Below are positions 1-64,000 of a stretch of 64,000 nucleotides of DNA, in pieces. The notes under the pieces were generated by a model, which worked only from the letters and a program-made list of their open reading frames with translations, made no database searches and had not been told where the DNA came from. The position numbers and the translations under genes are program-made. Source of the stretch: Microbacterium sp. zg-B185 (GTDB lineage Bacteria > Actinomycetota > Actinomycetes > Actinomycetales > Microbacteriaceae); NCBI RefSeq assembly GCF_030246885.1, contig NZ_CP126739.1, positions 2,604,001 to 2,668,000 of the forward strand, in the 5' to 3' direction. Each line of letters starts with the position of its first letter. Position 1 is the stretch's first letter.

Positions 1-186
1 ACCCCCGACCCCGCCGACGGTCGATCCAGCCTCCTCTCCCCCACCCCGGAAGGGATCGAGCGCCTGGCCGCGGCCCGCGCGCCGCACGACAGCGCGCTGC
101 TGGACAGCCTGCAGGAGTGGTCCGTCGAAGACATCCGCCACCTCGCGCGGCTCCTGCACTCGTTGACGACCGGCGAGAACCCCTGA
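1..186 (+). CDS. MarR-family regulator, C-terminal end (5' truncated)
   Basis: The first 61 codons of the window are open in frame 1 and end at TGA (184-186). The translation has the layout of the end of a MarR wing and dimerisation helix: D-P-A-D-G-R-S, then L-S-P-T-P-E-G, a run of basic and acidic residues, and L-L-D-S-L-Q-E-W followed by L-A-R-L-L. The DGRS...LTPEG pattern is the beta-wing signature of MarR proteins, which are dimeric winged-helix repressors. The DNA-reading helix lies outside the window, so the ligand and target cannot be inferred. It could control the oxidoreductase immediately downstream, but a hairpin separates them. Confidence 0.7.
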   Translation, partial: TPDPADGRSSLLSPTPEGIERLAAARAPHDSALLDSLQEWSVEDIRHLARLLHSLTTGENP

Positions 187-197
187 TGCTGCGCGGC

Positions 198-219
198 GGC
201 CGGCTCGGCTTAGCCGGCC
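198..219 (+). terminator. Hairpin after the MarR gene
   Basis: An 8-bp perfect stem, GGCCGGCT / AGCCGGCC, with a 6-base loop begins 12 bases after the MarR stop codon. There is no clear T-tract, which is usual for high-GC actinobacterial terminators. It probably ends the MarR transcript. Confidence 0.45.
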
Positions 220-320
220 GGTAGCACCCGCGTAACACGGACGAGACATAGTCAGGGTTGACTGTGGGGACCAGGCAACGAGTGCTGCCGACGACGACGC
301 GCACTCCTAAGGAGCGTGCG

Positions 321-1352
321 ATGAGATTCCGGCCGTTGCAATCCGCATCCGCCCCCGCGCCCACCGCGGTGGCGGTGGCAGACCCGCCCGAGACCATGCG
401 CGCCACGGTGATGGAGACCACCGGCGACCCCACCGTGCTGCGCGCGGCGTCCGTCGCCGTCCCCACACCGGTGATGGACGAGCTGCTCGTGCGGGTCGTG
501 GCTGCGGGGGTCAATCCGATCGACGCGAAGACCCGTGCCGGTGCGGGACTGTCCGCCGCGATCAGCGACTACCCGGCCACGCCGGGCTTCGATTTCAGCG
601 GCATCGTGGTCACCTCGCCGTACGACTCCCATCCCCTCGCCGCCGGGACGCCGGTCTACGGCATGGTGGCCTTCCCCCGCTCGGGCGGCACCTATGCAGA
701 GTACGCAGTCGTGCCGTCGCAGTCGGTGGCGCGCAAGCCGGCGGCGCTGTCGCATGTGGAGGCCGCCGGCGTTCCCCTCGCTGCCCTGACCGCATGGGGT
801 CTGGTCGTCGAGACCGCCCACGCGCACGAAGGGCAGCGGGTGCTCATCCATGCCGGCGGCGGCGGTGTGGGCCACTTGGCCGTGCAGTTCGCCGCGTACT
901 TCGGCGCGCACGTCACCGCGACCGGCTCGGCGCGGAACGCCGCGTGGCTGAGGGAGCTGGGGGCATCAGTGGTGATCGACCACACCACGACCCGCTTCGA
1001 GGATGTCGTCGCCGACGTCGACGTCGTGATCGACCTGGTCGGTAACGCGAAGGCGAACACCGGCGAGAGATCGCTGGCCGTGCTGCGACCGGGTGGACTG
1101 TACATCGTCGTGCCGACCGGCTCCTGGCCGGGCTATGCCGCCGCCGCGGCCGCGGCCGGCGTCAGGGCGACGAGCTTCAAAGTCACTCCCGACGGCAGCG
1201 CGCTGGCGACGATCGGACGCCTGCTGGACTCCGGCGCCGTCCAGGTCTACATCGACCGCGTCTTCGACCTCAAGGATGCGGCGGCCGCGCACGCCGAGCT
1301 GGAGCAGGGCCACACGCGCGGCAAGATCGTCCTGCGCGTCAGCGACGACTGA
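321..1352 (+). CDS. NADP-dependent quinone oxidoreductase-like protein (MDR superfamily)
   Basis: A 343-residue medium-chain dehydrogenase/reductase of the zinc-independent quinone oxidoreductase type. The N-terminal GroES-like part reads V-R-V-V-A-A-G-V-N-P-I-D-A-K, typical of family members lacking catalytic zinc ligands. The Rossmann part has G-G-G-G-V-G-H-L-A-V-Q-F for NADPH binding. Such enzymes reduce quinones or activated alkenes in the cytoplasm. The ATG at 321 was chosen because AAGGAG lies 7 bases upstream; an in-frame ATG at 258 has no ribosome site, and ATG 396 would start directly at the conserved fold. The extra 25 residues before the fold are Ala/Pro-rich. Its 3' end lies in a short tandem duplication that copies the stop codon. 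The substrate is unknown. Confidence 0.85.
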   Translation: MRFRPLQSASAPAPTAVAVADPPETMRATVMETTGDPTVLRAASVAVPTPVMDELLVRVVAAGVNPIDAKTRAGAGLSAAISDYPATPGFDFSGIVVTSPYDSHPLAAGTPVYGMVAFPRSGGTYAEYAVVPSQSVARKPAALSHVEAAGVPLAALTAWGLVVETAHAHEGQRVLIHAGGGGVGHLAVQFAAYFGAHVTATGSARNAAWLRELGASVVIDHTTTRFEDVVADVDVVIDLVGNAKANTGERSLAVLRPGGLYIVVPTGSWPGYAAAAAAAGVRATSFKVTPDGSALATIGRLLDSGAVQVYIDRVFDLKDAAAAHAELEQGHTRGKIVLRVSDD

Positions 1353-1375
1353 ACCTGCGCGTCAGCGACGACTGA
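1331..1375. repeat. 22-bp tandem duplication across a stop codon
   Basis: Positions 1331-1352 and 1354-1375 are identical 22-mers separated by one A, giving a 23-base period. The first copy encodes the last seven codons of the oxidoreductase including its TGA. The second copy is a non-coding duplicate between this gene and the convergent lysG. It looks like a replication-slippage duplication. Confidence 0.9.
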
Positions 1376-1376
1376 G

Positions 1377-2288
1377 TCAGCCGGCGGCCTGCGCGCGGAT
1401 CGGGCGCAGCACCCGGCGACCCTCGGCGACGACCTCGTCCGCGATGGCACCCAGCAGCGCGGAACGCAGATTCCACTGCTGCCAGTACAGGGGCACGTCG
1501 ATGGGCGGGCCGCCGAGCCGGACGAGGTCGCCGCGCGCCAGGCCCGCCTGCGATTGGAACGTCGGCAGCAGCGCCCACCCCAGGCCCAGGCGCACGGCAG
1601 CAGCGAAATCGTTCGAAGCGGGGACGTAGTGCCGCGCGGGCAGGGACTCGTCGATACCGCACTCCCGCATCCACAGCGTCTGCAGGTCGTCGCGACGGTC
1701 GAAGTCCACCACCGGCGCGTCGACCAGCGTCGCCGGGGACGCGGGATCCGGCATCCATCGTCGTGCGAACGCCGGTGTGGCGACGGCTTCGTACCGCATC
1801 GCACCGAGCGTGCTCACGCGGCATCCGGCGACCGGCGTCGCGCGCGAGGTCACCGCACCCATCACGGTGCCCGACTCCAGGAGCGCGGCGGTGAAGTCCT
1901 GATCGTCGCGGTGCAGCTCGAAGACGATCGGATGCCGCTCGGCCAGCCGCGCGAGCGGCTCGAGGAACCAGGTCGCCAACGAGTCGGCGTTCACGGCGAG
2001 CGGGACGGACGTGCGAGAACCCTCGTCGCCGCCCGCGCCGAGCTCGGTGAGAGTGTCGTGCTCCAGCAGTGCCACCTGTCGGGCCATCCGCACCACGGCC
2101 GCACCGGCTTCGGTGAGCCGGGCCGGCTTGGACCGCACCAGGACCACGCGGCCGAGCTGCTCCTCGAGTGCCTTGATGCGCTGGCTGACCGCCGACGGGG
2201 TCAGCCGCAGTCGGCGGGCCGCGGCGTCCAGCGTGCCCTCGTCGGCCACTGCCGCCACGGTCTCAGCCAGGTCGAGCGGAATACGCAT
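1377..2288 (-). CDS. lysG: LysR-family activator of lysine/arginine export (LysG/ArgP type)
   Basis: A 303-residue LysR-type regulator. The N-terminal winged helix contains A-A-A-R-R-L-R-L-T-P-S-A-V-S-Q-R-I and L-E-E-Q-L-G-R-V-V-L-V-R, close to the ArgP/LysG/IciA subgroup; the rest is a periplasmic-binding-protein-like effector domain. In Corynebacterium glutamicum, LysG bound to lysine, arginine or histidine activates the divergently transcribed lysE exporter gene, and the arrangement here is the same. The ATG at 2288 fits the start of the helix-turn-helix domain. An upstream in-frame start at 2375 would run across the intergenic promoter region and into lysE, so it is rejected. Confidence 0.88.
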   Translation of the reverse strand: MRIPLDLAETVAAVADEGTLDAAARRLRLTPSAVSQRIKALEEQLGRVVLVRSKPARLTEAGAAVVRMARQVALLEHDTLTELGAGGDEGSRTSVPLAVNADSLATWFLEPLARLAERHPIVFELHRDDQDFTAALLESGTVMGAVTSRATPVAGCRVSTLGAMRYEAVATPAFARRWMPDPASPATLVDAPVVDFDRRDDLQTLWMRECGIDESLPARHYVPASNDFAAAVRLGLGWALLPTFQSQAGLARGDLVRLGGPPIDVPLYWQQWNLRSALLGAIADEVVAEGRRVLRPIRAQAAG

Positions 2289-2359
2289 GATAAGCGATGC
2301 TAATGCATCTGTAGAATCTTCAGTTGGACTCATCAGGGGGAGGACCGTAGCGTCGGAGT
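2289..2359. promoter_or_regulatory. lysG-lysE divergent promoter/operator
   Basis: This 71-bp region is clearly more AT-rich than its surroundings. For lysE, TTGGAC (2324-2329), an 18-base spacer and TAGCGT (2348-2353) form a good promoter whose start point would fall at or next to the lysE ATG (2360). For lysG, TAGCAT on the minus strand (2297-2302) lies 8 bases before its ATG. The dyad GATGC-TAAT-GCATC (2296-2309) overlaps the lysG -10 and is a plausible LysG site, allowing autorepression and lysE activation. Binding is inferred. Confidence 0.6.
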
Positions 2360-3049
2360 ATGTTCTCGTCAGCACTCGCCGGCCTCGGGCTGGGCTTCTC
2401 GCTGATCATCGCGATCGGCGCACAGAACCTCTTCGTGCTGCGTCAGGGCCTGCGTCGGGAGCACGTCGTCCTCGTGGCCGCGATCTGCGCGATCTCGGAT
2501 GCCGTCCTCATCGCCCTCGGCGTCTCGGGGGTGGGCTTGGTGCTGACCGCGGTGCCGTGGCTGATCGACGTCGTGCGGTGGGCGGGCGCGGCCTTCCTGT
2601 TCGCCTACGGGCTGCTCGCCGCGCGTCGCGCCTGGCGCCCGTCCGGCGGGGCGCTCGCGCCCACCGAGACCCCCTCGGATCCCCTCGACCGGTCTCCGCG
2701 GGCGACCACGGTCGCCCCGCAGACACCACAGGCGTCGGTGCTCATCGCCCGCGCCGCCCCGCGCGCCCTGCCGGTGGCCCTGACGTGCCTGGCGCTGACG
2801 TGGCTGAACCCGCATGTGTACCTGGACACCGTCTTCCTGCTGGGTTCGATCGCCAGCACGCACGGCCACGCGCGCTGGCTCTTCGCGGCCGGCGCGATGT
2901 CGGCGAGCGTGATCTGGTTCTTCGCGCTCGCCTTCGGCGCCCGCTACCTCAGCCGGTGGCTCGGCACACCGCGCGCGTGGCGGATCCTGGACGCGGTCAT
3001 CGCCCTGGTCATGGTCGGCATCGGGGTCAGCCTGATCCTCCCCCACTGA
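2360..3049 (+). CDS. lysE: LysE-family lysine/arginine exporter
   Basis: A 229-residue membrane protein of the LysE superfamily. It begins with a hydrophobic helix followed by the family signature I-A-I-G-A-Q-N-L-F-V-L-R-Q-G and R-R-E-H-V. About five to six hydrophobic segments are visible, separated by a Pro/Thr-rich loop near residues 95-130. Members export L-lysine and L-arginine when dipeptide uptake or metabolism overfills the cytoplasm. Divergent from lysG, which is expected to switch it on. No spaced Shine-Dalgarno sequence is present; the -10 six bases before the ATG suggests a leaderless mRNA. Confidence 0.9.
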   Translation: MFSSALAGLGLGFSLIIAIGAQNLFVLRQGLRREHVVLVAAICAISDAVLIALGVSGVGLVLTAVPWLIDVVRWAGAAFLFAYGLLAARRAWRPSGGALAPTETPSDPLDRSPRATTVAPQTPQASVLIARAAPRALPVALTCLALTWLNPHVYLDTVFLLGSIASTHGHARWLFAAGAMSASVIWFFALAFGARYLSRWLGTPRAWRILDAVIALVMVGIGVSLILPH

Positions 3050-3066
3050 GCCCGATGGGCGGGGTT

Positions 3067-3420
3067 TCAGCCGTCGATCTGGTCGCGGCGCCGGCGCACC
3101 AGCTCGCGGACCACCTCGTCCGGGAGCGGGTGGTCGGGCTGGAAGCGAATGGTGCCCTTGTCCAGCCCCGACTCCTCCACCTGTTCGACCGCCCCGGCGA
3201 CTCCGGTCACGGCCTCCGGGCTGAACGGGTAGACGCCGATGTGCCTGCGGGCACGCATCACCGAGATCAGCGGTTTGCCGCGGTACACGAGCGCCGGCAT
3301 CCCATAGCCCTTGCCCTGCTCCGCGTCCGGGACCACCTCGCGCGCGATGGCGTAGACGTGCGCGATCGCGTCGCGGTCGGCGTCGTCGAGTCCGCTGAGG
3401 TAGTCATCGACGGTTCCCAT
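3067..3420 (-). CDS. DUF1801 / YdhG-like small protein
   Basis: A 117-residue cytoplasmic protein. The sequence starts M-G-T-V-D-D-Y-L-S-G-L, continues with A-E-Q-G-K-G-Y-G-M-P-A-L-V-Y-R-G-K-P-L, then H-I-G-V-Y-P-F-S and a basic tail. The G-M-P...Y-R-G-K...H-I-G-x-Y-P-F pattern is typical of the DUF1801 family (YdhG/YjhX/MmcQ-like alpha-beta fold, sometimes called iron-chaperone-like), whose biochemical role is not established. ATG 3420 was preferred because the longer reading frame upstream is low-complexity Arg-rich shadow. It converges with lysE and is divergent from acyP. Confidence 0.75.
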   Translation of the reverse strand: MGTVDDYLSGLDDADRDAIAHVYAIAREVVPDAEQGKGYGMPALVYRGKPLISVMRARRHIGVYPFSPEAVTGVAGAVEQVEESGLDKGTIRFQPDHPLPDEVVRELVRRRRDQIDG

Positions 3421-3479
3421 GACTGCATCCTCGCACCCGCCACTGGCCGGCACACCCCCACGGGCACCACGATGGAGGA

Positions 3480-3746
3480 ATGAAACGTGTGCACGTGATC
3501 GTGAGCGGGGACGTCCAAGGCGTGGGCTATCGCTACACGATGCGCATGATCGCGGTCGACGCCGGCGTCGCCGGGTGGGTGCGCAACCGCCCGGACGGCA
3601 CGGTCGAAGCGGAGATCGAGGGGACTCCGGCGCAGGTCGACGAGGTCCTCGCCTGGATGGCGCACGGCCCGCCCGGCTCGCGCGTCGACCAGGCGCGAGT
3701 GACGGATGCCGTCCCGACCGGCGAACGCGCATTCGACGTGCGGTAG
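3480..3746 (+). CDS. acyP: Acylphosphatase
   Basis: An 88-residue protein that is full length for acylphosphatase. The signature V-S-G-D-V-Q-G-V-G-Y-R-Y contains the catalytic arginine, and G-W-V-R-N-R-P-D-G-T-V-E contains the catalytic asparagine. It hydrolyses carboxyl-phosphate bonds such as acetyl phosphate and 1,3-bisphosphoglycerate in the cytoplasm. GGAGG immediately precedes the ATG. Confidence 0.95.
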   Translation: MKRVHVIVSGDVQGVGYRYTMRMIAVDAGVAGWVRNRPDGTVEAEIEGTPAQVDEVLAWMAHGPPGSRVDQARVTDAVPTGERAFDVR

Positions 3747-3781
3747 CAGGACGGCACGCCCGCGCGGAGCCGGCAGGCGCG

Positions 3782-4936
3782 TCACTCCTGCGGCAGGCCC
3801 ATCGCGTGTCGTCCGGCCGCGAGCAACGTCGCCTCGGGGGTGAGCGGATGAAAGGCCGCCGCGCGGATGTCGCGATAGCAGCGCTCGACGATCGAACCCG
3901 TGAAGTAGCCCGCGCCCCCGACCACCTGCATCGCCAGATCGCACACTTCCGCGCCAGCGCGCGCGATCTCGGCCTTGGCCGCCATCACAGCGAGGAAGGC
4001 GTCGTATGAGGGCGTCGGATCGTCGCCGAGTTCGGTCAGGGCGCCTGCGAGCGCCCAGGAGGCGACCTGCAGCCGGTGGCGCATGAGCCCCAGCGACCGC
4101 TGGACGGTCAGGTCATCGGGATGGCGTGCACCCGCCGCGACGGCCTCAGCGAACGCCGCCTCGGCGACACCGAGGTAGGCACCGGAGATGATCGCGAACC
4201 CGATGCCCGCGATCACCTGAAGCGGAGGATCGATGACTCCGTACGGGCGGTCGGCGAGCACGCGCTCATGCGGGACGAACACGTCGGTCAGCACGACGTC
4301 GTCGCTCGCGGTGCCCCGCATGCCGAGCACGTCCCAGTTCTCCGCCCGGACGATGCCGTCCGCGGCGAACGGGATGGCCATGTTCAGCACGCGCATGCCG
4401 CGCTCCGGGTCAGCGACGGGGACCATCGTGGACATCACGGTGCCGACCGCGCCCTGGCTCACGAAGCGCTTTCGTCCGCTCACGCGATAACCTCCGGCCA
4501 CGGGGGTGGCCTGGCCGGTCGGGTGGGTGAAGTCGCCCCCGCCGGTGGAGACGAGCACGATCTGCTCGTCGGCGATGCGGCGCAGGGTCGCTTCGGCCCC
4601 CGGCAGACCTCGCCGGTATCGCCAGGTCGTGAAGCGTGTCACGTGCTGATGCATCGCGCTGGCCAGCGCGGTCGCCCCGCAGTAGTGCCCGAGAGTGCGC
4701 TGCAGGTCCGCCAGCTCGCGGATGCTCGCCCCGTCGCCGCCGAGCTCCCTGGGGACAGCGGCCTTGAGCAGGCCTGCCTCCCTGAGGGCGTCGTACGCCT
4801 CGACGACGAACGTGCCCTCCCGATCGTGGCGCGCCGCGTTCGCCGCGAGGATCGGACCGATGCCGTTCGCACGGTCGGTCAGGGAAGCCGAAGCGCTCCC
4901 TGCTGCGCTGTCTTGGATGCTCTCGATGGTGCTCAT
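3782..4936 (-). CDS. Acyl-CoA dehydrogenase-like flavoprotein
   Basis: A 384-residue protein with the three-domain acyl-CoA dehydrogenase fold: an N-terminal helical part (L-K-A-A-V-P-R-E-L-G-G-D-G-A), a middle beta domain (G-R-K-R-F-V-S-Q-G; L-G-M-R-G-T-A-S-D-D-V) and a C-terminal helical bundle ending Q-V-V-G-G-A-G-Y-F-T-G-S and R-C-Y-R-D-I-R-A-A. The middle part and ending resemble the flavin-dependent monooxygenase/dehydrogenase subgroup (DszC/HpaB-like) as much as true acyl-CoA dehydrogenases, so the substrate is uncertain. It is divergent from the HxlR regulator at 5045, a common pairing for redox-responsive control. ATG 4936 precedes the M-S-T-I start; an alternative lies at 4978. Confidence 0.8.
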   Translation of the reverse strand: MSTIESIQDSAAGSASASLTDRANGIGPILAANAARHDREGTFVVEAYDALREAGLLKAAVPRELGGDGASIRELADLQRTLGHYCGATALASAMHQHVTRFTTWRYRRGLPGAEATLRRIADEQIVLVSTGGGDFTHPTGQATPVAGGYRVSGRKRFVSQGAVGTVMSTMVPVADPERGMRVLNMAIPFAADGIVRAENWDVLGMRGTASDDVVLTDVFVPHERVLADRPYGVIDPPLQVIAGIGFAIISGAYLGVAEAAFAEAVAAGARHPDDLTVQRSLGLMRHRLQVASWALAGALTELGDDPTPSYDAFLAVMAAKAEIARAGAEVCDLAMQVVGGAGYFTGSIVERCYRDIRAAAFHPLTPEATLLAAGRHAMGLPQE

Positions 4937-5044
4937 GGGGACAGCATCCGCCGGGGAGCGGCCCGCGCTCCAGTGCACGATCGGGACTCCGCCGGTCCAG
5001 ATTCCGGACTACCGCAGCGGCATGGGCGGCGGGACCATGGAGCC

Positions 5045-5743
5045 ATGGCTGATTACGGACGGTACTGTCCCATCGCGATGGCCAGCGAGGTCATGGCCGA
5101 CCGCTGGACGCCCCTGGTCGTGCGCGAGCTGGTGCTGGGCAACACGCGCTTCAACGACATCGCGCGAGCCCTGCCCGGGATCTCGCGCTCCCTGCTCGTG
5201 CAGCGCCTGCGGCACCTGGAGCGCAGCGGCGTGCTGGAGACATGGCCGTCGCCGACGGGTCATGGCAGCGAGTACCACCTCACGCCCGCAGGGCGCGACC
5301 TCGAGCGGGTTCTGGACAGTCTAGGCCGCTGGGCGATCGAGTGGCTGTTCGAGGACATGGAGCCGCACGACGTGGAGCCGACGACGCTCATGTGGTGGAT
5401 GCATCGCAGGGTGGACACCGCGCGATTCCCGCCCCGGCGGACGGTCATCGAGTGGCGCCACACCGCACCCGATCCGGACACGATCTGGTTCGTGCTCGAG
5501 CACGCCGCGGTGTCGGTGTGCACGCAGCATCCCGGCTTCAGCGTCGACCTGGTGGTGACCATGGCCACCGGCGATCTCGCCGACGTCTTCCAGGGATACC
5601 GTCGCTGGCAGGATGCGGTCCGGTCCGGGGCGATCTCGGTGAGCGGTTCGCCGCGGCTGGTCGCGGCACTGCCGACGTGGTTCGTGTGGAGCCCGTGGGC
5701 GGACGCGACGCACGCGCGCGCTCATCGGGCGGTGACGGCCTGA
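5045..5743 (+). CDS. HxlR-family transcriptional regulator
   Basis: A 232-residue protein. The N-terminal 100 residues are a HxlR winged helix: C-P-I-A-M-A-S-E-V-M-A-D-R-W-T-P-L-V-V-R-E-L, then F-N-D-I-A-R-A-L-P-G-I-S-R-S and L-V-Q-R-L-R-x-L-E-x-S-G-V. The C-terminal 120 residues resemble the SCP2/ligand-binding extension found in longer HxlR proteins (H-A-A-V-S-V-C-T-Q-H-P-G-F). Many family members sense electrophiles or redox state through the N-terminal cysteine, here near residue 8. It is divergent from the flavoprotein gene at 4936, its likely target. Confidence 0.85.
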   Translation: MADYGRYCPIAMASEVMADRWTPLVVRELVLGNTRFNDIARALPGISRSLLVQRLRHLERSGVLETWPSPTGHGSEYHLTPAGRDLERVLDSLGRWAIEWLFEDMEPHDVEPTTLMWWMHRRVDTARFPPRRTVIEWRHTAPDPDTIWFVLEHAAVSVCTQHPGFSVDLVVTMATGDLADVFQGYRRWQDAVRSGAISVSGSPRLVAALPTWFVWSPWADATHARAHRAVTA

Positions 5744-5783
5744 GTCTGCCGTACGGCTCCCGACGCGGCGGCGCGGGGCCGGA

Positions 5784-6602
5784 TCAGTCCTCGAACGGAC
5801 GCAGGATCCGGTCCAGGAAACGCCTCGTCCGCTCGTGCGTCGGGTTGGCCAGCAGCGCCTTGGGCGCACCGCGCTCCAGGATGACGCCGTCGTCGAAGAA
5901 CAGCACCTCGTCCGCGACCTCACGGGCGAAGGCGAGTTCGTGGGTCACGATCACCATGGTCCAGCCCTCGTCCGCGAGCTCCTTCAGCACCACGAGGACC
6001 TCGCCGACCAGTTCGGGGTCCAGCGCGCTGGTGGGCTCGTCGAACAGCAGCAGGTCGGGCTGCAGAGCCAGGGCGCGGACGATCCCGACGCGCTGCTGCT
6101 GTCCGCCGGACAGCTGGAACGGATACGCGTCGCGCTTGTCGGCGAGACCGACCCGGTCCAGAAGCCGCTCGGCCCGCTGCACCGCCACCGCCTTGGGCAC
6201 GCCGTGCGCGTGGACCGGACCCTCGATGACGTTCTCGATCACCGTCAGGTGCGGGAAGAGGTTGTGGTGCTGGAAAACCATCGCGGAGCGATCGCGCAGC
6301 GCCATCCGCTGTGCTTTGGACGGACGGCGCGAGAAGTCCGTCACCTCGGCGTCGGCGAATTCGATCACACCGCCGTCGGGCGTCTCCAGCCCGTTCAACG
6401 TGCGCAGCACGGTCGTCTTGCCCGACCCGCTCGGACCGATCAAGCAGACCACGTCGCCGCGCTGCACCTCGAAGTCCACACCCTTCAGCACCCGATTGGC
6501 GCCGAAGCTCTTCTGCAGTCCGCGCACGCGCAGCAGGGGTCCGGCCAGGGCGGCCGCCGGTGGAGCGAGCGGATCGGAGCCGGGGACGTCAGTGGGCGAC
6601 AT
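5784..6602 (-). CDS. Polar amino-acid ABC transporter, ATP-binding protein
   Basis: A 272-residue ATPase. Walker A is G-P-S-G-S-G-K-T-T, the signature is L-S-G-G-Q-Q-Q-R-V, Walker B is L-L-L-F-D-E-P-T-S-A-L-D, and the switch histidine lies in V-T-H-E-L-A-F-A. It most resembles the polar amino-acid (PAAT) ATPases that energise glutamate, glutamine or cystine uptake. A Pro/Ala-rich 30-residue extension precedes the nucleotide-binding domain. The start ATG at 6602 overlaps the end of the permease by 14 bases, indicating translational coupling. It is the last gene of the SBP-permease-ATPase operon. Confidence 0.92.
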   Translation of the reverse strand: MSPTDVPGSDPLAPPAAALAGPLLRVRGLQKSFGANRVLKGVDFEVQRGDVVCLIGPSGSGKTTVLRTLNGLETPDGGVIEFADAEVTDFSRRPSKAQRMALRDRSAMVFQHHNLFPHLTVIENVIEGPVHAHGVPKAVAVQRAERLLDRVGLADKRDAYPFQLSGGQQQRVGIVRALALQPDLLLFDEPTSALDPELVGEVLVVLKELADEGWTMVIVTHELAFAREVADEVLFFDDGVILERGAPKALLANPTHERTRRFLDRILRPFED

Positions 6603-7254
6603 AGCGGTCCAGCCTCTTCTCCAGGGCACCCTGTCCGGCCGAGAGCACCAGACAGAACAGCCAGTAGATCAGCGCCGCCTCGAGGTAGATGATCATGAAC
6701 TCGTAGGTGAAGGCGGCGATGGTCTGGGCCTGACGGAACAGTTCGGTGACCAGGATCAGCGACGCAAGCGAGGTGTCCTTCACCAGCGAGATGAACGTGT
6801 TGGACAGCGGCGGCACGGACACTCGCGCAGCCTGCGGGAGGATGATCCGTGTGAGCTGCTTGCCGTGCGAGAGTCCGACGGTGTAACCGGCCTCCCATTG
6901 TCCCTTCGGGACGGACAGGATGGCGGCGCGGATGATCTCGGCGGCGTAACCGCCGACGTTCAGCGAGAAGGCGAGGATCGCCGCCGGCCAGGGGTCGACC
7001 ACGATGCCGAGCGAGGGCAGCCCGTAGAAGATCACGAAGAGCTGGACCAGCAGCGGCGTGCCCCGGATGACGGAGATGTAGAAACGGGCGACGGCCGACA
7101 GCACGCGACTTCCCGAGATCCGCATGAGGGCGACGCCGAGGGCGAGCACCAATCCGATCGCGAACGAGGCCAGCGCCAGCGGGATGGTCCCCCGCAGTCC
7201 CGCCCACAGCAGGGGCCAGAACGAGTCGACGACCAGGGTCCACGTCTCGTTCAT
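6589..7254 (-). CDS. Polar amino-acid ABC transporter permease
   Basis: A 221-residue inner-membrane protein with about five transmembrane helices. It carries the PAAT/HisMQ signatures L-R-I-S-G-S-R near residue 50, F-Y-I-S-V-I-R-G-T-P-L-L-V-Q-L, and the EAA loop Y-T-V-G-L-S-H-G-K-Q-L-T-R-I-I-L-P-Q-A. A GTG sits directly upstream (7257), but AGGAGG is better spaced for the ATG at 7254. It forms the channel for the lipoprotein at 7308-8111 and the ATPase at 5784-6602. Confidence 0.9.
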   Translation of the reverse strand: MNETWTLVVDSFWPLLWAGLRGTIPLALASFAIGLVLALGVALMRISGSRVLSAVARFYISVIRGTPLLVQLFVIFYGLPSLGIVVDPWPAAILAFSLNVGGYAAEIIRAAILSVPKGQWEAGYTVGLSHGKQLTRIILPQAARVSVPPLSNTFISLVKDTSLASLILVTELFRQAQTIAAFTYEFMIIYLEAALIYWLFCLVLSAGQGALEKRLDRYVAH

Positions 7255-7271
7255 CACCCCTCCTCACCAAT

Positions 7272-7298
7272 CACGGCCGCGCGAGGAGGCGGGCCGTG
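7272..7298 (-). other. Hairpin between substrate-binding protein and permease genes
   Basis: Inverted 7-mers CACGGCC / GGCCGTG with a 13-base loop lie in the short gap after the binding-protein gene. Such intercistronic hairpins often let binding-protein mRNA exceed transporter mRNA. The stem is short, so this is tentative. Confidence 0.3.
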
Positions 7299-7307
7299 TC
7301 ACCGCGA

Positions 7308-8111
7308 CTACGACGTGACGTCGGCGCCGAAGTACTTCTCGCTGATCTCGGCGAGCACGCCCTCCTCGCGCAGTTCACCCAGCGCCTGGTCGATCGCGTC
7401 GACCAGCGCCTGCTTGTCCTTCGTGAAGGTGAACGCGCTGCTGGCCGGATCGTCGGTCTCGGCGGCGATCTTCAGGCCGGTGGGGCCGTCTGTGGTCTCG
7501 TAGTCCAGGAAGGTGAGCTTGTCGTTGATGGTCGCATCCACCCGTCCCTGCGTGAGCAGGGCCACGGCCTGAGCCCAGCCCTCGACAGCTTCGACGGTGG
7601 CACCGCTCTCCTGGGCGAGTTCGTACCAGTTGCTGGTGAGCGACTGCGCCGTCGTCTTTCCGGCGAGGTCCGCGAAGCTCGAGATCGACTCGTCGTCCTC
7701 GGGGACGACGATCACGCCCGGCGAGACGGAGTACGGCTCGCTGAAGAGGTACTTCTCCTCGCGCTCCGGGTTGATCGAGACCTGGTTGCCGATGACGTCG
7801 AAACGGCCCGCCTCCAGACCGGCGAAGATCGCGTCCCATTGCGTCTCCTGGAACGAGATCTCGAGTCCGAGCTTCTCGGCGACGGCCTCGGCGATCTCCA
7901 CGTCGAAGCCGACGAGCTCGCCGGATGCGTCGTGGAAGCTGAAGGGTCGGTAGGTGCCCTCGGTCGCCACCGTGAGGGTTCCGGCCCGGACCAGATCCAA
8001 CTCGTCGGCCGGCGCGGAGGAGGCAGGATCTGAGCCGGCGCCGCACGCGGAGAGGGTGAGAGCGGCCGAAGCGGCGAGGACGATGGCGGCGAAAACGGTA
8101 CGACGTGACAT
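7308..8111 (-). CDS. Amino-acid ABC transporter substrate-binding lipoprotein
   Basis: A 267-residue protein with a lipoprotein signal peptide: basic M-S-R-R, hydrophobic core, and lipobox L-S-A-C near residue 22. The mature part is a family 3 solute-binding protein: T-E-G-T-Y-R-P-F-S-F-H-D, G-F-D-V-E-I-A-E-A-V-A, F-D-V-I-G-N-Q-V-S, and an L-x-L-D-Y-type hinge. It is anchored outside the membrane and delivers a polar amino acid, possibly cystine, to the permease. It is the first gene of a three-gene operon; the exact ligand cannot be read from the sequence. Confidence 0.9.
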   Translation of the reverse strand: MSRRTVFAAIVLAASAALTLSACGAGSDPASSAPADELDLVRAGTLTVATEGTYRPFSFHDASGELVGFDVEIAEAVAEKLGLEISFQETQWDAIFAGLEAGRFDVIGNQVSINPEREEKYLFSEPYSVSPGVIVVPEDDESISSFADLAGKTTAQSLTSNWYELAQESGATVEAVEGWAQAVALLTQGRVDATINDKLTFLDYETTDGPTGLKIAAETDDPASSAFTFTKDKQALVDAIDQALGELREEGVLAEISEKYFGADVTS

Positions 8112-8219
8112 GCGCTGTGGTGCTCCTGAGATATCGGCTCTGCTGGGGGCAGGACGAACCAGTACATCACGCGACCCGGCGGGCGAGCGCTTATCGTTAC
8201 GCTGCGTTTCGCCGCCGCC

Positions 8220-9266
8220 TCAGCCGGGCACTCCGGCACGCAGCTCGGCGAACACGTCAGCGGCGTCGTCGTGGCGGGTCAGCGCGGCGGACTGACCCGC
8301 CCACAAGGACAGCAACTCCCCGCGGTCCTGCGCGGCCGCCTCGGCGCGGAAGGCTCCGGTCAACCAGTTCTGTGCCGGGAACGGGGCGATCAGGCCGCCG
8401 GTCTCGATCTCGCGCATCGCGTGATTCGGGATGCCGCGGGCCAGGCGGCCGCTCATCGCCCGGGTCAGCACCGTAGCGGTGTCGTCCGCGGCGGCGATGG
8501 CGGTGCGGTGTGCATCCGGAACGGCCGACTGGCGGGTGCGCAGGAATGCCGTGCCCACCTGAACGCCGACGGCGCCGAGCGCGAACGCCGCCGCGACGCC
8601 GCGCCGGTCGGCGATGCCGCCGGCCGCGATCACCGGCACGCCGACGGCGTCGGCGACCTGAGGCAGGAGTGAGAACAGCCCGACCAGCGACTGCTCGGCG
8701 GGGCGCAGGAACGACACCCGGTGCCCGGCCGCCTCCATCCCGCTGGCGACGATGGCGTCCACGCCCGCCTCGTGCAGTGCCCTGGCTTCGGCGACGGTGG
8801 TCGCGGTGGCCAGCACGACCATTCCGCGCCGATGCGCACGGGCGATCACCTCGGCAGCGGGCACGCCGAAGACGAAGCTGACGACGGCAGGTGCGGCATC
8901 CAGCACGGCGTCGAACTGGTCATCGAAGGAAGGCAGGAAGGCCGCCGGCGGTGTCGGAGCGGGCATCCCCACGTCGGCGTACAGCGGCGCCAGGACATCC
9001 AGGAACCGCTGCAGGTCCAGGTCCGCCGGTGTCACTTCGTCGCCGGTCGGCACCCACAAGTTGACGGCGAACGGCCGGTCGGTGGCGGCGCGCAGTCCGG
9101 TGATGACGGCGTGGATGCGCTCGGGTGGGTACCCGTACAGCCCGAACGAGCCGAGACCGCCGCTGTCGCTCACCAGCGCGGTCAGCTCGACCGACGACGC
9201 CCCGCCGAAGGGCCCGAGCACGATCGGCTCGTCGATCCCCAGCAGGTCTTGCAGTGTGGCGGGCAT
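8220..9266 (-). CDS. Nitronate monooxygenase (2-nitropropane dioxygenase family)
   Basis: A 348-residue FMN-dependent TIM-barrel protein. It begins D-E-P-I-V-L-G-P-F-G-G and contains D-A-I-V-A-S-G-M-E-A-A-G-H with the catalytic histidine. The phosphate-binding loop is V-I-A-A-G-G-I-A-D-R-R-G-V-A-A-A-F-A-L-G-A, followed by G-T-A-F-L-R-T. It oxidises alkyl nitronates such as propionate 3-nitronate in the cytoplasm. The ATG at 9266 starts at the conserved M-P-A-T-L; the longer upstream reading frame is Arg-rich and unlikely to be translated. It stands alone between the ABC importer and the ribosomal block. Confidence 0.88.
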   Translation of the reverse strand: MPATLQDLLGIDEPIVLGPFGGASSVELTALVSDSGGLGSFGLYGYPPERIHAVITGLRAATDRPFAVNLWVPTGDEVTPADLDLQRFLDVLAPLYADVGMPAPTPPAAFLPSFDDQFDAVLDAAPAVVSFVFGVPAAEVIARAHRRGMVVLATATTVAEARALHEAGVDAIVASGMEAAGHRVSFLRPAEQSLVGLFSLLPQVADAVGVPVIAAGGIADRRGVAAAFALGAVGVQVGTAFLRTRQSAVPDAHRTAIAAADDTATVLTRAMSGRLARGIPNHAMREIETGGLIAPFPAQNWLTGAFRAEAAAQDRGELLSLWAGQSAALTRHDDAADVFAELRAGVPG

Positions 9267-9375
9267 GGCGGCCGTCCTCTCGCGGTGCGGATCCTCCGAC
9301 GGTACGCCGCAGCCGCGCGCCGCGCGCGGTTGCGACGGGCCGCCGCACCGGCGGGGGCACACCCGTGGCGGACGA

Positions 9376-9410
9376 CGAAGGGGTCCCGCCGAATCGGCGG
9401 GACCCCTTCG
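9376..9410 (-). terminator. Terminator of rplK-rplA
   Basis: A perfect 16-bp stem (9376-9391 with 9395-9410) with a 3-base loop lies 45 bases beyond the rplA stop codon. It is one of the strongest hairpins in the window. Confidence 0.8.
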
Positions 9411-9455
9411 TGCAGTCGCACGCGGAGCCTGGGCTGCGCGTGCGAGAGCGGGTGT

Positions 9456-10145
9456 CTACAGCGAGTTGACATCCAGCGGGATGCCGGGGCCGAACGTGGT
9501 CGACACGGCGCCCTTCTGGATGTAGCGGCCCTTCGAGCTGGACGGCTTGAGGCGGATGATCTCCTCGAGCGCAGCCTTGATGTTCTCGTCGAGCTGGTCG
9601 GCCGAGAACGAGGCCTTGCCCACCACGAAGTGCACGTTGGCGTGCTTGTCGACGCGGAACTCGATCTTTCCGCCCTTGATCTCCTCGACGGCCTTGGCCG
9701 GGTTGGGGGTCACGGTGCCGGTCTTCGGGTTCGGCATCAGGCCGCGGGGACCCAGGACCTTGCCGAGACGACCGACCTGGCCCATGAGCTCAGGGGTGGC
9801 CACGGCGGCATCGAAGTTGGTCCAGCCGTCGGCGACGCGCTGGATGAGCTCGGCGCCGCCGACCTCATCGGCACCTGCGGCGATCGCGGCTTCAGCGGCC
9901 GGGCCGGTCGCGAAGACGATCACTCGGGCGGTCTTGCCGGTTCCGTGCGGCAGGATGACGGTGCCGCGCACCATCTGGTCCGCCTTGCGGGGGTCGACGG
10001 CGAGCTTCAGCGCGACCTCGACGGTCGAGTCGAACTTCGCCGAACCGGTCTCCTTCGCCAGGGCGACGGCCTCGGTGGGCGTGTAGAACTTGTCAGCCGC
10101 GATCTTCGCGGCGGCGGCCTGGTAGGCCTTGGACTTGGTAGCCAT
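9456..10145 (-). CDS. rplA: 50S ribosomal protein L1
   Basis: A 229-residue L1 of normal length. Diagnostic segments are [12 protein letters not shown] near the N-terminus, the 23S-binding [22 protein letters not shown], and [13 protein letters not shown]1 forms the stalk that handles E-site tRNA and represses its own operon by binding mRNA. It sits 14 bases after rplK with a purine-rich ribosome site. Confidence 0.98.
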
Positions 10146-10159
10146 GGTCGTTATCTCCC

Positions 10160-10591
10160 TCAGTCCTCAACCGTGATGCCCATGGAACGGGCGGTACCGG
10201 CGATGATCTTCGAGGCGGCCTCGAGGTCATTCGCGTTCAGGTCGGGCTGCTTGACCTCGGCGATCTCGCGCACCTGAGCCTTGGTGAGCTTTGCCACCTT
10301 GGTCGTGTGCGGGGTCGGCGAGCCCTTGGCCACGCCTGCGGCCTTCTTGATCAGCTCGGCCGCCGGCGGCGTCTTGAGGATGAACGTGAAGCTGCGGTCC
10401 TCGTAGACGGTGATCTCGACGGGGATGACGTTGCCACGCTGCGCCTCGGTGGCGGCGTTGTAGGCCTTGCAGAACTCCATGATGTTGACGCCGTGCTGAC
10501 CGAGCGCGGGCCCGATCGGCGGCGCCGGGTTGGCGGCGCCGGCTTTGATCTGGAGTTTGATCAGGCCGGTCACCTTCTTCTTGGGTGCCAT
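10160..10591 (-). CDS. rplK: 50S ribosomal protein L11
   Basis: A 143-residue L11 of normal length. The N-terminal domain has [23 protein letters not shown], the thiostrepton-facing segment. The C-terminal RNA-binding domain ends [13 protein letters not shown]. It forms the base of the GTPase-associated centre. It is followed at once by rplA and preceded by a 188-base gap with a hairpin and a palindromic repeat, so rplKA may be partly independent of nusG. Confidence 0.98.
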
Positions 10592-10665
10592 TTCCTTTTC
10601 CTTTCATCGAGCGGATGCCGCGGCATCCGTTCTCCCGCACACTCGGCGTCTCCGAGCCGCGGTTC

Positions 10666-10683
10666 TCCCCGGTGAACCGGGGA
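10666..10683 (-). terminator. Hairpin in the nusG-rplK gap
   Basis: Inverted 7-mers TCCCCGG / CCGGGGA with a TGAA loop lie downstream of nusG. It may terminate or attenuate the secE-nusG transcript before rplK. Confidence 0.4.
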
Positions 10684-10694
10684 AGTCTCTATTG

Positions 10695-10729
10695 GGTTTC
10701 GATACGCGCGCTTCGCGCGCTACTCAACC
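10695..10729. repeat. REP-like intergenic palindrome
   Basis: A 35-bp imperfect palindrome. Its centre CGCGCG-CTT-CGCGCG (10705-10719) is flanked by GGTTTCGATA on the left and TACTCAACC on the right, which are nearly complementary. From memory, similar palindromes with a GCGCGC core between GGTTTCGA and CTCAACC are dispersed in Microbacteriaceae genomes; no second copy exists in this window. It lies between nusG and rplK. Confidence 0.55.
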
Positions 10730-10779
10730 TTGACCCGATCGCGCATCAACCCTGCTTCGCAGAATTGATCCGCGCCGCG

Positions 10780-11988
10780 TCAAAGCTTCGTGACCTGATC
10801 GAACGACAGCTCGACCGGCGTCTCGCGCTCGAAAAGGGAGACCAGGACCGTGAGCTTTCCGCTCTCGGGCTTGATCTCGCTGATCGTGCCGGGCAGACCC
10901 GCGAACGAGCCTTCCTTGATCGTGATGGTCTCGCCGACCTCGAAGTCGACCTCGGCGGGGATGCTGCGTGCGACGGCGTGGCCGCCCTTGGCAGCGGCGC
11001 CCTTGGCGGGTGCGACTTCCTTGATCTCGACGAGGCTCTTGAGCATGTTGAAGGACTCTTCGAACCGCAGCGGCGTCGGGTTGTGCGCGTTGCCGACGAA
11101 GCCGGTCACGCCCGGCGTGTGCCGCACGACAGACCAGGTGTCCTCGTTCAGCTCCATGCGCACGAGCACATAGCCGGGGATCCGGACGCGCGTGACCATC
11201 TTGCGCTGTCCGTTCTTGATCTCGACGACGTCCTCCATCGGGACCTCGACCTGGTAGATGTCGTCTTCGACCTCGAGCGTGGACTTGCGCTGCTCGATGT
11301 TCGCCTTCACCTTGCGCTCGAATCCGGCGTACGAGTGGATGACGTACCACTTGCCCGGGAGGCTGCGCAGCTCGGCGCGGAACGCCTCGTACGGGTCTTC
11401 CTCGCCGTCCTCGGTGTCGCCGTCCTCGGTGTCGCCGTCCTCGGCGACCGCGCCGGCGGTGTCCACCGCGTCCGCATCGTCAGCGTCTTCGGCGTCTGCC
11501 GCGTCGAGGTCGGGCTCGACGGTGGCGGCATCGGCCGGGCTGACGGATGCTTCGACCTCGTCGACGACCTCTGCTGCGGCATCCACCTCGGCGACGAACT
11601 CCGCGTCCAGCACGGGCTCATCCTCGTCGCCGTTGATGTCGGGACCGTCGTACGGGGTCACGTCATCGGCGTGGTCGGCCGCGTACTCGGCGACCTCGTC
11701 GGCGAGCGAATCGGTCAGCACCTCAGCGGCCGCTTCGGCCTCGTCGGCCTTGTCGATGTGCAGAGCGTCGTTCACGATTGCGTCCGCCTCCGGATCGTCG
11801 ATGTCGATGTCGTCCAGATCCGAGAGGTCTTCTTCCTCGTCGTCGACGATGTGCACGGCCAGGTGTTCGGCCGGCGTGTTGGCACGGTCCTCCTGGGCGA
11901 GGATGCTGCCCTCCTGGGCTTCGTCGTCCTCGGACGACTGCTCAGCGGCGGTCGCCCAGTCGGCGTCGTCTACATATCTTTCAGACAA
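10780..11988 (-). CDS. nusG: Transcription termination/antitermination protein NusG with long acidic N-terminus
   Basis: A 402-residue NusG. The NGN domain begins near residue 212 ([16 protein letters not shown]) and includes M-E-D-V-V-E-I and the [10 protein letters not shown] core. The C-terminal KOW domain has [16 protein letters not shown]. The first roughly 205 residues are extremely Asp/Glu/Ala-rich, low complexity, and include tandem E-D-G-D-T repeats; typical NusG is about 180 residues and mycobacterial ones about 240. The start codon is TTG at 11988 with a GGAAG upstream. NusG binds RNA polymerase and couples it to the ribosome or Rho. It is downstream of secE, as in most bacteria. 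Confidence 0.95.
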
Positions 11989-12053
11989 TTGCGTTCTCTT
12001 CCGTTTCGTGGGCGTCGGATTCAGCGATCCGCCCCGCGGTGCAACTCAAGTGG

Positions 12054-12317
12054 TCAGGCGGGAACGCCGAAGACGACGGTCGTCACCCAGACGAACAGCA
12101 GGTCCAGGCCGTAGACCAGCGCCATCATCACGACCACGAACCCGAGCACGACGCCCGTGTACTTGATCAGCTCTTGGCGCGTCGGCGTGACGACCTTGCG
12201 GAGTTCGGCGAACACCTGACGGACGAACAGCGCGATGCGAGCGAAGACGTTCGGCTTCTTCGTGCGGGGCGCGCCGCCCGAAGCGACGACCTCGCCCTTC
12301 GGCTCGTCTTGGATCAT
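12054..12317 (-). CDS. secE: Preprotein translocase subunit SecE
   Basis: An 87-residue SecE. A short charged N-terminus precedes the conserved cytoplasmic helix F-V-R-Q-V-F-A-E-L-R-K-V-V-T-P-T-R-Q-E-L, then one transmembrane helix (G-V-V-L-G-F-V-V-V-M-M-A-L-V-Y-G). It clamps the SecY channel. ATG 12317 is used here; a GTG nine bases upstream (12326), preceded by GGAAGG, is an equally possible start. It is followed by nusG and preceded by tRNA-Trp. Confidence 0.95.
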   Translation of the reverse strand: MIQDEPKGEVVASGGAPRTKKPNVFARIALFVRQVFAELRKVVTPTRQELIKYTGVVLGFVVVMMALVYGLDLLFVWVTTVVFGVPA

Positions 12318-12362
12318 CGAACCCACCTGATTACCTTCCGTGTGTCAGCTTCGGCTGACGCG

Positions 12363-12435
<73 letters not shown>

Positions 12436-12581
12436 AGAGGCCTGCGGCCTCAGGATGCCTGCACACTCGCACCGCGACCTGTATGAAAGGGAGCAGGCCC
12501 GGACAGCGGGCACGGCGAAAGAATGCAGACTTCAACTGCTCATTCCAGTGTACGGCATGGGCTGGATGCGGGCGAACCGCG

Positions 12582-12605
12582 GGCCGGGTCCGCGCGGACC
12601 CGGCC
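12582..12605 (-). terminator. Terminator of the aldehyde dehydrogenase gene
   Basis: A perfect 10-bp stem GGCCGGGTCC / GGACCCGGCC with a GCGC loop lies 6 bases beyond the stop codon at 12612. Confidence 0.75.
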
Positions 12606-12611
12606 GGGCGC

Positions 12612-13979
12612 TCACGCGCCGACGCGGACCAGCTTCTTGTTCACGAACTCGTCCGCCGCGAGCAGCCCCATCTCCCGGCCGGTGCCGCTGCGCTTGACAC
12701 CGCCGAACGGCAGCTCCGGCGAGTCCGCGAGCACGAGGTTCACGTAGACCATGCCGGCCTCGATGCGGTCCGCGACCCGCTGCGCCTGATCCTGGTCGGT
12801 GGTGAACACGTAGGAGCCGAGCCCGAACGGGGTGTCGTTGGCGATCCGGACGGCATCCTCCTCGTCGGCCGCGCGGTACACGATGCCCACGGGTCCGAAG
12901 AACTCTTCGCGGTACGCGTCCATCTCGGGTGTCACATCGGTGAGCACCGTCGCGGGATAGAACGCGCCGTCACGCGAGCCTCCGGCCACCAGCGTCGCGC
13001 CCTGCGCGACCGCCTTCTCGACCTGCTCTTCGAGGCGCTCCGCGGCCGCCAGGGACGACAGCGGACCCAGCACGGTGTCCTCGGCGAACGGATCGCCTAG
13101 CTTGGACCCGGTCATGACGGCGGTGAACTTCTCCAGGAACGGCTGGTACAGCTCGTCGGCGACGATGAAGCGTTTGGCCGCGTTGCAGGACTGGCCGGTG
13201 TTGTCCAGACGCGCGTCCGCGGCGGCCTGGACGGCGGCATCCAGATCATCGGTGGAGAGCAGGATGAACGGGTCCGATCCGCCGAGTTCCAGGACGACCT
13301 TCTTGAGGTTGCGTCCGGCGACCTCCGCGACGGCCGCACCGGCACGCTCCGACCCGGTGACCGACACGCCGTGCACGCGGGGGTCGGCGATCACCTCGGC
13401 GGCCTGCTCGTTGGTCAGGTACAGGTTGGTGTACGCGCCCTCGGGGAAGCCGGCATCGTGGTACATCGTCTCGATCGCGGCGGAGGACTCCGGGCACTGG
13501 CCGGCATGCTTGAGCAGGATCGGGTTGCCGATCAGCAGGTTGGGTGCGGCGAACCGGGCCACCTGGTAGTACGGGAAGTTCCACGGCATGATCCCCAGCA
13601 GCACGCCCAGCGGCGAGCGGCGGATCACCGCGGTCCCCTCTCCGAGGATGTCGATCGGCTGATCCGCCATGATCCGCTCGGCATTGTCCGCGTAGAACTC
13701 GGTGATGTCGGCGGCGAAGTCCACCTCGGCGACGGCCGCGGCGAGGGGCTTGCCCATCTCGCGCACGATGATCGCGCCGAGGTCGTCGCGCCGCTCGCGG
13801 TGAAGCTCGGCGACCCGCCGCAGCAGCGCGGCGCGTTCGGCGACGGTGGAGGTGCGCGCCCAGCCTCGGGATGCCGCGTCCGCGGCCGCCAGCGCCTGCT
13901 CGAGTTCCGCGTCCGTCGCGACGGGGTAGGTGGCCAGGGTCTCGCCGGTGGCCGGGTTGACGACTGCGTAGTCGCTCAT
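12612..13979 (-). CDS. NAD(P)-dependent succinate-semialdehyde dehydrogenase (GabD1-like)
   Basis: A 455-residue aldehyde dehydrogenase, full length for the family. Visible motifs are M-P-W-N-F-P in the active-site pocket, V-T-G-S-E-R-A-G for cofactor binding, V-L-E-L-G-G-S-D-P-F with the general-base glutamate, N-T-G-Q-S-C-N-A-A-K-R-F with the catalytic cysteine, and E-E-F-F-G-P-V. The L-G-G-S-D-P-F and G-Q-S-C-x-A-A-K-R-F context resembles mycobacterial GabD1. With putrescine oxidase and GabT in the same cluster, it should oxidise succinate semialdehyde to succinate. It may also handle 4-aminobutyraldehyde, since no separate dehydrogenase for that step is present here. Confidence 0.88.
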   Translation of the reverse strand: MSDYAVVNPATGETLATYPVATDAELEQALAAADAASRGWARTSTVAERAALLRRVAELHRERRDDLGAIIVREMGKPLAAAVAEVDFAADITEFYADNAERIMADQPIDILGEGTAVIRRSPLGVLLGIMPWNFPYYQVARFAAPNLLIGNPILLKHAGQCPESSAAIETMYHDAGFPEGAYTNLYLTNEQAAEVIADPRVHGVSVTGSERAGAAVAEVAGRNLKKVVLELGGSDPFILLSTDDLDAAVQAAADARLDNTGQSCNAAKRFIVADELYQPFLEKFTAVMTGSKLGDPFAEDTVLGPLSSLAAAERLEEQVEKAVAQGATLVAGGSRDGAFYPATVLTDVTPEMDAYREEFFGPVGIVYRAADEEDAVRIANDTPFGLGSYVFTTDQDQAQRVADRIEAGMVYVNLVLADSPELPFGGVKRSGTGREMGLLAADEFVNKKLVRVGA

Positions 13980-14019
13980 GGTTTCTCCTTCGCTGATGTG
14001 TCGGGTCTTCGGGGGCCGG

Positions 14020-15585
14020 CTAGCGGCGGCGGCGGCGCAGGCTCGCGGGGGCGTCCATCGAGAGCGTCTCGCCTCGGAAATAGGCCGGCCGCCTGATCGC
14101 CTGCCAGATCATGATGATGATCCCCAGACCGATGATGGCCACGCCGAGCACGAACACGCTGCCCAGCCCGAACCATTCCGTCCCGCTGCCGTAATCGGGG
14201 TCCATGCTCTCGACGAGCGTGATCCCGAACAGGATCAGCAGGATGACTCCGCCCACCAGCGGGAACAGCAGGGTGAAGAACGCGTTGCGGACCGAGTCGA
14301 ACCACTGCTTGCGGAAATACCAGACGCACGCGAACGCGGTGATGCCGTAGTAGAAGCAGATCATCAAGCCGAGGGTCGTGATCGTGTCCCACAGGACGTT
14401 CTCGTTGACGAATCGCATGATCGTGTAGAACACCGACGCCACGATGGCAGAGACGATCGTCGCGAACCCCGGGGTGAAGAAGCGCGGGCTGACTTCGGCG
14501 AACCGTCGCGGCAGCGCCCCGTAGTGGCCCATCGCCAGCAGCGTGCGCGCGGGTGAGACGAAGGTCGACTGCAGCGAGGACGCGGAGCTGGTCAGCACCG
14601 CCAGCGAGACGAGGAAGGCGAGCGGGCCGAGAATCGGGCCGGACAGGAAGAAGAACACGTTCGCCTGGATGTCCTCGTTGCCCAGCCCCAGTCCTTCCGC
14701 GCCGGTCCCGGCGAACGCGAGCAGCGAGACCGAGATCAGCAGATACAGCACCACGATGGTGATGACCGTCAGCGTCGCCGCGCGGCCCGGGGTCTTCTCC
14801 GGGTCCCTGGTCTCCTCGTTCATGGTGAGGGTCACATCCCAGCCCCAGAAGATGAAGATCGACAGCGACAGACCGGCCACCACTGCCGTGAACGAGCCGA
14901 CCGCGAAGGGGTTGAACCAGGACAGCTCGACGGGGCTCGCGTCGAACGCGTTGCCCTGAGCGACGTGGACGAACGCCGCGACCGAGAAGATCACGAGCAC
15001 GACCACCTGGAAGCTGACCAGCACGTACTGCAGCTTCTGCGTGGTCTGCATGTCGCGGTAGGAGATCGTCGTGGCGCCGAGCATGAACAGCAGGCAGACC
15101 ACGACGTTGATGAACGGGTTGAACGCCAGCTCGGCGATCGAGCCGGGACTGCCGGCGATCTGGTCGATGAGCAGGAAGAGGAACTCGACGGCGATGCCGG
15201 CGAGGTTGGACAGCACCAGGATGGTCGCGGCGATCAGTCCCCATCCGGCCATCCAGCCCACCCATGGGCCGAAGGCGCGGGCAGCCCAGGTGAAGGACGT
15301 GCCGGCGTCCGGCATCCGTCGATTCAGCTCGCGATAGCCGAACGCCACCAGCAGCATCGGGATGAAACCGACCAGGATGATCGCCGGCACCTGGAACCCG
15401 ACCTCCGACACGGTCGGGCCCAGTGCCGCGGTGAGCGTGTACGCCGGCGCGATGCACGAGATGCCGATGACGACGGCGCCGATCAGACCGACGGTGCCGG
15501 CGCTCAGACCTTTCGAGGAGAGCCCGCCATCGCTCTGGGCGGCCGGCGCGGCAAGCGGCGGCGCAGCATCCGTGTCTTCGGTCAT
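14020..15585 (-). CDS. APC-family amino acid/polyamine permease
   Basis: A 521-residue membrane protein with about twelve transmembrane segments. It starts with a Pro/Ala-rich cytoplasmic tail, then G-T-V-G-L-I-G-A-V-V-I-G-I-S-C-I-A-P-A-Y-T-L-T, a typical APC first helix, and has Y-R-E-L-N-R-R-M-P-D-A-G-T-S-F-T-W near residue 100. Such carriers import amino acids or polyamines by proton exchange. Its start overlaps the stop of the stress-protein gene by 4 bases, so it is co-translated with the putrescine oxidase operon and probably imports putrescine or GABA. The substrate is inferred from context. Confidence 0.85.
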   Translation of the reverse strand: MTEDTDAAPPLAAPAAQSDGGLSSKGLSAGTVGLIGAVVIGISCIAPAYTLTAALGPTVSEVGFQVPAIILVGFIPMLLVAFGYRELNRRMPDAGTSFTWAARAFGPWVGWMAGWGLIAATILVLSNLAGIAVEFLFLLIDQIAGSPGSIAELAFNPFINVVVCLLFMLGATTISYRDMQTTQKLQYVLVSFQVVVLVIFSVAAFVHVAQGNAFDASPVELSWFNPFAVGSFTAVVAGLSLSIFIFWGWDVTLTMNEETRDPEKTPGRAATLTVITIVVLYLLISVSLLAFAGTGAEGLGLGNEDIQANVFFFLSGPILGPLAFLVSLAVLTSSASSLQSTFVSPARTLLAMGHYGALPRRFAEVSPRFFTPGFATIVSAIVASVFYTIMRFVNENVLWDTITTLGLMICFYYGITAFACVWYFRKQWFDSVRNAFFTLLFPLVGGVILLILFGITLVESMDPDYGSGTEWFGLGSVFVLGVAIIGLGIIIMIWQAIRRPAYFRGETLSMDAPASLRRRRR

Positions 15586-16469
15586 CGCGACGCTCCTTCC
15601 GCGGTCCGCGTGCGCGGCACCACGATCATGGGGACGGGCAGTTCGTGCAGCATCTTGGCGGCCGTGGAGCCGAGGAACAGCCGGCGCGGCTGCGCCAGGC
15701 GGCTCGAGGCGACGATGGCCAGCTCGCCGGGCTCCCAGCTGAGGTTCTGCACGGCGTCCTCGATGCTGTCCCCGCGGGCCACCACCGCCTCGGCCGCGCC
15801 GCCGTTGGCAAGCGCGGCCCGAGCCCGCGCGAGCACCTCATCCGCGTGCGCGGCACCGGCGATGCGGATGACACCGGTATCGACACTCGCCGGGAGGTCG
15901 ACCGTCACCAGGGAGAGCAGCCGCAGCTCCGCTCCGGTGGCCTCGGCGAGCGAGGTCGCCTCATGCAGCAGCGCGTCCGCGCCCGGGCGGGTCCCGATCG
16001 CGGCGGTGACGCGGGTGACGCCGATGGCCGGATCGACCCGGCGGGACCCCTCCGGTGCGAGGACGACCGGAACGCTCGAGGAGTGCAGCAGTTCGGTGGC
16101 CACCGACCCCAGGCGATGCCGTCCGCGGCGGCCGCCGTTGGCGGCGCCGACGACGATGTGCGTGGCACCGAACTCCTGCGCGGCCGCCTCCAGCCCCTCC
16201 GCGAAGGAGTCGGCGTAGCGGACGTTCGTGGTGACCGCAGTGCCTTCCGGGACGCCGGAGGCCGCGGCATCCAGCCAGGCGGCGGCCTTGTCCCTGAGGT
16301 AGCGGTCGTAGCTCGCATCGGGAGGCGTGATCACGCTGCGACCGTCGCTGGGCAGCACCACGACGACATCCAGCCCGGATCCGGATGCCGCGGCCAGGCG
16401 CGCACCGAGCGCGACGGCATCCTCACCGGCGTCCGTGGCGGTGTATCCGACGACGATGCGACCGCTCAT
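15582..16469 (-). CDS. Universal stress protein, tandem UspA domains
   Basis: A 295-residue protein with two UspA domains. The first starts R-I-V-V-G-Y-T-A-T-D-A-G-E-D-A and contains the ATP-binding pattern V-V-G-A-A-N-G-G followed by L-G-S-V-A. The second runs from about residue 150 and contains F-L-G-S-T-A-A-K-M-L-H. ATP-binding tandem USPs in actinobacteria are linked to stress and growth arrest. It overlaps both neighbours by ATGA (oxidase upstream, permease downstream), so it is locked into the operon. It might protect the cell from the hydrogen peroxide made by the oxidase; that is inference. Confidence 0.88.
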   Translation of the reverse strand: MSGRIVVGYTATDAGEDAVALGARLAAASGSGLDVVVVLPSDGRSVITPPDASYDRYLRDKAAAWLDAAASGVPEGTAVTTNVRYADSFAEGLEAAAQEFGATHIVVGAANGGRRGRHRLGSVATELLHSSSVPVVLAPEGSRRVDPAIGVTRVTAAIGTRPGADALLHEATSLAEATGAELRLLSLVTVDLPASVDTGVIRIAGAAHADEVLARARAALANGGAAEAVVARGDSIEDAVQNLSWEPGELAIVASSRLAQPRRLFLGSTAAKMLHELPVPMIVVPRTRTAEGASR

Positions 16470-17842
16470 GCGCGAGCCTCCTGGATCAGCTGCGCCGCGG
16501 CGAGGCGACCCATGCGGATCGCGCCGTCCACGTGCTGATAGCCGGCGCCGGCGAGGTCGCTGCACGCGAAGCGGATGGGGCCGACGGGTGCTCTCAGGTC
16601 GGCGCCGTAGCGGTGCAGCCCGCCGAGGTCGAAGCTCGCCGCGTACGCGCCGCGGGTCCATTCCTCCGAGCCCCAGTCGCTTTCGTAGTAGACGACGGGG
16701 TTCTTCGCCTCCGGGCCGTAGTAGTGCGAGAGCGACTCGAGGATGCGCTCTTTGCGCTCCTCCGCGGAGAGGCGGAACACGTCATCGGCGTGCTGGTCCG
16801 AGACGAATCCGACCAGGGTGCCGCGCGGGTCGTCGTGGTTGGTGTTGTCGTACGCCTCGTGGACCAGCTGGTAGGGGCTGAAGGCTGTGCCGGACAGGCC
16901 CTGCTCCCGCCAGAACGGGCGGTCGTAGACGGCATGCACCTTGATCACGAAGCCCATCGAGAGGTGCTGGTGCATCTGATGCTGCAGCCGCGGCAGAGCG
17001 GGCACGAACGAGATCCGCGGATAGAGGTTGGGCGCGAGGGCGAGGATCGCGAACCGGGCGCGCACGGTCATGCCGTCCGCGACCGCGGTGACCCTGGGAC
17101 TGCCCGCACCGGTCGAGGTGCCCCATTCCAGGGTGCGCACCGCCTGGCCGAGGAACACATCGTCACCGAGACGCTCCGCCAGCAGCAGCGGCACCTGCTG
17201 CAGCCCGCCCACCACGCGCTTGTCGAGAATGAAGTCCGCATCCACGAGGTGCGAGAAGCTGCCCGCGCTGGCGGCCATCAGCACCGCCTGCAGGGTGGAG
17301 AACGTGTGCGCGGGCTTGGTCAGCATCGCGCCGGCGATGAACAGCGCGATGTTGTCCCGCGCTTCCTCGTCATCGGTGTGCTCCGCCAGCCACGCCTCGA
17401 ACGAGACGCGATCGAGGGCCTCGGCGTCGGGGTGCGCCCACGGCCGGTCCGGGTCCATCTGGGCGGCGAGGGAATCGAGCAGCTCGATGAGCTCGACCAT
17501 GGCCTTCTCGGTCGCGGGCGGGACCGGGAAGATCTCGCCGGTGAACCGCGTCAGCTGTGCATGCTGATCGACGTACACCGAGTCGCCCGCGCGATACCGG
17601 TCGTAGGTCTCCAGGCCCAGGTCCGCGAGGGTCTCGATCAGCGCACCCTGGTCAGGCGAGACCCACTGGCCGCCGATCTCGAGCATCGCCCCGTCGATCA
17701 CGTCGGTCCACAGCCGGCCGCCGACCCGGTCGCGTGCTTCCAGCACCGCCACGGACAGCCCGGCCTTCTTCAGCTGGTTCGCGGCCGTGAGCCCGGCGGC
17801 CCCCGCCCCGACGATCACGACGTCACGGTTCAGCTCGACCAT
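16466..17842 (-). CDS. puo: Putrescine oxidase (flavin monoamine oxidase family)
   Basis: A 458-residue FAD enzyme, the usual length of actinobacterial putrescine oxidase. The dinucleotide fold is V-I-V-G-A-G-A-A-G-L-T-A-A-N-Q-L, followed by V-L-E-A-R-D-R-V-G-G-R and E-I-G-G-Q-W-V-S-P-D-Q. Further segments such as F-I-A-G-A-M-L-T-K-P-A-H, S-H-L-V-D-A-D-F-I-L-D-K and Y-E-S-D-W-G-S-E-E-W-T-R-G closely match what I remember of Rhodococcus erythropolis putrescine oxidase. It converts putrescine to 4-aminobutyraldehyde, ammonia and H2O2. It is the first gene of the operon running through the stress protein, permease and dehydrogenase. Confidence 0.9.
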   Translation of the reverse strand: MVELNRDVVIVGAGAAGLTAANQLKKAGLSVAVLEARDRVGGRLWTDVIDGAMLEIGGQWVSPDQGALIETLADLGLETYDRYRAGDSVYVDQHAQLTRFTGEIFPVPPATEKAMVELIELLDSLAAQMDPDRPWAHPDAEALDRVSFEAWLAEHTDDEEARDNIALFIAGAMLTKPAHTFSTLQAVLMAASAGSFSHLVDADFILDKRVVGGLQQVPLLLAERLGDDVFLGQAVRTLEWGTSTGAGSPRVTAVADGMTVRARFAILALAPNLYPRISFVPALPRLQHQMHQHLSMGFVIKVHAVYDRPFWREQGLSGTAFSPYQLVHEAYDNTNHDDPRGTLVGFVSDQHADDVFRLSAEERKERILESLSHYYGPEAKNPVVYYESDWGSEEWTRGAYAASFDLGGLHRYGADLRAPVGPIRFACSDLAGAGYQHVDGAIRMGRLAAAQLIQEARA

Positions 17843-17921
17843 GTCGGCTCCTTTGCTCGGTGAATGGGGAGAGTGCTGACCCTGCCGGACCCGGCGCCGT
17901 GCCCGGTCCGGTGCGGAGGCT

Positions 17922-19289
17922 TCACAGGTCGCGCAGCGCGGATGCCACCACGTCCATCCCTTCGCCGAGCAGCTCGTCGGAGATGGACAGCGGAGGAAGG
18001 AAGCGGATGACGTTCCCGTAGGTCCCGCAGGTGAGCACGATGACCCCGTTCGCGATGCAGTGCTTCGCGATCGCCGCGGTCAGAGCGGCATCCGGATCCC
18101 CCGTGGCCGGGTCGACGAACTCCGCGGCGATCATCGCTCCGTGTCCGCGCACATCGCCCAGTCGGGGGTCCGAGGCGCGCAGCGCGGCGAGGCGCTCGAT
18201 GAGGATGGCGCCCAGCTCGTTCGCCCGGGCGATGAGCCCGTCGTTCTCGTACGCGTCGATCGCGGCCACGGCTGCGGCGCAGGCGAGCGGGTTGCCGCCG
18301 TACGTGCCCCCCAGACCGCCGGCGTGCGAGGCATCCATGATCTCGGCCCGGCCGGTCACCGCCGCCAGCGGAAGCCCGCCGGCGATCCCCTTCGCGGTGG
18401 TGATCAGGTCGGGCACGATGCCGAAGTGCTCGCTCGCGAACATCGCACCGGTGCGCGCGAATCCGGTCTGCACCTCGTCGGCGATGAACACCACGTCATT
18501 CTCGCGGCACCAGTCCACCAGCGCCGGCAGGAAGCCCTCCGCCGGGACGATGAAGCCGCCCTCGCCCTGGATCGGCTCCAGCACGATCGCCGCCACGTTG
18601 TCGGCTCCGACCTGCTTCTCGATGATCGAGATGGCCCGCCGAGCGGCATCCGGCCCGCTCAACCCGTCCCGGAACGGGTAGGACATGGGAGCGCGGTAGA
18701 CCTCGCCGGCGAACGGGCCGAACCCGCTCTTGTAGGGCATGCTCTTGGCCGTCAGCGCCATCGTAAGGTTGGTGCGGCCGTGGTAACCGTGGTCGAACGC
18801 GACGACGGCCTGCTTCTTGGTGTATTTGCGGGCGATCTTGACCGCGTTCTCGACGGCCTCGGCGCCGGAGTTGAACAGCGCGCTCTTCTTCTCGTGGTCG
18901 CCGGGCGTGATACGGTTCAACGCTTCGGCGACCGCGACGTAGGACTCGTAAGGCGAGACCATGAAGCACGTGTGGGTGAACTGCGCGACCTGGGCCTGAA
19001 CGGCCGCGACCACCCGAGGGTGCGCGTTGCCCAGCGTGGTCACGGCGATGCCGGCGCCGAGGTCGATCAGCGAGTTGCCGTCGGCGTCCACGATCACTCC
19101 CCCGCCGGCCGCGACGGCCTGGATCGGCACCGTGTGCCCGACCCCGGCTGCCACCGCGGCGGCTTTGCGGGCGATCAGCTCCTGGGAGCGCGGTCCGGGG
19201 ATGCTGGTCACGACCCGCCGCTCCTGCGGGAGGCTCGGTCCACCGAGGGGGGTGGGGACGGTCAGGGTATCGGTGGCGGGCGCGCTCAT
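17922..19289 (-). CDS. gabT: 4-aminobutyrate-2-oxoglutarate transaminase
   Basis: A 455-residue class III PLP aminotransferase. Motifs include F-N-S-G-A-E-A-V-E-N-A-V-K-I-A-R for phosphate binding, D-H-G-Y-H-G-R-T, E-P-I-Q-G-E-G-G, F-I-A-D-E-V-Q-T-G-F-A-R-T-G, and T-T-A-K-G-I-A-G-G with the PLP lysine near residue 297. It transfers the amino group of GABA to 2-oxoglutarate, giving succinate semialdehyde. ATG 19289 has TACGCT seven bases upstream and no ribosome site, suggesting a leaderless start. It lies 79 bases upstream of puo and is divergent from the PucR regulator. Confidence 0.93.
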   Translation of the reverse strand: MSAPATDTLTVPTPLGGPSLPQERRVVTSIPGPRSQELIARKAAAVAAGVGHTVPIQAVAAGGGVIVDADGNSLIDLGAGIAVTTLGNAHPRVVAAVQAQVAQFTHTCFMVSPYESYVAVAEALNRITPGDHEKKSALFNSGAEAVENAVKIARKYTKKQAVVAFDHGYHGRTNLTMALTAKSMPYKSGFGPFAGEVYRAPMSYPFRDGLSGPDAARRAISIIEKQVGADNVAAIVLEPIQGEGGFIVPAEGFLPALVDWCRENDVVFIADEVQTGFARTGAMFASEHFGIVPDLITTAKGIAGGLPLAAVTGRAEIMDASHAGGLGGTYGGNPLACAAAVAAIDAYENDGLIARANELGAILIERLAALRASDPRLGDVRGHGAMIAAEFVDPATGDPDAALTAAIAKHCIANGVIVLTCGTYGNVIRFLPPLSISDELLGEGMDVVASALRDL

Positions 19290-19386
19290 GGTCGCGAGCG
19301 TATGCGGTGGGATGCCGCGCACGCATGCTCCGCGCTGTACATTCTGGAGGTAACCACCGTACGTCCCGTACACCGATCGGAGCCCT
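19290..19386. promoter_or_regulatory. gabT-pucR divergent control region
   Basis: TACGCT on the minus strand (19297-19302) is a likely -10 for gabT. In the middle (19335-19375) three GTAC words occur, together with the palindrome GGTAACC (19349-19355), a plausible PucR operator. The pucR GTG at 19387 has GGAG four bases upstream. Confidence 0.45.
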
Positions 19387-20916
19387 GTGCAGACGACCGA
19401 CACTCCTACGCTGGGTGCGCTGCTGGCGCGCGGGGATCTGCGGCTCCGACTGGAGGGGGACGGCGCTGCGCTCGCCGAGGGCGCGTTGGATCGGCCGCTG
19501 CGCTGGGTGCACAGCTCGGACCTCGCCGATCCCACGCCGTTCCTGTCCGAGGGGCTCGCGCTGCTGACCACCGGGACGCAGTTCCAGGATGCTGCGGACG
19601 ACCCCGCCGTGTACCGCGAGTACGTGAGCCGGCTGTCCGCGCGCGGAGTGATCGGTCTCGGCTTCGGCACGGAAGTGGTGCGCGACGGGATTCCGCCGCT
19701 GCTGGTGGAGGCGTGCCGCGCGCTGCGGATGCCGCTGTTCGAGGTGCCGTACCGCACGCCGTTCATCGCGGTCGCCCGGGCCGGGGCGGAGGCGATCGCC
19801 GCGCAGTCCTACGCGCGACGAAGCTGGGCACTCGCTGCGCAGCGCGCGATCTCGCTCGCTGCGCTGCGGCCGGACGGGCTGGGAGCGACCCTGGCCGAGC
19901 TCGCGCGGCAGCTGGATGCGTGGGTCGGGCTGTTCGACGGCGCCGGCTCGCTGACCCGCGAGCACCCCGGCGCGCTGGAGCCCGCCGTGGCGGAGGAGCT
20001 GCGCTCCGAGGTCGGTGCGGTGCTGCGCCGCGGCGCGCGGGCCGGATCGTCGCTGCGCATCCGCGGCACCGCTTTCACGTTGCAGACGCTCGGACGCGGC
20101 GGGCACCTGCGCGGAGTGATCGCGATGTCCGCAGCCGATCTGGATCAGGAGGGGCGCGGTGTGGTCACCGCCGTCGTGGCGATGGCGGGGCTCGCACTCG
20201 AGCAGCAGCAGGGAATGGATCGCGCCCGCACGCTCCTGCGCGCCGGTCTCGTGCACGCGCTGCGCAGCGACGATCCGACCCTTGCCCGGCGCATTGCCCG
20301 CGATCTGTGGGGCGGGCTGCCCGCACCGCCGGTGCTGGTGGCGATGACGGACGCCGCGGCCGCCCGGCGGGACGCCGTGCGGGAGTGGCTGGAGCTGCGT
20401 GCGGATCAGCGGCGCGGGCGACTGTTCTTCGGTCGCAGCGAGGACGGCCTGGTGCTGGTGGTCAACGCCGCCGACGCCGACCTGCTGGAGGAGCTCGCGG
20501 AGCGATTCGAGGTCCACATCGGCGTCTCGGACCCGGCCGCGTACGACGCGTTCTCCGGCGGTGTGGATCAGGCCCGTCTCGCCCGCGATCGCGGCGACGG
20601 GCGCGTTTCGCGCTTCCGCGACGCCGTCGGCACCGGCGTATTGTCCGTCCCGCCCTCGCCCGAGGCCCGCACCGTCGCCGACGCGGCCCTCGCGCCGCTG
20701 GTGCGGCACGACCTCGAGCACAACACCGCCCTGCGCGAGACCGTGCGCGCGTGGCTGGCGAACGACTGCTCGCACGAGGCTTCCGCTCGCGCCCTCGGCG
20801 TGCACCGGCACACCGTCCGCGCACGGATCGCGGCGGCCGAGCGCGTGCTGGGTCTGGACCTCGGCTCGTTCCCCGTTCGCGCCGAACTGTGGGCTGCGCT
20901 GCGGCTGAGTTCCTGA
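19387..20916 (+). CDS. PucR-family transcriptional regulator
   Basis: A 509-residue protein with GTG start. The N-terminal 130 residues form a PucR ligand-sensing domain (L-R-W-V-H-S-S-D-L-A-D-P-T-P-F-L and G-L-G-F-G-T-E-V). The middle is GGDEF-like/GAF-like, and the C-terminal PucR helix-turn-helix reads H-E-A-S-A-R-A-L-G-V-H-R-H-T-V-R-A-R-I. PucR proteins act on purine, GABA, polyamine or amino-acid catabolism genes. Its divergent position makes the gabT-puo cluster the probable target, with putrescine or GABA as possible inducer. Confidence 0.88.
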   Translation: MQTTDTPTLGALLARGDLRLRLEGDGAALAEGALDRPLRWVHSSDLADPTPFLSEGLALLTTGTQFQDAADDPAVYREYVSRLSARGVIGLGFGTEVVRDGIPPLLVEACRALRMPLFEVPYRTPFIAVARAGAEAIAAQSYARRSWALAAQRAISLAALRPDGLGATLAELARQLDAWVGLFDGAGSLTREHPGALEPAVAEELRSEVGAVLRRGARAGSSLRIRGTAFTLQTLGRGGHLRGVIAMSAADLDQEGRGVVTAVVAMAGLALEQQQGMDRARTLLRAGLVHALRSDDPTLARRIARDLWGGLPAPPVLVAMTDAAAARRDAVREWLELRADQRRGRLFFGRSEDGLVLVVNAADADLLEELAERFEVHIGVSDPAAYDAFSGGVDQARLARDRGDGRVSRFRDAVGTGVLSVPPSPEARTVADAALAPLVRHDLEHNTALRETVRAWLANDCSHEASARALGVHRHTVRARIAAAERVLGLDLGSFPVRAELWAALRLSS

Positions 20917-20964
20917 GGCCGCGGGCGCGGCATCCGACCCGCCCCTCCGCCCGCGCCCCCTTTC

Positions 20965-21310
20965 GCTCCCCCTGTCACGACACGCCGCGCAGACTCGCAG
21001 AACGCGACAGGCGAGCAGGCGTCACCCCCGGCCCCTCCGCTCCCCTGTCACGACACGCCGCGCACACCCGCAGAATGCGACAGGCGAGCAGGCGTCACCC
21101 CCGGCCCCTCCGCTCCCCCGTCACGACACGCCAAGCACACCCGCAGAACGCGACAGGCGAGCAGGCGCCACCCGCGACCCCTCCGCTCCCCCGTCACGAC
21201 ACGCCAAGCACACCCGCAGAACGCGACAGGCGAGCAGGCGCCACCCGCGACCCCTCCGCTCCCCCGTCACGACACGCCGAGCACACCGCAGAACGCGACA
21301 GGCGAGCGGG
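20965..21310. repeat. Five tandem 73-bp units, each with a 51-bp inverted-repeat element
   Basis: This is the only notable content of the 397-base gap 20917-21313 between convergent pucR and mtlR. CTGTCACG or CCGTCACG recurs at 20972, 21045, 21118, 21191 and 21264, exactly 73 bases apart. Each unit contains the core CGACACGCCR and ends with GCGACAGGCGAGC (last unit GCGACAGGCGAGCGGG). In unit 2 the element spans 21039-21089 (51 bp), with imperfect arms GCTCCCCTGTCAC and GCGACAGGCGAGC. Units 3 and 4 are almost identical, indicating recent duplication; unit 5 lacks one C. The same element family occurs near 51.8 kb. Confidence 0.92.
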
Positions 21311-21313
21311 CCG

Positions 21314-23242
21314 TCACCCGTCGATGACGGCGACGAGCTCGTCCAGGAAGCCCGCGAAGGTCGTGCTGCGACGCACGATCCGGTGGACGCTGTCCCGCTC
21401 GGAGAACACCTCCACGAACTGCTCGAAGACCGTCTGGAACGCTTCGCGATCGGTCTCCGAGAACGCCACGACCGCGACCACCTGCACGCGGCCCTCGCCC
21501 CAGGGGATCGACGGGTCGGCGATGCCCACCGCGATGGCCGTTCGGGTCGCGGTCATGCCCAGCGCATGCGGGACGGCCAGGGCGTCGGTGAAGGCGGTGG
21601 AGGACAGTCGTTCGCGCTCGATCGTCCGTTCGATGTAGTCCTCATCGATGATGCCCTCGGCTACGAGGGGTGCGCCCAGCCGCCGGATCACACCCTCCTC
21701 GCCGGCCTCGGCATCCAGCCCGTGCACGAACGCCGACGGAACGAAATAGCGCTCCAGCTCCTTGCGCAGCCGCGCCAGCCGCCGCGACCGACGGATCCGC
21801 GCCGCCGCGGTCTGGACCCGGTCCACGTCGGCGTCGGTCAGGAAGGGCTGGATCCGGACGAACCGGTCCCCGACGACGGCCGGTTCGATGGTCGTCAGCA
21901 CCAGGTCGGTGTCGATCGTGTCCCAGTCCGGATCCACGCGGGTCTCCACGCCGACCACCTCGATCGACTGCCCGAGCGAACGGTCCACGCTCGAGCGCAG
22001 GAGCTCGTGCAGTTCGTAGTACCCCGGGCACACGATGGTGGCGGTCAGCAGCTGGTCCGCGCGCCGGCTGCGCTCGAGCCGGCCGCCGACGTGCATGGCG
22101 ATGTACGCGATCTCGTCGTCCAGGAGAGGGATGCCGAGCCGCTGCTGCAGGCCGCTCGCGATGAAGACGGCCACCTCGAAGATCATCGGGTACGTCGACT
22201 TCAGCGACTTCGTGAGCGGATTGCGCGACCACGCCTGCTCCCGGGCGCGATGCTGCAGATTCTGCACGTGCAGAGCGAGGCGCAGGATGAAGTCCTCGTG
22301 CGCTATGTCGACGAGGAACTCGGCCGCGGCCGTCTCGACCACCTCGCGCACGGCCGCTTCCACGTCCGGATCCAGGCGCGAGCGCGCGTGATCGGACGGC
22401 ACGGACGCGCCGGGCGCGACCACCCGGGTCAGCACGAGGGTCGACAGATGCTGCAGATCCCCGGCTCCGAGACTGACGCCCAGGTGCTGCTCGACGAGCC
22501 GCCCGAGGATCGCCGCGACCTCCTGCTGCGCGGGACGCACCTCGCCCGCGGTGCCTTCCAGCGCGCGGTCCCGCCCCACCCGGTCCGCCGCGATCGCGAT
22601 GTGCATCACGACATCGGAGATGCCGAACTCGTTGACGAAGTATCCGAGGGCACCCAGTTCGGCGACCAGCTCGGTCTTGAACGGACCGAAGGCGTGCGCG
22701 CCCACGGAGCCCTCACCCAGCGTGCGCCGCAGGGCATCCAGGTCGAACGATCCGGCATCCATCTCGTCGTGCGCCAGCCTGCTGAGCAGGCGCCGCTGCG
22801 CCATCTCGGTGCCGCGCAGCCGCGCCTGAGACGCCGACCGCTCCAGGGTCAGCTCGGTGCCTCCGAGCAGACCGCGCACGCGGGCGAGGTCGGCCTCCAG
22901 CGTCGCCGGGCTGACGTGGAGTCCCGCTGCGGTCTCGAACACGTCCACGCCGTCCTCCGCGTCGAGCAGCGCGCGAACGAGGGTGTGCAGCCGGTCGCGG
23001 GGCGTTCCGCCCTCTGCGGTGCCGGGCACGCGCAGGGCGACGGCGGCCTCCGGTCCGGCCCGGTATCCCTGCGGACCCGATTCGACGGCCAGTCCATCAG
23101 GAACACGCGCATTGATGGCCGTCACGTAGGAGCGGATGCTGCGGGGTGTGACTCCGAGGGCGTCCGCGAGCGCGGCGGCCGTGACCCAGTCCCCGTCCCG
23201 CGAGAGAAGTCCCAGAAGACGATCCTGTCTCGCTCTGGTCAC
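21314..23242 (-). CDS. mtlR: PTS-regulated transcriptional activator (MtlR/BglG type)
   Basis: A 642-residue multidomain regulator with GTG start. Order: N-terminal helix-turn-helix (residues 1-60, A-L-A-D-A-L-G-V-T-P-R-S-I-R-S-Y), a second helical domain, PRD1 (about 180-290) and PRD2 (about 290-400, I-A-Y-I-A-M-H-V-G-G-R-L-E-R), a IIB-like domain with its cysteine in T-I-V-C-P-G-Y-Y-E-L-H, and a C-terminal EIIA domain (T-D-A-L-A-V-P-H-A-L-G). Phosphorylation of PRD, IIB and IIA sites by PTS proteins switches such activators. It is divergent from the PTS/mannitol genes it most likely controls. Confidence 0.88.
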   Translation of the reverse strand: MTRARQDRLLGLLSRDGDWVTAAALADALGVTPRSIRSYVTAINARVPDGLAVESGPQGYRAGPEAAVALRVPGTAEGGTPRDRLHTLVRALLDAEDGVDVFETAAGLHVSPATLEADLARVRGLLGGTELTLERSASQARLRGTEMAQRRLLSRLAHDEMDAGSFDLDALRRTLGEGSVGAHAFGPFKTELVAELGALGYFVNEFGISDVVMHIAIAADRVGRDRALEGTAGEVRPAQQEVAAILGRLVEQHLGVSLGAGDLQHLSTLVLTRVVAPGASVPSDHARSRLDPDVEAAVREVVETAAAEFLVDIAHEDFILRLALHVQNLQHRAREQAWSRNPLTKSLKSTYPMIFEVAVFIASGLQQRLGIPLLDDEIAYIAMHVGGRLERSRRADQLLTATIVCPGYYELHELLRSSVDRSLGQSIEVVGVETRVDPDWDTIDTDLVLTTIEPAVVGDRFVRIQPFLTDADVDRVQTAAARIRRSRRLARLRKELERYFVPSAFVHGLDAEAGEEGVIRRLGAPLVAEGIIDEDYIERTIERERLSSTAFTDALAVPHALGMTATRTAIAVGIADPSIPWGEGRVQVVAVVAFSETDREAFQTVFEQFVEVFSERDSVHRIVRRSTTFAGFLDELVAVIDG

Positions 23243-23405
23243 GTCGTCCCCTTGCGCATCGATGCGATGGTTCGCGGCCAGTCAACCACGCGGCGGCGGC
23301 CCTCGGCCCAGCGAGGATGCCGATCCCTCCTTTCCGCCCCTCCGGAAAGTTGCGTGGTTGTCGGCTCACAGCGTTTTCACAAGAATGGACGCAGGAGGCC
23401 GGTCG
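23243..23405. promoter_or_regulatory. mtlR-PTS divergent region with 9-bp dyad
   Basis: CAACCACGC (23283-23291) and GCGTGGTTG (23352-23360) are a perfect inverted pair 60 bases apart and a plausible MtlR operator. A smaller hairpin CTTTCCG / CGGAAAG (23330-23349) lies between them. GGAGG about 10 bases before ATG 23406 is the ribosome site for the first PTS gene. Confidence 0.5.
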
Positions 23406-23801
23406 ATGCGGATCTTGGTTGTCTGCGGTGCAGGTGCGTCCAGCACCTTCGTCGCTCAGCGCGTTCGCCACGCCGCGCAGGACCGCGGCCTCCCCTACGC
23501 GGCTTTCGCGGGAACCGAGAAGTCGCTGCCGATCGACCTGGATGCGGCCGATGTGGTCCTGGTCGGGCCGCACCTGAGCCACGCCATCGCCGGCATCGAG
23601 CGCGACGCCGCCAGCCGCGGCACCACGGTGGTGCTGCTGCCGCCGGACATCTTCACTGACCTGGACGGCACGCGCACGCTCGCCCTCGTGCACGCGGCGA
23701 TCGGACTGGGCGAGGACGCCGCTCCGGCGAGCACGATGCCGCTCGCTGCCACGGCACCCGCGCCGGCCACCACCACCGCCGTTCGACAGGAAGAGGACTG
23801 A
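23406..23801 (+). CDS. PTS IIB-like protein (lactose/cellobiose type), orphan
   Basis: A 131-residue protein. It opens M-R-I-L-V-V-C-G-A-G-A-S-S-T-F-V-A, the P-loop with phospho-accepting cysteine near residue 7 typical of IIB proteins. It then has A-D-V-V-L-V-G-P-H-L-S-H and a 30-residue Ala/Thr/Pro-rich tail. No matching IIC gene lies nearby; the only PTS permease here is the mannitol IICB, which has its own IIB. It may be a regulator or a spare phosphate carrier. It is followed two bases later by HPr. Confidence 0.75.
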   Translation: MRILVVCGAGASSTFVAQRVRHAAQDRGLPYAAFAGTEKSLPIDLDAADVVLVGPHLSHAIAGIERDAASRGTTVVLLPPDIFTDLDGTRTLALVHAAIGLGEDAAPASTMPLAATAPAPATTTAVRQEED

Positions 23802-23802
23802 G

Positions 23803-24078
23803 ATGCCCCCGACGACCCGGACCGTCCGAATCGGATCCGCGCACGGCCTGCACGCGCGGCCGGCGAAGCTGTTCGCCCAGGCGGCCAAGGATTCCGGCAT
23901 CCCGGTCACGATCTCGAAGGATGCCGGCAGCCCGGTGAACGCGGCGAGCATCCTCGGTGTGATCGCGCTCGGGATCGAACAGGGCGACTACGTGACCCTG
24001 ACCGCCGAGGGCGAGGGCGCGGAGTCCACGCTGGACCGGCTGAGCGATCTGCTCTCCACCGATCACGATGCCCAGTAG
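23803..24078 (+). CDS. ptsH: Phosphocarrier protein HPr
   Basis: A 91-residue HPr. The active site is G-L-H-A-R-P-A-K-L-F-A-Q with the phospho-histidine at about residue 17. The Ser-46 region reads V-N-A-A-S-I-L-G-V-I-A-L-G-I, so the regulatory serine appears present. HPr passes phosphate from EI to IIA domains and to the MtlR PRDs. It is encoded between the IIB-like protein and EI. Confidence 0.95.
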   Translation: MPPTTRTVRIGSAHGLHARPAKLFAQAAKDSGIPVTISKDAGSPVNAASILGVIALGIEQGDYVTLTAEGEGAESTLDRLSDLLSTDHDAQ

Positions 24079-24107
24079 CCGATGAGCGAGCCGAGAGAGG
24101 GACGATC

Positions 24108-25811
24108 ATGACGGAGTTGCGGGGCGTGGGAATCGGGCTGGGCGTGGCGCAAGGACCCGTCGCCCGGATGGCCGAGCCGCTGCCGGCACCGGCCGACACC
24201 CCGAGCACGCTGAGCCCGGATGAGGAGACCACGCGGGTCCGGGATGCCGTCACCGGCGTCGCACGGGAGCTCGAGCAGCGCGGCGCGCAGGCCGGCGGTG
24301 CCGCGCGGGACGTGCTGGAGGCGCAGGCCATGATGGCCGAGGACCCCAGCCTCGAGGCGGAGATCGACACCCGAATCGCCGCCGGGATGACCGCCGAGTT
24401 CGCCGTCCACGACGCATTCGCGTCATTCCGGGACACGCTGACGGCGATGGGCGGATACCTCGGCGAGCGCGCCGCGGACCTGGACGACGTCGCACAGCGC
24501 GTCATCGCCCGGCTGCGCGGCCTTCCCGCTCCCGGCGTGCCCGACCCGGGGCACGCGTTCGTGCTCGTCGCGAAAGACCTCGCGCCGGCCGATACCGCGC
24601 TGCTGGACCTGGACAAGGTGCTCGCCCTGATCACCACCGAGGGTGGACCCACCTCGCACACCGCGATCCTGGCCAGGGAGAAATCCATCGTCGCGGTCGT
24701 CGGCGCGGTCGGGGCGACCGGCCTGGTCGACGGGGAGACGGTGATCGTGGATGCCGCGGCCGGCGTCGTCACGACGCAGCCCAGCGCGGAGGAGCTGGAG
24801 CGGGCGCAGAATCGCGCGGCCGCCCGCGCCTCCGCCGCATCCGCCCCGATCACCCCCGGAGCCCTCGCCGACGGCACACCCATCCCGTTGCTGGCGAACC
24901 TGGGCAATCCCGCCGGGGCGGCGGAGGCCGTCGCGCTGGGCGCCGAGGGCGTCGGCCTGTTCCGCACCGAGTTCCTCTTCCTCAGTTCCAACAGCGCTCC
25001 CACGATCGAGCAGCAGCGGGTGTCGTACGAGGCGCTGCTGTCGGCTTTCCCGGGCAAGAAGGTGGTGGTGCGGGTACTGGATGCCGGAGCCGACAAGCCG
25101 CTGCCCTTCCTCAACGATGCGCACGAGGAGAACCCGGCGCTGGGTCTGCGCGGGCTGCGGGCACTGCGCGCCAGCGAGGACATCCTGCGCGAGCAGCTCA
25201 CTGCGCTCGCCGAAGCGGATGCCGCGACCCGGGCTGCCCCGGGCGGGGGAGCCGATCTCTGGGTGATGGCGCCGATGGTCGCCACCGTCGAGGAGGCCCG
25301 CTACTTCACCGCGATCGCCCGCGACTACGGCATCCGCACAGCCGGAGTGATGGTCGAGGTGCCCTCCTCGGCGCTGCTGGCCGACCGCATCCTCGTGGAC
25401 GCTGACTTCGCCTCGATCGGCACGAACGATCTGACGCAGTACACGCTCGCCGCAGACCGGCTGCTCGGCTCGGTGGCGGCATTTCAGGATCCGTGGAACC
25501 CCGCCGTGCTGCGGCTGATCCGTGAAGTGGGCGATGCCGGCCGCATCCACGGCAAGCCCGTCGGCATCTGCGGCGAAGCCGCCGCCGACCCGCTCCTTGC
25601 GGTGGTCCTGGTCGGACTCGGCGCGACCAGCCTGTCGATGGCCCCCACCGCGATCGCCGACGTGCGCGCCGCGCTCCTGGAACACTCGCTCGACCATGCC
25701 AGAGCCATCGCCGAGGCAGCCCTCGCCGCGGACGACGCGGCGACCGCCCGAACCGCAGCGCAAGACGCCGCGGCCACTCCCACCGAGAAAGAGAAAGAGA
25801 CACAGCTATGA
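24108..25811 (+). CDS. ptsI: Phosphoenolpyruvate-protein phosphotransferase (PTS enzyme I)
   Basis: A 567-residue enzyme I of normal length. The swivelling-domain active site is T-E-G-G-P-T-S-H-T-A-I-L-A-R with the phospho-histidine. The PEP-binding part has E-G-V-G-L-F-R-T-E-F-L-F, F-A-S-I-G-T-N-D-L-T-Q-Y and the active-site cysteine in G-I-C-G-E-A-A. It moves phosphate from PEP to HPr. The stop codon overlaps the mtlA ATG by 4 bases, so general and mannitol-specific PTS genes are translationally coupled. Confidence 0.95.
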   Translation: MTELRGVGIGLGVAQGPVARMAEPLPAPADTPSTLSPDEETTRVRDAVTGVARELEQRGAQAGGAARDVLEAQAMMAEDPSLEAEIDTRIAAGMTAEFAVHDAFASFRDTLTAMGGYLGERAADLDDVAQRVIARLRGLPAPGVPDPGHAFVLVAKDLAPADTALLDLDKVLALITTEGGPTSHTAILAREKSIVAVVGAVGATGLVDGETVIVDAAAGVVTTQPSAEELERAQNRAAARASAASAPITPGALADGTPIPLLANLGNPAGAAEAVALGAEGVGLFRTEFLFLSSNSAPTIEQQRVSYEALLSAFPGKKVVVRVLDAGADKPLPFLNDAHEENPALGLRGLRALRASEDILREQLTALAEADAATRAAPGGGADLWVMAPMVATVEEARYFTAIARDYGIRTAGVMVEVPSSALLADRILVDADFASIGTNDLTQYTLAADRLLGSVAAFQDPWNPAVLRLIREVGDAGRIHGKPVGICGEAAADPLLAVVLVGLGATSLSMAPTAIADVRAALLEHSLDHARAIAEAALAADDAATARTAAQDAAATPTEKEKETQL

Positions 25812-27481
25812 CAACGACGTCTACGCCCGTATCGGGCGGAAACCGGGCGAGGATCGGAGTCCAGCGCTTCGGCACCTTCCTGTCCGGCATGATCATGCCG
25901 AACATCGCCGCATTCATCGCATGGGGCTTCGTCACCATGCTCTTCATCTCGGTCGGCTGGCTGGGACAGTGGTATCCGGTCGCCAACATGCTCGGCGGCT
26001 TCGGCAACGCCGCGGACATCGGCTGGGAAGGCGCCATGACGGCACTGGCCGAAGCCGACGGCGCCACGTTCCCGCAGTACGTCGGCTTGGTCGGCCCGAT
26101 GGTCACCTACCTCCTCCCGCTCCTCATCGCGAACACCGCCGGCCGCATGGTCTACGGCGAGCGCGGCGGCGTGGTGGCCTCGATCGCCGTGATGGGCGTG
26201 ATCGTCGGCACCAACATCCCGATGTTCCTCGGTGCGATGATCATGGGTCCGCTGGCGGCCTGGATCACCAAGCAGATGGACAGGCTGTGGGACGGGAAGA
26301 TCCGGCCCGGCTTCGAGATGCTGGTGAACAACTTCTCAGCCGGCATCCTGGGCATGCTGCTGGCGATCGTCGGCTTCTTCGTCTTCGGCCCCGCAGTGCT
26401 CGGCATCAGCACGGCCCTGGGTGGGGCTGTGGCCTGGCTGGTGTCACTGAACCTGCTGCCGCTGCTGTCGATCATCGTGGAGCCGGCCAAGGTGCTGTTC
26501 CTGAACAACGCCATCAACCACGGGGTCTTCACGCCGCTGGGCATCGAGCAGGCCGCCGAGACCGGCAAGTCGATCCTGTTCCTGATCGAGGCCAACCCCG
26601 GCCCCGGTGTGGGGCTGCTGCTGGCCTTCTCGTTCTTCGGCGTAGGAATGGCCAAGGCCTCGGCACCCGGGGCGATCATCATCCAGTTCTTCGGCGGCAT
26701 CCACGAGATCTACTTCCCATACGCCCTGAGCAAGCCGATGACGATCCTGGCCTTGATCGCCGGTGGCGCCACCGGCGTGGCCACGAACATGGTGCTCGGC
26801 GGCGGGCTGGCCTTCCCGGCCGCCCCGGGCAGCATCATCGCCGTGACCGCCGCCGCAGCCGGACCCGCCGCCGGCGGGATCGGCAACCTGCTGGTGGTCT
26901 ACCTCTCGGTGGTGCTCGCCGCGGCGGTGACCTTCCTGATCACCGCGGTCATCCTCCGCTCCACGCGCAAGCGCGACCTGGAGGCCGGCTTGGACGGTGA
27001 CCTCAGCGCAGCCATCGCGCAGACCGAGGCGAACAAGGGCAAGGAGTCGGCTGCACTGGCCGGACTCCGCGCCAGCGCCGGAAAGGACGCCCGGGCCGAG
27101 CGCGACGCCGAGGCCGCCTACGACGAGGCCGAGACGGCCCGCTCGACCGACGGTGCGCTCAGCGGCGGCATCCTGACCACCAAGCAGGTCAAGAACATCG
27201 TGTTCGCCTGCGACGCCGGCATGGGTTCGTCGGCGATGGGGGCGAGCGTGCTGCGCAACAAGATCAAGAAGGCGGGCATCGAGGGGGTCACGGTCGTGAA
27301 CAAGGCGATCGCGAATCTGGACTCCTCGGCCGATCTGGTGATCACGCAGAACCAGCTCACGGACCGAGCACGGCAGAAGACGCCGGATGCGATCCACATC
27401 TCCGTCGACAACTTCATGAACTCGCCGAAGTACGAGGAGGTCGTAGACCTGGTGCAGGACCAGCACAAGGATGGACAGTAG
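25808..27481 (+). CDS. mtlA: PTS mannitol transporter subunit IICB
   Basis: A 557-residue protein. The N-terminal IIC part has about eight to ten hydrophobic segments (F-G-T-F-L-S-G-M-I-M-P-N-I-A-A-F-I-A-W-G at the start; F-F-G-G-I-H-E-I-Y-F-P-Y in the substrate site). After a charged Ala/Glu linker (about 390-455) follows the IIB domain I-V-F-A-C-D-A-G-M-G-S-S-A-M-G with the phospho-cysteine. It takes up and phosphorylates mannitol. The IIA domain is a separate gene (mtlF). Confidence 0.95.
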   Translation: MTTTSTPVSGGNRARIGVQRFGTFLSGMIMPNIAAFIAWGFVTMLFISVGWLGQWYPVANMLGGFGNAADIGWEGAMTALAEADGATFPQYVGLVGPMVTYLLPLLIANTAGRMVYGERGGVVASIAVMGVIVGTNIPMFLGAMIMGPLAAWITKQMDRLWDGKIRPGFEMLVNNFSAGILGMLLAIVGFFVFGPAVLGISTALGGAVAWLVSLNLLPLLSIIVEPAKVLFLNNAINHGVFTPLGIEQAAETGKSILFLIEANPGPGVGLLLAFSFFGVGMAKASAPGAIIIQFFGGIHEIYFPYALSKPMTILALIAGGATGVATNMVLGGGLAFPAAPGSIIAVTAAAAGPAAGGIGNLLVVYLSVVLAAAVTFLITAVILRSTRKRDLEAGLDGDLSAAIAQTEANKGKESAALAGLRASAGKDARAERDAEAAYDEAETARSTDGALSGGILTTKQVKNIVFACDAGMGSSAMGASVLRNKIKKAGIEGVTVVNKAIANLDSSADLVITQNQLTDRARQKTPDAIHISVDNFMNSPKYEEVVDLVQDQHKDGQ

Positions 27482-27495
27482 GCGCTGAGACCGCT

Positions 27496-27529
27496 GCGGA
27501 GTCGGGCGGCGTGACGCCCCCGGCTCCGC
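27496..27529 (+). other. Intercistronic hairpin between mtlA and mtlF
   Basis: Arms GCGGAGTCGG and CCGGCTCCGC (one G-T pair) enclose a 14-base loop in the 88-base gap. It may be an attenuator or mRNA-stability element tuning IICB against IIA. Confidence 0.4.
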
Positions 27530-27569
27530 GGCCTTCGTACGCCAGCACCCCGACGAAAGGCGAACACCA

Positions 27570-28007
27570 ATGGCACGTGATGTCCTGAGCCTCGGCCAGG
27601 TCCGGATCCACTCCGGCAGCGCGACCCGCGAAGAGGCGATGAAGGAGGCAGCGGACATCCTCCAGGCGGCCGGTGCGGTCACCAGCGCGTACTTCGACGC
27701 GATGCAGCAGCGGGAGGAGACGGTCTCGACCTACATGGGCAACGAACTGGCGATCCCGCACGGCACCAACGAGACCAAGCACACCATCCTGGGCTCGGCG
27801 CTCTCGGTGGTGCGCTACGACGGGGGTGTGGACTGGGGTGGCGAACCGGTGACCTTCGTCGTCGGCATCGCAGGCAAGGGCGACGAGCATCTGGAGATCC
27901 TCTCCCAGATCGCGATCCTGTTCTCCGACGAGGACGAGGTGGAGAAGCTGAAACGGGCGGAGGACCCCGAGGAGCTGTACTCGCTCGTCGCCGCGGCGGG
28001 CGTGTGA
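27570..28007 (+). CDS. mtlF: PTS mannitol-specific IIA component
   Basis: A 145-residue IIA protein. The phospho-histidine lies in N-E-L-A-I-P-H-G-T-N-E near residue 67, and Y-M-G-N-E and F-V-V-G-I-A-G-K-G-D-E-H-L-E-I-L-S are characteristic of the mannitol/fructitol IIA family. It relays phosphate from HPr to the IIB domain of MtlA. GAAAGGCGAA is the ribosome site. The stop overlaps the mtlD start (TGATG). Confidence 0.95.
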   Translation: MARDVLSLGQVRIHSGSATREEAMKEAADILQAAGAVTSAYFDAMQQREETVSTYMGNELAIPHGTNETKHTILGSALSVVRYDGGVDWGGEPVTFVVGIAGKGDEHLEILSQIAILFSDEDEVEKLKRAEDPEELYSLVAAAGV

Positions 28008-29158
28008 TGAAGGCCGTGCACTTCGGGGCCGGCAACATCGGACGCGGCTTCGTCGGGCTCCTGCTGCACGAGGGCGGCTACGAGGTGGTGTTCTCGGACG
28101 TCGCCGCGCCGCTCGTCCAGGCGATCAACGCGGTCTCGGAGTACACCGTCCACGAGGTCGGCGAGGGCGGGCGCGACACGGTGGTCACCGGCTTCCGGGC
28201 CGTCAACAGCGCGACCCACCCTGACGAGGTGATCGAAGAGGTCGCGGGCGCGAACGTGGTCACCACGGCCGTCGGGCCCACCATCCTGAAGTTCATCGCA
28301 CCGCATATCGTGGCCGGCCTCGCCCTGCGCGACCCGTCCTCTCCCCCGCTGCAGATCATGGCGTGCGAGAACGCCATCAACGCCACGGATCTCCTCCGCG
28401 ACGAGATCGCCGACTTGGCCGGGGACGCGTGGGACGCGCTGGCCGGCCGGGCCGTCTTCGCGAACACCGCCGTGGACCGGATCGTGCCCGGCCAGCCCGC
28501 CGGGGCCGGCGTGGACGTGACGGTGGAGCCCTTCTTCGAGTGGGCCATCGAACGGGCGCCGTTCGGCGACGATCCGCCCACCATCCCCGGTGCGCATTTC
28601 GTCGATGACCTGGCGCCGTACATCGAGCGCAAGCTCTTCACGGTGAACACCGGGCACGCCGCGGCGGCGTACTTCGGCGCCCGCGCGGGGGTGGAGACCA
28701 TCTCGGCGGCGCTGTCCGACGAGAGCATCGCCGCGCGGGTGTCCGCGGCGCTGGAGGAGACTTCAGCGCTGCTGGTGGCGAAGCACGAGTTCGAGCCCGA
28801 GGATCTCGCGACCTACCGGGCCACGATCCTGCACCGCTTCCGCAATCCGGCGCTTCCGGACACGGTGTGGCGCGTCGGACGGCAGCCGCTGCGCAAGCTG
28901 TCGCGTCACGAACGCTTCGTAGGGCCGGCGGCCGAATCGGCCGAGCGCGGTCTGCCGGTGGACGGCCTGCTCGACGCGATGGCCGCCGCGCTGTCGTTCG
29001 AGGACCCCGAGGATGCGCAATCCGTCGACCTGCAGCGGATGCTGCGGGAGCAGGATGCGGCATCCGTCACCGGTTCGGTGACCGGTCTGGAGCCGGAGCA
29101 CCCGCTGTTCCCGCGGGTGGAGGCGATCGTGGCGGCGCGGCAGGCGGAGCTGGTCTAG
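28007..29158 (+). CDS. mtlD: Mannitol-1-phosphate 5-dehydrogenase
   Basis: A 383-residue long-chain polyol dehydrogenase. The NAD site is H-F-G-A-G-N-I-G-R-G-F-V-G at the very start. M-A-C-E-N-A-I-N-A-T and the catalytic segment L-F-T-V-N-T-G-H-A-A-A-A-Y are diagnostic of MtlD. It oxidises mannitol 1-phosphate to fructose 6-phosphate. The ATG overlaps the mtlF stop; a GTG at 28004 is also in frame. It is the last gene of the PTS/mannitol operon. Confidence 0.95.
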   Translation: MKAVHFGAGNIGRGFVGLLLHEGGYEVVFSDVAAPLVQAINAVSEYTVHEVGEGGRDTVVTGFRAVNSATHPDEVIEEVAGANVVTTAVGPTILKFIAPHIVAGLALRDPSSPPLQIMACENAINATDLLRDEIADLAGDAWDALAGRAVFANTAVDRIVPGQPAGAGVDVTVEPFFEWAIERAPFGDDPPTIPGAHFVDDLAPYIERKLFTVNTGHAAAAYFGARAGVETISAALSDESIAARVSAALEETSALLVAKHEFEPEDLATYRATILHRFRNPALPDTVWRVGRQPLRKLSRHERFVGPAAESAERGLPVDGLLDAMAAALSFEDPEDAQSVDLQRMLREQDAASVTGSVTGLEPEHPLFPRVEAIVAARQAELV

Positions 29159-29170
29159 CATCGAGAGGCT

Positions 29171-29192
29171 GCGCGGGCATCGGAGCCCGCGC
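29171..29192 (+). terminator. Hairpin between mtlD and the flavin monooxygenase gene
   Basis: A perfect 8-bp stem GCGCGGGC / GCCCGCGC with a 6-base loop lies 12 bases after the mtlD stop. A TAGCAT overlapping that stop codon (29156-29161) could serve as the -10 of the next gene, placing the hairpin in its leader. Confidence 0.5.
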
Positions 29193-29205
29193 GACTGGGG
29201 GTGCG

Positions 29206-30585
29206 ATGCAGGACCTGCGGTATGCCGTCATCGGGGCCGGCCCGTCCGGATTGGCAGCGGCGCGCGCACTGAGCAAGGCGGGCATCGCCTTCGACGGCTT
29301 CGAGGCCGGGCGGGGCGTCGGGGGGCTGTGGGATATCCAGAACCCGCGGTCGACGATGTACGAGTCTGCGCATCTGATCTCCTCGCGCACCACGACCGAG
29401 TTCAGCGAGTTCCCGATGGACTCCACGGCCGACTACCCCGGCCACCGCGCGCTGCTGCGCTACTTCCGCGACTTCGCGGACCGCTTCGGTCTGACCGGGC
29501 ACTTCCGCTTCGACACGCGCGTGGTCGGGCTGGACCGGGACGAGCACGGGCGCTGGATGCTTCGGGCCGAAGGCCCCTCGGGTCAGCTCGAGCAGCACTA
29601 CGACGGCGTGATCCTCGCCAACGGCACGCTCGCCGAGCCGAACATCCCGTCCTTCCGCGGTGAGTTCACCGGTGAGCTGCTGCATACCAGCGCGTACAAG
29701 GATGCGAAGCAGCTCGCCGGCAAGCGGGTGCTCATCATCGGCGCGGGCAATTCCGGCTGCGACATCGCGGTGGACGCGGTCCACCACGCGGCATCCGTGG
29801 ATATGAGCGTTCGCCGCGGCTACTACTTCGTGCCCCGCTACCTGTTCGGCCGCCCGTCGGACACCCTCAATCAGGGCCGACCGCTGCCGGCGCGGATCAA
29901 GCAGTTCGTGGACACCCGCGTCCTGCGCGCGTTCACCGGCGATCCGGTGCGCTTCGGCTTCCCGCGACCGGACTACCGGCTGTACGAGTCGCATCCGATC
30001 GTCAACACGCTGATCCTCAACCACCTGGGACAGGGCGATCTGGACGTGCGAGCGGACATCGATCGATTCGACGGATCCACGGTCCACTTCCGGGACGGGT
30101 CCAGCGGGGACTATGACGTGGTCCTCCTGGCGACCGGATACACGCTGGATTACCCGTTCGTGGATCGCACGCACCTGAACTGGCACGGCTTCGCGCCCGA
30201 GCTGTACCTGCATGTCTTCCCGCCCGCCTTCAACGGGCTGTACGTGATGGGGATGATCGAGGCTTCCGGGATCGGCTGGCAGGGCCGCTACGAACAGGCC
30301 GAGCTGATCGCGGAATACCTGACCGCGGTCGCGCGGCGCCCCGATCGCGCTGCCGAATTCCGCCGACGGGTCGCCGAGCGGCCGTGGCCGGACCTGAGCG
30401 GGGGCTACCACTACCTGGCCCTGGCGCGGATGTCCTATTACGTCAACAAGGACGCCTACCGTCGCGCCGTCCGCTCCGCCCGGGACTTCCTGGGCGGCCC
30501 GGCTGCGACGCCGTCCCGGCGGGACGGTCCGGTCAGCCGGCGGACGCCCGCGCCGCGCCGCTCGAGGAAGAGGACCTCCGCATGA
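29206..30585 (+). CDS. Flavin-containing monooxygenase (NAD(P)-binding)
   Basis: A 459-residue class B flavoprotein monooxygenase. The FAD site is V-I-G-A-G-P-S-G-L-A-A-A, the FMO signature is F-T-G-E-L-L-H-T-S-A-Y (FxGxxxHxxxY), the NADPH site is I-I-G-A-G-N-S-G-C-D-I-A, and L-L-A-T-G-Y-T-L-D-Y is the C-terminal ATGY motif. Such enzymes oxygenate soft nucleophiles or ketones. A GGGGG stretch precedes ATG 29206. The stop overlaps the transporter start by ATGA. The substrate is unknown. Confidence 0.88.
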   Translation: MQDLRYAVIGAGPSGLAAARALSKAGIAFDGFEAGRGVGGLWDIQNPRSTMYESAHLISSRTTTEFSEFPMDSTADYPGHRALLRYFRDFADRFGLTGHFRFDTRVVGLDRDEHGRWMLRAEGPSGQLEQHYDGVILANGTLAEPNIPSFRGEFTGELLHTSAYKDAKQLAGKRVLIIGAGNSGCDIAVDAVHHAASVDMSVRRGYYFVPRYLFGRPSDTLNQGRPLPARIKQFVDTRVLRAFTGDPVRFGFPRPDYRLYESHPIVNTLILNHLGQGDLDVRADIDRFDGSTVHFRDGSSGDYDVVLLATGYTLDYPFVDRTHLNWHGFAPELYLHVFPPAFNGLYVMGMIEASGIGWQGRYEQAELIAEYLTAVARRPDRAAEFRRRVAERPWPDLSGGYHYLALARMSYYVNKDAYRRAVRSARDFLGGPAATPSRRDGPVSRRTPAPRRSRKRTSA

Positions 30586-31571
30586 ACATCGACGATGTCG
30601 TCCTGAACTTCACCCCCGGCACGCTGGTCATCCTGAACGTCGTGCTCGGGCTCATCATGTTCGGGATCGCGCTGGACACCTCCGTCGAGGACTTCAGGGT
30701 CGTGGCCCGCAAGCCGAAGCCCTTCGTCATCGCGATCCTCGCCCAGTTGGTGGTGCTTCCGGCGGTCACCTTCGGGCTGACCCTGATCCTCCCGGTGACC
30801 GCGTCGATGGCGCTCGGGATGATCCTCGTGGCCTGCTGCCCACCCGGGAACATCTCGCAGGTGCTCACGCACCGCTCCGGCGGCAACGTCGCGCTGTCGG
30901 TGTCGATGACCGCGGTCGGCAACCTGCTCTACATCGTCGCGCTCCCGCTCAGCGTCGCGTTCTGGGGTTCGCTGCATCCGACCGCCCGGACTCTGCTCAC
31001 GGCGGTCGAGCTCAACCCGTGGCAGATGCTGCTGGATGTCTTCTTGATCATCGGGCTGCCGTTCCTGCTGGGCCTCGCGATCCGGGCCCGCTTCGCCGTG
31101 TTCGCCGCGAAGGTGCAGCCGTTCGTCAAGTGGTTCTCGCTGCTGGCGCTGGTCGGCTTCATCGTGGCCGCTCTCGCCGGCAACTGGGCGTACTTCATCG
31201 CGTTCCTCGGCGTGATCCTGGCAGTCGTCGCCGTCCACGACGCTGTCGCCCTCGCCATCGGGTACGGCACGGCGGTGGTCGGTGGCCTCGGAACCCGCGA
31301 GCGCAAGGCGATGACTTTCGAGGTCGGCATTCGCAACGCCGGACTCGGGCTGGGACTGGTGTTCACGTTCTTCGGCGGGCTCGGCGGCATGGCCATCGTT
31401 GCCGGCTGGTGGGGCATCTGGGACATCATCGCCGGACTGCTCGTGGCCTCGCTGTGGGCGATCCACACCAAGCGGCGCACCGGCTCGACGAAGGGCGATG
31501 CGACCCGGCACGGCCACAGCGCACGATCGGGTGCCGGGGCGCCCGATCCGGCATCCGAGGCGACACCGTGA
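30582..31571 (+). CDS. Bile acid:sodium symporter (BASS) family transporter
   Basis: A 329-residue membrane protein with nine or ten hydrophobic segments. BASS features include L-G-L-I-M-F-G-I-A-L-D-T-S-V-E-D-F near residue 27, C-C-P-P-G-N-I-S-Q-V-L-T, and the late motif E-V-G-I-R-N-A-G-L-G-L that lines the sodium/substrate site. The last 35 residues are a hydrophilic tail. Bacterial BASS proteins carry organic anions such as pyruvate, pantoate or steroids. Overlaps on both sides couple it to the monooxygenase and the SDR. Confidence 0.9.
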   Translation: MNIDDVVLNFTPGTLVILNVVLGLIMFGIALDTSVEDFRVVARKPKPFVIAILAQLVVLPAVTFGLTLILPVTASMALGMILVACCPPGNISQVLTHRSGGNVALSVSMTAVGNLLYIVALPLSVAFWGSLHPTARTLLTAVELNPWQMLLDVFLIIGLPFLLGLAIRARFAVFAAKVQPFVKWFSLLALVGFIVAALAGNWAYFIAFLGVILAVVAVHDAVALAIGYGTAVVGGLGTRERKAMTFEVGIRNAGLGLGLVFTFFGGLGGMAIVAGWWGIWDIIAGLLVASLWAIHTKRRTGSTKGDATRHGHSARSGAGAPDPASEATP

Positions 31572-32524
31572 GCGTGCGCGCACTGGTCACCGGCGGCGCG
31601 GGGTTCCTCGGCTCGCACGTGGCCGCGGCTCTGGTCACTCACCCCGACGTCGAGCTCGTCGTCGCCGGGGACGTCCGGCGCCCCGAGCATCCGCTGGAGG
31701 GCGTGGTGTACGACGACTGCGACGTGACCCGATCGGCCGGACTGGCTCTGCTGATGCAACGGCACGCCATCAACGTCGTCGTGCATCTGGCGGCGATCGT
31801 CAGCCCCGGCCGGGACGTGGAGATGGAGTACCGCGTCGACGTCGACGGCTCGCGTCACGTCCTGGACGCGTGCGTCGCGACCGGGGTGCGGCGGATCGTG
31901 GTCTCATCGTCCGGAGCGGCCTACGGGTACCATGCGGACAGCCCGGAGTGGCTGCGGGAGTCCGACCCGGTCCGCGGCAGCGAGGAGTTCCCCTACTCCC
32001 GGCACAAGCGGCTGGTGGAGGAGATGCTCGCCGAGGCGCGGGTGTCCCACCCCGGCCTCGAGCAGGTGGTCTTCCGCATCGGGACCATCCTCGGCCCCAC
32101 TGTCCGCAACCAGATCACCGCGCTCTGGGACGGACCGCGCGTGCTGGCCGTCCGCGGATCGCAGTCTCCGTTCGTGTTCGTCTGGGTGGACGATGTCGCG
32201 GCGGCGATGGCGCGGGCGGCCACCGACGGGCCCCCGGGGATCTACAACGTCGCCGGCGACGGCAGGGTCACCGTGCGCGAGATCGCCGCGCGACTGGGCA
32301 AGCCGGTGCTGACCGTCCCGGCCGGGGTGCTCGGCTTCGCCCTGCGCGTGGGCCGGATGCTGCATCTCACGGTCCACGGACCCGAGCAGGTCGGCTTCCT
32401 CCGGTACCGCCCGGTGCTCGCGAACGATGCGCTCAAGCGCGACTTCGGCTTCACGCCCACGCGGACCAGCCGCGAGGCGTTCGAGGAGTACCTCGCCACT
32501 CATCCCGGCGTCGCCCGCGCCTGA
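31568..32524 (+). CDS. NAD-dependent epimerase/dehydratase (extended SDR)
   Basis: A 318-residue extended short-chain dehydrogenase with GTG start. The cofactor site is V-T-G-G-A-G-F-L-G-S-H, N-V-V-V-H-L-A-A-I-V is the adenine-binding strand, and the catalytic pair sits in F-P-Y-S-R-H-K (YxxxK), with S-S-S-G-A-A-Y upstream. The GTG overlaps the transporter stop by 4 bases. Whether it acts on a sugar nucleotide or on a steroid or terpenoid handled by its operon partners is unclear. Confidence 0.88.
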   Translation: MSVRALVTGGAGFLGSHVAAALVTHPDVELVVAGDVRRPEHPLEGVVYDDCDVTRSAGLALLMQRHAINVVVHLAAIVSPGRDVEMEYRVDVDGSRHVLDACVATGVRRIVVSSSGAAYGYHADSPEWLRESDPVRGSEEFPYSRHKRLVEEMLAEARVSHPGLEQVVFRIGTILGPTVRNQITALWDGPRVLAVRGSQSPFVFVWVDDVAAAMARAATDGPPGIYNVAGDGRVTVREIAARLGKPVLTVPAGVLGFALRVGRMLHLTVHGPEQVGFLRYRPVLANDALKRDFGFTPTRTSREAFEEYLATHPGVARA

Positions 32525-32595
32525 CCGCCGCCCCGGTCGCGGCATCCCCGGTCCCGCGCCGAGTGGCCTGACTGTCCGCCGCCCCGGCGTCCTCG

Positions 32596-32676
32596 CTGTC
32601 CCGTGTCCCGTGTCCCGTGTCCCGTGTCCCACTTCGGCAGGCGACACGCCGGGCGTCGGATGCGCAAGTGGGACAC
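32596..32676. repeat. Heptamer microsatellite running into a 53-bp inverted repeat (copy 1)
   Basis: CTGTCCC followed by four GTGTCCC heptamers (32596-32630) leads into the inverted repeat 32624-32676. Its perfect 11-bp arms are GTGTCCCACTT and AAGTGGGACAC. The interior carries GGCGACACGCCGGG. The element lies between the SDR gene and the end of the DUF559 gene. The heptamers look like slippage of the left arm. A second copy in the same orientation lies at 33733-33785. Confidence 0.92.
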
Positions 32677-32714
32677 CGGGGCGAGGGCGTGGGGCTGGGG
32701 CGAGGGATGCCGGG

Positions 32715-33629
32715 TCAGGGGCGCCAGCCTGCCTCGTGCAGCGCCTCCCGCACGAGCGCGACGGCGGTCGGCCGATCGCCGCGCATGTGATGCCGCAGGA
32801 TGCGAACGTGCCGCCACCCCGCACGGCGGATGGCGCTCCACCGATCGGCGTCGCGCTCGAACTGCCGGACATCCTCCGCGTGGACGCGCCCGTCGTACTC
32901 GACCGCGACGCGCCAGCGCCGGTAGGCCAGGTCCAGGCGCGCGATCGCCCGGCCGTACGCGTCCCGGAGGACCCAGTTCACCTCGGGCTCGGGCAGGCCG
33001 GTGCGTACGATCAGCAAGCGCAGGCGGGTCTCCTCCGGGGACTCGACACCGGCTCGGACGTGGTTCAGGGCTGAACGCATCGTCGTCGCGGACCGGCCGC
33101 GGAGCATGCGGACCTCGTCCCTGAGCTCCTCGACGGTGCCCCAGCCCTGATGGACGATGGCGTCCGCAGCGACGACCAGGTCGTCGTGGCGCCAGAGGCT
33201 GCCGGCCTGCCGCCACGCCCGGACGGGATGCTCCAACGGCATGCCGGCATGCACCACGATCGCCGGCTCGCGCACCTGGAGTCGGTGACCGATCACCCCC
33301 TGCGTGCGCGGTTCGCGAGCCGGCCGGTGCGCCGCGACGTGCAGCCCCACTCGGTGCGGCCACCGCGGGGTGGGCAGTCCGACGAGCGCGAGCGCGGTCT
33401 CGCCCCAGAAGAACTGCCAGGGCGCCAGCCTCGGCGCGTACTGGAGGCACATCAGCACAAGCGGATCGTCGCTGTCGGCGAAGAACGCGTCCGGGGTGCG
33501 CACGCCGTGGAAAGGGCGGCCCAGATCGGAACCGGCGAGTCGCCCCCGGCCGACGCCGAGCTCACGCGCGACACCCACCGTGAACGGCTGCCCGGACAGT
33601 TCGACGGGGAGGGGGCTCGGTCGCAGCAT
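32715..33629 (-). CDS. DUF559-type protein with Vsr-like endonuclease fold
   Basis: A 304-residue protein. The N-terminal 190 residues resemble the AbiEi/helix-turn-helix-like part seen in many actinobacterial proteins of this type (P-F-T-V-G-V-A-R-E-L-G-V; W-G-E-T-A-L-A-L-V-G-L-P). The C-terminal 110 residues carry the DUF559 core: S-P-E-E-T-R-L-R-L-L, a catalytic-looking A-R-L-D-L-A-Y followed by V-A-V-E-Y-D-G-R-V-H, then R-Q-F-E-R-D-A-D-R-W and V-R-I-L-R-H-H. Such domains are PD-(D/E)XK/Vsr-like, but activity is unproven. It is a single gene with no partner, framed by direct copies of a 53-bp palindrome. Confidence 0.8.
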   Translation of the reverse strand: MLRPSPLPVELSGQPFTVGVARELGVGRGRLAGSDLGRPFHGVRTPDAFFADSDDPLVLMCLQYAPRLAPWQFFWGETALALVGLPTPRWPHRVGLHVAAHRPAREPRTQGVIGHRLQVREPAIVVHAGMPLEHPVRAWRQAGSLWRHDDLVVAADAIVHQGWGTVEELRDEVRMLRGRSATTMRSALNHVRAGVESPEETRLRLLIVRTGLPEPEVNWVLRDAYGRAIARLDLAYRRWRVAVEYDGRVHAEDVRQFERDADRWSAIRRAGWRHVRILRHHMRGDRPTAVALVREALHEAGWRP

Positions 33630-33732
33630 CCCCCGATCTCAGCCGATCATGCCGCCCGACCGGGCGCGCGCCGGCATCCTGTGGACACCGGCGGCACCTC
33701 GCCGCGCTGGGGAGGACACCCCTCGGGTACCG

Positions 33733-33785
33733 ATGTCCCGCTTCGGCATGCGACACGCCGGCTATCCCCTGCACAAGTGGGACAC
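33733..33785. repeat. 53-bp inverted repeat (copy 2)
   Basis: Arms ATGTCCCGCTT and AAGTGGGACAC, with interior TGCGACACGCCGGC. Same length and orientation as copy 1 at 32624-32676. It lies in the 235-base gap between the start of the DUF559 gene and the end of add. Nothing else is evident in that gap. Confidence 0.9.
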
Positions 33786-33864
33786 GGATGCCTGGACGGG
33801 GATGCCGAGACACAGATGCCGGGGACAGGAGTCGCCGGGACAGAGGGACGCACCCGGGCGCGGC

Positions 33865-34980
33865 CTACCGCTCGAAGCCCTCCGCGATCAGCTCGATGAG
33901 CTCCTCCCGCTCCTCGATCGGGAGGAAGGCGCCGGCCGCGGCGTTCAGCTGGAACGTCTCGAGGTCATCCAGGTCGTAATCGAACGTCTCGGCCAGCAGC
34001 GCCAGCTCGCGGGTCAGCGAGGTCCGGCTCATCGTGCGGTTGTCGACGTTCACGGTCACCGAGAAGCCGAGCTGGTACAGCAGGTCGAACGGGTGGTCAG
34101 CCAGTTCTTCGCCCCACTGCCCGACCGCGCCGGTCTGCAGGTTCGAAGTCGGCGAGAGCTCCAGCGTGATCTCCCGGTCCCGCACCCAGCGCGCCAGGTC
34201 GCCGAAGTGCACGAGCACCTCGTCGCCCTCGCGCGAGACCACATCGAGATCCTCGGCGATCCGCACCCCGTGCCCGAGGCGCACCGCGCGGCCGTCGATG
34301 ATGGCGGAGCGGATCGAGTCCAGCCCCGCGGCTTCGCCGGCATGCACCGTCGTCGGAAAGAACTGCGACGCCAGGTAGTCGAACGCGACCCGGTGCCGGA
34401 AGGGCAGGAAGCCCTCTTCGGGACCGGCGATGTCGAACCCCACGGCGCCCCGGCCGCGCCAGGACACGGCCAGCTCCGCGATCTCCAGCGAACGATCGGT
34501 CTGGCGCATCGCGGTGATGAGCTGACCGACCCGGATGTCGTGGCCGTCCCGCTCGGCGGCCTCCTCGCCCTCCTCGATGCCGGTCTGCACCGCCTCGACG
34601 GCCTCTTCGAGCGAGAGCCCGCGGGTCAGATGCTGCTCCGGAGCCCACCGCACCTCGCCGTAGATCACCCCGTCCGCGGCGAGGTCCTCGACGAACTCGC
34701 GCGCAACCCGGGTCAGTCCCTCTGCGGTCTGCATCACCGCGGTGGTCAGATCGAACGTCTTCAGATACTCCACGAGGGAGCCAGAGTCGCTCTTGTCGGC
34801 GAACCAGCCGGCGAGCGCTTCGCCCTCGGTCTCGGGCAGCGCGAGGCCGATGGCGTCGCCGAGCTCGAGGATGGTCTGCGGGCGCACGCCGCCGTCCAGG
34901 TGGTCGTGCAGCGAGATCTTGGGCAGGCGCCGGATCGAGGCGCCCTGCAGGTTGGTGTCGCCGTGCTGATCGATCGACAT
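33865..34980 (-). CDS. add: Adenosine deaminase
   Basis: A 371-residue zinc enzyme of normal length. Metal ligands are in L-H-D-H-L-D-G-G, V-H-A-G-E-A-A-G and the C-terminal V-T-V-N-V-D-N-R-T-M-S. L-G-H-G-V-R-I and L-S-P-T-S-N-L-Q-T are further family markers. It converts adenosine and deoxyadenosine to inosine forms. It is the last gene of the nucleoside uptake/salvage operon. AGGAG seven bases before the ATG is the ribosome site, directly after a hairpin. Confidence 0.95.
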   Translation of the reverse strand: MSIDQHGDTNLQGASIRRLPKISLHDHLDGGVRPQTILELGDAIGLALPETEGEALAGWFADKSDSGSLVEYLKTFDLTTAVMQTAEGLTRVAREFVEDLAADGVIYGEVRWAPEQHLTRGLSLEEAVEAVQTGIEEGEEAAERDGHDIRVGQLITAMRQTDRSLEIAELAVSWRGRGAVGFDIAGPEEGFLPFRHRVAFDYLASQFFPTTVHAGEAAGLDSIRSAIIDGRAVRLGHGVRIAEDLDVVSREGDEVLVHFGDLARWVRDREITLELSPTSNLQTGAVGQWGEELADHPFDLLYQLGFSVTVNVDNRTMSRTSLTRELALLAETFDYDLDDLETFQLNAAAGAFLPIEEREELIELIAEGFER

Positions 34981-34992
34981 GTGAGTCTCCTA

Positions 34993-35010
34993 GCGCCGGA
35001 GATCCGGCGC
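34993..35010 (-). other. Perfect hairpin just upstream of the add ribosome site
   Basis: GCGCCGGA-GA-TCCGGCGC, an 8-bp perfect dyad, ends one base from the AGGAG of add. It could terminate the deoA transcript or stabilise the add mRNA. Confidence 0.45.
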
Positions 35011-35077
35011 GCTTCCGGTGGTGGACGGGCGGGTGATGGGGGTGGTCTGGGTCGGACTCATGAGTGGATGCCGCGCC

Positions 35078-36388
35078 TCACGCGGTGATCCTCTCGAGCA
35101 CGAGCGGGCGGGGGTCCGGGGCGTCGGCCCCGATCTCCCACGACCCTTCGAGGGCGGCCAGGGCACGCTCGAAGCGCCCGGCGTCGTGTCCCAGCAGCGT
35201 GAACAGCGGCTGGCCGGGGGCGACCCGGTCGCCGGGTTTGACGTGCAGGTCGATGCCCGCGGCGTGCATCACGGGGTCTTCGGCCCGGGCACGGCCGGCA
35301 CCGAGCCGCCACGCGGCGATGCCGAAGGGCAGGGCATCCATGCGGGTGACGAATCCGGCCTGCGTCGCGGTGACGGTGGAGGTCTCCCGCGGACGCGGGA
35401 GCGCGGCATCCGGATCGCCGTCCTGCGCGCGGATCATCGCACGCCACGTGTCCATCGCGCGCCCGTCCGCCAGCGCCGCCTCGACATCGGCGTCCGGCTG
35501 CCCGGCGAGGGCGAGCATCTCACGGGCGAGTGCCACGGTGAGCTCGACCACATCGGCGGGTCCGCCGCCGGCGAGCACCTCGACCGACTCGCGCACTTCG
35601 TTCGCGTTGCCGATGGCCAGGCCGAGCGGCGTGTTCATATCGGTCAGCAGCGCGGTGGTCGACACTCCCGAGTCGGTCCCGAGCGCGACCATCGTGCGCG
35701 CCAGCTCGCGCGCCCTCTCGATGTCCTGCATGAACGCACCGGAGCCGAACTTCACATCCAGGACGAGCGCGTCGGTGCCCTCGGCGATCTTCTTGGACAT
35801 GATGCTGGAGGCGATCAGCGGTATCGCCTCCACCGTCCCGGTGACATCGCGCAGCGCCTAGAGCTTCTTGTCCGCCGGGGCCAGTCCGGACCCCGCCGCG
35901 CAGATGACGGCGCCCACCTCGCGCAGCTGGTCGAACAGCTCGTCGTTGGTGAGCGCGGCGGTCCAGCCCGAGATCGACTCGAGCTTGTCCAGCGTGCCGC
36001 CGGTGTGCCCCAGCCCGCGGCCGGACAGCTGTGGCACTGCGACGCCGAACGAGGCCACCAGCGGCGCCAGGGGCAGGGTGATCTTGTCGCCCACGCCGCC
36101 GGTGGAGTGCTTGTCGACGGTCGGCTTGCCCAGGCCGGCGAAGCTCATCCGCTCCCCCGAGGCGATCATCGCGTCCGTGAGCACGCTGATCTCGCCGCGG
36201 CTCATGCCGTTCAGGAGCACGGCCATCGCGAAGGCGGCCATCTGCGCGTCCGCGACGTAGCCGCGCGTGTAGGCGTCCACCATCCACCGCAGCGCGTCGT
36301 CGGGAACATCCCCGCCGTCGCGCTTGATCCGGATGACGTCGACCGCGTCGAACGGCTCGACCCCGCCTGCAGGCGAGGTGCTGCTCAT
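35078..36388 (-). pseudogene. deoA: Thymidine phosphorylase, interrupted by an in-frame TAG
   Basis: Read through, this is a complete thymidine/pyrimidine-nucleoside phosphorylase of 436 residues. The first part has K-H-S-T-G-G-V-G-D-K and S-G-R-G-L-G-H-T-G-G-T-L-D-K-L-E, followed by A-P-A-D-K-K-L. The second resumes A-L-R-D-V-T-G-T-V-E-A-I-P-L and ends in the usual C-terminal domain. Between them sits TAG (35858-35860) where the family has tyrosine (K-K-L-Y-A-L-R-D); a single C-to-G change from TAC explains it. No frameshift is needed. The result is two open frames: 176 residues, and a possible 251-residue piece from GTG 35833. The enzyme releases thymine and deoxyribose 1-phosphate. It overlaps cdd by ATGA. 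Confidence 0.9.
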
Positions 36389-36786
36389 CGTGAGGCCTCT
36401 TCGAGGTCCCGCGGGCCGAACGCGTCGGGCAGGACCTCGTCGATCGTGCGGATGCCGGACACCGTCTCCAGCAGCATCCCCGGGATGGCGTGTTCGTACA
36501 GCAGCTGACGGCAGCGCCCGCACGGCATCAGAGTGCGCCCCTGCCCGTCGACGCAGACGAAGGCGACGAGTTTGCCGCCGCCGGACATGAACAGGTCGCT
36601 GACCAGCGAGCACTCTGCGCACAGCGTCACGCCATACGAGGCGTTCTCGATGTTGCACCCCGAGACGATCCGGCCGTCCGAGACCAGGGCGGCCGCGCCG
36701 ACCTTGAACCGCGAATAGGGCACGTAGGCGAGCTCTTTGGCGGCGGTCGCCGCCGCACGCAGTTCGTCCCAGTCGATGTCGGTCAC
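36385..36786 (-). CDS. cdd: Cytidine deaminase
   Basis: A 133-residue homotetrameric-type cytidine deaminase. The zinc site is L-C-A-E-C-S (CAE) and P-C-G-R-C-R-Q-L-L (PCxxC); Y-S-R-F-K-V-G-A-A and I-E-N-A-S-Y-G-V-T-L are family signatures. It converts cytidine and deoxycytidine to uridine forms, feeding the phosphorylase encoded next. The stop overlaps the deoA start by 4 bases. Confidence 0.95.
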   Translation of the reverse strand: MTDIDWDELRAAATAAKELAYVPYSRFKVGAAALVSDGRIVSGCNIENASYGVTLCAECSLVSDLFMSGGGKLVAFVCVDGQGRTLMPCGRCRQLLYEHAIPGMLLETVSGIRTIDEVLPDAFGPRDLEEASR

Positions 36787-36856
36787 AGCGCGTCCTCCGG
36801 AAGGTCGGTGCAGGTTGGGAACGGATGCCTCATCCAGCGAGGCGGAAGAGCGGAGC

Positions 36857-38137
36857 TCATCCCTTGATGTAGGGGACGCCGTCGGCTGCGGGTGCCCGTG
36901 ATCGGCCGACGACTCCGGCGACGACGAAGATCGTGACCAGGTAGGGCAGCATCAGCATGAACTCGCTCGGCACGGGCGAGCCGATCACGCTGAGGGTGTT
37001 CTGCAGGCTGGAGGCGAACCCGAACAGCAGCGCGGCCAACGTCGCCTTGAACGGATCCCACTGCCCGAAGATCACCGCGGCCAGGGCGATGAATCCGGCG
37101 CCGGCGGTCATCTCCTTGTTGAAGGCGATGCCGTTGCCGATCGTGAACACAGTGCCGCCGAGGCCTGCGATCGCGCCGGCCAGCAACACGTTCCAGAACC
37201 GCGTCGCGTTGACCTTGATGCCGACGGTGTCCGCAGCCTGCGGGTGCTCGCCGACCGCCCGCAGCCGCAGTCCCCAGCGGGTGCGGAACATCGCGAACCA
37301 GACCACCGCGACCGCGATGTACATCAGATACACGATGATCGTCTGACGGAACAGCACGGGTCCGAGGACCGGGATCTCGCTCAGGATCGGTATCGGGATC
37401 CGCGGGAATCGCGGGGGCGAGTTGAGCAGCGCGGCATTCGGCTGCAGCACTTGCGAGTAGAAGAAGCTGGTCAGCCCGACCACCAGGACGTTGAGCACCA
37501 CGCCGACGATCACCTGATCGACGAGGTACGTGATCGCGAACGCGGCCAGCACCGCGGCGACCAGCGCGCCGGCGAACATGGCGGCCACCAGACCGAGGAG
37601 CGGCTGGCCGGTGAGGGTCGAGATGACGGCGGCGCTGAACGCTCCGGCCAGCAGCTGGCCCTCGATCGCGATGTTGACCACACCGGCGCGCTCGCCGATG
37701 ACGCCCGCCAGCGCTCCGTAGATGAGCGGGATCGCCAGCGCGACCGCACCGGCCAGGAGCCCGGCGACCGGGATCGCTTCGCCGGCGGCCGCCCACGTCA
37801 GGAATCCGACGATCGCGACGATGATGTACGCAACGATGACCCAGAGCGGTGCCCGCCGGTAGCCGCGCACCAGCAGGGCGGCGCCGGCCGTCAGCAGAAC
37901 GAGGAGTCCGAACACCACCCAGGTGGTGAGGATCACCGGCAGCACGATCTCCGGCAGCTGCAGCGCATCGGCCTGCGTGGAGATGCGGAACGTGGTCTCG
38001 CCTTCCCGCGGCGCGGCGAGGATCAGCAGCGCGTACAGGACCGTGAAGATCGCCAGCGCGATCGGCGCCTTCCAGCTGCGCACCTCCGCCTTCGGCGGAG
38101 TCGACGCGATCAGCGCACCATCGACGGCGACGGTCAT
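36857..38137 (-). CDS. Nucleoside ABC transporter permease (second)
   Basis: A 426-residue membrane protein of the branched-chain/BMP permease family. It has about ten hydrophobic helices and the family segments G-E-R-A-G-V-V-N-I-A-I-E-G-Q-L-L and L-R-A-V-G-E-H-P-Q-A-A-D-T-V-G-I. It resembles NupQ/YufQ-type nucleoside permeases. ATG 38137 overlaps the first permease stop by 4 bases. It lies 70 bases before cdd, in the same direction. Confidence 0.92.
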   Translation of the reverse strand: MTVAVDGALIASTPPKAEVRSWKAPIALAIFTVLYALLILAAPREGETTFRISTQADALQLPEIVLPVILTTWVVFGLLVLLTAGAALLVRGYRRAPLWVIVAYIIVAIVGFLTWAAAGEAIPVAGLLAGAVALAIPLIYGALAGVIGERAGVVNIAIEGQLLAGAFSAAVISTLTGQPLLGLVAAMFAGALVAAVLAAFAITYLVDQVIVGVVLNVLVVGLTSFFYSQVLQPNAALLNSPPRFPRIPIPILSEIPVLGPVLFRQTIIVYLMYIAVAVVWFAMFRTRWGLRLRAVGEHPQAADTVGIKVNATRFWNVLLAGAIAGLGGTVFTIGNGIAFNKEMTAGAGFIALAAVIFGQWDPFKATLAALLFGFASSLQNTLSVIGSPVPSEFMLMLPYLVTIFVVAGVVGRSRAPAADGVPYIKG

Positions 38138-39434
38138 TTCATCACCGCCCCGGCCTCGGCCTTGAGCTGCTTCTCCCGCGCCTTCTCGCGTCGGCGCTGG
38201 TCGCGCTCCGGAGAGGGCAGGAAGAAGATCGTGCGCACCAGCGGCGGGGCGGCGATGAACAGCACGATGAGAGCCTGCACGACCGTGACGATCTCGATGG
38301 GGACGCCCTCGGCGGCCTGCATCGCGAAGCCGCCTGCCTTGAAGGCACCGAACAGGATGCCGGCGGCGAAGGTCCCCCACGGGGTGGAACGACCCAACAG
38401 CGCCACCGTGATCGCGTCGAACCCGATGCCTGCGTCGATGTCGGCGGAGAATCCGGTGGTGATCGTACCGAGGACCTGATTGACGCCGGCCAATCCGACC
38501 AGCGCGCCGGCGATGAGCATGCCGATGATGTACATGCTCTTGACGTTGATGCCGGCCACCCGGGCGGCGTGCGGGTTCTCGCCGACGGCACGGAACTTGA
38601 AGCCCAGGCTCGATCGGCTGAGGATCCACCACACCACGACGGTGGCGAGGATGACCAGGATGAACCCGAAGTGCAAGTTGTACTGCGGCCCGAACAGCTC
38701 GGGGAAGACCGCGGTGGGTTTCATCGGCGGGGTCTTCGGGTTGCTGGAGCCGGGTGCCTGCAGCAGACCCGGAGTCCGCAGCATCCACGAGATGAGGTAG
38801 AACGCCACGTAGTTGAGCATGATCGTGACGATCACCTCGTGCGCACCCGTCCACGCCTTGAGGGCTCCCGCGATCCCGGCCCACAGCGCGCCGGCGGCCA
38901 GACCGGCGATCAGCGCGACGATCATGTGGATGCCCCAGGGCAGGTCGAGCGAGAACGCGACCCAGCCGGCGCCCGCCGACGCCATCAGCATCTGTCCGCG
39001 TCCGCCGATGTTGAACATGCCGATGCGGAAGGCCAGCGCCACGCCCAGACCCGCCGCGATCAGGGGCGTGGCGAAGGTCAGCGTCTCGGTCAGAGGACGG
39101 ATGCCGCGGGCGAACGTGGGTGCGCCGAAGTTGTAGATCGAGCCCTGGAAGAGGGCGATGTACGCCCCGGAGACCGCTTGCCAGATCGCCGCGATCGTAT
39201 CCAGCGGACGGGCGAAGAAGTAGCCGGACGCCTCCTGCACGGTCTCGTCGGTGAAGGCGATCATGATGCCGCCGACGATGAGTGCCAGCAGAACGGCCAG
39301 CACCGAGATCAGGGCGTTCCCCTGGGTGATCTGCAGGAAGGTCGTATGCCACCTCGACGCCTCGGGCGGTGTGGTGTGCTGCAGCGGCGGCATCCCCGGA
39401 GGGACGATGACGGCGCCGTGCGTCAGGTCCTCGC

Positions 39435-39438
<4 letters not shown>
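38134..39438 (-). CDS. Nucleoside ABC transporter permease (first)
   Basis: A 434-residue membrane protein of the same family as its neighbour (NupP/YufP type). It has a long N-terminal periplasmic insertion, then I-G-M-F-N-I-G-G-R-G-Q-M-L-M, G-A-H-E-V-I-V-T-I-M-L-N-Y and F-R-A-V-G-E-N-P-H-A-A-R-V-A-G-I. The C-terminus is a charged Lys/Arg/Glu tail. It starts in a 4-base overlap with the ATPase stop. Confidence 0.92.
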
Positions 39439-40955
<1,517 letters not shown>

Positions 40956-41002
40956 GCTCCAGATCCTAGTAAGAGGCGCCTTCAGGTGCATTGGGGGGAA
41001 CG

Positions 41003-41038
41003 GGAACGGGGAGGCTGGTTGCCCAGCCTCCCCGTTCC
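41003..41038 (-). terminator. Strong hairpin between BMP lipoprotein gene and ATPase gene
   Basis: A perfect 16-bp stem (41003-41018 with 41023-41038) with a TTGC loop lies 12 bases after the lipoprotein stop. It probably terminates part of the transcripts, giving much more binding protein than transporter. Confidence 0.75.
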
Positions 41039-41049
41039 GGTGCGGCAGA

Positions 41050-42159
41050 TCAGCCGGCGAGGTAGGACTCGACGGGGATCGAACCGTCGATGATGCCGGC
41101 CGCGATGGCGTCCAGCTCCGCCTGCAGGTCCGGCGAGACCTTCGACTCGAAGTCGTGGAAGGGCGCCAGGCTGACGCCCCCGTTCTCGAGCGTTCCGATG
41201 AACGGCTCGGCGTCGAACTCACCGGCACCGGCGGCGAGGACGGCCTCGTTGACACCGACGTCGATCGTCTTGCGGATCGAGGTGAGCAGCAGATCGGCCA
41301 CCGTCGGGTCGGTCTCGAACACGTCCGCGTCCACGCCGATCAGGGCGATGTCGCGGCCGGAGTCGCGGATCACCGATGCGGCGCTCTGGTAGATCGGGCC
41401 ACCGACGGGCAGGAGCACGTCCACGCCCTGGTCGACCAGACCCTGGGCCGCGTTGATCGCGTCCTGGTTGGCGGTGAAGCCACCGGTGAACACGCCGTCC
41501 TGTGCGGCGCGATCCCAGCCGAGCACCTGGACGCTGTCGCCCTTCTCGGCGTTCCAGTACTCGACGCCCTGAGCGAAGCCGTCCATGAAGATCGAAACGG
41601 TGGGGAAGTTCATCCCGCCGAAGGTGCCGACCTTCTTGGCCTCGGAGATCGACGCTGCCGCGTAGCCGGCCAGGAAGGCGGCCTGCGACGTGTCGAAGAT
41701 GATCGGCTTGATGTTCTCGGCATCCGTCTCACCGTCGAAGTCGTTGTCGACGACGTCGTCGATCGAGACGAAGTCGATGTCGGGGTTGGCGACGGCGGCC
41801 TCGCCTGCTGCCGACGCGAGGGCGAAGCCCACCGTGACGATGAGCGTGCAGTTCTGGTCGATCAGGCTGGTGAGGTTGGGTGCGTAGTCGGACTCGGAGT
41901 CGGACTGCACGGTGACGAACTCGACGCCGAGCTCATCGGACGCGGCCTCGAGGCCCTCGAATCCGAGCTGGTTGAAGGACTTGTCGTCGAATCCGCCCGC
42001 GTCGGAGACCATGCAGGGCTTGAAGCCGTCCACGGCCCCGCCTGCGGCTGCATCCTCGCTGGCGGTCGGCTCGGGAGCCGATCCGCAACCGGCAAGGGCA
42101 ACGAGCAGTCCGGCGGCGGCAACTACCCCGACGAACTTCTTGGTGGTAGAGATTGTCAA
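41050..42159 (-). CDS. BMP-family nucleoside-binding lipoprotein
   Basis: A 369-residue lipoprotein with TTG start (GGAGG six bases upstream). Signal peptide: K-K-F-V-G-V-V-A-A-A-G-L-L-V, then lipobox A-L-A-G-C. The mature protein is a BMP/Med (PnrA) purine-nucleoside-binding fold: V-S-D-A-G-G-F-D-D-K-S-F-N-Q-L-G-F-E-G, F-V-S-I-D-D-V-V and V-G-T-F-G-G-M-N-F-P-T-V-S-I-F-M. It delivers nucleosides to the two permeases. It is the first gene of the nucleoside operon. Confidence 0.93.
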   Translation of the reverse strand: MTISTTKKFVGVVAAAGLLVALAGCGSAPEPTASEDAAAGGAVDGFKPCMVSDAGGFDDKSFNQLGFEGLEAASDELGVEFVTVQSDSESDYAPNLTSLIDQNCTLIVTVGFALASAAGEAAVANPDIDFVSIDDVVDNDFDGETDAENIKPIIFDTSQAAFLAGYAAASISEAKKVGTFGGMNFPTVSIFMDGFAQGVEYWNAEKGDSVQVLGWDRAAQDGVFTGGFTANQDAINAAQGLVDQGVDVLLPVGGPIYQSAASVIRDSGRDIALIGVDADVFETDPTVADLLLTSIRKTIDVGVNEAVLAAGAGEFDAEPFIGTLENGGVSLAPFHDFESKVSPDLQAELDAIAAGIIDGSIPVESYLAG

Positions 42160-42344
42160 CTCACGCCTCCATCAAAGGTGCCCCCGCGGACTTCGCGGGC
42201 GACAGCCCAAGTTACCCAGTGTGACGACGCGCTCACCTATCAGAACGCCGTCCGGGACGGAATGGTTACAAAGACGCAATGTGCTGAACACGTGCGGGCA
42301 CCGGGGGCGAGATCGGCCCCGGTCGGCGAGGGTCGCTGGTCCGC
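42160..42344. promoter_or_regulatory. Promoter region of the nucleoside operon and end of manC
   Basis: A 185-base gap. Reading the minus strand, GGAGGCGTGAG precedes the TTG start of the lipoprotein; the promoter itself is not obvious. At 42300-42323 the arms ACCGGGG / CCCCGGT form a probable terminator upstream of the operon. As manC also reads minus and ends at 42345, this hairpin likely ends the manC transcript. Confidence 0.45.
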
Positions 42345-43460
42345 TCAGAGGACGTCGCCCCGACCGGTGAGCTTCAGCGCATCCACGACGCCCTTGACGC
42401 GCTGCGCGTGCTCGCTGGTGGTCACCAGCAGCGCATCCTCGGTATCGACGATCACGATGTCCTTCACGCCGATGACGCTGATGATCCGCTGCGTCTGCGT
42501 CACCACGATGCCGCTGGAGGCATCCGCGAGGATCCTGGCGTTCTCGCCCAGGATGGCCAGATCGTTGCCGCGGCCGTGCGAGTTGAGCTTCGCGAGGCTC
42601 GCGAAATCCCCCACGTCGTCCCAGTCGAAGTGGCCGGGGATCACGGCCAGCCGTCCCTTGGCCGCCGCCGGCTCCGCGACGGCGTAGTCGATCGCGATCT
42701 TGGTGATCGTCGGCCACACCCGGTCCACGACCGGCCCGCGGGCATCGCGGTCATCCCACACCGCGGCCAGCTCCATCAGACCCGCGTGCAGCTCCGGCTG
42801 GTTCGCGGCGATCTCGTCGAGCAGCACGTCGGCGCGCGAGATGAACATGCCCGCGTTCCAGAGGTAGGAGCGGTCGGCGAGATACTCGCGGGCCGTCTCC
42901 AGGTCGGGCTTCTCCACGAACTTCTCGACCAGCGTCGCTTCGGGAGCGCCGGCCACCACCAGTTCACCTGCCTTGCGCATGTAGCCGAACCCGACCGCCG
43001 CTTCCGTGGGCTGGATGCCGATCGTGCAGATGTAGCCCTCGCGCGCGACTGCCACCGCCTGCTGCACCGCCCACTCGAACACCTGCGTGCCGCGGATCAC
43101 GTGATCGGCGGCGAACGCGCCGATGATGACGTCGGGCTCCCGCCGCGACAGGATCGCCGCGGCCAGACCGATCGCGGCCGCCGAGTCGCGGGGCTCCGAC
43201 TCGAGGACGACGTTCCGGTCGGGGATGGCCGGCAGCTCCCGCTCCACCGCCGCGCGGTGCGCGCGCCCGGTGACGACCGCGATGCGGTCCGGGCCCGACA
43301 GCGGCTCCAGTCGGTCCCAGGTGTCGCGCAGCAGGGAGTTGCCCGAGCCGGTCAGGTCGTGCAGGAACTTGGGCGCGTCAGCGCGGGAGAGCGGCCACAG
43401 CCTGCTCCCGATCCCCCCGGCGGGGATGACGGCGTAGAAGTCGGGAATCGGCTGGTGCAT
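42345..43460 (-). CDS. manC: Mannose-1-phosphate guanylyltransferase
   Basis: A 371-residue nucleotidyltransferase of the short (GTP-only) type, without the C-terminal isomerase domain of bifunctional ManC. It has the signature P-A-G-G-I-G-S-R-L-W-P-L-S-R-A-D-A-P-K-F, plus L-E-S-E-P-R-D-S-A-A-A-I and F-V-E-K-P-D. It makes GDP-mannose for glycolipids and glycans. TACGCT lies six bases before ATG 43460, suggesting a leaderless mRNA. It is divergent from sdhC. Confidence 0.93.
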   Translation of the reverse strand: MHQPIPDFYAVIPAGGIGSRLWPLSRADAPKFLHDLTGSGNSLLRDTWDRLEPLSGPDRIAVVTGRAHRAAVERELPAIPDRNVVLESEPRDSAAAIGLAAAILSRREPDVIIGAFAADHVIRGTQVFEWAVQQAVAVAREGYICTIGIQPTEAAVGFGYMRKAGELVVAGAPEATLVEKFVEKPDLETAREYLADRSYLWNAGMFISRADVLLDEIAANQPELHAGLMELAAVWDDRDARGPVVDRVWPTITKIAIDYAVAEPAAAKGRLAVIPGHFDWDDVGDFASLAKLNSHGRGNDLAILGENARILADASSGIVVTQTQRIISVIGVKDIVIVDTEDALLVTTSEHAQRVKGVVDALKLTGRGDVL

Positions 43461-43526
43461 GCCGCCAGCGTAGTGGCGGCGCCTGAGGGCATCGGATCCG
43501 TGCCGTCCCGGCCGGGTTCGGCGATT

Positions 43527-43544
43527 TGTCTCGACATCGAGACA
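43527..43544. promoter_or_regulatory. 18-bp palindrome upstream of sdhCDAB (candidate operator)
   Basis: TGTCTCGA-CA-TCGAGACA is a perfect 8-bp dyad located about 43 bases before the likely sdhC -10 (TAGGAT, 43587-43592). Its symmetry and position suit a regulator binding site. It sits in the 198-base gap between manC and sdhC, which is otherwise featureless except for GGGAGGA before the sdhC GTG. Confidence 0.6.
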
Positions 43545-43658
43545 CCTGGGGCTCGGCCTCCGTCGCCTCGCCTGCGTGAGCGGTCCTAGGATGGAGAAGA
43601 GCCGGCGCATGGTCCGCACCGGGCTGAAACGATCCCGCACCCTTCAGGGAGGACGACC

Positions 43659-44093
43659 GTGTCCGCAGGCACACGCTTGACACCGTCGGTATCCGAGACC
43701 ACCTCGAAAGTCCCGCGCGGAACGCTGTACCGCGGGCGCGAGGGCATGTGGTCCTGGGTACTGCACCGCATCACGGGGGTTGCGATCTTCTTCTTCCTCC
43801 TCGTCCACGTCCTGGACACCGCGCTGATCCGCGTCTCCCCCGAGGCGTACAACGCCGTCATCGGCACGTACAAGAACCCGATCATGGGCCTCGGTGAGGT
43901 CGTGCTGGTCGGCGCGATCGCGTACCACGCCTACAACGGTCTGCGCATCATCGTGGTGGACTTCTGGGCGAAGGGTGCCCGTCTGCAGCGTCAGCTCTGG
44001 TGGGGAGTCATCGGACTGTGGCTGGTGACGATGCTCGCATTCACGCCCCGTCATCTCATGAACGTCTTCGCCACGATGGGAGGCGGCCACTGA
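43659..44093 (+). CDS. sdhC: Succinate dehydrogenase cytochrome b subunit
   Basis: A 144-residue membrane anchor with GTG start and three hydrophobic helices. The haem region is W-V-L-H-R-I-T-G-V-A-I-F-F-F-L-L-V-H-V-L-D, with a further conserved histidine in A-Y-H-A-Y-N-G-L-R. GGGAGGA precedes the start. The stop overlaps the sdhD ATG. It anchors complex II in the membrane with SdhD. Confidence 0.93.
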   Translation: MSAGTRLTPSVSETTSKVPRGTLYRGREGMWSWVLHRITGVAIFFFLLVHVLDTALIRVSPEAYNAVIGTYKNPIMGLGEVVLVGAIAYHAYNGLRIIVVDFWAKGARLQRQLWWGVIGLWLVTMLAFTPRHLMNVFATMGGGH

Positions 44094-44542
44094 TGACTGC
44101 TGACACCATCGCCGCACCGCGCACTCCGCACACCGCACCGCGTCGCTCCGGACCCAACCTGGAGAAGTGGGGCTGGATCTACATGCGCGTCTCGGGCGTG
44201 CTGCTGGTCGTGCTCATCTTCGGCCATCTGTTCGTCAACCTGATGCTCGGCGAGGGCATCCACGGTCTGGACTTCGCGTTCGTCGTCGGCAAGTTCGCCA
44301 GCCCGTTCTGGCAGTGGTGGGACGTCCTCATGCTGTGGCTGGCGCTGATCCACGGCGCCAACGGCATGCGCACTGTCACCAACGACTACATCACCCATCC
44401 CAAGGTGCGCCGCGTCCTGGTGTGGGCGATCTGGCTGGCCGCCGGATTCCTCATCCTTCTGGGCACGCTGGTCGTCTTCACCTTCGACCCGTGCCTGGGC
44501 GTCACCGCGGACAGTTCCCTGTGGGACATGTGCCAGGCCTGA
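44093..44542 (+). CDS. sdhD: Succinate dehydrogenase membrane anchor subunit
   Basis: A 149-residue protein with three transmembrane helices. It begins with a Pro/Thr-rich tail, then [20 protein letters not shown] and [10 protein letters not shown]. These match actinobacterial SdhD and supply haem or quinone ligands. Its ATG lies inside the sdhC stop (TGATG). Confidence 0.93.
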
Positions 44543-44588
44543 CCTACGCCCCGACGACACACCAGACAGACATAGAGGCATCCTTCAC

Positions 44589-46403
<1,815 letters not shown>

Positions 46404-46405
46404 AG

Positions 46406-47218
46406 ATGGCGTCCACGCTCGTAGAGACCGCTGATTCCTCGACCGCGCTCGGCGTGGACTCCGCCACCGGCCAGGCAGGCAGTTCGCCCGCGGCCGAGTC
46501 CGGCATCCAGTCGTTCCTGGTCACGTTCATCATCCGGCGCTTCAACCCCGAGGTGGATGAGGAGCCGCGCTGGGTGGACTACGACGTCGAGCTGTATTCC
46601 ACCGACCGCGTCCTGGATGCCCTCCACAAGATCAAGTGGGAGGTCGACGGATCGCTGACGTTCCGGCGCTCCTGCGCCCACGGCATCTGCGGCTCCGACG
46701 CGATGCGCATCAACGGCCGCAACCGGCTCGCCTGCAAGACCCTCATCAAGGATCTGGACATCTCGCAGCCGATCTACGTCGAGGCGATCAAGGGCCTGCC
46801 GCTGGAGAAGGACCTCATCGTCGACATGGAGCCGTTCTTCGCGTCGTTCCGCGACGTGCAGCCGTTCCTGATCGCAAACTCCACGCCCGAGCCGGGCAAG
46901 GAGCGCATCCAGTCGATCGTGGACCGCGAGGTCTTCGACGACACCACCAAGTGCATTCTCTGCGCGGCATGCACCTCCTCGTGCCCCGTCTTCTGGACCG
47001 ATGGACAGTACTTCGGTCCCGCTGCGATCGTCAACGCGCACCGGTTCATCTTCGACTCGCGCGACGACGCGGGCGATGTCCGCCTGGACATCCTCAACGA
47101 CAAGGAGGGCGTGTGGCGCTGCCGCACCACCTTCAACTGCACTGAGGCATGCCCCCGCGGCATCGAGGTGACCAAGGCGATCGCCGAAGTGAAGCAGGCC
47201 ATCCTCCGCGGACGCTGA
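46406..47218 (+). CDS. sdhB: Succinate dehydrogenase iron-sulfur subunit
   Basis: A 270-residue protein. The [2Fe-2S] ligands are in R-S-C-A-H-G-I-C-G-S-D-A and R-L-A-C. The [4Fe-4S] and [3Fe-4S] clusters are in C-I-L-C-A-A-C-T-S-S-C-P and C-R-T-T-F-N-C-T-E-A-C-P-R-G. It carries electrons from SdhA to quinone. A 35-residue Ser/Ala/Thr-rich N-terminal extension precedes the fold. Confidence 0.97.
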   Translation: MASTLVETADSSTALGVDSATGQAGSSPAAESGIQSFLVTFIIRRFNPEVDEEPRWVDYDVELYSTDRVLDALHKIKWEVDGSLTFRRSCAHGICGSDAMRINGRNRLACKTLIKDLDISQPIYVEAIKGLPLEKDLIVDMEPFFASFRDVQPFLIANSTPEPGKERIQSIVDREVFDDTTKCILCAACTSSCPVFWTDGQYFGPAAIVNAHRFIFDSRDDAGDVRLDILNDKEGVWRCRTTFNCTEACPRGIEVTKAIAEVKQAILRGR

Positions 47219-47237
47219 CCGCCGGTATGCTCCGAGC

Positions 47238-48473
47238 GTGAGCACCCCTCCGGTTTCCGCCTTACGCTCGCGAGCTGCCGTCAGCGCCGCGTACGCCGCG
47301 CAAGGGTTCGGCTACGCGGTGGTGGTGACCTCGCTGCCGGTGTTCAAGGACCGTCAGGGGATCGACGACGTCGGGGTCTCGCTGATCGTCCTGCTGGTAT
47401 GCGTGACGGCGGCGGTCGGCTCGATCATCGCGGATGTGCTGGCCAAGTGGCGGGGCAGCCGAGTCGCTCTGAGCGTTGCGCTGGCGTTCGAGGTCCTCGC
47501 CCTCGTCGCGATCGTGCTGACTGCCCTGGTGCCGGGGCTTGCGCTCTGGGTGTTCGTGGCCGCGTTCGGCATCTACGGGATCGGTCTGGGCGGCGTGGAC
47601 GCCGCGGGCGCCATGCAGGGCGTGCTCGTGCAACGGCGATACGGACGCGACATCATGGGCGGATACTTCGCCGCCTACACCGCCGCCGCCATCGTCGGGG
47701 CCCTCGCCGTGGCCGGCTCGACGGCGGTCGGGCTTGCCGTGGTCATGCCGCTCACGCTCGCCGCGATCGTGGCGAGCGCGGTGGCGCTGCTCGGTGCAGG
47801 CGCGTTCGACCCGGCGCGGGCTGCGGCGCCGGTGGGCCGGCACGGCAAGGCACCGCTCCCCCGACGCGGGATCTGGCTCTTCGGCTTCGTGCTGCTCGCG
47901 GCGTTCACCGTGGATTCGGCGGTGAGCACCTGGAGCACCGTGTACCTGCAGGATCAGCTGCTGACCGCTGGCGCCCTGGCGCCGCTGGGCTACGCCGCCT
48001 ATCAGGCGGCGATCCTGGTCACGCGGCTGCTCACCGATCCCGCCGTCGGGCGGTTCGGCCGCACCCGGGTCGTCCTCGCCGCCGCGGTCATCTCCCTCCT
48101 GGGATGCGGGCTGGTCGCGCTCCTGCCGTTCCCGGTCGCCGCCATCGGGGGGTTCGCTCTGGCCGGCGTGGCCGTAGGCGCGCTCGTGCCGCTGACCTTC
48201 ACCTCCGCCGGTGCGCTGGCCCCGGCGCGCAGCGACGAGATCATCGCCCGCGTGAACCTGTTCAACTACGTCGGCGCGGTGCTGGGAGCGGTCATGCTCG
48301 GCCTCCTCGCCGACTCTCCCGGCCTGGGAGTCGCCTTCCTGCTTCCGGCGGCCCTCCTGGTGCCGGTGCTGCTGACCGCGCGGCGGTTCCGTGCACCCGT
48401 GGCCCTCACCTCCTCAGCGCCGCTGACCGCCGTCTCCGCGGGCGGCGAAGCCGCGGCATCCGTCGATGACTAA
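47238..48473 (+). CDS. MFS transporter
   Basis: A 411-residue membrane protein with about twelve hydrophobic helices and GTG start. The cytoplasmic loop between helices 2 and 3 carries A-K-W-R-G-S-R-V-A-L-S, and the second half has G-R-F-G-R-T-R-V-V-L-A, both loose MFS loop motifs. No substrate can be inferred. TATGCT lies six bases before the GTG, so the mRNA is probably leaderless and separate from sdhB. Confidence 0.82.
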   Translation: MSTPPVSALRSRAAVSAAYAAQGFGYAVVVTSLPVFKDRQGIDDVGVSLIVLLVCVTAAVGSIIADVLAKWRGSRVALSVALAFEVLALVAIVLTALVPGLALWVFVAAFGIYGIGLGGVDAAGAMQGVLVQRRYGRDIMGGYFAAYTAAAIVGALAVAGSTAVGLAVVMPLTLAAIVASAVALLGAGAFDPARAAAPVGRHGKAPLPRRGIWLFGFVLLAAFTVDSAVSTWSTVYLQDQLLTAGALAPLGYAAYQAAILVTRLLTDPAVGRFGRTRVVLAAAVISLLGCGLVALLPFPVAAIGGFALAGVAVGALVPLTFTSAGALAPARSDEIIARVNLFNYVGAVLGAVMLGLLADSPGLGVAFLLPAALLVPVLLTARRFRAPVALTSSAPLTAVSAGGEAAASVDD

Positions 48474-48482
48474 CCTGTCACC

Positions 48483-49796
48483 GTGAGCCACAAGAGCGCA
48501 TCCGAGGCGCGCACCGCCGCAGCGGAGGCCGCCCGCACGGAGCAGACGCTCCGGCAGAGGTGGGAGGGGACGCAGGGTTCCATCCGCGAGCGCATCGACG
48601 AGCCCATCCAGGCCGCCACCCGGCTCACGCAGCGGACGCTGGCGTGGTTCCCGGTACGCGTGTGGCGCCACTTCCTCCAGAACAACGGCTTCCTGCTCGG
48701 GGCGGGCATCAGCTACCAGGGGCTGTTCGCGATCTTCGCCGCCATCTACGTCACCTTCGCCGTCACCGGACTCTGGCTCGGCGGCAACACCGAGGCCGTC
48801 AACGCGGTGATCACGCTGATCAACAGCTACATCCCCGGGCTGATCGGCCCGCAGGGAGTCATCACCACAGCGGAGGTTCAGGAGATCGCCTCAAACGCGA
48901 CCGGGGCGCTGAGCATCACCGGGCTGATCGCATTCGGTGCCGTGATCTGGACCGCGATCGGCTGGGTGACCTATTCGCGGCGCGGCGTGCGGGACATGTT
49001 CGGAATCCCCCCGGACCGGCGCAGCTACGTGCTGCTGAAGGCGCGCGACCTGGCCGCGGCTCTCATCTTCGGCGCAGCGCTGATCGTCGGCGCGGCGCTG
49101 ACCTGGGTCAGCTCGTGGGCGCTGTCCTGGCTGCTCTCGCTGTTCGGGATCGACCTGGGCCCGGGCATGGTCGATGTCAGCATTCGCATCGGGTCGGTGA
49201 TCGTGTCGTTCGCGATCAACGCGGCCGCCCTCGCGGCCCTGTTCCGATTCCTCACCGACACGTCGCTGCAGTGGCGCATGATCTGGCCCGGCGCACTGCT
49301 GGGCGGGGCGGCGCTGACGGTGCTCCAGTTCAGCGCCGGTGTGCTGGTCAGCTACACCCCGTCCAACCCGCTGCTGGCCACGTTCGCGATCTTCGTCGGC
49401 CTGCTGCTGTGGTTCAAGATCAGCGGGATCATCATGCTGGTGGCTGCCGCCTGGATCGCGGTGGCGTCCCAGGACAAGCACATCCCGATCTTCGCCCCGA
49501 GCGAGGCCGAGCAGATCGCTGCGGAGCACCGCGCACTCCTCCTGGCCGCGCAGGTGCGCCTGCGCGCGGCGCGGGAAGCCCGCGCGACCGCCCCCTGGTA
49601 TCGCGCGTGGCGCGCCGACTTCGCCGTCCGGGAGGCCGAGGACGAGCTGCGAGAGGTGGAGGCGTCCGCACCCCCGCCGCGCCCGGCCGCCTCCGCGCAC
49701 GCGGCGCGCGCGGCGGCACGCAAGGCCACCGCCGTGACGCCCGCTCCCGATCCGGCCGCGCCGGTGCACACGCCGCATGTCCGGCGTGGTCATTAA
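48483..49796 (+). CDS. YihY/BrkB-family membrane protein
   Basis: A 437-residue protein with GTG start. About six transmembrane segments fill residues 60-330, beginning F-L-L-G-A-G-I-S-Y-Q-G-L-F-A-I-F-A-A, the BrkB/YihY signature. The C-terminal 100 residues are a cytoplasmic Ala/Arg/Pro-rich tail. The family was once called ribonuclease BN, but that assignment is wrong; its role is not established. TAACCT six bases before the GTG suggests a leaderless start. Confidence 0.85.
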   Translation: MSHKSASEARTAAAEAARTEQTLRQRWEGTQGSIRERIDEPIQAATRLTQRTLAWFPVRVWRHFLQNNGFLLGAGISYQGLFAIFAAIYVTFAVTGLWLGGNTEAVNAVITLINSYIPGLIGPQGVITTAEVQEIASNATGALSITGLIAFGAVIWTAIGWVTYSRRGVRDMFGIPPDRRSYVLLKARDLAAALIFGAALIVGAALTWVSSWALSWLLSLFGIDLGPGMVDVSIRIGSVIVSFAINAAALAALFRFLTDTSLQWRMIWPGALLGGAALTVLQFSAGVLVSYTPSNPLLATFAIFVGLLLWFKISGIIMLVAAAWIAVASQDKHIPIFAPSEAEQIAAEHRALLLAAQVRLRAAREARATAPWYRAWRADFAVREAEDELREVEASAPPPRPAASAHAARAAARKATAVTPAPDPAAPVHTPHVRRGH

Positions 49797-49806
49797 GCTG
49801 AGACGC

Positions 49807-50655
49807 GTGCCACATCGCGTCCGCATCGCCTCGATCAATGTCAACGGGATCCGGGCGGCGACCCGCAAGGGCATGCTCGAATGGCTGGATGCCGCGGACG
49901 TGGACATCATGGCACTGCAGGAGGTCCGCGCCAGCGCCGACGAGCTGAGGCTTGCGCTGCCGGGGTGGGAGCTGGTCAACGACGAGGCCCTCGCCAAGGG
50001 CCGCGCCGGCGTCGCGATCGCAAGTCGGATCGTGCCGGTGCAGGTGCGCACCGTGCTCGGCCAGGAGGGCCTGGACAGCGCGGGCAGATGGCTCGAGGCC
50101 GACATCGAGATCGACGGCGAACGCCTCACCGTGGTCAGCGCGTACGTGCACACCGGCGAGGCCGATACGCCCCGCCAGGATGCGAAGTGGGCGTTCCTGG
50201 ACGCGATGGAGGCTCGCCTGCCGCTCCTGGCCGCGGCATCCCCGCTGTCCCTGGTCATGGGCGATCTGAACGTCGGGCACCGCGAACTGGACATCCGCAA
50301 CTGGAAGGGCAACGTCAAGAAGGCGGGCTTCCTGCCCCGCGAGCGCGCCTACTTCGACCGCTTCCTCGGCCCCGCCGGCGCACAGGTCACGGGGGTCGAC
50401 GGGTCCACCGGCACGGGGCTGGGCTGGGTGGATGTCGGGCGCGCACACGCCGGCGAGATCGACGGCCCGTACACGTGGTGGTCGATGCGGGGGCGGGCGT
50501 TCGACAACGACTCCGGCTGGCGCATCGATTACCACCTCGCCACCCCGCAGCTGGCCGCGCGGGTCACCGATTACCGCGTCGTTCGCGCCCCGTCCTGGGA
50601 CACCCGCTGGAGCGATCACGCGCCCGTGGTCGCGGACTACCGGCTCGGCAGCTGA
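49807..50655 (+). CDS. xth: Exodeoxyribonuclease III
   Basis: A 282-residue AP endonuclease/exonuclease III family protein. Catalytic segments are S-I-N-V-N-G-I-R-A-A, M-A-L-Q-E-V-R-A, G-D-L-N-V-G-H, W-R-I-D-Y-H-L-A-T and W-S-D-H-A-P-V. It cleaves at abasic sites in base-excision repair. The GTG at 49807 is preferred: TAAGCT lies seven bases upstream and the protein begins at the conserved fold; an ATG at 49777 would overlap the previous gene. Confidence 0.93.
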   Translation: MPHRVRIASINVNGIRAATRKGMLEWLDAADVDIMALQEVRASADELRLALPGWELVNDEALAKGRAGVAIASRIVPVQVRTVLGQEGLDSAGRWLEADIEIDGERLTVVSAYVHTGEADTPRQDAKWAFLDAMEARLPLLAAASPLSLVMGDLNVGHRELDIRNWKGNVKKAGFLPRERAYFDRFLGPAGAQVTGVDGSTGTGLGWVDVGRAHAGEIDGPYTWWSMRGRAFDNDSGWRIDYHLATPQLAARVTDYRVVRAPSWDTRWSDHAPVVADYRLGS

Positions 50656-50724
50656 CGCGCGGGCGTGCGCCTGCGATGCTCGGGAATCCCCTGCACCGGA
50701 GGTCGCGGCATCCGTCGCCCCTAG

Positions 50725-51738
<1,014 letters not shown>

Positions 51739-51762
51739 GGCCCGCCCCGCTCTGCTATCGCG

Positions 51763-51947
51763 CTCGGCAGCCCCGCTCGCCTGTCACGCTCGGCTGCCCC
51801 GCTCGCCTGTCACGATCGGCGCGCCCCGCCGGCGTGTTGTGACAGGCGAGCCGGAGGCCGACCGACGCCTGTGCCGCGCCACGCACCGACAGCCCCGCTC
51901 CCCTGTCACGATCCGCGCGCCCCAGCGGCGTGTTGTGACAGGCGAGC
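51763..51947. repeat. Cluster of 51-bp inverted repeats (two full copies and a half)
   Basis: A 26-bp unit (51763-51788) is repeated at 51789-51814. The second unit enters a full element at 51801-51851 with perfect 13-bp arms GCTCGCCTGTCAC / GTGACAGGCGAGC. A second full element lies at 51897-51947 (arms GCTCCCCTGTCAC / GTGACAGGCGAGC). Read on the minus strand, both carry CAACACGCCG and align over 51 bp with the elements of the 21.0-kb array. This fills most of the gap 51739-52004 between trpS and the GNAT pseudogene. Confidence 0.92.
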
Positions 51948-52004
51948 AATGGGGGAGCGAGTTCTTCTCGCGGGGCTGTGCGCGCGGGCGGCTAACCTGG
52001 CCGG

Positions 52005-52573
52005 GTGGAACCCTGTCACCCTGGTCACGGAACGGCTGACCCTCTCCGCGCCGACGGACGCGGACGTCGACGCGATCTACGCCGCGTGCCAGGACCCGGA
52101 CATCCAGCGGTACACCACGCTCCCCTCGCCCTACGAACGGCGTCACGCGAACGGCTTCATCCCCTTCGCGCGCACCCGCCGGGCCCAGGACGCGGAGGCC
52201 ACGTGGGCGATCCGTGAGGACGGCCCGGCTGGCCGGCATGATCAGCATCAACGGCATCAGCGCGGGCGGCACCGGAGAGATCGGCTACTGGGTGGCGCCG
52301 ACGGCCCGTCGCCGCGCCGTGCTCACCGAGGCGGCCCGCGCCGTGATCGATTGGGGCTTCAGCGGCGCCGGTCCGGCACTGCAGCGGCTCCAGTGGCGCG
52401 CCGTGGCGGGCAACGTCGCCTCCGCGCGGTCCGCGCGCGCCCTCGGGTTCCGGTACGAAGGGCTCCTGCGCGGCGCCCTGGCCAACTCGTTCGGGCGGGA
52501 CGACGGCTGGATCGCCGGGCTGCTGCCGCAGGACGACCGGATGCCGCAGCCCTGGCCGGTGCTCCCCGACTGA
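52005..52573 (+). pseudogene. GNAT N-acetyltransferase with two +1 frameshifts
   Basis: The translation reads as a RimJ-like GNAT domain spread over three frames. GTG 52005 begins V-E-P; one extra C in the CCC at 52011-52013 shifts the frame, after which V-T-L-V-T-E-R-L-T-L and D-P-D-I-Q-R-Y-T-T follow. An extra C near 52226-52228 shifts again into L-A-G-M-I-S-I-N, E-I-G-Y-W-V-A-P and N-V-A-S-A-R-S-A-R-A-L-G-F-R-Y-E-G. Removing one C from each CCC restores a continuous 188-residue acetyltransferase ending at TGA 52573. TAACCT lies six bases before the GTG. The gene is broken, or the sequence has two homopolymer errors. Confidence 0.85.
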
Positions 52574-52612
52574 GCCGGGCCCTCCCAGACCACCACGTGG
52601 AAGGATGGAACC

Positions 52613-53485
52613 ATGCCGGAGATGCCCGAAGTCCAGGGGCTCGTCGACTTCCTGGGTGGACGCACGACGGGCCTGACGATCACGCGGGTCACCGTCGCGG
52701 CGTTCGCGGCGCTGAAGACCTACGACCCTCCGGTGGACGCCCTGGTCGGCGCCGAGATCACCGGCGCAACGCGGCACGGCAAGTTCATCGACCTGGCCAC
52801 CACCACGACGGATGCCGCACCCCATCTGATCTTCCATCTCGCCAAGGCCGGGTGGCTGAGGTGGTACGACGAGCTTCCTGCGACCATCATCCGCCCGGGC
52901 AAGACCCCCATCGCCCTGCGGGTGGCGTTCTCGGACGGGTCCGGATTCGATCTGACCGAAGCGGGCACCAAGAAATCCCTCGCCGTGTACGTGGTCACCG
53001 ATCCGCAGGACGTGCCCGGAATCGCGCGGCTGGGACCCGATCCGCTCGATCCGGCCTTCACGCGCGACACGCTCGCCGGGCTGGTGCAGGGTCGGCGCAC
53101 GCAGATCAAGGGCGTGCTGCGCGATCAGTCGATCCTGGCCGGGGTGGGCAACGCCTATTCGGATGAGATCCTGCACGACGCCCGGATGTCGCCGTATGCC
53201 CTCGCAGCGACCCTCACCGACGAGGACATCGACGGACTGCACGCCGCGATGACCCGCACACTGGCCGAGGCGGTCGCCACGGCATCCGGCAAGCCGCCCG
53301 CCGAGCTGAAGGATGCCAAGCGTCGCGGTATGCAGGTGCACGGCCGCCGCGGCGAGACCTGCCCGGTGTGCGGCGATGTCGTGCGCAGCGTCTTCTTCGC
53401 CGACAACTCGCTGGAGTACTGCGCCACCTGCCAGACCGGCGGCAAGATCCTCGCCGATCGCCGGCTCTCGCGACTGCTCAAGTAG
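52613..53485 (+). CDS. Fpg/Nei-family DNA glycosylase
   Basis: A 290-residue glycosylase. The N-terminus M-P-E-M-P-E-V-Q supplies the catalytic proline and glutamate. The helix-two-turn-helix segment is G-V-L-R-D-Q-S-I-L-A-G-V-G-N-A-Y-S-D-E-I-L. The C-terminal zinc finger is C-P-V-C...C-A-T-C. It removes oxidised bases such as 8-oxoguanine or formamidopyrimidines. AAGGA precedes the ATG. It converges with glpK. Confidence 0.93.
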   Translation: MPEMPEVQGLVDFLGGRTTGLTITRVTVAAFAALKTYDPPVDALVGAEITGATRHGKFIDLATTTTDAAPHLIFHLAKAGWLRWYDELPATIIRPGKTPIALRVAFSDGSGFDLTEAGTKKSLAVYVVTDPQDVPGIARLGPDPLDPAFTRDTLAGLVQGRRTQIKGVLRDQSILAGVGNAYSDEILHDARMSPYALAATLTDEDIDGLHAAMTRTLAEAVATASGKPPAELKDAKRRGMQVHGRRGETCPVCGDVVRSVFFADNSLEYCATCQTGGKILADRRLSRLLK

Positions 53486-53500
53486 ACCTCGCCGGAGGCG

Positions 53501-55024
53501 TCAGGACAGCGCCGTGACGTCCTCGTCGACCCAGTCCAGCGACTTCGTCACGGCCTTGCGCCACAGCCGCATCCGCCGGTCGGCCTCCTCCGCCGGCATC
53601 GTCGGCTCCCACCGCCTGCCCTCGCGCCACTGGCCCCGCAGCGCGTCGCGGCCCGACCACACCCCGGTGGCCAGCCCGGCCGCGTACGCGGCGCCGAGCG
53701 CCGTCGTCTCGATGATCGCCGGCCGCACCACGGGGATCCCGAGGATGTCGGCCTGGAACTGCATCATCAGGTCATCCCGCGACCCGCCGCCGTCCACGCG
53801 CAGCTCGGTCAGCTCGCGGCCGGTGTCGGCCACGATGGCGTCGATGACATCACGCGACTGAAAAGCGGCCGCCTCGATCGCGGCCCGGGCGATATGCGCC
53901 TTGTTCACGTACCGGGTCAGCCCGACCAGCGCGCCGCGCGCGTCCGGGCGCCAGTAGGGGGCGAACAGGCCGGAGAACGCCGGTACGAAGTACGCCCCGC
54001 CGCTGTCGTCCACGGTCGAGGCGAGCCGGGCCACCTCGGGAGCCGAGCTGATGATGCCGAGGTTGTCCCGCAGCCACTGCACGAGGGATCCGGTCACGGC
54101 AATGGATCCCTCCAGCGCATACGAGGTCGGCTCGTCTCCGCAGCGGTAGGCCACGGTGGTGACCAGCCCGTGCGTGGAGCGGACGATGTCCGTGCCGGTG
54201 TTGACCAGCAGGAAGTTGCCGGTGCCGTACGTGTTCTTGGACTGCCCCGGGTCGAATGCCGCTTGGCCGAAGGTGGCCGCCTGCTGGTCGCCGAGGATCC
54301 CGGCGATCCGGATGCCCCGTGCCGCGGCAGGTTCGAGCACCTCGCCGATCACCCCCGACGAGGGCACGATCTCGGGCAGCATCGCACGCGGGATGCCGAA
54401 CACCGCGAGCAGGTCGTCCGACCAGTCCAGCGTGCTCAGGTCCATCAGCAGCGTGCGGCTGGCATTGGTGACGTCGGTGACGTGGATCCCGCTGCGCGTG
54501 TCCCCGGTCAGGTTCCAGATCACCCACGTGTCGGGTGTGCCGAACAGCAGATGCCCCGCCTCGGCATCGGCTCGCGCACCGGGCACGGAATCGAGGATCC
54601 ATGCGATCTTCGACGCCGAGAAGTACGTCGCCAGCGGCAGGCCGGTGCGCTCGGCGAACCGGTCGGTGCCGCCGTCCGCGGCGAGCCGATCGATGAGAGA
54701 CTGCGTGCGGGTGTCCTGCCAGACGATCGCGTTCGTCACCGGTCGGCCGGTGCGGCGGTCCCAGACGATCGCGGTCTCGCGCTGGTTGGTGATCCCCAGG
54801 CCCGCGACATCCTGCGGCGCCAGGCCGGCATCGTCCAGAACCGTGGCGATCACCCACTGCGTGTTCGTCCAGATCTCGATCGGGTCGTGTTCGACCCAGC
54901 CCGCCCGGGGGAAGATCTGCTCGTGTTCGCGCTGAGCGACGGCGACGATTCCGCCGTGGCCGTCGAACACGATGGCGCGCGTCGAGGTGGTCCCCTGGTC
55001 CAGCGCCAGCACATGATCCGACAC
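53501..55024 (-). CDS. glpK: Glycerol kinase
   Basis: A 507-residue FGGY kinase with GTG start and GGAGAG upstream. It begins [12 protein letters not shown], the phosphate-binding start of glycerol kinases. It also has [12 protein letters not shown] and the FGGY-signature-like [12 protein letters not shown]. It phosphorylates glycerol to glycerol 3-phosphate, the substrate of GlpD encoded just upstream (68-base gap, same strand). Confidence 0.96.
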
Positions 55025-55092
55025 GAGCTCTCCTTCGGGTCCCTGCGCGGCTCGAGTCGCCGCGCCGGCGCGCGCGGCCGGCTCCGGTCAGG

Positions 55093-56862
55093 CTATCGCG
55101 ATGCGGAGGACCCTGCGGATGCCGCGTCCGACCAGGTCGGATCCGCCGCGTGCACCTGCGTCAACGCCCGGGTGGTCTGTGCGCGTCGCTGCGCGAGGTC
55201 CCACCCCCGCACCGGTGCGATCGCCTCCGCGACCTCGGCGGCCGACTCCGCGGTGACGGCGCCGATGAAGGCCAGGCTGGTGCGGCGCAGCAGGATGTCA
55301 TCGAGGTGCACGACGCATTCCGCGCGGGCGAGGTGGCGCAATTCCGCGGTGCTGAAGTCCGGCAGCGTCCGCAGCGGCCGGTCGTCCGGGTCCGCCGTGA
55401 TCGCCGCGATGACCTCGGCGGCGGTCGTGCCGTAGCGATCGAGCAGGGTCGCGACCCGGGCGAGGGGCAGCGCATCGCGGTGCGCGTCCATCCACCGTCG
55501 GCGCGCGCGCTCGGTGGTCGGGTAGCCGCGGCCGCCGCCGATCGGCACTCCCCTGGTCGAGCTGCGCCGCGGACGCGCGAGCAGCCCGAGGACGTGATCG
55601 GCGAGGTTCTCCGCCGACGCGCGGAAGGTCGTCCACTTGCCGCCCACCAGGCTGAGCACCGTGGCGCTGGCCTGATCCTCCCCCGGCTCAGCCCCGGCCT
55701 CCCGGCCGGCCGACGAGCGGACCAGTGGCGCGGACTCGATGCGGTAGTCCCGCGAGACGAAGCCGGGCGCCAGCTCACCGTGTCCGGGCAGCGGCCGTAC
55801 GCCCGCGAAGCGGTACACGATGCTGCTGCGATCCACCGCGATGTCGGGCAGGACGTAGCCGACCAGATCGAGGAAGTAGTCGACCTCCGCCTCGGTGCAC
55901 ACGATCGGGTCGCGCATGTCGTGCTCGAGGTCGGTGGTGCCGACCAGGACGCGGCCCTTCAGCGGGTAGATGAGCACGATCCGGCCGTCCCTGTGCTCGA
56001 AGAACAGCTCGCGCCCGCCCGTGGCGGCCAGCAGCGCGGGGTGGTCCAGCACGATGTGCGAGCCCTTCGTGCCGCCCATGTACTGCGTCGGATCGCCGAG
56101 TGCGAGGTTGGTGACATCGGTCCACGGCCCGGACGCGTTGACGATCACGGATGCGACGAACCGCACCTGCGCACCGCTGTCCTGGTCGCGCAGGACGATT
56201 CCGCCGTCGTCCACCCCGACAGCGGCGGTGTAGTTGGCCGCACGCGCCGAGTTGCCCCCGGCCGTGAGACCGTCGCGCAGCACGTCGATGGCCAAGCGCT
56301 CCGGATCGTGCAGCGACGCGTCCCAGTACGTCGCGGTGTACTTGACCCCCGCGTTCAGGTGCGGCAGCTGTTGCAGTGACCTGCGCCGTCCGTGGAACTC
56401 GTGGCGAGGCACCCGGCCGCCGCCGCGCGAGAAGGAGTCGTAGATGACCAGGCCGATCTTGATCAGAGCGGCCCCGCGTTCGCGGTGCGTGCCGCCCCCG
56501 TGCCGCAGGAAGCGCAGTGGGGCGGTCAGCACGCCGGAGAAGGTGGAGAAGATGGGAATCGTCGTCTGCAGCGGCCGCACGTAGTGCGGCGCGATCTTCA
56601 GCAGGCCGTTGCGTTCGGTCACCGCCTCGTGCACGAGCCGGAATTCCCCGTTCTCGAGGTATCGGATGCCGCCATGGATCATGTGCGAGGAGCCCGCGGA
56701 AGCACCGCTGACGAAGTCGGCGCGCTCCACCAGCGCGACATCCACGCCCTGCATCGCCAGATCCCGGAACGTCGCCAGACCGTTGATGCCGCCCCCGACC
56801 ACCAGCACGTCGGCGTACGGGCGCGCGGCGAGCGCTTCGAAGCCCGTCTGTGCGTGTGTCAT
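55093..56862 (-). CDS. glpD: Aerobic glycerol-3-phosphate dehydrogenase
   Basis: A 589-residue FAD enzyme. The FAD fold is V-V-G-G-G-I-N-G-L-A-T-F-R-D, followed by S-A-G-S-S-H-M-I-H-G-G-I-R-Y-L. The C-terminal all-helical domain (about 400-550) contains G-G-K-W-T-T-F-R-A-S-A. It oxidises glycerol 3-phosphate to dihydroxyacetone phosphate at the membrane, passing electrons to quinone. GGGAG precedes the ATG. It is the first gene of the glpD-glpK operon. Confidence 0.95.
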   Translation of the reverse strand: MTHAQTGFEALAARPYADVLVVGGGINGLATFRDLAMQGVDVALVERADFVSGASAGSSHMIHGGIRYLENGEFRLVHEAVTERNGLLKIAPHYVRPLQTTIPIFSTFSGVLTAPLRFLRHGGGTHRERGAALIKIGLVIYDSFSRGGGRVPRHEFHGRRRSLQQLPHLNAGVKYTATYWDASLHDPERLAIDVLRDGLTAGGNSARAANYTAAVGVDDGGIVLRDQDSGAQVRFVASVIVNASGPWTDVTNLALGDPTQYMGGTKGSHIVLDHPALLAATGGRELFFEHRDGRIVLIYPLKGRVLVGTTDLEHDMRDPIVCTEAEVDYFLDLVGYVLPDIAVDRSSIVYRFAGVRPLPGHGELAPGFVSRDYRIESAPLVRSSAGREAGAEPGEDQASATVLSLVGGKWTTFRASAENLADHVLGLLARPRRSSTRGVPIGGGRGYPTTERARRRWMDAHRDALPLARVATLLDRYGTTAAEVIAAITADPDDRPLRTLPDFSTAELRHLARAECVVHLDDILLRRTSLAFIGAVTAESAAEVAEAIAPVRGWDLAQRRAQTTRALTQVHAADPTWSDAASAGSSASR

Positions 56863-56902
56863 CCGCTCCCTGTGCTCTCAGCCCCGCCTCGGTGCGCAGC
56901 GC

Positions 56903-56918
56903 CGGGGTGCGCACCCCG
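56903..56918 (-). promoter_or_regulatory. 16-bp palindrome in the glpD leader
   Basis: CGGGGTGC-GCACCCCG is a perfect palindrome 41 bases upstream of the glpD start. The minus-strand TAGCCT (56943-56948) is a likely -10, so the palindrome falls in the leader. It may be an operator. The remainder of the 430-base gap 56863-57292 holds the FMN riboswitch and no gene. Confidence 0.5.
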
Positions 56919-57062
56919 TCGTCGCTGTCGCTCGGCCCTTCCAGGCTACGGGGCGGCAGGGGCTCGGGCGCCGCGCACACGAGCGCGCACAGGGTTCGTT
57001 CAGTCGCCGTTCCCGCCGCACGCCCACGCCGGCCGGAATGAATTCCCCCTCGGTGCGTTGAC

Positions 57063-57068
57063 TACACT
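57063..57068 (+). promoter_or_regulatory. Likely -10 of the riboflavin operon
   Basis: TACACT lies about 13 bases before the first riboswitch helix. No convincing -35 is seen, which is common in actinobacterial promoters. Confidence 0.45.
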
Positions 57069-57081
57069 GAAGTGCAATACG

Positions 57082-57235
57082 TGCTCCGGGGTCGGTGGGA
57101 ATCCGAACCGGCGGTGACAGTCCGCGAGCCGAGGTGACAGCATCCGATTCGGGTGCGCCGAGGCTGATCCGGTGGAAATCCGGGACCGACGGTGATGCAG
57201 CAGAAATGCTGCGAGTCCGGATGGGAGGCAGCACG
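57082..57235 (+). ncRNA. FMN riboswitch (RFN element)
   Basis: The conserved RFN blocks occur in order: TCGGTGGGAATCC, then ACCGGCGGT...AGTCCGCGAGC, a variable arm with CGATTCGGG, then GATCCGGTGGAAATCCGGG-ACCGACGGT, and finally GAGTCCGGATGGGAGG closing the first helix. This element binds flavin mononucleotide. It lies 58 bases before ribD and is expected to repress ribD-ribE-ribBA-ribH when FMN is abundant, by blocking translation or terminating transcription. Confidence 0.95.
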
Positions 57236-57292
57236 GGCGGTGCCTGCGCGCCGCCGATCGCCAATCCCGGAGCCTGAAGAAGAAGGATTCGG

Positions 57293-58336
57293 ATGCCGGT
57301 GAACGGTGCGGAGCGGGATGCGATGATCCGTGCGCTGGAGCTGGCGCGCAACGGCCCGCGCGGCGTCAACCCGCAGGTCGGCGCGGTCATCCTCTCCCCC
57401 GACGGCGACGTGCTCGCCGAGGGGTGGCACCGTGGTGCCGGCACCGTGCACGCCGAGGTGGACGCGCTGTCCCAGCTGGCCGACGGCGCCGCGCGCGGCA
57501 CCACCGCGGTGGTCACCCTCGAGCCGTGCAACCACACCGGCCGGACCGGTCCCTGCGCCGTCGCGCTGATCGAGGCGGGCGTGTCCCGCGTGATCTTCGC
57601 GGTGGACGACCCGAACCCCGAATCGACCGGTGGTGCGCAACGGCTGCGCGAGGCCGGGGTCTCCGTCGAATCCGGCGTGATGGCGGAGGAAGGCACCGAG
57701 CTGCTGGCCTCCTGGCTCACCGTGCAACGGCTGGGCCGGCCGCACGTCACCGTCAAGTGGGCGCAGAGCCTGGACGGACGCGCCGCAGCATCCGACGGCA
57801 CCAGCCAGTGGATCACCGGAGCGGACGCGCGGGCGGACGTGCACCGTCGCCGCGCGGAGGCCGACGCGATCGTGGTGGGCATCGGCACGGTCCTGGCCGA
57901 CGACCCGGCGCTGACCGCCCGCCGTCCGGACGGGACGTTGTACGACAGCCAGCCGGTGCCGGTCGTGCTCGGCGACCGCCGGCTGCCGGAGGATGCCGCC
58001 CTGCGCAGGCACCCACGGCAGCTGCTGCACCGCTCGGGCAGCGACCTGCCCGCGGTCCTGTCCGAACTGCGCGCGCTGGGCGCCCAGCGGGTGTTCGTCG
58101 AAGGCGGCCCGACCATCGCCAGCGCATTCCTGCGCGAGCACCTCGTCGACGAGGTGCTCGCCTACGTCGCCCCGACCCTGATCGGTTACGGCGCCGACGG
58201 CACCGACCACCCCGCGCTCGGCCGCCTCGGCGTCGACACCATCTCTCAGCAGCGGCGCCTGGCCGTGTCATCCGTGCAGATGCTCGGCCGGGACCTGCTG
58301 CTGACCGCACACCCCGCCACGCAAGGAGACCTCTGA
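57293..58336 (+). CDS. ribD: Bifunctional riboflavin biosynthesis protein RibD (deaminase/reductase)
   Basis: A 347-residue protein. The N-terminal deaminase has H-A-E in T-V-H-A-E-V-D and P-C-N-H-T-G-R-T-G-P-C for zinc. The C-terminal reductase starts about residue 150 (V-T-V-K-W-A-Q-S-L-D-G-R) and has I-V-V-G-I-G-T-V-L-A-D-D-P and F-V-E-G-G-P-T-I-A-S. It performs two steps from the GTP-derived pyrimidine. AAGGA is the ribosome site. The stop overlaps the ribE ATG. Confidence 0.95.
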   Translation: MPVNGAERDAMIRALELARNGPRGVNPQVGAVILSPDGDVLAEGWHRGAGTVHAEVDALSQLADGAARGTTAVVTLEPCNHTGRTGPCAVALIEAGVSRVIFAVDDPNPESTGGAQRLREAGVSVESGVMAEEGTELLASWLTVQRLGRPHVTVKWAQSLDGRAAASDGTSQWITGADARADVHRRRAEADAIVVGIGTVLADDPALTARRPDGTLYDSQPVPVVLGDRRLPEDAALRRHPRQLLHRSGSDLPAVLSELRALGAQRVFVEGGPTIASAFLREHLVDEVLAYVAPTLIGYGADGTDHPALGRLGVDTISQQRRLAVSSVQMLGRDLLLTAHPATQGDL

Positions 58337-59013
58337 TGTTCACCGGAATCGTCGAAGAGATCGGGGCCGTCACGGCCGTCGACCCGTCCGGAGACGGCGT
58401 GCGGCTGCGAGTGCATGCGCCCAAGGCGGTATCGGACGCCGCCCACGGCGACTCCATCTCGGTCAGCGGCGTCTGCCTCACCGTGGTCGATCGCGGCGAT
58501 GACTGGTTCACGGCAGATGTGATGAAGCAGACCCTCGACATGTCCACCCTGGCCGGGGTCGCGGCCGGTCGACCGGTCAACCTGGAGCGGGCAACCGCCG
58601 CACACGGGCGCCTCGGCGGGCACATCGTGCAGGGCCACATCGACGGCACCGGTGAGCTTCTGCAGGTCCGCCCCGGAGCGCAGTGGCGCGTTCTGCGCGT
58701 CGGCCTGCCCGCCGCGCTCGCTCCGCTGGTGGTCGACAAGGGCTCCATCTCGGTCGACGGCGTCTCACTGACGGTCAGCGCGGTCAGCCCCGCCGATTCC
58801 GACGCCCCCTGGTTCGAGGTCTCGCTCATCCCCGAGACGCTCGCGGCCACGACGCTCGGCTCCCGCGCGGTCGGCGACCTGGTCAACCTCGAGACCGACA
58901 TCCTGGCGCGTCACGTGCAGCGCCTGCTCGCGTTCACCCCTTCCGCGGTCACCACCGCGACGGTCGATACCCCCGCGGCCCCCGCCGCCCAGACAGAAGG
59001 AGGCTCCCGATGA
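58336..59013 (+). CDS. ribE: Riboflavin synthase alpha chain
   Basis: A 225-residue protein with the two lumazine-binding repeats: M-F-T-G-I-V-E-E-I-G at the start, S-V-S-G-V-C-L-T-V and S-V-D-G-V-S-L-T-V in repeats one and two, and G-G-H-I-V-Q-G-H-I-D-G-T-G. It dismutates lumazine to riboflavin. A Pro/Ala/Thr-rich 25-residue tail follows. It overlaps ribD and ribBA by a few bases. Confidence 0.96.
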   Translation: MFTGIVEEIGAVTAVDPSGDGVRLRVHAPKAVSDAAHGDSISVSGVCLTVVDRGDDWFTADVMKQTLDMSTLAGVAAGRPVNLERATAAHGRLGGHIVQGHIDGTGELLQVRPGAQWRVLRVGLPAALAPLVVDKGSISVDGVSLTVSAVSPADSDAPWFEVSLIPETLAATTLGSRAVGDLVNLETDILARHVQRLLAFTPSAVTTATVDTPAAPAAQTEGGSR

Positions 59014-60305
59014 GCCTTTCCCCCATCTCCGCCGCCCTCGACGCGCTCCGCGCGGGCCGCCCCGTGATCGTCGCGGACGACGAGAACCGCGAGAACGAAG
59101 GGGATGTCGTGCTCTCCGCCGAGCTGGCCACCCCGGAATGGATCGCGTGGACCGTCCGCTGGTCCAGCGGCTTCATCTGCGCGCCGATGCCCGGCGAGTG
59201 GGCCGACCGCCTCGACCTGCCCCCGATGGTCGAGGTGAACGAGGACGCGCGCGGCACCGCCTACACGGTCAGCGTGGATGCCGCGGACCGGGTCTCGACG
59301 GGCATCTCCGCCTCCGACCGCGCCCACACCCTCAACGTCCTGGCCGACCCGCAGTCCACGCCCACCAGCGTGATCCGACCCGGCCATGTGCTGCCGCTTC
59401 GTGCGGTCGACGGCGGCGTGCGCGAGCGCGGCGGGCACACCGAGGCCGCGGTCGAGCTGATGCGCCTGGCCGGCCTGAAGCCGGTCGGCGCGATCGCGGA
59501 GGTCGTGGCCGAGGACGGCTCGATGATGCGACTGCCGGGACTGCTCGAGCTCGGCGAGCGCGACGGCGTGCCGGTGATCACGATCGAGCAGCTGATCGCC
59601 CACCTGAACGAGCACCAGCCGATCGCGGCGACCACCCACTCACCGCACCGCCGGCGGGTGAGCCTGCGCGCCGAGGCCAATGTGCCCACCGCGCACGGCG
59701 GCTTCCGGTTCCTGGCCTACAAGGACCGCATCACCGGCACGGACCACCTCGCGGTCGTCTCGGGCGACCTGTCCGAGGATGCCCCCCTCGTCCGGGTGCA
59801 CTCGGAATGCCTGACCGGGGAGGCGTTCGGCTCGCTGAAGTGCGAATGCGGTCCGCAGCTGGACGCGGCGCTGGACGCGATCGAGCAGGACGGCGGCATC
59901 GTCATCTACATGCGCGGTCACGAGGGGCGCGGCATCGGGCTGATCAACAAGCTGCGCGCGTACAGCCTGCAGGAGCGCGGGCTGGACACCGTCGACGCGA
60001 ACCTGGCCCTCGGGCTGCCCGCCGACGCGCGCGACTATGCCGCGGCGGCCGGCATCCTGGCCGACCTGGGTGTGGAGAAGGTGCGCCTGCTGACCAACAA
60101 CACCGACAAGGTGACGCAGCTGCGCGAGCTCGGGCTCGAGATCGTCGAGCAGGTTCCACTGCTGGTCGGCGTGGGGCCGAACAACCACCAGTACCTGTCC
60201 ACCAAGCGCGACCGCATGGGCCACCTGATCGCCGAGGAGGACCTGACCGACGCCCTCGCACAGATGCACGAGGTCACCGCACCCGCCCGGGGGGCCGGCG
60301 CATGA
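59010..60305 (+). CDS. ribBA: Bifunctional DHBP synthase / GTP cyclohydrolase II
   Basis: A 431-residue fusion. The N-terminal RibB part has D-D-E-N-R-E-N-E-G-D, S-S-G-F-I-C-A-P-M and R-G-G-H-T-E-A. The C-terminal RibA part has zinc ligands in H-S-E-C-L-T-G-E-A-F-G-S-L-K-C-E-C, the catalytic M-R-G-H-E-G-R-G-I-G, and L-L-T-N-N-T-D-K. It makes both precursors of lumazine from ribulose 5-phosphate and GTP. The ATG overlaps the ribE stop by 4 bases. Confidence 0.97.
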   Translation: MSLSPISAALDALRAGRPVIVADDENRENEGDVVLSAELATPEWIAWTVRWSSGFICAPMPGEWADRLDLPPMVEVNEDARGTAYTVSVDAADRVSTGISASDRAHTLNVLADPQSTPTSVIRPGHVLPLRAVDGGVRERGGHTEAAVELMRLAGLKPVGAIAEVVAEDGSMMRLPGLLELGERDGVPVITIEQLIAHLNEHQPIAATTHSPHRRRVSLRAEANVPTAHGGFRFLAYKDRITGTDHLAVVSGDLSEDAPLVRVHSECLTGEAFGSLKCECGPQLDAALDAIEQDGGIVIYMRGHEGRGIGLINKLRAYSLQERGLDTVDANLALGLPADARDYAAAAGILADLGVEKVRLLTNNTDKVTQLRELGLEIVEQVPLLVGVGPNNHQYLSTKRDRMGHLIAEEDLTDALAQMHEVTAPARGAGA

Positions 60306-60775
60306 GCGGGAAGGGTGCGCCGATCGTCGGCGGCAGCGACGCGTCGTCCCTGAACGTGGTGGTCGTGGCCGGGACCTGGCACCAGGTCATCACCGACGGT
60401 CTGATCGCCGGCGCAGAGCGCACCCTGGAGGCGGCGGGCGCGACGTGGCAGCTCGTGCGCGTCCCCGGCTCGTTCGAGCTGGCGCTCGCGGCGCAGGCGG
60501 CGTTCGCCGCCGGCGCCGACGCGGTCGTCGCGCTCGGCGTCATCATCCGGGGCGGAACACCGCACTTCGACTACGTCTCGGCGGCCGCGACCGACGGCTT
60601 GACCCGGGTGGCGCTGGACGCCGGCAGGCCGGTCGGCTTCGGCCTGCTCACCCTCGACGACGAGCAGCAGGGACTGGACCGGGCTGGCCTGCCGGGCTCT
60701 CACGAGGACAAGGGCGCCGAAGCGGCGGATGCCGCCGTCCGCACCGCCCTGGTGCTCGCACAGCTGCGCGCCTGA
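60302..60775 (+). CDS. ribH: 6,7-dimethyl-8-ribityllumazine synthase
   Basis: A 157-residue lumazine synthase. Signatures are V-P-G-S-F-E-L-A-L-A-A, G-V-I-I-R-G-G-T-P-H-F-D-Y-V and F-G-L-L-T-L-D-D-E-Q-Q-G, followed by H-E-D-K-G-A-E-A-A. It joins the two RibBA/RibD products. ATG overlaps the ribBA stop. It is the last gene of the FMN-controlled operon. Confidence 0.96.
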   Translation: MSGKGAPIVGGSDASSLNVVVVAGTWHQVITDGLIAGAERTLEAAGATWQLVRVPGSFELALAAQAAFAAGADAVVALGVIIRGGTPHFDYVSAAATDGLTRVALDAGRPVGFGLLTLDDEQQGLDRAGLPGSHEDKGAEAADAAVRTALVLAQLRA

Positions 60776-60854
60776 CCCGGAGCGGGCACGCGGCGCGGGC
60801 GTCTGCGCCGCCCCCTGCTGGTGGACCGCCGCGTCCGGGACTAGCGTGCCGACC

Positions 60855-61217
60855 ATGGACGCTCTCGAAGTGCTTCGTCAGATCGTCGTACTCATCCACC
60901 TCAGCGGCTTCGCGGTCCTGTTCGGCGCCTGGGCGGTGGAGGTCTACAACCGTCGCGTGCAGACCACTTCGCTGATGAGCATCGGCCTGACCATCTCATT
61001 CGTCGCGGGGCTGATTCTGGCGGCGCCATGGGGGATCTCCTACGACCTGAATTACGTCAAGATCGGCGTGAAGCTGGTGGTGCTGATCATCATCGGCGCA
61101 CTGCTGGGCATCGGATCCGCGCGGGAGCGCAAGGGCGGGAGCATCCCTCCGGCGGCGTTCTGGCTGGTCGGCATCCTGACCCTGCTCAACGCAGGCATCG
61201 CGCTGCTCTGGCGCTGA
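60855..61217 (+). CDS. Small membrane protein of unknown function
   Basis: A 120-residue protein with four hydrophobic segments (about 8-27, 40-58, 68-86, 99-118). It begins M-D-A-L-E-V-L-R-Q-I-V-V-L-I-H-L-S-G, with a histidine in the first helix, and has a short basic loop S-A-R-E-R-K-G-G. I do not recognise a named family with certainty; it resembles small four-helix actinobacterial membrane proteins. TAGCGT lies seven bases before the ATG, pointing to a leaderless mRNA. It is in the same direction as ribH, 79 bases later, and converges with the ABC-2 exporter. Confidence 0.75.
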   Translation: MDALEVLRQIVVLIHLSGFAVLFGAWAVEVYNRRVQTTSLMSIGLTISFVAGLILAAPWGISYDLNYVKIGVKLVVLIIIGALLGIGSARERKGGSIPPAAFWLVGILTLLNAGIALLWR

Positions 61218-61240
61218 CCGCGCCGTCCGGGTCGGCCGCG

Positions 61241-62077
61241 TCAGTCCAGGAACAGTGCGCGCAGCCGCTTGGTCGTGAACACCAGGCCGACCGCGATCAT
61301 CACGACGTAGTACAGCACGTGCCACAGCATGCCCCAGGACAGGGCACCGGTGGTCAGCCCGCGGACCAGCTCGACCCCGTGCCAGAGCGGGAAGATCTTC
61401 ACCAGCACCTGGATGAACTCCGGGTACACAGTGATCGGGTACAGCGTCGCCGAGAACAGGAACATCGGCAGCAGCACGAAATTGATCCACTCCATGTGCT
61501 GGAACGCCTTCATATAGCTGGTGATCGCCATGCCGAGACTCGCGAAGCCGAACGCGATCAGCAGGACGGCGGGCAGTGCCAGGATCGCCGTCCACGAGAG
61601 GTTCAGCGAGAACAGCTGCATGATGATCATGAACCCGGTGGCGTACAGCAGCCCGCGCAGCAGCGCGTAGAGGATCTCGCCGAGCGCCACATCCAGCGGA
61701 CCGAGCGAGGTGGACAGCATCCCCTCGTACAGCTTTCCGTAGTTGAGCTTGAAGAAGACGTTCCAGGTGGAGTCGTAGATCGCGCCGTTCATGGCCGAGA
61801 CCGCCAGCAGGGCGGGCGCGATGAACTGCGCGTAGCTGACCTCCAGGCCGGTGGAGGTCTGGACAGTGCCGACCAATGCGCCCAGCCCGATCCCCATCGA
61901 GGCGAGATAGAACACCGGCTCGAAGAAGCCGGAGAGGACCACGACCCAGCTGGAGGAGCGCGCAGCCAGAAGGCCGCGCTGCACCACCGCGCCGGGGTTG
62001 CCCGACCACAGTGCGCGCACTCCCCCGGCGCGCCGCTGCGGTGCGCCGGTGCCGGTCATGGTGCCCGCGGCGCTCAT
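61241..62077 (-). CDS. ABC-2 type exporter permease (second)
   Basis: A 278-residue membrane protein with six hydrophobic helices and the ABC-2 pattern: L-S-G-F-F-E-P-V-F-Y-L-A-S-M-G-I-G-L-G, then F-L-F-S-A-T-L-Y-P-I-T-V-Y-P in the conserved late loop and F-P-L-W-H-G-V-E-L-V-R-G-L. It resembles DrrB/NodJ-type exporters of drugs, lipids or polysaccharide. It overlaps the first permease by 4 bases. Confidence 0.88.
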   Translation of the reverse strand: MSAAGTMTGTGAPQRRAGGVRALWSGNPGAVVQRGLLAARSSSWVVVLSGFFEPVFYLASMGIGLGALVGTVQTSTGLEVSYAQFIAPALLAVSAMNGAIYDSTWNVFFKLNYGKLYEGMLSTSLGPLDVALGEILYALLRGLLYATGFMIIMQLFSLNLSWTAILALPAVLLIAFGFASLGMAITSYMKAFQHMEWINFVLLPMFLFSATLYPITVYPEFIQVLVKIFPLWHGVELVRGLTTGALSWGMLWHVLYYVVMIAVGLVFTTKRLRALFLD

Positions 62078-62982
62078 GCGGCCAGCCTCCGCTGGAAGAC
62101 GCGCCGGGCCAGCAGGTACCCGCCGATGGTGAGCACCAGCAGATAACCGATGTGCACGGCCAGCATCGCCGGCGCGATGGGCCGACCGTAGCTGAGCCAG
62201 CGCCCCAGTTCGGACGCGTGCCAGAGCGGGGAGATCCAGCCGATCCACTGCAGCCACAGCGGCAGGGTGGCCAGCGGGAAGAAGGTGCCCGAGAACAGGA
62301 ACATCGGCATGAAGAGGAACCGCTGGACCAGCGCGAACTGGCCCTTGTCCTCCTGGACGGATGCCGCGTAGGCCATCAGCGGGACCCCGAAGGCGAGCCC
62401 GGCCAGGATCGCCACGAACACCGACAGCCACCCGGTCGCGGCATCCGGAATCGCCTGGAACAGATACAGGAAAGCCGTGTACGCGACAGCGACCACGACC
62501 ATCCGCGCCGTCGCACCGAGCACGACGCCGGTCGCGATCTGCGCGGAGGACAGCGGCGAAGCGCTGAACCCGAAGAAGTAGCGACGCCACTTGAACCCGG
62601 CCATCACCGGATAGGTGAACTCCTCGGTGGCCACCGAGATGGTCGCCGTCATCAGCAGCGCCGGGGCGACGAAGACGAGGTAGGACACCTCCACGCCGCC
62701 GTCCTGGATGTTCGCCTGGATGAGCGCCGCCAGCCCCACCGCCAGTCCGAGCAGGTACAGGATCGGCTGCCCCAGCGCGCCCACGATGATCGTCCAGCCG
62801 TAGGCGCGCATCGCCCGGACCATGTGCTCGGTCACGTACCACGCGCCGAAGGCACGCGGCTTGCGGCCCCACTGCATGGCCTCCGCGCGCAGCTCCTCGA
62901 GCGACGGCTGCGCCAGCACCGCGGGCTCCGAGGTTCGGGACGAGCGGACCGGCTCGGGCAGCTCGTCGGACGGCCGGGTCAT
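62074..62982 (-). CDS. ABC-2 type exporter permease (first)
   Basis: A 302-residue membrane protein related to its neighbour: G-A-L-G-Q-P-I-L-Y-L-L-G-L-A-V-G-L, then F-L-F-S-G-T-F-F-P-L-A-T-L-P and I-S-P-L-W-H-A-S-E-L-G-R. A soluble 40-residue N-terminus precedes the first helix. The two permeases presumably form a heterodimer. Overlaps on both sides couple it to the ATPase. Confidence 0.88.
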   Translation of the reverse strand: MTRPSDELPEPVRSSRTSEPAVLAQPSLEELRAEAMQWGRKPRAFGAWYVTEHMVRAMRAYGWTIIVGALGQPILYLLGLAVGLAALIQANIQDGGVEVSYLVFVAPALLMTATISVATEEFTYPVMAGFKWRRYFFGFSASPLSSAQIATGVVLGATARMVVVAVAYTAFLYLFQAIPDAATGWLSVFVAILAGLAFGVPLMAYAASVQEDKGQFALVQRFLFMPMFLFSGTFFPLATLPLWLQWIGWISPLWHASELGRWLSYGRPIAPAMLAVHIGYLLVLTIGGYLLARRVFQRRLAA

Positions 62983-63920
62983 TCGATCAGCGACCTTCCG
63001 GTGAGCCGGAGGAACACGTCCTCGAGGCTGGACCTGCGCACCAGCGACGTGACCGGCTGCAGCCCGCGCTCGGTGACGCGCTCCAGGGCGGCCTCGCCGT
63101 TGTCGGTGTAGATCAGCACGCGGTCGGGCAGGACCTCCACCCGCTCGCCGATCCCCTGCAGCTGCGGCTCGACCTGCTGGTTGCGCTCCGAGCCGAACCG
63201 CACCTCCAGCACCTCACGGCTGGAGTGTCGGCGGATCAGTGCGGATGGCGTCCCCTCCGCCATGATCCTGCCCTTGTCGACCACGACCAGGCGGTCGCAG
63301 AGCTGCTCCGCCTCGTCCATGTAGTGCGTGGTCAGCACGAGCGTGGTGCCGCGCTCCTTCAGCCGGAACAGACGGTCCCACAGCACGTGCCGCGCCTGCG
63401 GGTCAAGGCCCGTGGTGGGCTCGTCAAGCAGCAGGATGCGGGGGTCGTTGATCAGGCCGCGAGCGATCGTGAGACGCCGCTTCATCCCCCCGGAGAGCTG
63501 ATCCACCTTGCTCTTGGCCTTGTCCTCCAGGGCCGCGAAGGCGAGCAGCTCATCGGCCTTCTGGGCGCACACGGCACCGGGCAGGCCGAAGTAGCGTCCA
63601 TAGATGTACAGGTTCTCGCGCGCGTTCAGCTCCGCGTCCAGGTTGTCCTGCTGCGGCACCACCCCCAGGCGCGAGCGGATCTCGGGACCGTACTGGTCCG
63701 GGTCCAGGCCGAGGATGCTCAGCCGGCCGCTGGTGCGGGTGGAGACGGCCCCGATCATCTTCATCGTGGTGGACTTGCCGGCTCCGTTGGGTCCGAGCAG
63801 CCCGAACGACTCCCCCGCTGCGACCTCGAACGAGAGCCCGTCCACCGCGAGGAAGTCGGGCTTGCCCTTCAGCTTGTAGGACTTGACGAGCTCGGACGCG
63901 GCGATGACGGGCGCTGGCAC
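62979..63920 (-). CDS. ABC exporter ATP-binding protein (DrrA/NodI-like)
   Basis: A 313-residue ATPase with GTG start. Walker A is G-P-N-G-A-G-K-S-T, the signature L-S-G-G-M-K-R-R-L, Walker B L-L-L-D-E-P-T-T-G-L-D, and the switch L-T-T-H-Y-M-D-E-A. The C-terminal 90 residues are the DrrA-like regulatory extension. TAGGGT lies six bases before the GTG, so the operon mRNA is probably leaderless. The substrate is unknown. Confidence 0.92.
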   Translation of the reverse strand: MPAPVIAASELVKSYKLKGKPDFLAVDGLSFEVAAGESFGLLGPNGAGKSTTMKMIGAVSTRTSGRLSILGLDPDQYGPEIRSRLGVVPQQDNLDAELNARENLYIYGRYFGLPGAVCAQKADELLAFAALEDKAKSKVDQLSGGMKRRLTIARGLINDPRILLLDEPTTGLDPQARHVLWDRLFRLKERGTTLVLTTHYMDEAEQLCDRLVVVDKGRIMAEGTPSALIRRHSSREVLEVRFGSERNQQVEPQLQGIGERVEVLPDRVLIYTDNGEAALERVTERGLQPVTSLVRRSSLEDVFLRLTGRSLIE

Positions 63921-63988
63921 CGCACCACCCTAACGCCCGCGTCGGACGTTCTGCGCGACCGCCCGCGTGGCACGTTCGGCCGATCAGG

Positions 63989-64000
63989 TCGTGACAGGGG
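63989..64000. repeat. Partial match to the 51-bp repeat arm
   Basis: TCGTGACAGGGG at the very end is the reverse complement of the arm CCCCTGTCACGA seen at 20969-20980 and 51899-51910. No matching left arm is visible inside the window, so this may be a half-site or chance. Confidence 0.4.

Follow-up and report, generated by a model that had tools for sequence, protein, structure and literature searches.

A tandem array of a dispersed REP-like palindrome in Microbacterium sp. zg-B185 and a candidate nuclease partner

In a 64,000-nucleotide stretch of the genome of Microbacterium sp. zg-B185 (hereafter, the window), the gap between two convergent genes is filled by five tandem units of a 51-bp palindromic element, R1. 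We consider it somewhat more probable than its contrary that this array arose by local tandem amplification from a single copy of a REP-like palindrome dispersed in Microbacterium, and that the palindrome forms a REPtron-like pair with a nuclease. Statistics show the pairing of nuclease genes with palindromes for the protein group, and in the case of R1 one locus shows it directly. Spreading of the palindromes by the nuclease is our inference.

Tandem Repeats Finder reported the array at 20950-21320 (period 73, 5.1 copies, 92% matches), and its score of 589 was the highest of the 10 rows in the window, the runner-up having 107. The five units run head to tail, and the core CGACACGCC occurs at 20978, 21051, 21124, 21197 and 21270, a core-to-core spacing of exactly 73 bp. 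On the plus strand, the R1 model placed the units at 20965..21016 (63.6 bits, E = 6.1 × 10−14), 21039..21089 (69.8 bits), 21112..21162 (64 bits), 21185..21235 (64 bits) and 21258..21307 (64.4 bits). An earlier sequence-only reading of this DNA had described a five-unit array of a 51-bp element with an exact 73-bp period, conserved arms and a core ending in a purine, and all of this was borne out; only the unit starts that it gave need correction, since they fall 6-7 bases within the element. The base after the core is A in units 3 and 4 and G in units 1, 2 and 5. Units 3 and 4, which had been called nearly identical, are in fact identical across all 73 bases; the left arm of unit 1 is longer by one C, and the centre of unit 5 is one base short.

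The left neighbour of the array is a gene for a PucR-like regulator (19387..20916, plus strand), and the right neighbour is a convergent gene for a PRD/PTS_EIIA_2 regulator (21314..23242, minus strand), so that the array does fill a convergent gap, as the same reading had it. In the related genome G205, an array is likewise present at the 3′ end of the PucR-like orthologue, and the PRD gene has a different location (window 20917-21313 compared with L127 and with G205:C1:1243524-1244618). Because the G205 PucR gene keeps the array and the PRD gene is elsewhere, a rearrangement breakpoint coincides with the array. The window also holds an FMN riboswitch (57078-57237, 71.7 bits) and a tRNA-Trp gene (12362-12435, minus strand).

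R1 was defined by a covariance model, following a profile, that was built from 59 copies; a genome search with a single unit gave the first copies. The 51-bp element is palindromic: its outer part has 14 pair positions, its inner part is asymmetric, and its left core is conserved. The consensus runs roughly from GCTC-S-CCTGTCAC-R-ACACGCCG through a variable centre of about 9 bases to GC-NNNN-YGYGACAGG-S-GAGC. The 59 aligned copies mostly start with GCTC or GTTC and end with GAGC or GAAC.

The zg-B185 genome (G000, 3.57 Mb) contains at least 62 R1 sites at E ≤ 0.008, plus one weaker match; the count is a lower bound from 150 scored candidates. The copies are grouped in about 35 clusters, and the 1.31-2.37 Mb interval, a third of the chromosome, is nearly free of them (1/35 clusters; post hoc p = 0.003, or 0.02 after near clusters were merged). 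A second site lies in the window itself, with minus-strand copies at 51801..51851 (70 bits) and 51897..51947 (68.7 bits) and, adjoining them at 51744..51800, 26-bp tandem fragments of an R1 arm (GCTCGCCTGTCAC-like); the copy at 51801..51851 lies about 60 bp downstream of a tRNA-synt_1b gene. At E = 10−6, R1 was matched in at least 51 of 295 Microbacterium genomes, zg-B185 included. A scan of 299 Microbacteriaceae genomes (85 genera) gave two matches, G000 itself and G060, both of Microbacterium, and one weak match (E = 10−4) was obtained among 15 genomes from other families of the order. In the genus and family scans, 19-20 candidates were scored per genome under stricter filters, so carriers may have been missed. 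The sequence-only reading had proposed that the array would be a simple local satellite if the element were absent from the rest of the genome and from relatives; this search found the reverse.

The R1 copies are positioned non-randomly relative to genes, which were called by a codon-usage script. All stretches used here (31 of the zg-B185 genome, 40 of other genomes and 17 further ones of G017 and G110) were element-bearing by selection. In zg-B185, all 33 clusters examined lie downstream of genes: 14 are in convergent gaps, 19 in tandem gaps, and none in a divergent gap or inside a gene. Divergent gaps thus account for 0/33 R1 clusters versus 17/62 element-free gaps (p = 4 × 10−4). The 42 clusters in the 40 stretches of four other carriers gave a similar picture (19 convergent, 19 tandem, 4 divergent, none inside a gene), with 4/42 clusters in divergent gaps versus 22/46 element-free gaps (p = 1 × 10−4). 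Among the 17 further G017 and G110 stretches, 15 were intergenic (7 convergent, 8 tandem), one was uncallable, and one, L194:2534-2584, holds an R1 copy in frame within the linker of a response regulator, a copy that the sister species lacks.

The arrays change in copy number and, at some sites, in presence. Comparisons of the sister species G017 and G110 were drawn from the sites listed for each genome. Stretches of G110 paired with stretches of G017 in 11 of 12 sampled cases, and at 6 of these 11 orthologous sites the R1 copy number was unequal (one of the six is truncated by a contig end). At 10 further G017 sites, the element was present in G110 at 7 and absent at 3, so that of the 21 G017 sites compared, 18 hold R1 in G110 and 3 do not. 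One of the three is the response-regulator site L194, and at another, L133/L230, G110 has an ordinary GC hairpin. Of the 20 sampled G205 stretches, 17 were orthologous to element-holding places in G000. A MITE of a DDE insertion sequence would have terminal inverted repeats and a target-site duplication; in the three pairs of filled and unfilled sites the flanks are too diverged to fix the element ends, and the compared sister-species sites included no clean empty site with a target duplication.

Spacings between 86 neighbouring R1 copies in five genomes showed peaks at 63-65 (13) and 72-76 (35). Spacer identity was 72% within a locus, 35% between loci and 32% for shuffles. This supports, at the local scale, the suggestion that the array is recent or actively homogenised, and it agrees with the view that the array is not CRISPR: unlike in CRISPR, the entire 73-bp unit is repeated, spacer included. 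Since the spacing peaks are shared and the spacers of different loci are unrelated, the length of the spacer is conserved without its sequence. In the arrays of G000, G205, G017, G110 and G247, this length is often 13 or 22-25 bases. We also considered helical phasing of the spacings (Rayleigh test, p = 8 × 10−5 at 10.5 bp, n = 66), which we regard as only suggestive because the 64 and 73-74 modes account for most of it and its maximum is at 10.75-11. Concerted evolution across loci was considered and rejected: copies of G000 and G205 differed by 0.05-0.14 at four orthologous loci versus 0.17 at random loci, and vertical descent suffices at these four loci because the differences are below the random-locus value.

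R1 is one of several palindrome families in the genus. At one orthologous site inspected by eye in 30 genomes, other Microbacterium species either lacked an element or carried another palindrome. The inner core CGACACGCCG/GGCGTGTCG is common to several families with different arms, and 20 sampled places of such families comprised 15 convergent or tandem gaps, 3 divergent gaps and 2 positions in genes. A palindrome type with TTGGGGCGC..GCGCCCCAA-like arms was noticed in several Microbacterium genomes (L097, L099, L103, L105, L110 and L089).

The candidate partner was found beside such palindromes. The window encodes a nuclease-like protein of 304 aa, paralogue B (32715..33629, minus strand), whose predicted structure combines an AbiEi-like DNA-binding fold in the N domain with a Vsr/I-Bth0305I-like, homing-type nuclease fold in the C domain; the associated protein thus has a Vsr-like nuclease fold, as far as fold prediction goes. 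Its putative catalytic-site residues D233 and E244 are invariant. Palindromes of a second family (TGTCCC[AG]CTT..AAGTGGGACA, core CGACACGCC/GGCGTGTCG) flank its gene on both sides, with one copy downstream at 32624..32676 (GTGTCCCACTT..AAGTGGGACAC, core CGACACGCC) and one copy upstream at 33734..33784 (TGTCCC..GGGACA, same core). A heptamer, TGTCCCG, repeated 4.9 times at 32597-32630, adjoins the TGTCCC arm of this family. Paralogue A, which matches REase_MTES_1575/DUF559, has R1 arrays on both sides in zg-B185 (L030) and likewise at its orthologous position in G205 (L132); this bracketing by R1 represents one locus in two related genomes, both of which were chosen for holding elements. The sampled stretches from the carriers G017, G110 and G247 yielded no nuclease cognate to R1. 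The zg-B185 genome has a likely third paralogue (P0007), 61% identical to the one in the window. A homology search with paralogue B scored 7995 candidates, of which 1005 were homologues at E ≤ 0.001.

We measured flank sharing as the local repeat common to the 400 bases upstream and the 400 bases downstream of a gene. This score was adopted because palindrome-only enrichment was too noisy; by the latter, the nuclease genes were not singled out and ranked 107, 153 and 163 of 376 genes. By flank sharing, paralogue B (36.2) was first of the 376 genes and its G205 orthologue second. The 60 stretches screened were chosen by synteny with the PRD gene of the window, not for elements, and the window was the 61st; the last 40 were taken at the distance at which the nuclease had turned up. 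Among the 437 genes of these 40 added stretches, the top five (L294, L285, L280, L273 and L277) were all of the nuclease family. L294, L277 and the sixth-ranked L271 were absent from the homology list; they were found by flank sharing and then identified as family members by Pfam. Across the 61 stretches (1.02 Mb), the eight members found by homology to A, B and two of those eight all scored above every other gene (26.8-51.4 against a maximum of 25.6). When relatives of L294, L277 and L271 were added, 10 of the 29 members of this wider family exceeded all 787 other genes, although L294 and L277, two of the ten, had been added to the family on the strength of their flanks, and 20 of the 29 exceeded the 95th percentile (Mann-Whitney, p = 1 × 10−10). 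Other high scorers checked with Pfam lay outside the family: a pyrimidine phosphorylase gene (L235), a Mutator transposase gene (L251) and L278, which had no Pfam match. The Mutator-family transposase gene (L251:9771-11036, G190) lies among GCAACTCCTGAGGA repeats. The scores move by a few units with the choice of gene ends; L247 scored 15.8 with a wrongly called start versus 41.0 with homology-based ends, and L250, uncalled in the first screen, scored 28.6 with such ends.

Bracketing of the homologues is not universal. When 36 homologues were compared (the two A loci excluded), 19 scored below 23. We inspected 17 genes of a second group, and found a palindrome upstream only at 12, on both sides at 2, downstream only at 2 and nowhere at 1. 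Palindrome enrichment beside nuclease genes was stronger upstream (p = 2 × 10−7) than downstream (p = 0.05). Nuclease similarity tracked palindrome similarity (Mantel r = 0.76, p = 2 × 10−4; Spearman’s correlation 0.30, p = 0.011, and 0.39, p = 0.013, without close orthologues). Common descent may be behind part of the Mantel correlation. Because the Microbacterium group-one homologues, except A, occupy one syntenic place, the lineages are fewer than the genes.

Related genes were shown to be bracketed by other palindrome families in Microbacterium, Arthrobacter and Tsukamurella, and some of these families are themselves dispersed through the organism concerned. In Arthrobacter, three homologues on large replicons scored 29.8-40.0 (24.8-37.0 with other gene ends), and two Tsukamurella homologues scored 45.6 and 30.2, the repeat at the second being less clearly palindromic. 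A Nonomuraea homologue was not bracketed (16.8), and six neighbouring control genes gave 10.6-15.6. The bracketing palindromes of Arthrobacter recur at 10 places on two replicons, 7 on one and 25 on two, and those of Tsukamurella recur at 20 places in eight records; a palindrome may have been counted on both strands, so that the sites are perhaps about half as many. For the sets of 10, 20 and 25, copies also occur on records without the gene in question. An unannotated phage-labelled record (Bacteriophage sp.) carries a homologue of the Arthrobacter protein with a flank-sharing score of 30.2.

Inverted repeats at their own promoter are bound by AbiEi antitoxins, and the palindromes next to the nuclease genes could accordingly be operators for the AbiEi-like domain, with the dispersed copies as further binding sites or the result of unrelated spread and no mobilisation by the nuclease. 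This is the main rival to our reading, and we give it about one chance in a few. It accounts for the upstream copies and fits the upstream-only palindromes of the second group (12/17). However, the distribution of the dispersed R1 copies, away from divergent, promoter-only gaps and towards convergent ones, is the opposite of what operators show, and the group-one genes inspected carry the repeat downstream too.

Less probable is that the elements are transcription terminators or stabilisers of mRNA 3′ ends, maintained by selection and acting bidirectionally in convergent gaps. Their position downstream of genes agrees with this, and so does their folding: the mean minimum free energies of the R1 hairpin are −27.0 and −30.7 kcal/mol on the two strands (163 sequences), versus −16.9 kcal/mol for shuffles of the first 100 plus strands. 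Furthermore, at L133/L230 an ordinary GC hairpin stands in G110 in place of the R1 element of G017, and no terminator-like site was found across 20800-21450, around the array. However, the R1 consensus has no visible T-run, and canonical terminators near stops were not rarer beside elements in the zg-B185 genome (2/47 versus 3/49 elsewhere) or in four other genomes (5/57 beside elements versus 0/27). At two sites at least (L140 and L192, by eye), a terminator-like hairpin is kept beside the element, and 244 of the 295 Microbacterium genomes had no R1 match at E = 10−6.

A neutral local satellite, or relic repeats without present mobility, appears more doubtful still. Most sites are indeed common to species, as the G205 (17/20) and G017 (18/21) comparisons showed, and the nuclease partner of R1 is a single locus. 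However, the 62 or more dispersed copies refute the purely local version, and against relics stand the R1 arms and left core, which are conserved across species with about 80-90% identity of the flanking genes, and the sites that differ between the sister species (3/21).

A structured RNA array, which the sequence-only reading had offered as one option, was not established and was set aside: Rfam gave no match at the gathering score over the array and none at E ≤ 1 in 20900-21400, pair covariation in the R1 family was not clearly above the expectation from column composition, and positions 5/47 are Watson-Crick paired in no more than 63 of 163 sequences. The complement strand gives the better fold in 117 of 163 sequences and at 61 of 85 loci, but as the elements in tandem gaps showed no orientation bias towards transcription (18 against 20 in our tally), no RNA role is claimed. 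A phage origin was also rejected, the left-arm pattern matching one viral contig and paralogue B having no relative among the viral contigs.

Of the three options offered by that reading (a structured RNA array, a protein-binding array or an amplified mobile palindrome), the mobile palindrome is therefore the best supported, given the dispersal of R1, its copy-number changes and the 3 of 21 sister sites without the element. In the dispersed-palindrome reading that we prefer, the nuclease would be the cognate partner and would recognise the palindrome as a DNA inverted repeat or as an extruded hairpin. It may nick or cut there, and repair or recombination could copy the palindrome into new sites. 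The two would make up a REPtron-like unit in which an unrelated nuclease substitutes for the Y1 transposase. Arrays would grow through unequal recombination or slippage, often in steps of about 73 bp or 64 bp, and any benefit to the host, such as 3′-end processing or termination, would be secondary.

A wider proposal, which we put forward tentatively and as slightly less than an even prospect, is that Actinomycetota have a second, independent route of palindrome spreading. Here lineage-specific hairpins would be copied by cognate AbiEi-Vsr nucleases whose genes they bracket, arms and nuclease would co-diversify, and families would succeed one another at the 3′ ends of genes. If so, this would explain a class of REP-like repeats without a transposase, for which the palindrome-bracketed nuclease gene of three genera is a concrete candidate enzyme. 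It would also connect nucleases of the homing type with AbiEi-like DNA-binding domains and genome-wide repeats, and a large protein group now labelled DUF559 or hypothetical would gain a role. If the nuclease link fails, what remains in R1 is a REP-like family, undescribed among the literature matches listed, whose array dynamics have been measured.

The Vsr-like homing endonuclease I-Bth0305I (PDB 3r3p) belongs to the EDxHD group of intron-borne homing endonucleases. Unlike the genes of this enzyme and of Vsr (1cw0), the nuclease gene studied here is bracketed by palindromes, and its product has an extra AbiEi-like N domain. It differs too from the AbiEi antitoxins of type IV toxin-antitoxin systems (PDB 6y8q), since the AbiEi-like domain is fused to a nuclease domain.

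In the open literature (titles and abstracts, with subscription papers and preprints outside the scope), the matches listed described no palindromic repeat families of Microbacterium and no palindrome-flanked DUF559/MTES_1575 genes. The accessible part of PMC2267715 does not mention Microbacterium, and that of the RepRanger paper (PMC12306157) tabulates one Arthrobacter genome and mentions neither Microbacterium nor DUF559 nor RAYT.

Two REP tags, GTAG and CGTC, are defined in the accessible text of PMC3733652. Unlike GTAG REPs, R1 has no GTAG at either end (59 copies), and it is 51 bp in length with long arms. According to the same portion of that source, CGTC-tagged REPs, including Neisseria dRS3 and Rickettsia RPE, lack a dedicated transposase and are in some cases clustered, in which R1 resembles them, and they have stems of 8-9 bp and mostly form head-to-head dimers; R1 differs in having no terminal CGTC, 14 outer pair positions and head-to-tail arrays. 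BIMEs alternate in orientation, whereas 82 of the 86 neighbouring pairs of R1 copies (five genomes) lie on the same strand. The Y1 transposase (PF01797) was matched 0 times in the zg-B185 genome, with control genomes matched, and in 1 of 295 Microbacterium genomes (G056, a non-carrier), that is, in 0 of the 51 R1 carriers; unlike in RAYT systems, the gene flanked by R1 encodes an AbiEi-Vsr-type protein. The R1 array thus works like a REP/BIME locus without being a member of that class, given its tags, transposase and orientation. What it shares with REP/BIME elements and their RAYT (TnpA-REP) transposases (PMC3733652; see also PMC3116915 and PMC2817692) is the dispersal of intergenic palindromes mainly in convergent and tandem gaps. 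As with REPtrons (PMC3733652, same part), there are several families per genus, and the gene of a DNA-processing enzyme is flanked by the repeats; the REPtron layout is found here, but its enzyme is another one, and where R1 is concerned the layout was seen at a single locus in two genomes.
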